Positions 1-5,901 of a stretch of DNA of 5,901 nt are shown here, piece by piece (position 1 is the first letter of the stretch; every line of letters begins with the position of its first letter). Source of the DNA: Thermoplasmata archaeon (GTDB lineage Archaea; Thermoplasmatota; Thermoplasmata; Halarchaeoplasmatales; Halarchaeoplasmataceae); the NCBI GenBank assembly GCA_019594195.1, contig JAFDTP010000098.1:1-5901 (forward strand), in the 5' to 3' direction. Position numbers and translations under genes: made by a program. The notes beneath the pieces are model-generated. The model did no database searches. It saw nothing but the letters and a program-made list of their open reading frames with translations, and was not told the DNA's origin.

Positions 1-121
1 AATTCTTCGCAAAGTCATATTCACCAACTACAGGATCAAAACCGATATCCTTCATCTTATCTAATGTTTCCAACGGATCGCTTCCTTCGCTGCTGAAATA
101 TAGTTCTATATATACTCTCAT
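1..121 (-). CDS. Small conserved-looking protein, N-terminal part (cut by left window edge)
   Basis: An ATG on the minus strand (complement of 119-121) opens a frame that stays open for 40 codons to the window edge. The protein begins MRVYIELYFSSEGSDP and continues with KMKDIGFDPVVGEYDF. The pattern is a short beta strand, a loop, a helix with Lys/Met, then a strand, as in a small alpha/beta protein. Support for the start comes from a box A at 143-152, whose centre is about 26.5 bases upstream of the ATG. That fits a leaderless transcript, and no Shine-Dalgarno is visible. I do not recognise the family and assign no function. It is divergent from dph5. The rest of the gene lies outside the window. 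Confidence 0.72.
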   Translation of the reverse strand, partial: MRVYIELYFSSEGSDPLETLDKMKDIGFDPVVGEYDFAKN

Positions 122-142
122 GGGTTATTTTAGTGACGATTC

Positions 143-152
143 ATTTATAAAT
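143..152 (-). promoter_or_regulatory. Box A (TATA) of the minus-strand left-edge gene
   Basis: ATTTATAAAT is a perfect palindrome matching an archaeal TATA box. Its centre is about 26.5 bases upstream of the ATG at 121 on the minus strand, which would start transcription at or next to the start codon (leaderless). Being symmetric, it could also recruit TBP for the plus strand, but the distance to dph5 would then imply a leader of about 95 bases. Confidence 0.55.
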
Positions 153-189
153 TTAACGCCTTGACCTTTATGCTAACTCGATGTTGTGC

Positions 190-210
190 AAAGGTTTTTT
201 TCTCACCTTT
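190..210. repeat. Short inverted repeat with T-tract loop in the dph5 upstream region
   Basis: AAAGGT (190-195) and ACCTTT (205-210) can pair as a 6-bp hairpin whose loop holds a T-run. A further ACCTTT copy at 164-169 could compete for the same AAAGGT arm. The 146-base divergent intergenic region (122-267) contains this, the box A at 143-152 and a weak second box A. I see no tRNA or other gene in it. The role is unknown and it may be chance in AT-rich DNA. Confidence 0.25.
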
Positions 211-220
211 TCAATCCATC

Positions 221-232
221 TTAGAAAAATAC
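221..232 (+). promoter_or_regulatory. dph5: Possible weak box A for dph5
   Basis: TTAGAAAAATAC is an A-rich stretch that would place a transcription start near 252-253, just ahead of the AGGTG site at 257-261, giving a short leader before the dph5 ATG at 268. It is a poor match to TTTATATA, so this is tentative. Confidence 0.2.
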
Positions 233-256
233 AAGGACATGATGAATGAGTGAAAT

Positions 257-261
257 AGGTG
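257..261 (+). promoter_or_regulatory. dph5: Shine-Dalgarno that decides the dph5 start
   Basis: AGGTG lies 6 bases before the ATG at 268. An in-frame GTG at 259 sits inside this Shine-Dalgarno and is therefore unlikely to be the start, so the coding region is called from 268. Confidence 0.6.
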
Positions 262-267
262 TTCATA

Positions 268-1065
268 ATGGGCGAATTAATATTCATAGGACTAGGATTG
301 TACGACGAAAAGGACATCAGCGTCAAGGGTCTAGAGACAGCAAGAGAAGCAGACCTATTATTCTCTGAATTCTACACTAGCGATCTAGCAGGTTGCAGTA
401 AAGAAGATATAGAATCGAGATTAGGGAAAAAAATAAGAGTTCTGACTAGAGAGGACATAGAAAATAAAGCTTTACCTCTTGATGAGGCTGAGGAAAAAAA
501 AGTCGTTTTACTCACCGGGGGTGATCCGATGGCCGCCACCACCCATGTTGATCTAAGGCTGAGGGCTGAGAAAAGAGATATCAAAACTAAGATCATACAT
601 TCCTCTTCGATATTTTCGGCCGTACCATCTCAGCTCGGTTTACAGCATTATAAATTCGGAAGAACAGTAACTCTTCCATTTATCGATGAGGAAAAAAAAT
701 ATCCTGAAAGTCCGTACCACAACATCAAAGAAAATAGGAAAAGAGGACTTCACACTTTAGTTCTCCTTGATATAGATTCTGAGGATGAACACTACATGGA
801 CGTGGTTGAAGGTATAGACGCTTTGATCGAGCTAGAAAAAAGATTAGAAGAGGGCGTGATAAAAGAGAAAACATTGATAGCAGGACTAGCAAGAGTCGGA
901 TCAGAAGAACCCGAGATAAAGGCAGATTATCCAGATGATCTAAGATCTTATGACTTCGGCAGCGGACTTCATTGCATGGTAGTGTTCGGAGACCTTCATT
1001 TTATGGAGATCGACTCTTTGGTGAATCTAGCAGATGCCCCCAAAGAGATAGAAAAAGAGAGATGA
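268..1065 (+). CDS. dph5: Diphthine synthase (diphthamide biosynthesis methyltransferase Dph5)
   Basis: This is a cytoplasmic SAM-dependent methyltransferase of the tetrapyrrole-methylase fold. It methylates the 3-amino-3-carboxypropyl group added to a histidine of elongation factor 2 to give diphthine, the step before amidation to diphthamide. The family signatures are clear: FIGLGLYDEKDIS near residues 6-17, EFYTS at 34-38, GGDPMAATTHVDLRLRA at 84-100 (SAM-binding loop region), SAVPSQLGLQHYKFGRTVTLPF at 117-138, HTLVLLDI at 162-169, and ARVGSEEPEIKADYPDDL followed by YDFGSGLHCMVVFGDLHF near 208-245. The length of 265 aa is what I expect of archaeal Dph5, so the gene looks complete. The start at 268 is chosen because AGGTG precedes it at good spacing and the family N-terminus aligns. 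The stop is TGA. It is divergent from the left-edge gene and followed by the ileS leader, which has its own promoter. No oddities were seen. Confidence 0.96.
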   Translation: MGELIFIGLGLYDEKDISVKGLETAREADLLFSEFYTSDLAGCSKEDIESRLGKKIRVLTREDIENKALPLDEAEEKKVVLLTGGDPMAATTHVDLRLRAEKRDIKTKIIHSSSIFSAVPSQLGLQHYKFGRTVTLPFIDEEKKYPESPYHNIKENRKRGLHTLVLLDIDSEDEHYMDVVEGIDALIELEKRLEEGVIKEKTLIAGLARVGSEEPEIKADYPDDLRSYDFGSGLHCMVVFGDLHFMEIDSLVNLADAPKEIEKER

Positions 1066-1077
1066 ACTGAAGATAAG

Positions 1078-1089
1078 TTTTATATATAA
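1078..1089 (+). promoter_or_regulatory. ileS: Strong box A promoter of the ileS leader transcript
   Basis: TTTTATATATAA contains the near-consensus archaeal TATA element TTTATATA at 1079-1086, centred near 1082.5. The usual spacing of about 26 bases puts the transcription start at about 1108-1110. That is the first ATG of the short Ile-rich reading frame (1108), a leaderless arrangement. The promoter begins 12 bases after the dph5 stop, so ileS need not depend on dph5 transcription. Confidence 0.75.
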
Positions 1090-1107
1090 GAGGGCATTCT
1101 AAATCTT

Positions 1108-1158
1108 ATGATGAGCTGGGCAATAAATATCGAGGAGATAATCATCATCATCGGATGA
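1108..1158 (+). CDS. Candidate isoleucine-rich leader peptide of ileS
   Basis: A 16-codon frame reads MMSWAINIEEIIIIIG and ends at TGA 1156-1158. Seven codons are isoleucine: ATA at 1123, ATC at 1129, then ATA ATC ATC ATC ATC at 1138-1152. It starts at tandem ATGs (1108 and 1111). No Shine-Dalgarno precedes it, but a strong box A about 26 bases upstream predicts a leaderless mRNA starting at this ATG. It lies 52 bases upstream of the gene for isoleucyl-tRNA synthetase. The early codons cover the 5' arm (1115-1121) of a long-range hairpin, and the last codons overlap the arms of two other hairpins. By analogy with bacterial amino-acid operon leader peptides, ribosome stalling when charged tRNA-Ile is scarce would change leader folding and raise ileS expression. 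That mechanism is inference. The alternative is a chance (ATC)4 repeat, which would not explain the two further Ile codons, the start position or the neighbouring gene. The peptide itself probably has no other function. Confidence 0.72.
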   Translation: MMSWAINIEEIIIIIG

Positions 1159-1176
1159 TTGATTCATCCGCCCAGC
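1115..1176 (+). promoter_or_regulatory. ileS: Structured ileS leader RNA (candidate attenuator)
   Basis: GCTGGGC (1115-1121) pairs perfectly with GCCCAGC (1170-1176), six of the seven pairs being G-C. Nested inside, GGATGA (1153-1158) pairs with TCATCC (1164-1169) directly beside the closing stem. If the closing stem is open, C1152-G1170 extends this inner hairpin to 7 bp. A competing hairpin, AATCATC (1140-1146) with GATGATT (1154-1160), uses the Ile codons and excludes the inner hairpin. A ribosome paused at the Ile codons at 1123 or 1129 would cover the 5' arm of the closing stem. Pairings were read by eye and no energies were computed. Confidence 0.55.
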
Positions 1177-1214
1177 CCGTAATTTTTTGTTGTTTTTGGA
1201 GGTTTTCGGAATGA
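1155..1214 (+). CDS. Possible second short upstream frame bridging leader ORF and ileS
   Basis: An ATG at 1155 overlaps the leader-peptide stop (ATGA, 1155-1158) and opens a 19-codon frame, MIDSSAQPVIFCCFWRFSE. Its TGA (1212-1214) in turn overlaps the ileS ATG (ATGA, 1211-1214). This would allow coupled termination and reinitiation from the leader peptide through to ileS. No Shine-Dalgarno is well placed: GAGGAG at 1132-1137 is 17 bases away. The Cys/Phe/Trp content comes from the T-rich tract and does not look selected as protein. It may be fortuitous. Confidence 0.2.
   Translation: MIDSSAQPVIFCCFWRFSE
1183..1197 (+). terminator. T-tracts downstream of the leader hairpin, possible conditional terminator
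   Basis: T6 (1183-1188) and T5 (1193-1197) follow the leader hairpin, whose 3' arm ends at 1176, and precede the ileS Shine-Dalgarno. Archaeal RNA polymerase can terminate at T-rich tracts, and hairpins are not strictly needed. The tract could thus be an attenuation point, or simply an unstructured ribosome landing region. The 6-base gap between stem and tract is longer than in a classical bacterial terminator. Confidence 0.3.
1198..1203 (+). promoter_or_regulatory. ileS: Shine-Dalgarno of ileS
   Basis: GGAGGT is a near-perfect anti-16S match placed 7 bases before the ATG at 1211. It rules out the in-frame TTG at 1187 as the start, because the Shine-Dalgarno would then lie inside the gene. 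Confidence 0.85.
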
Positions 1215-4200
1215 GTGAAAAAAATGACCAATTTGAACAAATCGACAAAGAAACTCCACTACCGGAAAAAGAAGAAGAAGTGATACAGTTCTGGCAGGAG
1301 AACGACATCCCTAAAAGAAGCAGGGAGAGAGAAAGAGATAAAAAATTCGGTTTTACAGAAGGTCCTCCTACCGCGAACGGTCTACCTCACATCGGACACG
1401 TATTAACCCGTATAGTCAAGGATACTTTCCTTCGCTATAAAACGATGGACGGATACCAGATAGTTCCCAACATCGCCGGATGGGACACACATGGATTGCC
1501 TGTAGAGATAGAGGTTGAAAAAAAACTAGGTATCGACTCTAAGGCCGAAATAGAAGAATACGGGCTGGAAAAGTTCAACGATATGTGTAAAGAGAGCGTT
1601 TTCGAGTATGAGAAAGAATGGAGAGAGATGAGTGAAAGACTCGGTTTTTGGATAGATTATGATAACGCCTACATCACCATGGACGATGACTATATAGAGA
1701 GCGTCTGGTGGAGTTTAAAGCAGCATTGGGATAACGATCTACTCGAAAAGGGGCACATGGTTACGCCGTACTGCCCTCGATGTGAAACCCCGCTGTCTAG
1801 CCACGAGGTGGCTCAGGGATACGAACAAACAGAAGATCCTTCGATATATATAAGATTCAAGGTGAAAGAAGAAGATGCTTATTTTTTAGCCTGGACAACC
1901 ACTCCTTGGACATTGATCTCTAATCTTTTACTTGTAGTTGGAGAAGATATAGACTACGCTCTTGTCGAATATGAGGGCGATGAGTATTATCTGGCCGAAA
2001 AACTCGTAGATGAGATCTTTGACGGTGCAGATATACTGAAAACGATGAAAGGTAAAGAGCTATTGGGTAAAGATTATGAGCCGATCTTTGAATATGTAGA
2101 TTCAGAAAGTAAAAGTCATTATGTAACTTCCGCTGATTTTGTCAGCCTTGAAGAAGGTACGGGAATTGTACACGCAGCACCGGCCTTCGGGGAGGAAGAT
2201 TACGATCTATGTAAGGAAGAAGGGGTTTCTTTAGTCAACCCCGTGAATGAAAGCGGAGAATTCACCGAAGAAATACCAGATTACGAAGGGGTGTTTGTAA
2301 AAGAGGCCGATGAGGACATAATGAGAAGATTGGAAGAAAGAGGTGACCTTCTAGGAAGAGGTACTGTAACCCACACGTATCCTTTCTGCTGGAGATGTGA
2401 ATCTCCTTTATTGTATTATGCCTTGGAAAGCTGGTTTATTAGGACTTCACAGAAAAAGCAAAAACTGATAGATAACAACGAAAAGGTCTTCTGGAAACCT
2501 GAACATTTGAAGCACGGGAGATTCGGTAATTTCCTTGAAGAACTGAAAGATTGGTCTTTGAGCAGGAATAGATTTTGGGGAACACCTTTACCGATATGGA
2601 TCTGTGGAAACGATCACCAGTATTGTGTAGGAAGTATAGAGGAACTCAAAGAAATGTCTACGGAACCTTTACCGGAAGATTTCGAGCTACATAGACCTTA
2701 CGTAGATAGGGTCCGTTTAAACTGCCCAAATTGTGATGATGAGATGGAAAGGGTGAAGTACGTGATTGACTGCTGGTATGACAGTGGAAGCGCCCCTTTT
2801 GCGCAGTTCCATTACCCCTTCGAAAATGAAGAGAAATTTGAAGAAGCGTTCCCGATAGATTTCATCACTGAAGCTCTAGATCAGACCAGAGGGTGGTTTT
2901 ACAGCCTCCTTTCTATAAGTTCGCTCCTTTATGATGAGCCAGCCTACGAAAGCTGCTTGACACTCGGCTTGGTTTTAGATGAAGACGGAGAGAAGATGAG
3001 TAAGAGCAAAGGGAATGTCGTGGGTCCTGACGAGATATTCGAGGACATAGGTTCTGATCCAACTAGACTGACTTTCTTAGAGACGCCTGTCTGGAAATCA
3101 TCCCGTTTCAGCGAAGAGATGGCTCGGGAGAAGATAAACAAAACCATAAACACTCTACTCAATGTGGTATCTTTCTTCACCAACAACGCAAATATCGACG
3201 GATTTGAACCTGAAGAGGATTATCAAGTCAACGATAAGATAGACGAGTGGTTACTCTCTAGAGTCAATACATTAACTCAAGTCGTCAGAGATAGTATGGA
3301 AAGATTAGAGGCACACAGGGCAGTCAGGGAGATCGAGAGATTCATAGACGAACTTTCCAACTGGTATCTCAGGAGAAGCAGGCGAAGATTTTGGGAAGGT
3401 GATAAAAATGAAAAAGAGAGCGCTTACAATACGCTATATGAAGTTCTAGAAAAATTGACCCGTTTGATGGCTCCCTTCATCCCTTTCACGGCCGAAAGGA
3501 TATATAGAAAAACAGTACTACCAATAGAGTACGGAGAGGAATCCGTACACTTACTCGATTATCCTGTTGTTGAAGATAAAAAGATAGATCATGAACTAGA
3601 AGAACTGATGGGACAAGTTATCGACATAGCTGAACTAGGTAGGAACGCAAGGCAGAAGCGCGATATAAAACTCAGACAACCTTTGAAAAAAGCAGTAGTT
3701 ATAAAGAGCGACGAAGGAACGCTAGCAGCTGTTGATTTATTTGAAAGGATACTAAAAGATGAATTGAATGTTAAAGAACTCAGGTCTGCAAAAAGGGAGG
3801 ATGAGTTGATGACTTACAGGGTCGACCCAAATTATTCCTCCTTAGGTCCTAAATTCAAAAATGAAGCAGAAAGGGTCGCGGAGGTTATCGAAAAAGCGGA
3901 CTCGGAGAATGTCGTCAAAAGTCTAGATAAAGATGATACGGTAGAGATAGAAGGCTATGAGCTAGAAAGAGAAGACCTAGAGATATCTGAGGTTGTAAAA
4001 CAAGGCTATGAAGTGAGTGAAGAAAAAGGCTTGAAAGTTTATGTTGAAGTTGAGTTAGATGATAAACTTCGTACGGAGGGTTTGGTCAGAGACGTGGTCA
4101 GAAGGATACAGACCATGCGTAAGGACCTAGAGCTAGGATACACTCAAAAGATAAAGACCTATTACGATGGTGACGAGATATTGGATGAAGCTGTGAACGA

Positions 4201-4363
4201 GATGGAGGATTACATCAAGAAAGAAACCTTATCTCGGGAGCTAAAAAAGGTAAGTGAAGGTCATGAAGATGGTTTTGAAAAAGATTGGTCTATAGATGGA
4301 AATAACATAAAGATATGGGTGGATCCTATAGAAGATTCTGAAGACCAACCCTTAAATATTTAG
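1211..4363 (+). CDS. ileS: Isoleucyl-tRNA synthetase (archaeal/eukaryotic type)
   Basis: This cytoplasmic class Ia aminoacyl-tRNA synthetase joins isoleucine to tRNA-Ile using ATP. It has 1050 aa, typical of full-length archaeal IleRS. The catalytic core shows the HIGH signature PHIGH at 59-63, preceded by GPPTANGL, and KMSKS at 595-599. The CP1 editing domain, which hydrolyses mischarged Val-tRNA-Ile, is recognisable from WTTTPWTL at 228-235 and GTGIVHAAPAFGEEDY at 316-331, whose Asp330 sits at the family's conserved editing Asp. Cys pairs suggest zinc knuckles: C188/C191 with C393/C396, and C465 or C472 with C505/C508. DCWYDSGSAPFAQ at 520-532 and DQTRGWFY at 557-564 are catalytic-domain landmarks. 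From about 645 a helical anticodon-binding domain follows, with the long C-terminal extension of this subfamily ending in a likely beta-rich part. The ATG at 1211 is chosen from the GGAGGT site. The gene is preceded by an Ile-rich leader frame and ends with three stops in tandem (TAG TAA TAA, 4361-4369). No frameshift or missing catalytic motif was seen. Confidence 0.98.
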   Translation: MSEKNDQFEQIDKETPLPEKEEEVIQFWQENDIPKRSRERERDKKFGFTEGPPTANGLPHIGHVLTRIVKDTFLRYKTMDGYQIVPNIAGWDTHGLPVEIEVEKKLGIDSKAEIEEYGLEKFNDMCKESVFEYEKEWREMSERLGFWIDYDNAYITMDDDYIESVWWSLKQHWDNDLLEKGHMVTPYCPRCETPLSSHEVAQGYEQTEDPSIYIRFKVKEEDAYFLAWTTTPWTLISNLLLVVGEDIDYALVEYEGDEYYLAEKLVDEIFDGADILKTMKGKELLGKDYEPIFEYVDSESKSHYVTSADFVSLEEGTGIVHAAPAFGEEDYDLCKEEGVSLVNPVNESGEFTEEIPDYEGVFVKEADEDIMRRLEERGDLLGRGTVTHTYPFCWRCESPLLYYALESWFIRTSQKKQKLIDNNEKVFWKPEHLKHGRFGNFLEELKDWSLSRNRFWGTPLPIWICGNDHQYCVGSIEELKEMSTEPLPEDFELHRPYVDRVRLNCPNCDDEMERVKYVIDCWYDSGSAPFAQFHYPFENEEKFEEAFPIDFITEALDQTRGWFYSLLSISSLLYDEPAYESCLTLGLVLDEDGEKMSKSKGNVVGPDEIFEDIGSDPTRLTFLETPVWKSSRFSEEMAREKINKTINTLLNVVSFFTNNANIDGFEPEEDYQVNDKIDEWLLSRVNTLTQVVRDSMERLEAHRAVREIERFIDELSNWYLRRSRRRFWEGDKNEKESAYNTLYEVLEKLTRLMAPFIPFTAERIYRKTVLPIEYGEESVHLLDYPVVEDKKIDHELEELMGQVIDIAELGRNARQKRDIKLRQPLKKAVVIKSDEGTLAAVDLFERILKDELNVKELRSAKREDELMTYRVDPNYSSLGPKFKNEAERVAEVIEKADSENVVKSLDKDDTVEIEGYELEREDLEISEVVKQGYEVSEEKGLKVYVEVELDDKLRTEGLVRDVVRRIQTMRKDLELGYTQKIKTYYDGDEILDEAVNEMEDYIKKETLSRELKKVSEGHEDGFEKDWSIDGNNIKIWVDPIEDSEDQPLNI
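4352..4359 (+). promoter_or_regulatory. Possible box A for the 141-aa gene, inside the end of ileS
   Basis: TTAAATAT is centred near 4355.5, about 26.5 bases before the ATG at 4382. That spacing matches the two other promoters in the window. It lies within the last ileS codons, so the downstream gene could have an own, nearly leaderless transcript besides read-through from ileS. The match is moderate. Confidence 0.3.
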
Positions 4364-4372
4364 TAATAATTG

Positions 4373-4377
4373 GGTGA
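4373..4377 (+). promoter_or_regulatory. Shine-Dalgarno of the 141-aa gene
   Basis: GGTGA lies 4 bases before the ATG at 4382 and matches the GGTGA part of the archaeal anti-16S consensus. An in-frame TTG at 4370 lies just upstream of it and is therefore not a credible start. Confidence 0.6.
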
Positions 4378-4381
4378 AATC

Positions 4382-4807
4382 ATGGCAAGAACGGAAGAAA
4401 AAGAGATGGAAGTGACAAAACATAACAGTTTGATCCGATTTGAAGAGGGGATCGAATATAAAGATCTAGCAAGTATATTTCCTGATCTTTACCGGTTATT
4501 CATGGAATTAGGAGAACAATATCCCGATGAAAGCAAGAAAGAAGTTACTGAGATGCTCATAAGACAGAACTTGAAGGACCTACAAAACAATCGTAAACCT
4601 ACTGGACACAACAGAGAAGCGCGTTATCGTATGATATTCCCGATAGATAGAGAGCATGTAGAATTTTACCTTTATCCAAGGATAGACGAAGAAGAATCAG
4701 AGATAGAGGAGATCACTTCTGAGATATCAAATTTCTTGGAAGAACACGGTCTAAAGCATGAGATCATCTGGGATGACATGGAATATCTGATGGAAGAAAA
4801 GGATTGA
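4382..4807 (+). CDS. Acidic 141-aa protein of unknown function
   Basis: I do not recognise this protein. It has 141 aa, no cysteine, and no signal peptide or membrane segment, so it is probably a soluble cytoplasmic protein. Residues about 26-70 look helical (KDLASIFPDLYRLFMELG, then EVTEMLIRQNLKDL). Residues 81-101 suggest two strands (RYRMIFPID and HVEFYLYPRI). Residues 103-122 form a strongly acidic helix, and 126-133 (HEIIWDDM) may be a third strand. This beta-beta-alpha-beta order resembles half of a ferredoxin-like fold, which is inference only. The start at 4382 follows a GGTGA site. It sits 18 bases after the ileS stop, so co-transcription with ileS is likely, and it ends 8 bases before the convergent helicase gene. 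Codon use and acidity match the neighbours, and there are no signs of transfer. A role linked to tRNA or translation cannot be claimed from position alone. Confidence 0.82.
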   Translation: MARTEEKEMEVTKHNSLIRFEEGIEYKDLASIFPDLYRLFMELGEQYPDESKKEVTEMLIRQNLKDLQNNRKPTGHNREARYRMIFPIDREHVEFYLYPRIDEEESEIEEITSEISNFLEEHGLKHEIIWDDMEYLMEEKD

Positions 4808-4815
4808 TCACCGAT

Positions 4816-5901
4816 TCATCCAAGAAAGAACTCTTTACACACCTGTTTTAGATCATCGGCAACACTATAATTGAAAGAGTCTGGTAAAGTTTCTTTATAT
4901 CTATCATAGTTGAAGCGCTTGTCACCCAATATTATGATGGCACGGTCATCCTTGCTCCTTATAGGTCTGCCGGCTGCCTGAAGCACCCTGTTCATGGCCG
5001 GATATATACGTGTATATTTGTATCCTTTCTCTTTACCAAACTTCTGGGAGTAGTATTCTTCTAGCGCCTCCATCTCTAAGGATGGTGGAGGGAATGGGAT
5101 CCCAACGATCATCACTGAAGACAATATATTATCTCTATAATCTATGCCCTCTGAAAGACTTCCTCCCTGGACCCCTAATAAAACATTATCTTTACTATTT
5201 TTTAAACGTCCGACCAATCCTTCCTTTTCACTTTTCGAATGTTCTCTCTCCTCGGTCAAAAGTTCTTTTTCTATGTGTACCATATTCAACCTGTCAAAAA
5301 CACGGTTCAAAAGATCATATGAAGGGAAAAAAACTGCAACATTACCAGGAGTATTATTTGCAACATCGGCGATCGAATTAGCGTAGGCCTGATACATGGT
5401 TAGGTCTCTTTCTTTGTAGGCAGTGGTGAGATTATCTACACTCACGACCTTCCGATTTTCTTCAGGAAAAGGCGAGGGATAATATTCTATGTCCGTATCC
5501 TCTATCCCAAGTATATCCGCATACATCTCACCAGGATGCATAGTTCCACTCATCAATACAGCACCTTGAACCTTTTCGAATACCTCTCCACTGAATTTAG
5601 ATGGGTCCATCAATTTTACGTTTATCTTCAATGGTGATCTTTCCAACGATCTAAAGATCTCTTCCCCCTCTTCTCTCCAGGAATCTAGGAAAGAATAAAC
5701 TCGCATGGGTGCTGTAGCTGATTGGTCGGTCTCGACTATATCTGTCGCAACGATCTTCAAATCATCTAAAAGTTCATCCATAGATTCGAATTGTGAAAGA
5801 CCTCCTTTGAGCGCCGCCTTCATCTTCTCATCTAATAACTCTTTAGAGATCCTTTGTTCTTCATCTTCCATAGAATAAAGCTCTCTAGAAAATCTGCTCA
5901 T
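4816..5901 (-). CDS. XPD/Rad3-family DNA helicase, C-terminal part (cut by right window edge)
   Basis: The frame is open to the window edge, and the Met at 5901 is most likely internal. The 361 residues seen correspond to the C-terminal portion of an XPD/Rad3/DinG superfamily-2 helicase, a 5'-3' DNA helicase family with roles in repair and replication-associated unwinding. Visible motifs, numbered from the edge Met, are: LMSGT at 116-120 (motif III-like); VAVFFPSYDLLNRV at 188-201 (motif IV region); GVQGGSLSEGIDY at 243-255 (motif V); and QAAGRPIRS at 308-316 (motif VI, with arginines R312 and R315 of the ATP site). GIPFPPP at 267-273 is also typical of the family. Walker A, the DEAH box and the iron-sulphur cysteines should lie upstream, outside the window, so XPD cannot be told firmly from DinG-like relatives. 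The stop (complement of 4816-4818) is 8 bases from the convergent 141-aa gene, so the two transcripts must overlap at their 3' ends. Codon use matches the neighbours. Confidence 0.92.
   Translation of the reverse strand: MSRFSRELYSMEDEEQRISKELLDEKMKAALKGGLSQFESMDELLDDLKIVATDIVETDQSATAPMRVYSFLDSWREEGEEIFRSLERSPLKINVKLMDPSKFSGEVFEKVQGAVLMSGTMHPGEMYADILGIEDTDIEYYPSPFPEENRKVVSVDNLTTAYKERDLTMYQAYANSIADVANNTPGNVAVFFPSYDLLNRVFDRLNMVHIEKELLTEEREHSKSEKEGLVGRLKNSKDNVLLGVQGGSLSEGIDYRDNILSSVMIVGIPFPPPSLEMEALEEYYSQKFGKEKGYKYTRIYPAMNRVLQAAGRPIRSKDDRAIIILGDKRFNYDRYKETLPDSFNYSVADDLKQVCKEFFLG

Follow-up and report, generated by a model that had tools for sequence, protein, structure and literature searches.

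An isoleucine-rich leader frame before the ileS gene of a Thermoplasmatota archaeon, with the anatomy of a candidate ribosome-sensed attenuator

Upstream of an archaeal gene for isoleucyl-tRNA synthetase (ileS) lies a short, isoleucine-rich reading frame, set behind a TATA-like box and followed by a GC-rich stem and a U-rich tract. At slightly better than even confidence, we read this arrangement as what would be a ribosome-mediated transcription attenuator sensing charged tRNA-Ile before ileS, and we consider it likely that the gene is under ribosome-sensed control of one kind or the other, exerted on transcription or on translation. Its anatomy probably matches a ribosome-mediated attenuator, carried by an archaeal mRNA that is itself probably leaderless, and the mechanism is one that we infer from sequence and folding. 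The features below lie in a window of 5,901 nt, which is the whole stretch of DNA analysed.

268 to 1065: dph5, from ATG 268 to a stop ending at 1065, in the same window as ileS
1079..1086, plus strand: TATA-like box TTTATATA, from which the leader and ileS are predicted to be transcribed
1108..1158, plus strand: leader frame MMSWAINIEEIIIIIG and its stop, read directly, its translation predicted
1115..1121, plus strand: arm 1, GCTGGGC, of the terminator-like stem, in leader codons 3-5 and a perfect complement of 1170-1176
1140..1146, plus strand: arm 2, AATCATC, built of Ile codons, a perfect 7-mer inverted repeat with 1154-1160
1152..1170, plus strand: small hairpin CGGATGA-TTGAT-TCATCCG over the leader stop codon, a perfect 7-mer inverted repeat
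1170..1176, plus strand: arm 4, GCCCAGC, 3' arm of the terminator-like stem, after the leader stop
1183..1197, plus strand: U-rich tract TTTTTTGTTGTTTTT, predicted premature-termination site
1198..1202, plus strand: Shine-Dalgarno-like GGAGG of ileS, 8 nt before its ATG, read directly
1211..4363, plus strand: ileS, isoleucyl-tRNA synthetase (NCBIfam equivalog TIGR00392)
4382-4807, plus strand: 141-aa frame after ileS, starting at ATG 4382
Minus strand of the window: piece of an XPD/Rad3-type helicase

The synthetase scored 930.8 bits against TIGR00392 (cut-off 621.4), and its first Met was invariant in 29 of 29 aligned proteins, namely the window's own and 28 out of 120 listed homologues, the start sites of the homologues being predicted, too. 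The 141-aa frame that follows it gave no Pfam or NCBIfam match at E 0.001. Among the matches listed, the nearest named IleRS relatives were ‘Thermoplasmata archaeon’ (86%) and ‘Candidatus Natronoplasma’ (76%), and we therefore take the host to be a Thermoplasmatota archaeon near Natronoplasma.

The leader frame runs from ATG 1108 to a TGA at 1156-1158, and seven of its 16 codons encode Ile (codons 6, 8 and 11-15; five ATC and two ATA), codons 11-15 reading ATA ATC ATC ATC ATC; 52 nt (1159-1210) then separate its stop from the ileS ATG at 1211. The original prediction had described a 16-codon frame with seven Ile codons, five of them consecutive, 52 bases before ileS, and this is exact in the sequence. 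The run of cognate codons that marks the 5' leader of an attenuator is present here (7 of 16 codons for Ile, five in a row, before ileS). When the 145-nt intergenic region was shuffled with its dinucleotides preserved, 10 of 40,000 sequences with ATG starts, and 15 of 40,000 with ATG, GTG or TTG starts, contained an open reading frame with at least five consecutive Ile; at least seven Ile in 25 codons or fewer were seen in 85 and 214 of 40,000, respectively. Markov sequences trained on the window, with all three start codons, produced a run of at least five in 0 of 40,000 cases at order 2 and 0 of 40,000 at order 3, and at least seven Ile in 10 and 6 of 40,000, all of these rates referring to a single window, of which many were possibly read, and to thresholds set after the sequence had been seen. 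Across the six frames of the window, the leader holds the sole run of at least four Ile. The Ile codons of ileS itself favour ATA (ATA 40, ATC 17, ATT 4), so four ATC in a row would not be expected from its usage; the run could have originated, for example, as a tandem repeat of ATC.

The TATA-like box starts 29 nt upstream of the leader ATG and 132 nt from the ileS start, is nearly palindromic, and is followed by no other listed TATA-like octamer on the plus strand before ileS. Such an octamer stands 28-32 nt upstream of only 4 of the 205 ATGs in the window (116 plus strand, 89 minus strand), by a list of octamers picked after the sequence was seen; these are 1108 and 1111, the adjacent leader ATGs, 4382, which opens the 141-aa frame, and 121 on the minus strand. 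The frame from the last of these runs off the window with 40 codons open (1-121), its octamer lying at 151-144 of the minus strand, 30 nt from the ATG, and this spacing is a hint that the host's transcripts commonly have a short 5' UTR or none. As the spacing at the leader start is that of two predicted gene starts in the window, the leader is predicted to be leaderless or nearly so. A scan for sigma-70 promoters returned one site, on the minus strand, with 0.7 expected.

Downstream, 13 of the 15 positions of the tract at 1183-1197 are T, the sole site on either strand of the window with at least 12 T in 15, and the 7-bp, GC-rich stem 1115-1121:1170-1176, which encloses a loop of 48 nt, ends 6 nt before it. 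A perfect 7-bp stem so placed was recovered in 2 of 20,000 shuffles when at least six GC pairs were required, in 139 when at least five were, and in 563 when at least four were. All 35 tracts of five or more T in the window were tested, and only the tract at 1183 is preceded at 0-9 nt by a 7-bp stem with at least five GC pairs. The interval 1108-1182 contains five perfect 7-mer complementary pairs, where the shuffle mean is 0.5 and five were reached in 132 of 20,000 shuffles. A scan for bacterial-style terminators found none, the leader stem having its 48-nt loop and 6-nt spacer.

The stability of the fold depended on the segment taken. The segment 1108-1180 was matched in stability by 0 of 200 shuffles, by 17 of 1000 in a second test, and by 11 of 2000 sequences in which the peptide was kept and codons were drawn by ileS usage. 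Other segments stood out less, with 3 of 200 shuffles as stable for 1108-1197 and 17 of 200 for 1139-1180, and 1108-1210 (15 of 200), 1124-1180 (50 of 200) and 1108-1165 (154 of 200) did not surpass shuffled sequence. In sliding windows, 13 of 972 had a z below the leader's −2.68, each z being noisy as it came from 25 shuffles. The minus strand over the leader (1113-1185) had the lowest energy of the 972 windows, −28.1 kcal/mol, whereas the plus-strand window at 1105 was weaker, at −23.9, and third lowest; given this greater stability of the minus-strand fold, a role at the DNA level is possible. In the 1108-1210 fold, the U-tract pairs weakly with the GGAGG (−28.5 vs. −26.0 without 1198-1210).

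In free RNA, arms 1 and 4 paired with probability 1.0 once position 1176 was out. About 16 nt of RNA are held inside the polymerase, which would therefore stand near 1192, inside the U-tract, when this happens. We then modelled a ribosome as a mask from the P site minus 12 to the A site plus 14, with only the downstream RNA folded. With the A site at codons 4-10, arm 1 was covered wholly or partly, and the small hairpin at 1152-1170 (−9.7 kcal/mol, probability 0.35 in the full free RNA) formed at 0.12-0.59 for codons 4-5 and 0.88-0.98 for codons 6-10; with the A site at codon 11, a remnant of 6 bp (−8.5) was all that persisted, and from codon 12 to codon 17 no stable structure formed. Over the Ile run itself (codons 11-15), the mask leaves the 5' arm uncovered, and our model assumes that the arms would be unable to close around a ribosome in that position. 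An antiterminator pairing of arm 2 with the repeat that follows it (1140-1146:1154-1160) never exceeded a probability of 0.35, which would leave the part of antiterminator to the ribosome.

Put together as a transcription attenuator, these elements would work as follows. Transcription would probably start at the leader ATG or only a few nt from it, as the TATA spacing suggests, and the leader would be translated leaderless. With ample Ile-tRNA, translation would run to the stop at 1156-1158 and the ribosome would come off, 1115-1121 would pair with 1170-1176, and the arms, paired while RNA polymerase crosses the U-rich tract at 1183-1197, would probably bring about termination before ileS. With Ile-tRNA scarce, the ribosome would be held up somewhere from codon 6 to codon 15, where it would cover or separate the arms, and the stem, so kept open, would let the polymerase read on into ileS; the switch would be the ribosome itself and not a strong antiterminator hairpin. 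Archaeal RNA polymerase can terminate at U-tracts without a hairpin, and for this reason the hairpin may not be the regulated element. Attenuation had been put forward in the original prediction on the strength of the codon run, and that reading gains an archaeal host, a TATA-like box that places the start at the leader, and a GC-rich stem next to the one tract of the window so rich in T, but is backed neither by a dominant antiterminator (arm 2 pairing staying at or below 0.35) nor by a terminator of the bacterial style.

Comparison between genomes drew on distant sequences. A contig search with a single-sequence query yielded ten loci, with bacterial titles and a best identity of 51%, and of the searches of viral contigs, one gave no locus and another seven, at 26-56% identity. 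Upstream regions were scanned at 15 of these 17 loci, L009 and L012 being omitted as the match lay at a contig end, and no comparable Ile-rich leader was found upstream of the 15, all of which are too distant to test conservation; upstream of L013 there are nested frames holding three consecutive Ile, which do not make a comparable leader. For a 69-aa antisense frame lying over the leader, the protein database held no candidate sharing enough words.

That the small frame is incidental, an accidental ATC repeat in the 5' leader with the stem and U-tract serving as a structural element or partial terminator and no sensing of Ile, seems to us unlikely, though there are points in its favour: the leader is known from a single locus, four tandem ATC could stem from repeat slippage, many windows were possibly read, and the thresholds were chosen with the sequence already in view. 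It is opposed by the rarity of each element (10-15 of 40,000 for the Ile run, 4 of 205 ATGs for the TATA spacing, 2 of 20,000 for a stem with at least six GC pairs) and by their all lying at the gene of the cognate synthetase. A leader that senses Ile-tRNA and acts on translation, where a ribosome occupying or stalled on the leaderless frame would alter access to the ileS start, re-initiation there or mRNA stability with no premature termination, would share the leader evidence, both the Ile run and the TATA spacing, and could draw on the gene's own GGAGG, which is weakly paired with the U-tract in the 1108-1210 fold. The pairing that would hide the GGAGG is slight (−28.5 vs. −26.0), however, this reading gives no account of the U-tract or the GC stem, and 52 nt separate stop from start, whilst a review (PMC12548453) puts coupling in E. 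coli and Haloferax at little or none once the distance exceeds 30 nt; we rate control at translation as rather improbable.

Still less weight falls on the idea that the region acts without a ribosome, either as a DNA operator, its inverted repeats binding a regulator as double-stranded DNA, or through an antisense RNA from the minus strand, the Ile codons being a by-product of GATGAT-type repeats. The five perfect 7-mer pairs (132 of 20,000 shuffles), the minus strand with the lowest energy of 972 windows (−28.1) and the nearly palindromic TATA-like box all speak for it; it leaves the start codon 29 nt from that box, the reading frame and the U-tract without explanation, and the repeats lie downstream of the predicted transcription start, where operators are less usual. 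A T-box riboswitch, which would read uncharged tRNA-Ile directly, is strongly disfavoured, to the point of being barely conceivable. T-boxes do precede ileS in several Actinobacteria, as the excerpted source has it (PMC1262725), but no Rfam match in the window reached its gathering score, which agrees with the earlier remark that T-boxes are not to be expected in archaea. In 1060-1220, a cut-off of E 10 let through 11 Rfam matches, and no T-box was among them. Weak Rfam matches to C/D-box RNAs over the leader, at E of at least 1.1 and far below gathering, were also set aside; they probably arise because ATGATGA at 1108-1114 of the plus strand resembles a C box.

The transcription attenuator thus remains the reading that we prefer, and to the broader proposition behind it we give roughly even credence, namely that archaea use leader-peptide attenuation, with the codons of a leaderless Ile frame holding a terminator arm, the ribosome as antiterminator and a synthetase gene controlled at a U-tract; this would be the first ribosome-sensed transcription attenuator of the domain. 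If true, amino-acid supply would be sensed in archaea by ribosome stalling, and transcription and translation would have to be coupled in the host lineage. In archaea, both intrinsic poly-U termination and termination dependent on aCPSF1/FttA are established, and a coupled ribosome has been suggested to exclude FttA, in the excerpted accounts (PMC8116511, PMC11616081); the ileS leader, if it works as suggested, would offer a compact construct for testing coupling and FttA exclusion.

As of 2021, no mechanism of transcription attenuation or antitermination was known in archaea, in the words of an excerpted study (PMC8448881). The promoter-proximal control of elongation described there in Saccharolobus resembles our proposal in being archaeal, post-initiation and near the promoter, but it differs in that the excerpted account has no leader peptide or amino-acid signal and reports no uridine-stretch bias (PMC8448881). 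In 2019, the RNA chaperone TRAM0076 was proposed to aid transcription in Methanococcus by unfolding structures in 5' UTRs, with the antitermination assay done in E. coli (PMC6705878, as excerpted), an action that, unlike the one suggested for the ileS leader, is not leader-peptide control. In a Ribo-seq paper on Methanosarcina mazei, 10% of the small ORFs that lacked annotation fall in 5' UTRs and are regarded as possible uORFs; the terms ‘attenuation’ and ‘tRNA synthetase’ are absent from its main text. Among the literature matches listed, judged by titles and abstract openings and lying mostly outside the subscription literature, there was no report of leader-peptide attenuation in archaea.

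The other close likenesses are bacterial. The T-box before ileS in Actinobacteria has the same target gene and the same signal, the charging of tRNA-Ile (PMC1262725), but a T-box reads the tRNA directly and without translation, whilst the ileS leader has no Rfam T-box match. Leaders of the ilv type (ilvB of Actinobacteria, PMC1262725; ilvBNC of Corynebacterium, PMC11857589) combine branched-chain codons with a downstream terminator, as the ileS leader is predicted to do, yet control biosynthesis genes in bacteria rather than ileS in an archaeon; in Streptomyces ilvB, mutation of leader codons was without effect (PMC1262725), which counsels caution for the ileS leader. Attenuators of synthetase genes themselves are described for pheST of gamma-proteobacteria and predicted for leuS and trpS of Streptomyces (PMC1262725), and with these the ileS leader shares a short frame rich in cognate codons before the synthetase gene, then a stem and a U-rich tract. 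It departs from them in its archaeal host and termination machinery, its predicted leaderless start at a TATA box, its 48-nt loop, the placing of one arm inside the leader codons, and its weak antiterminator.
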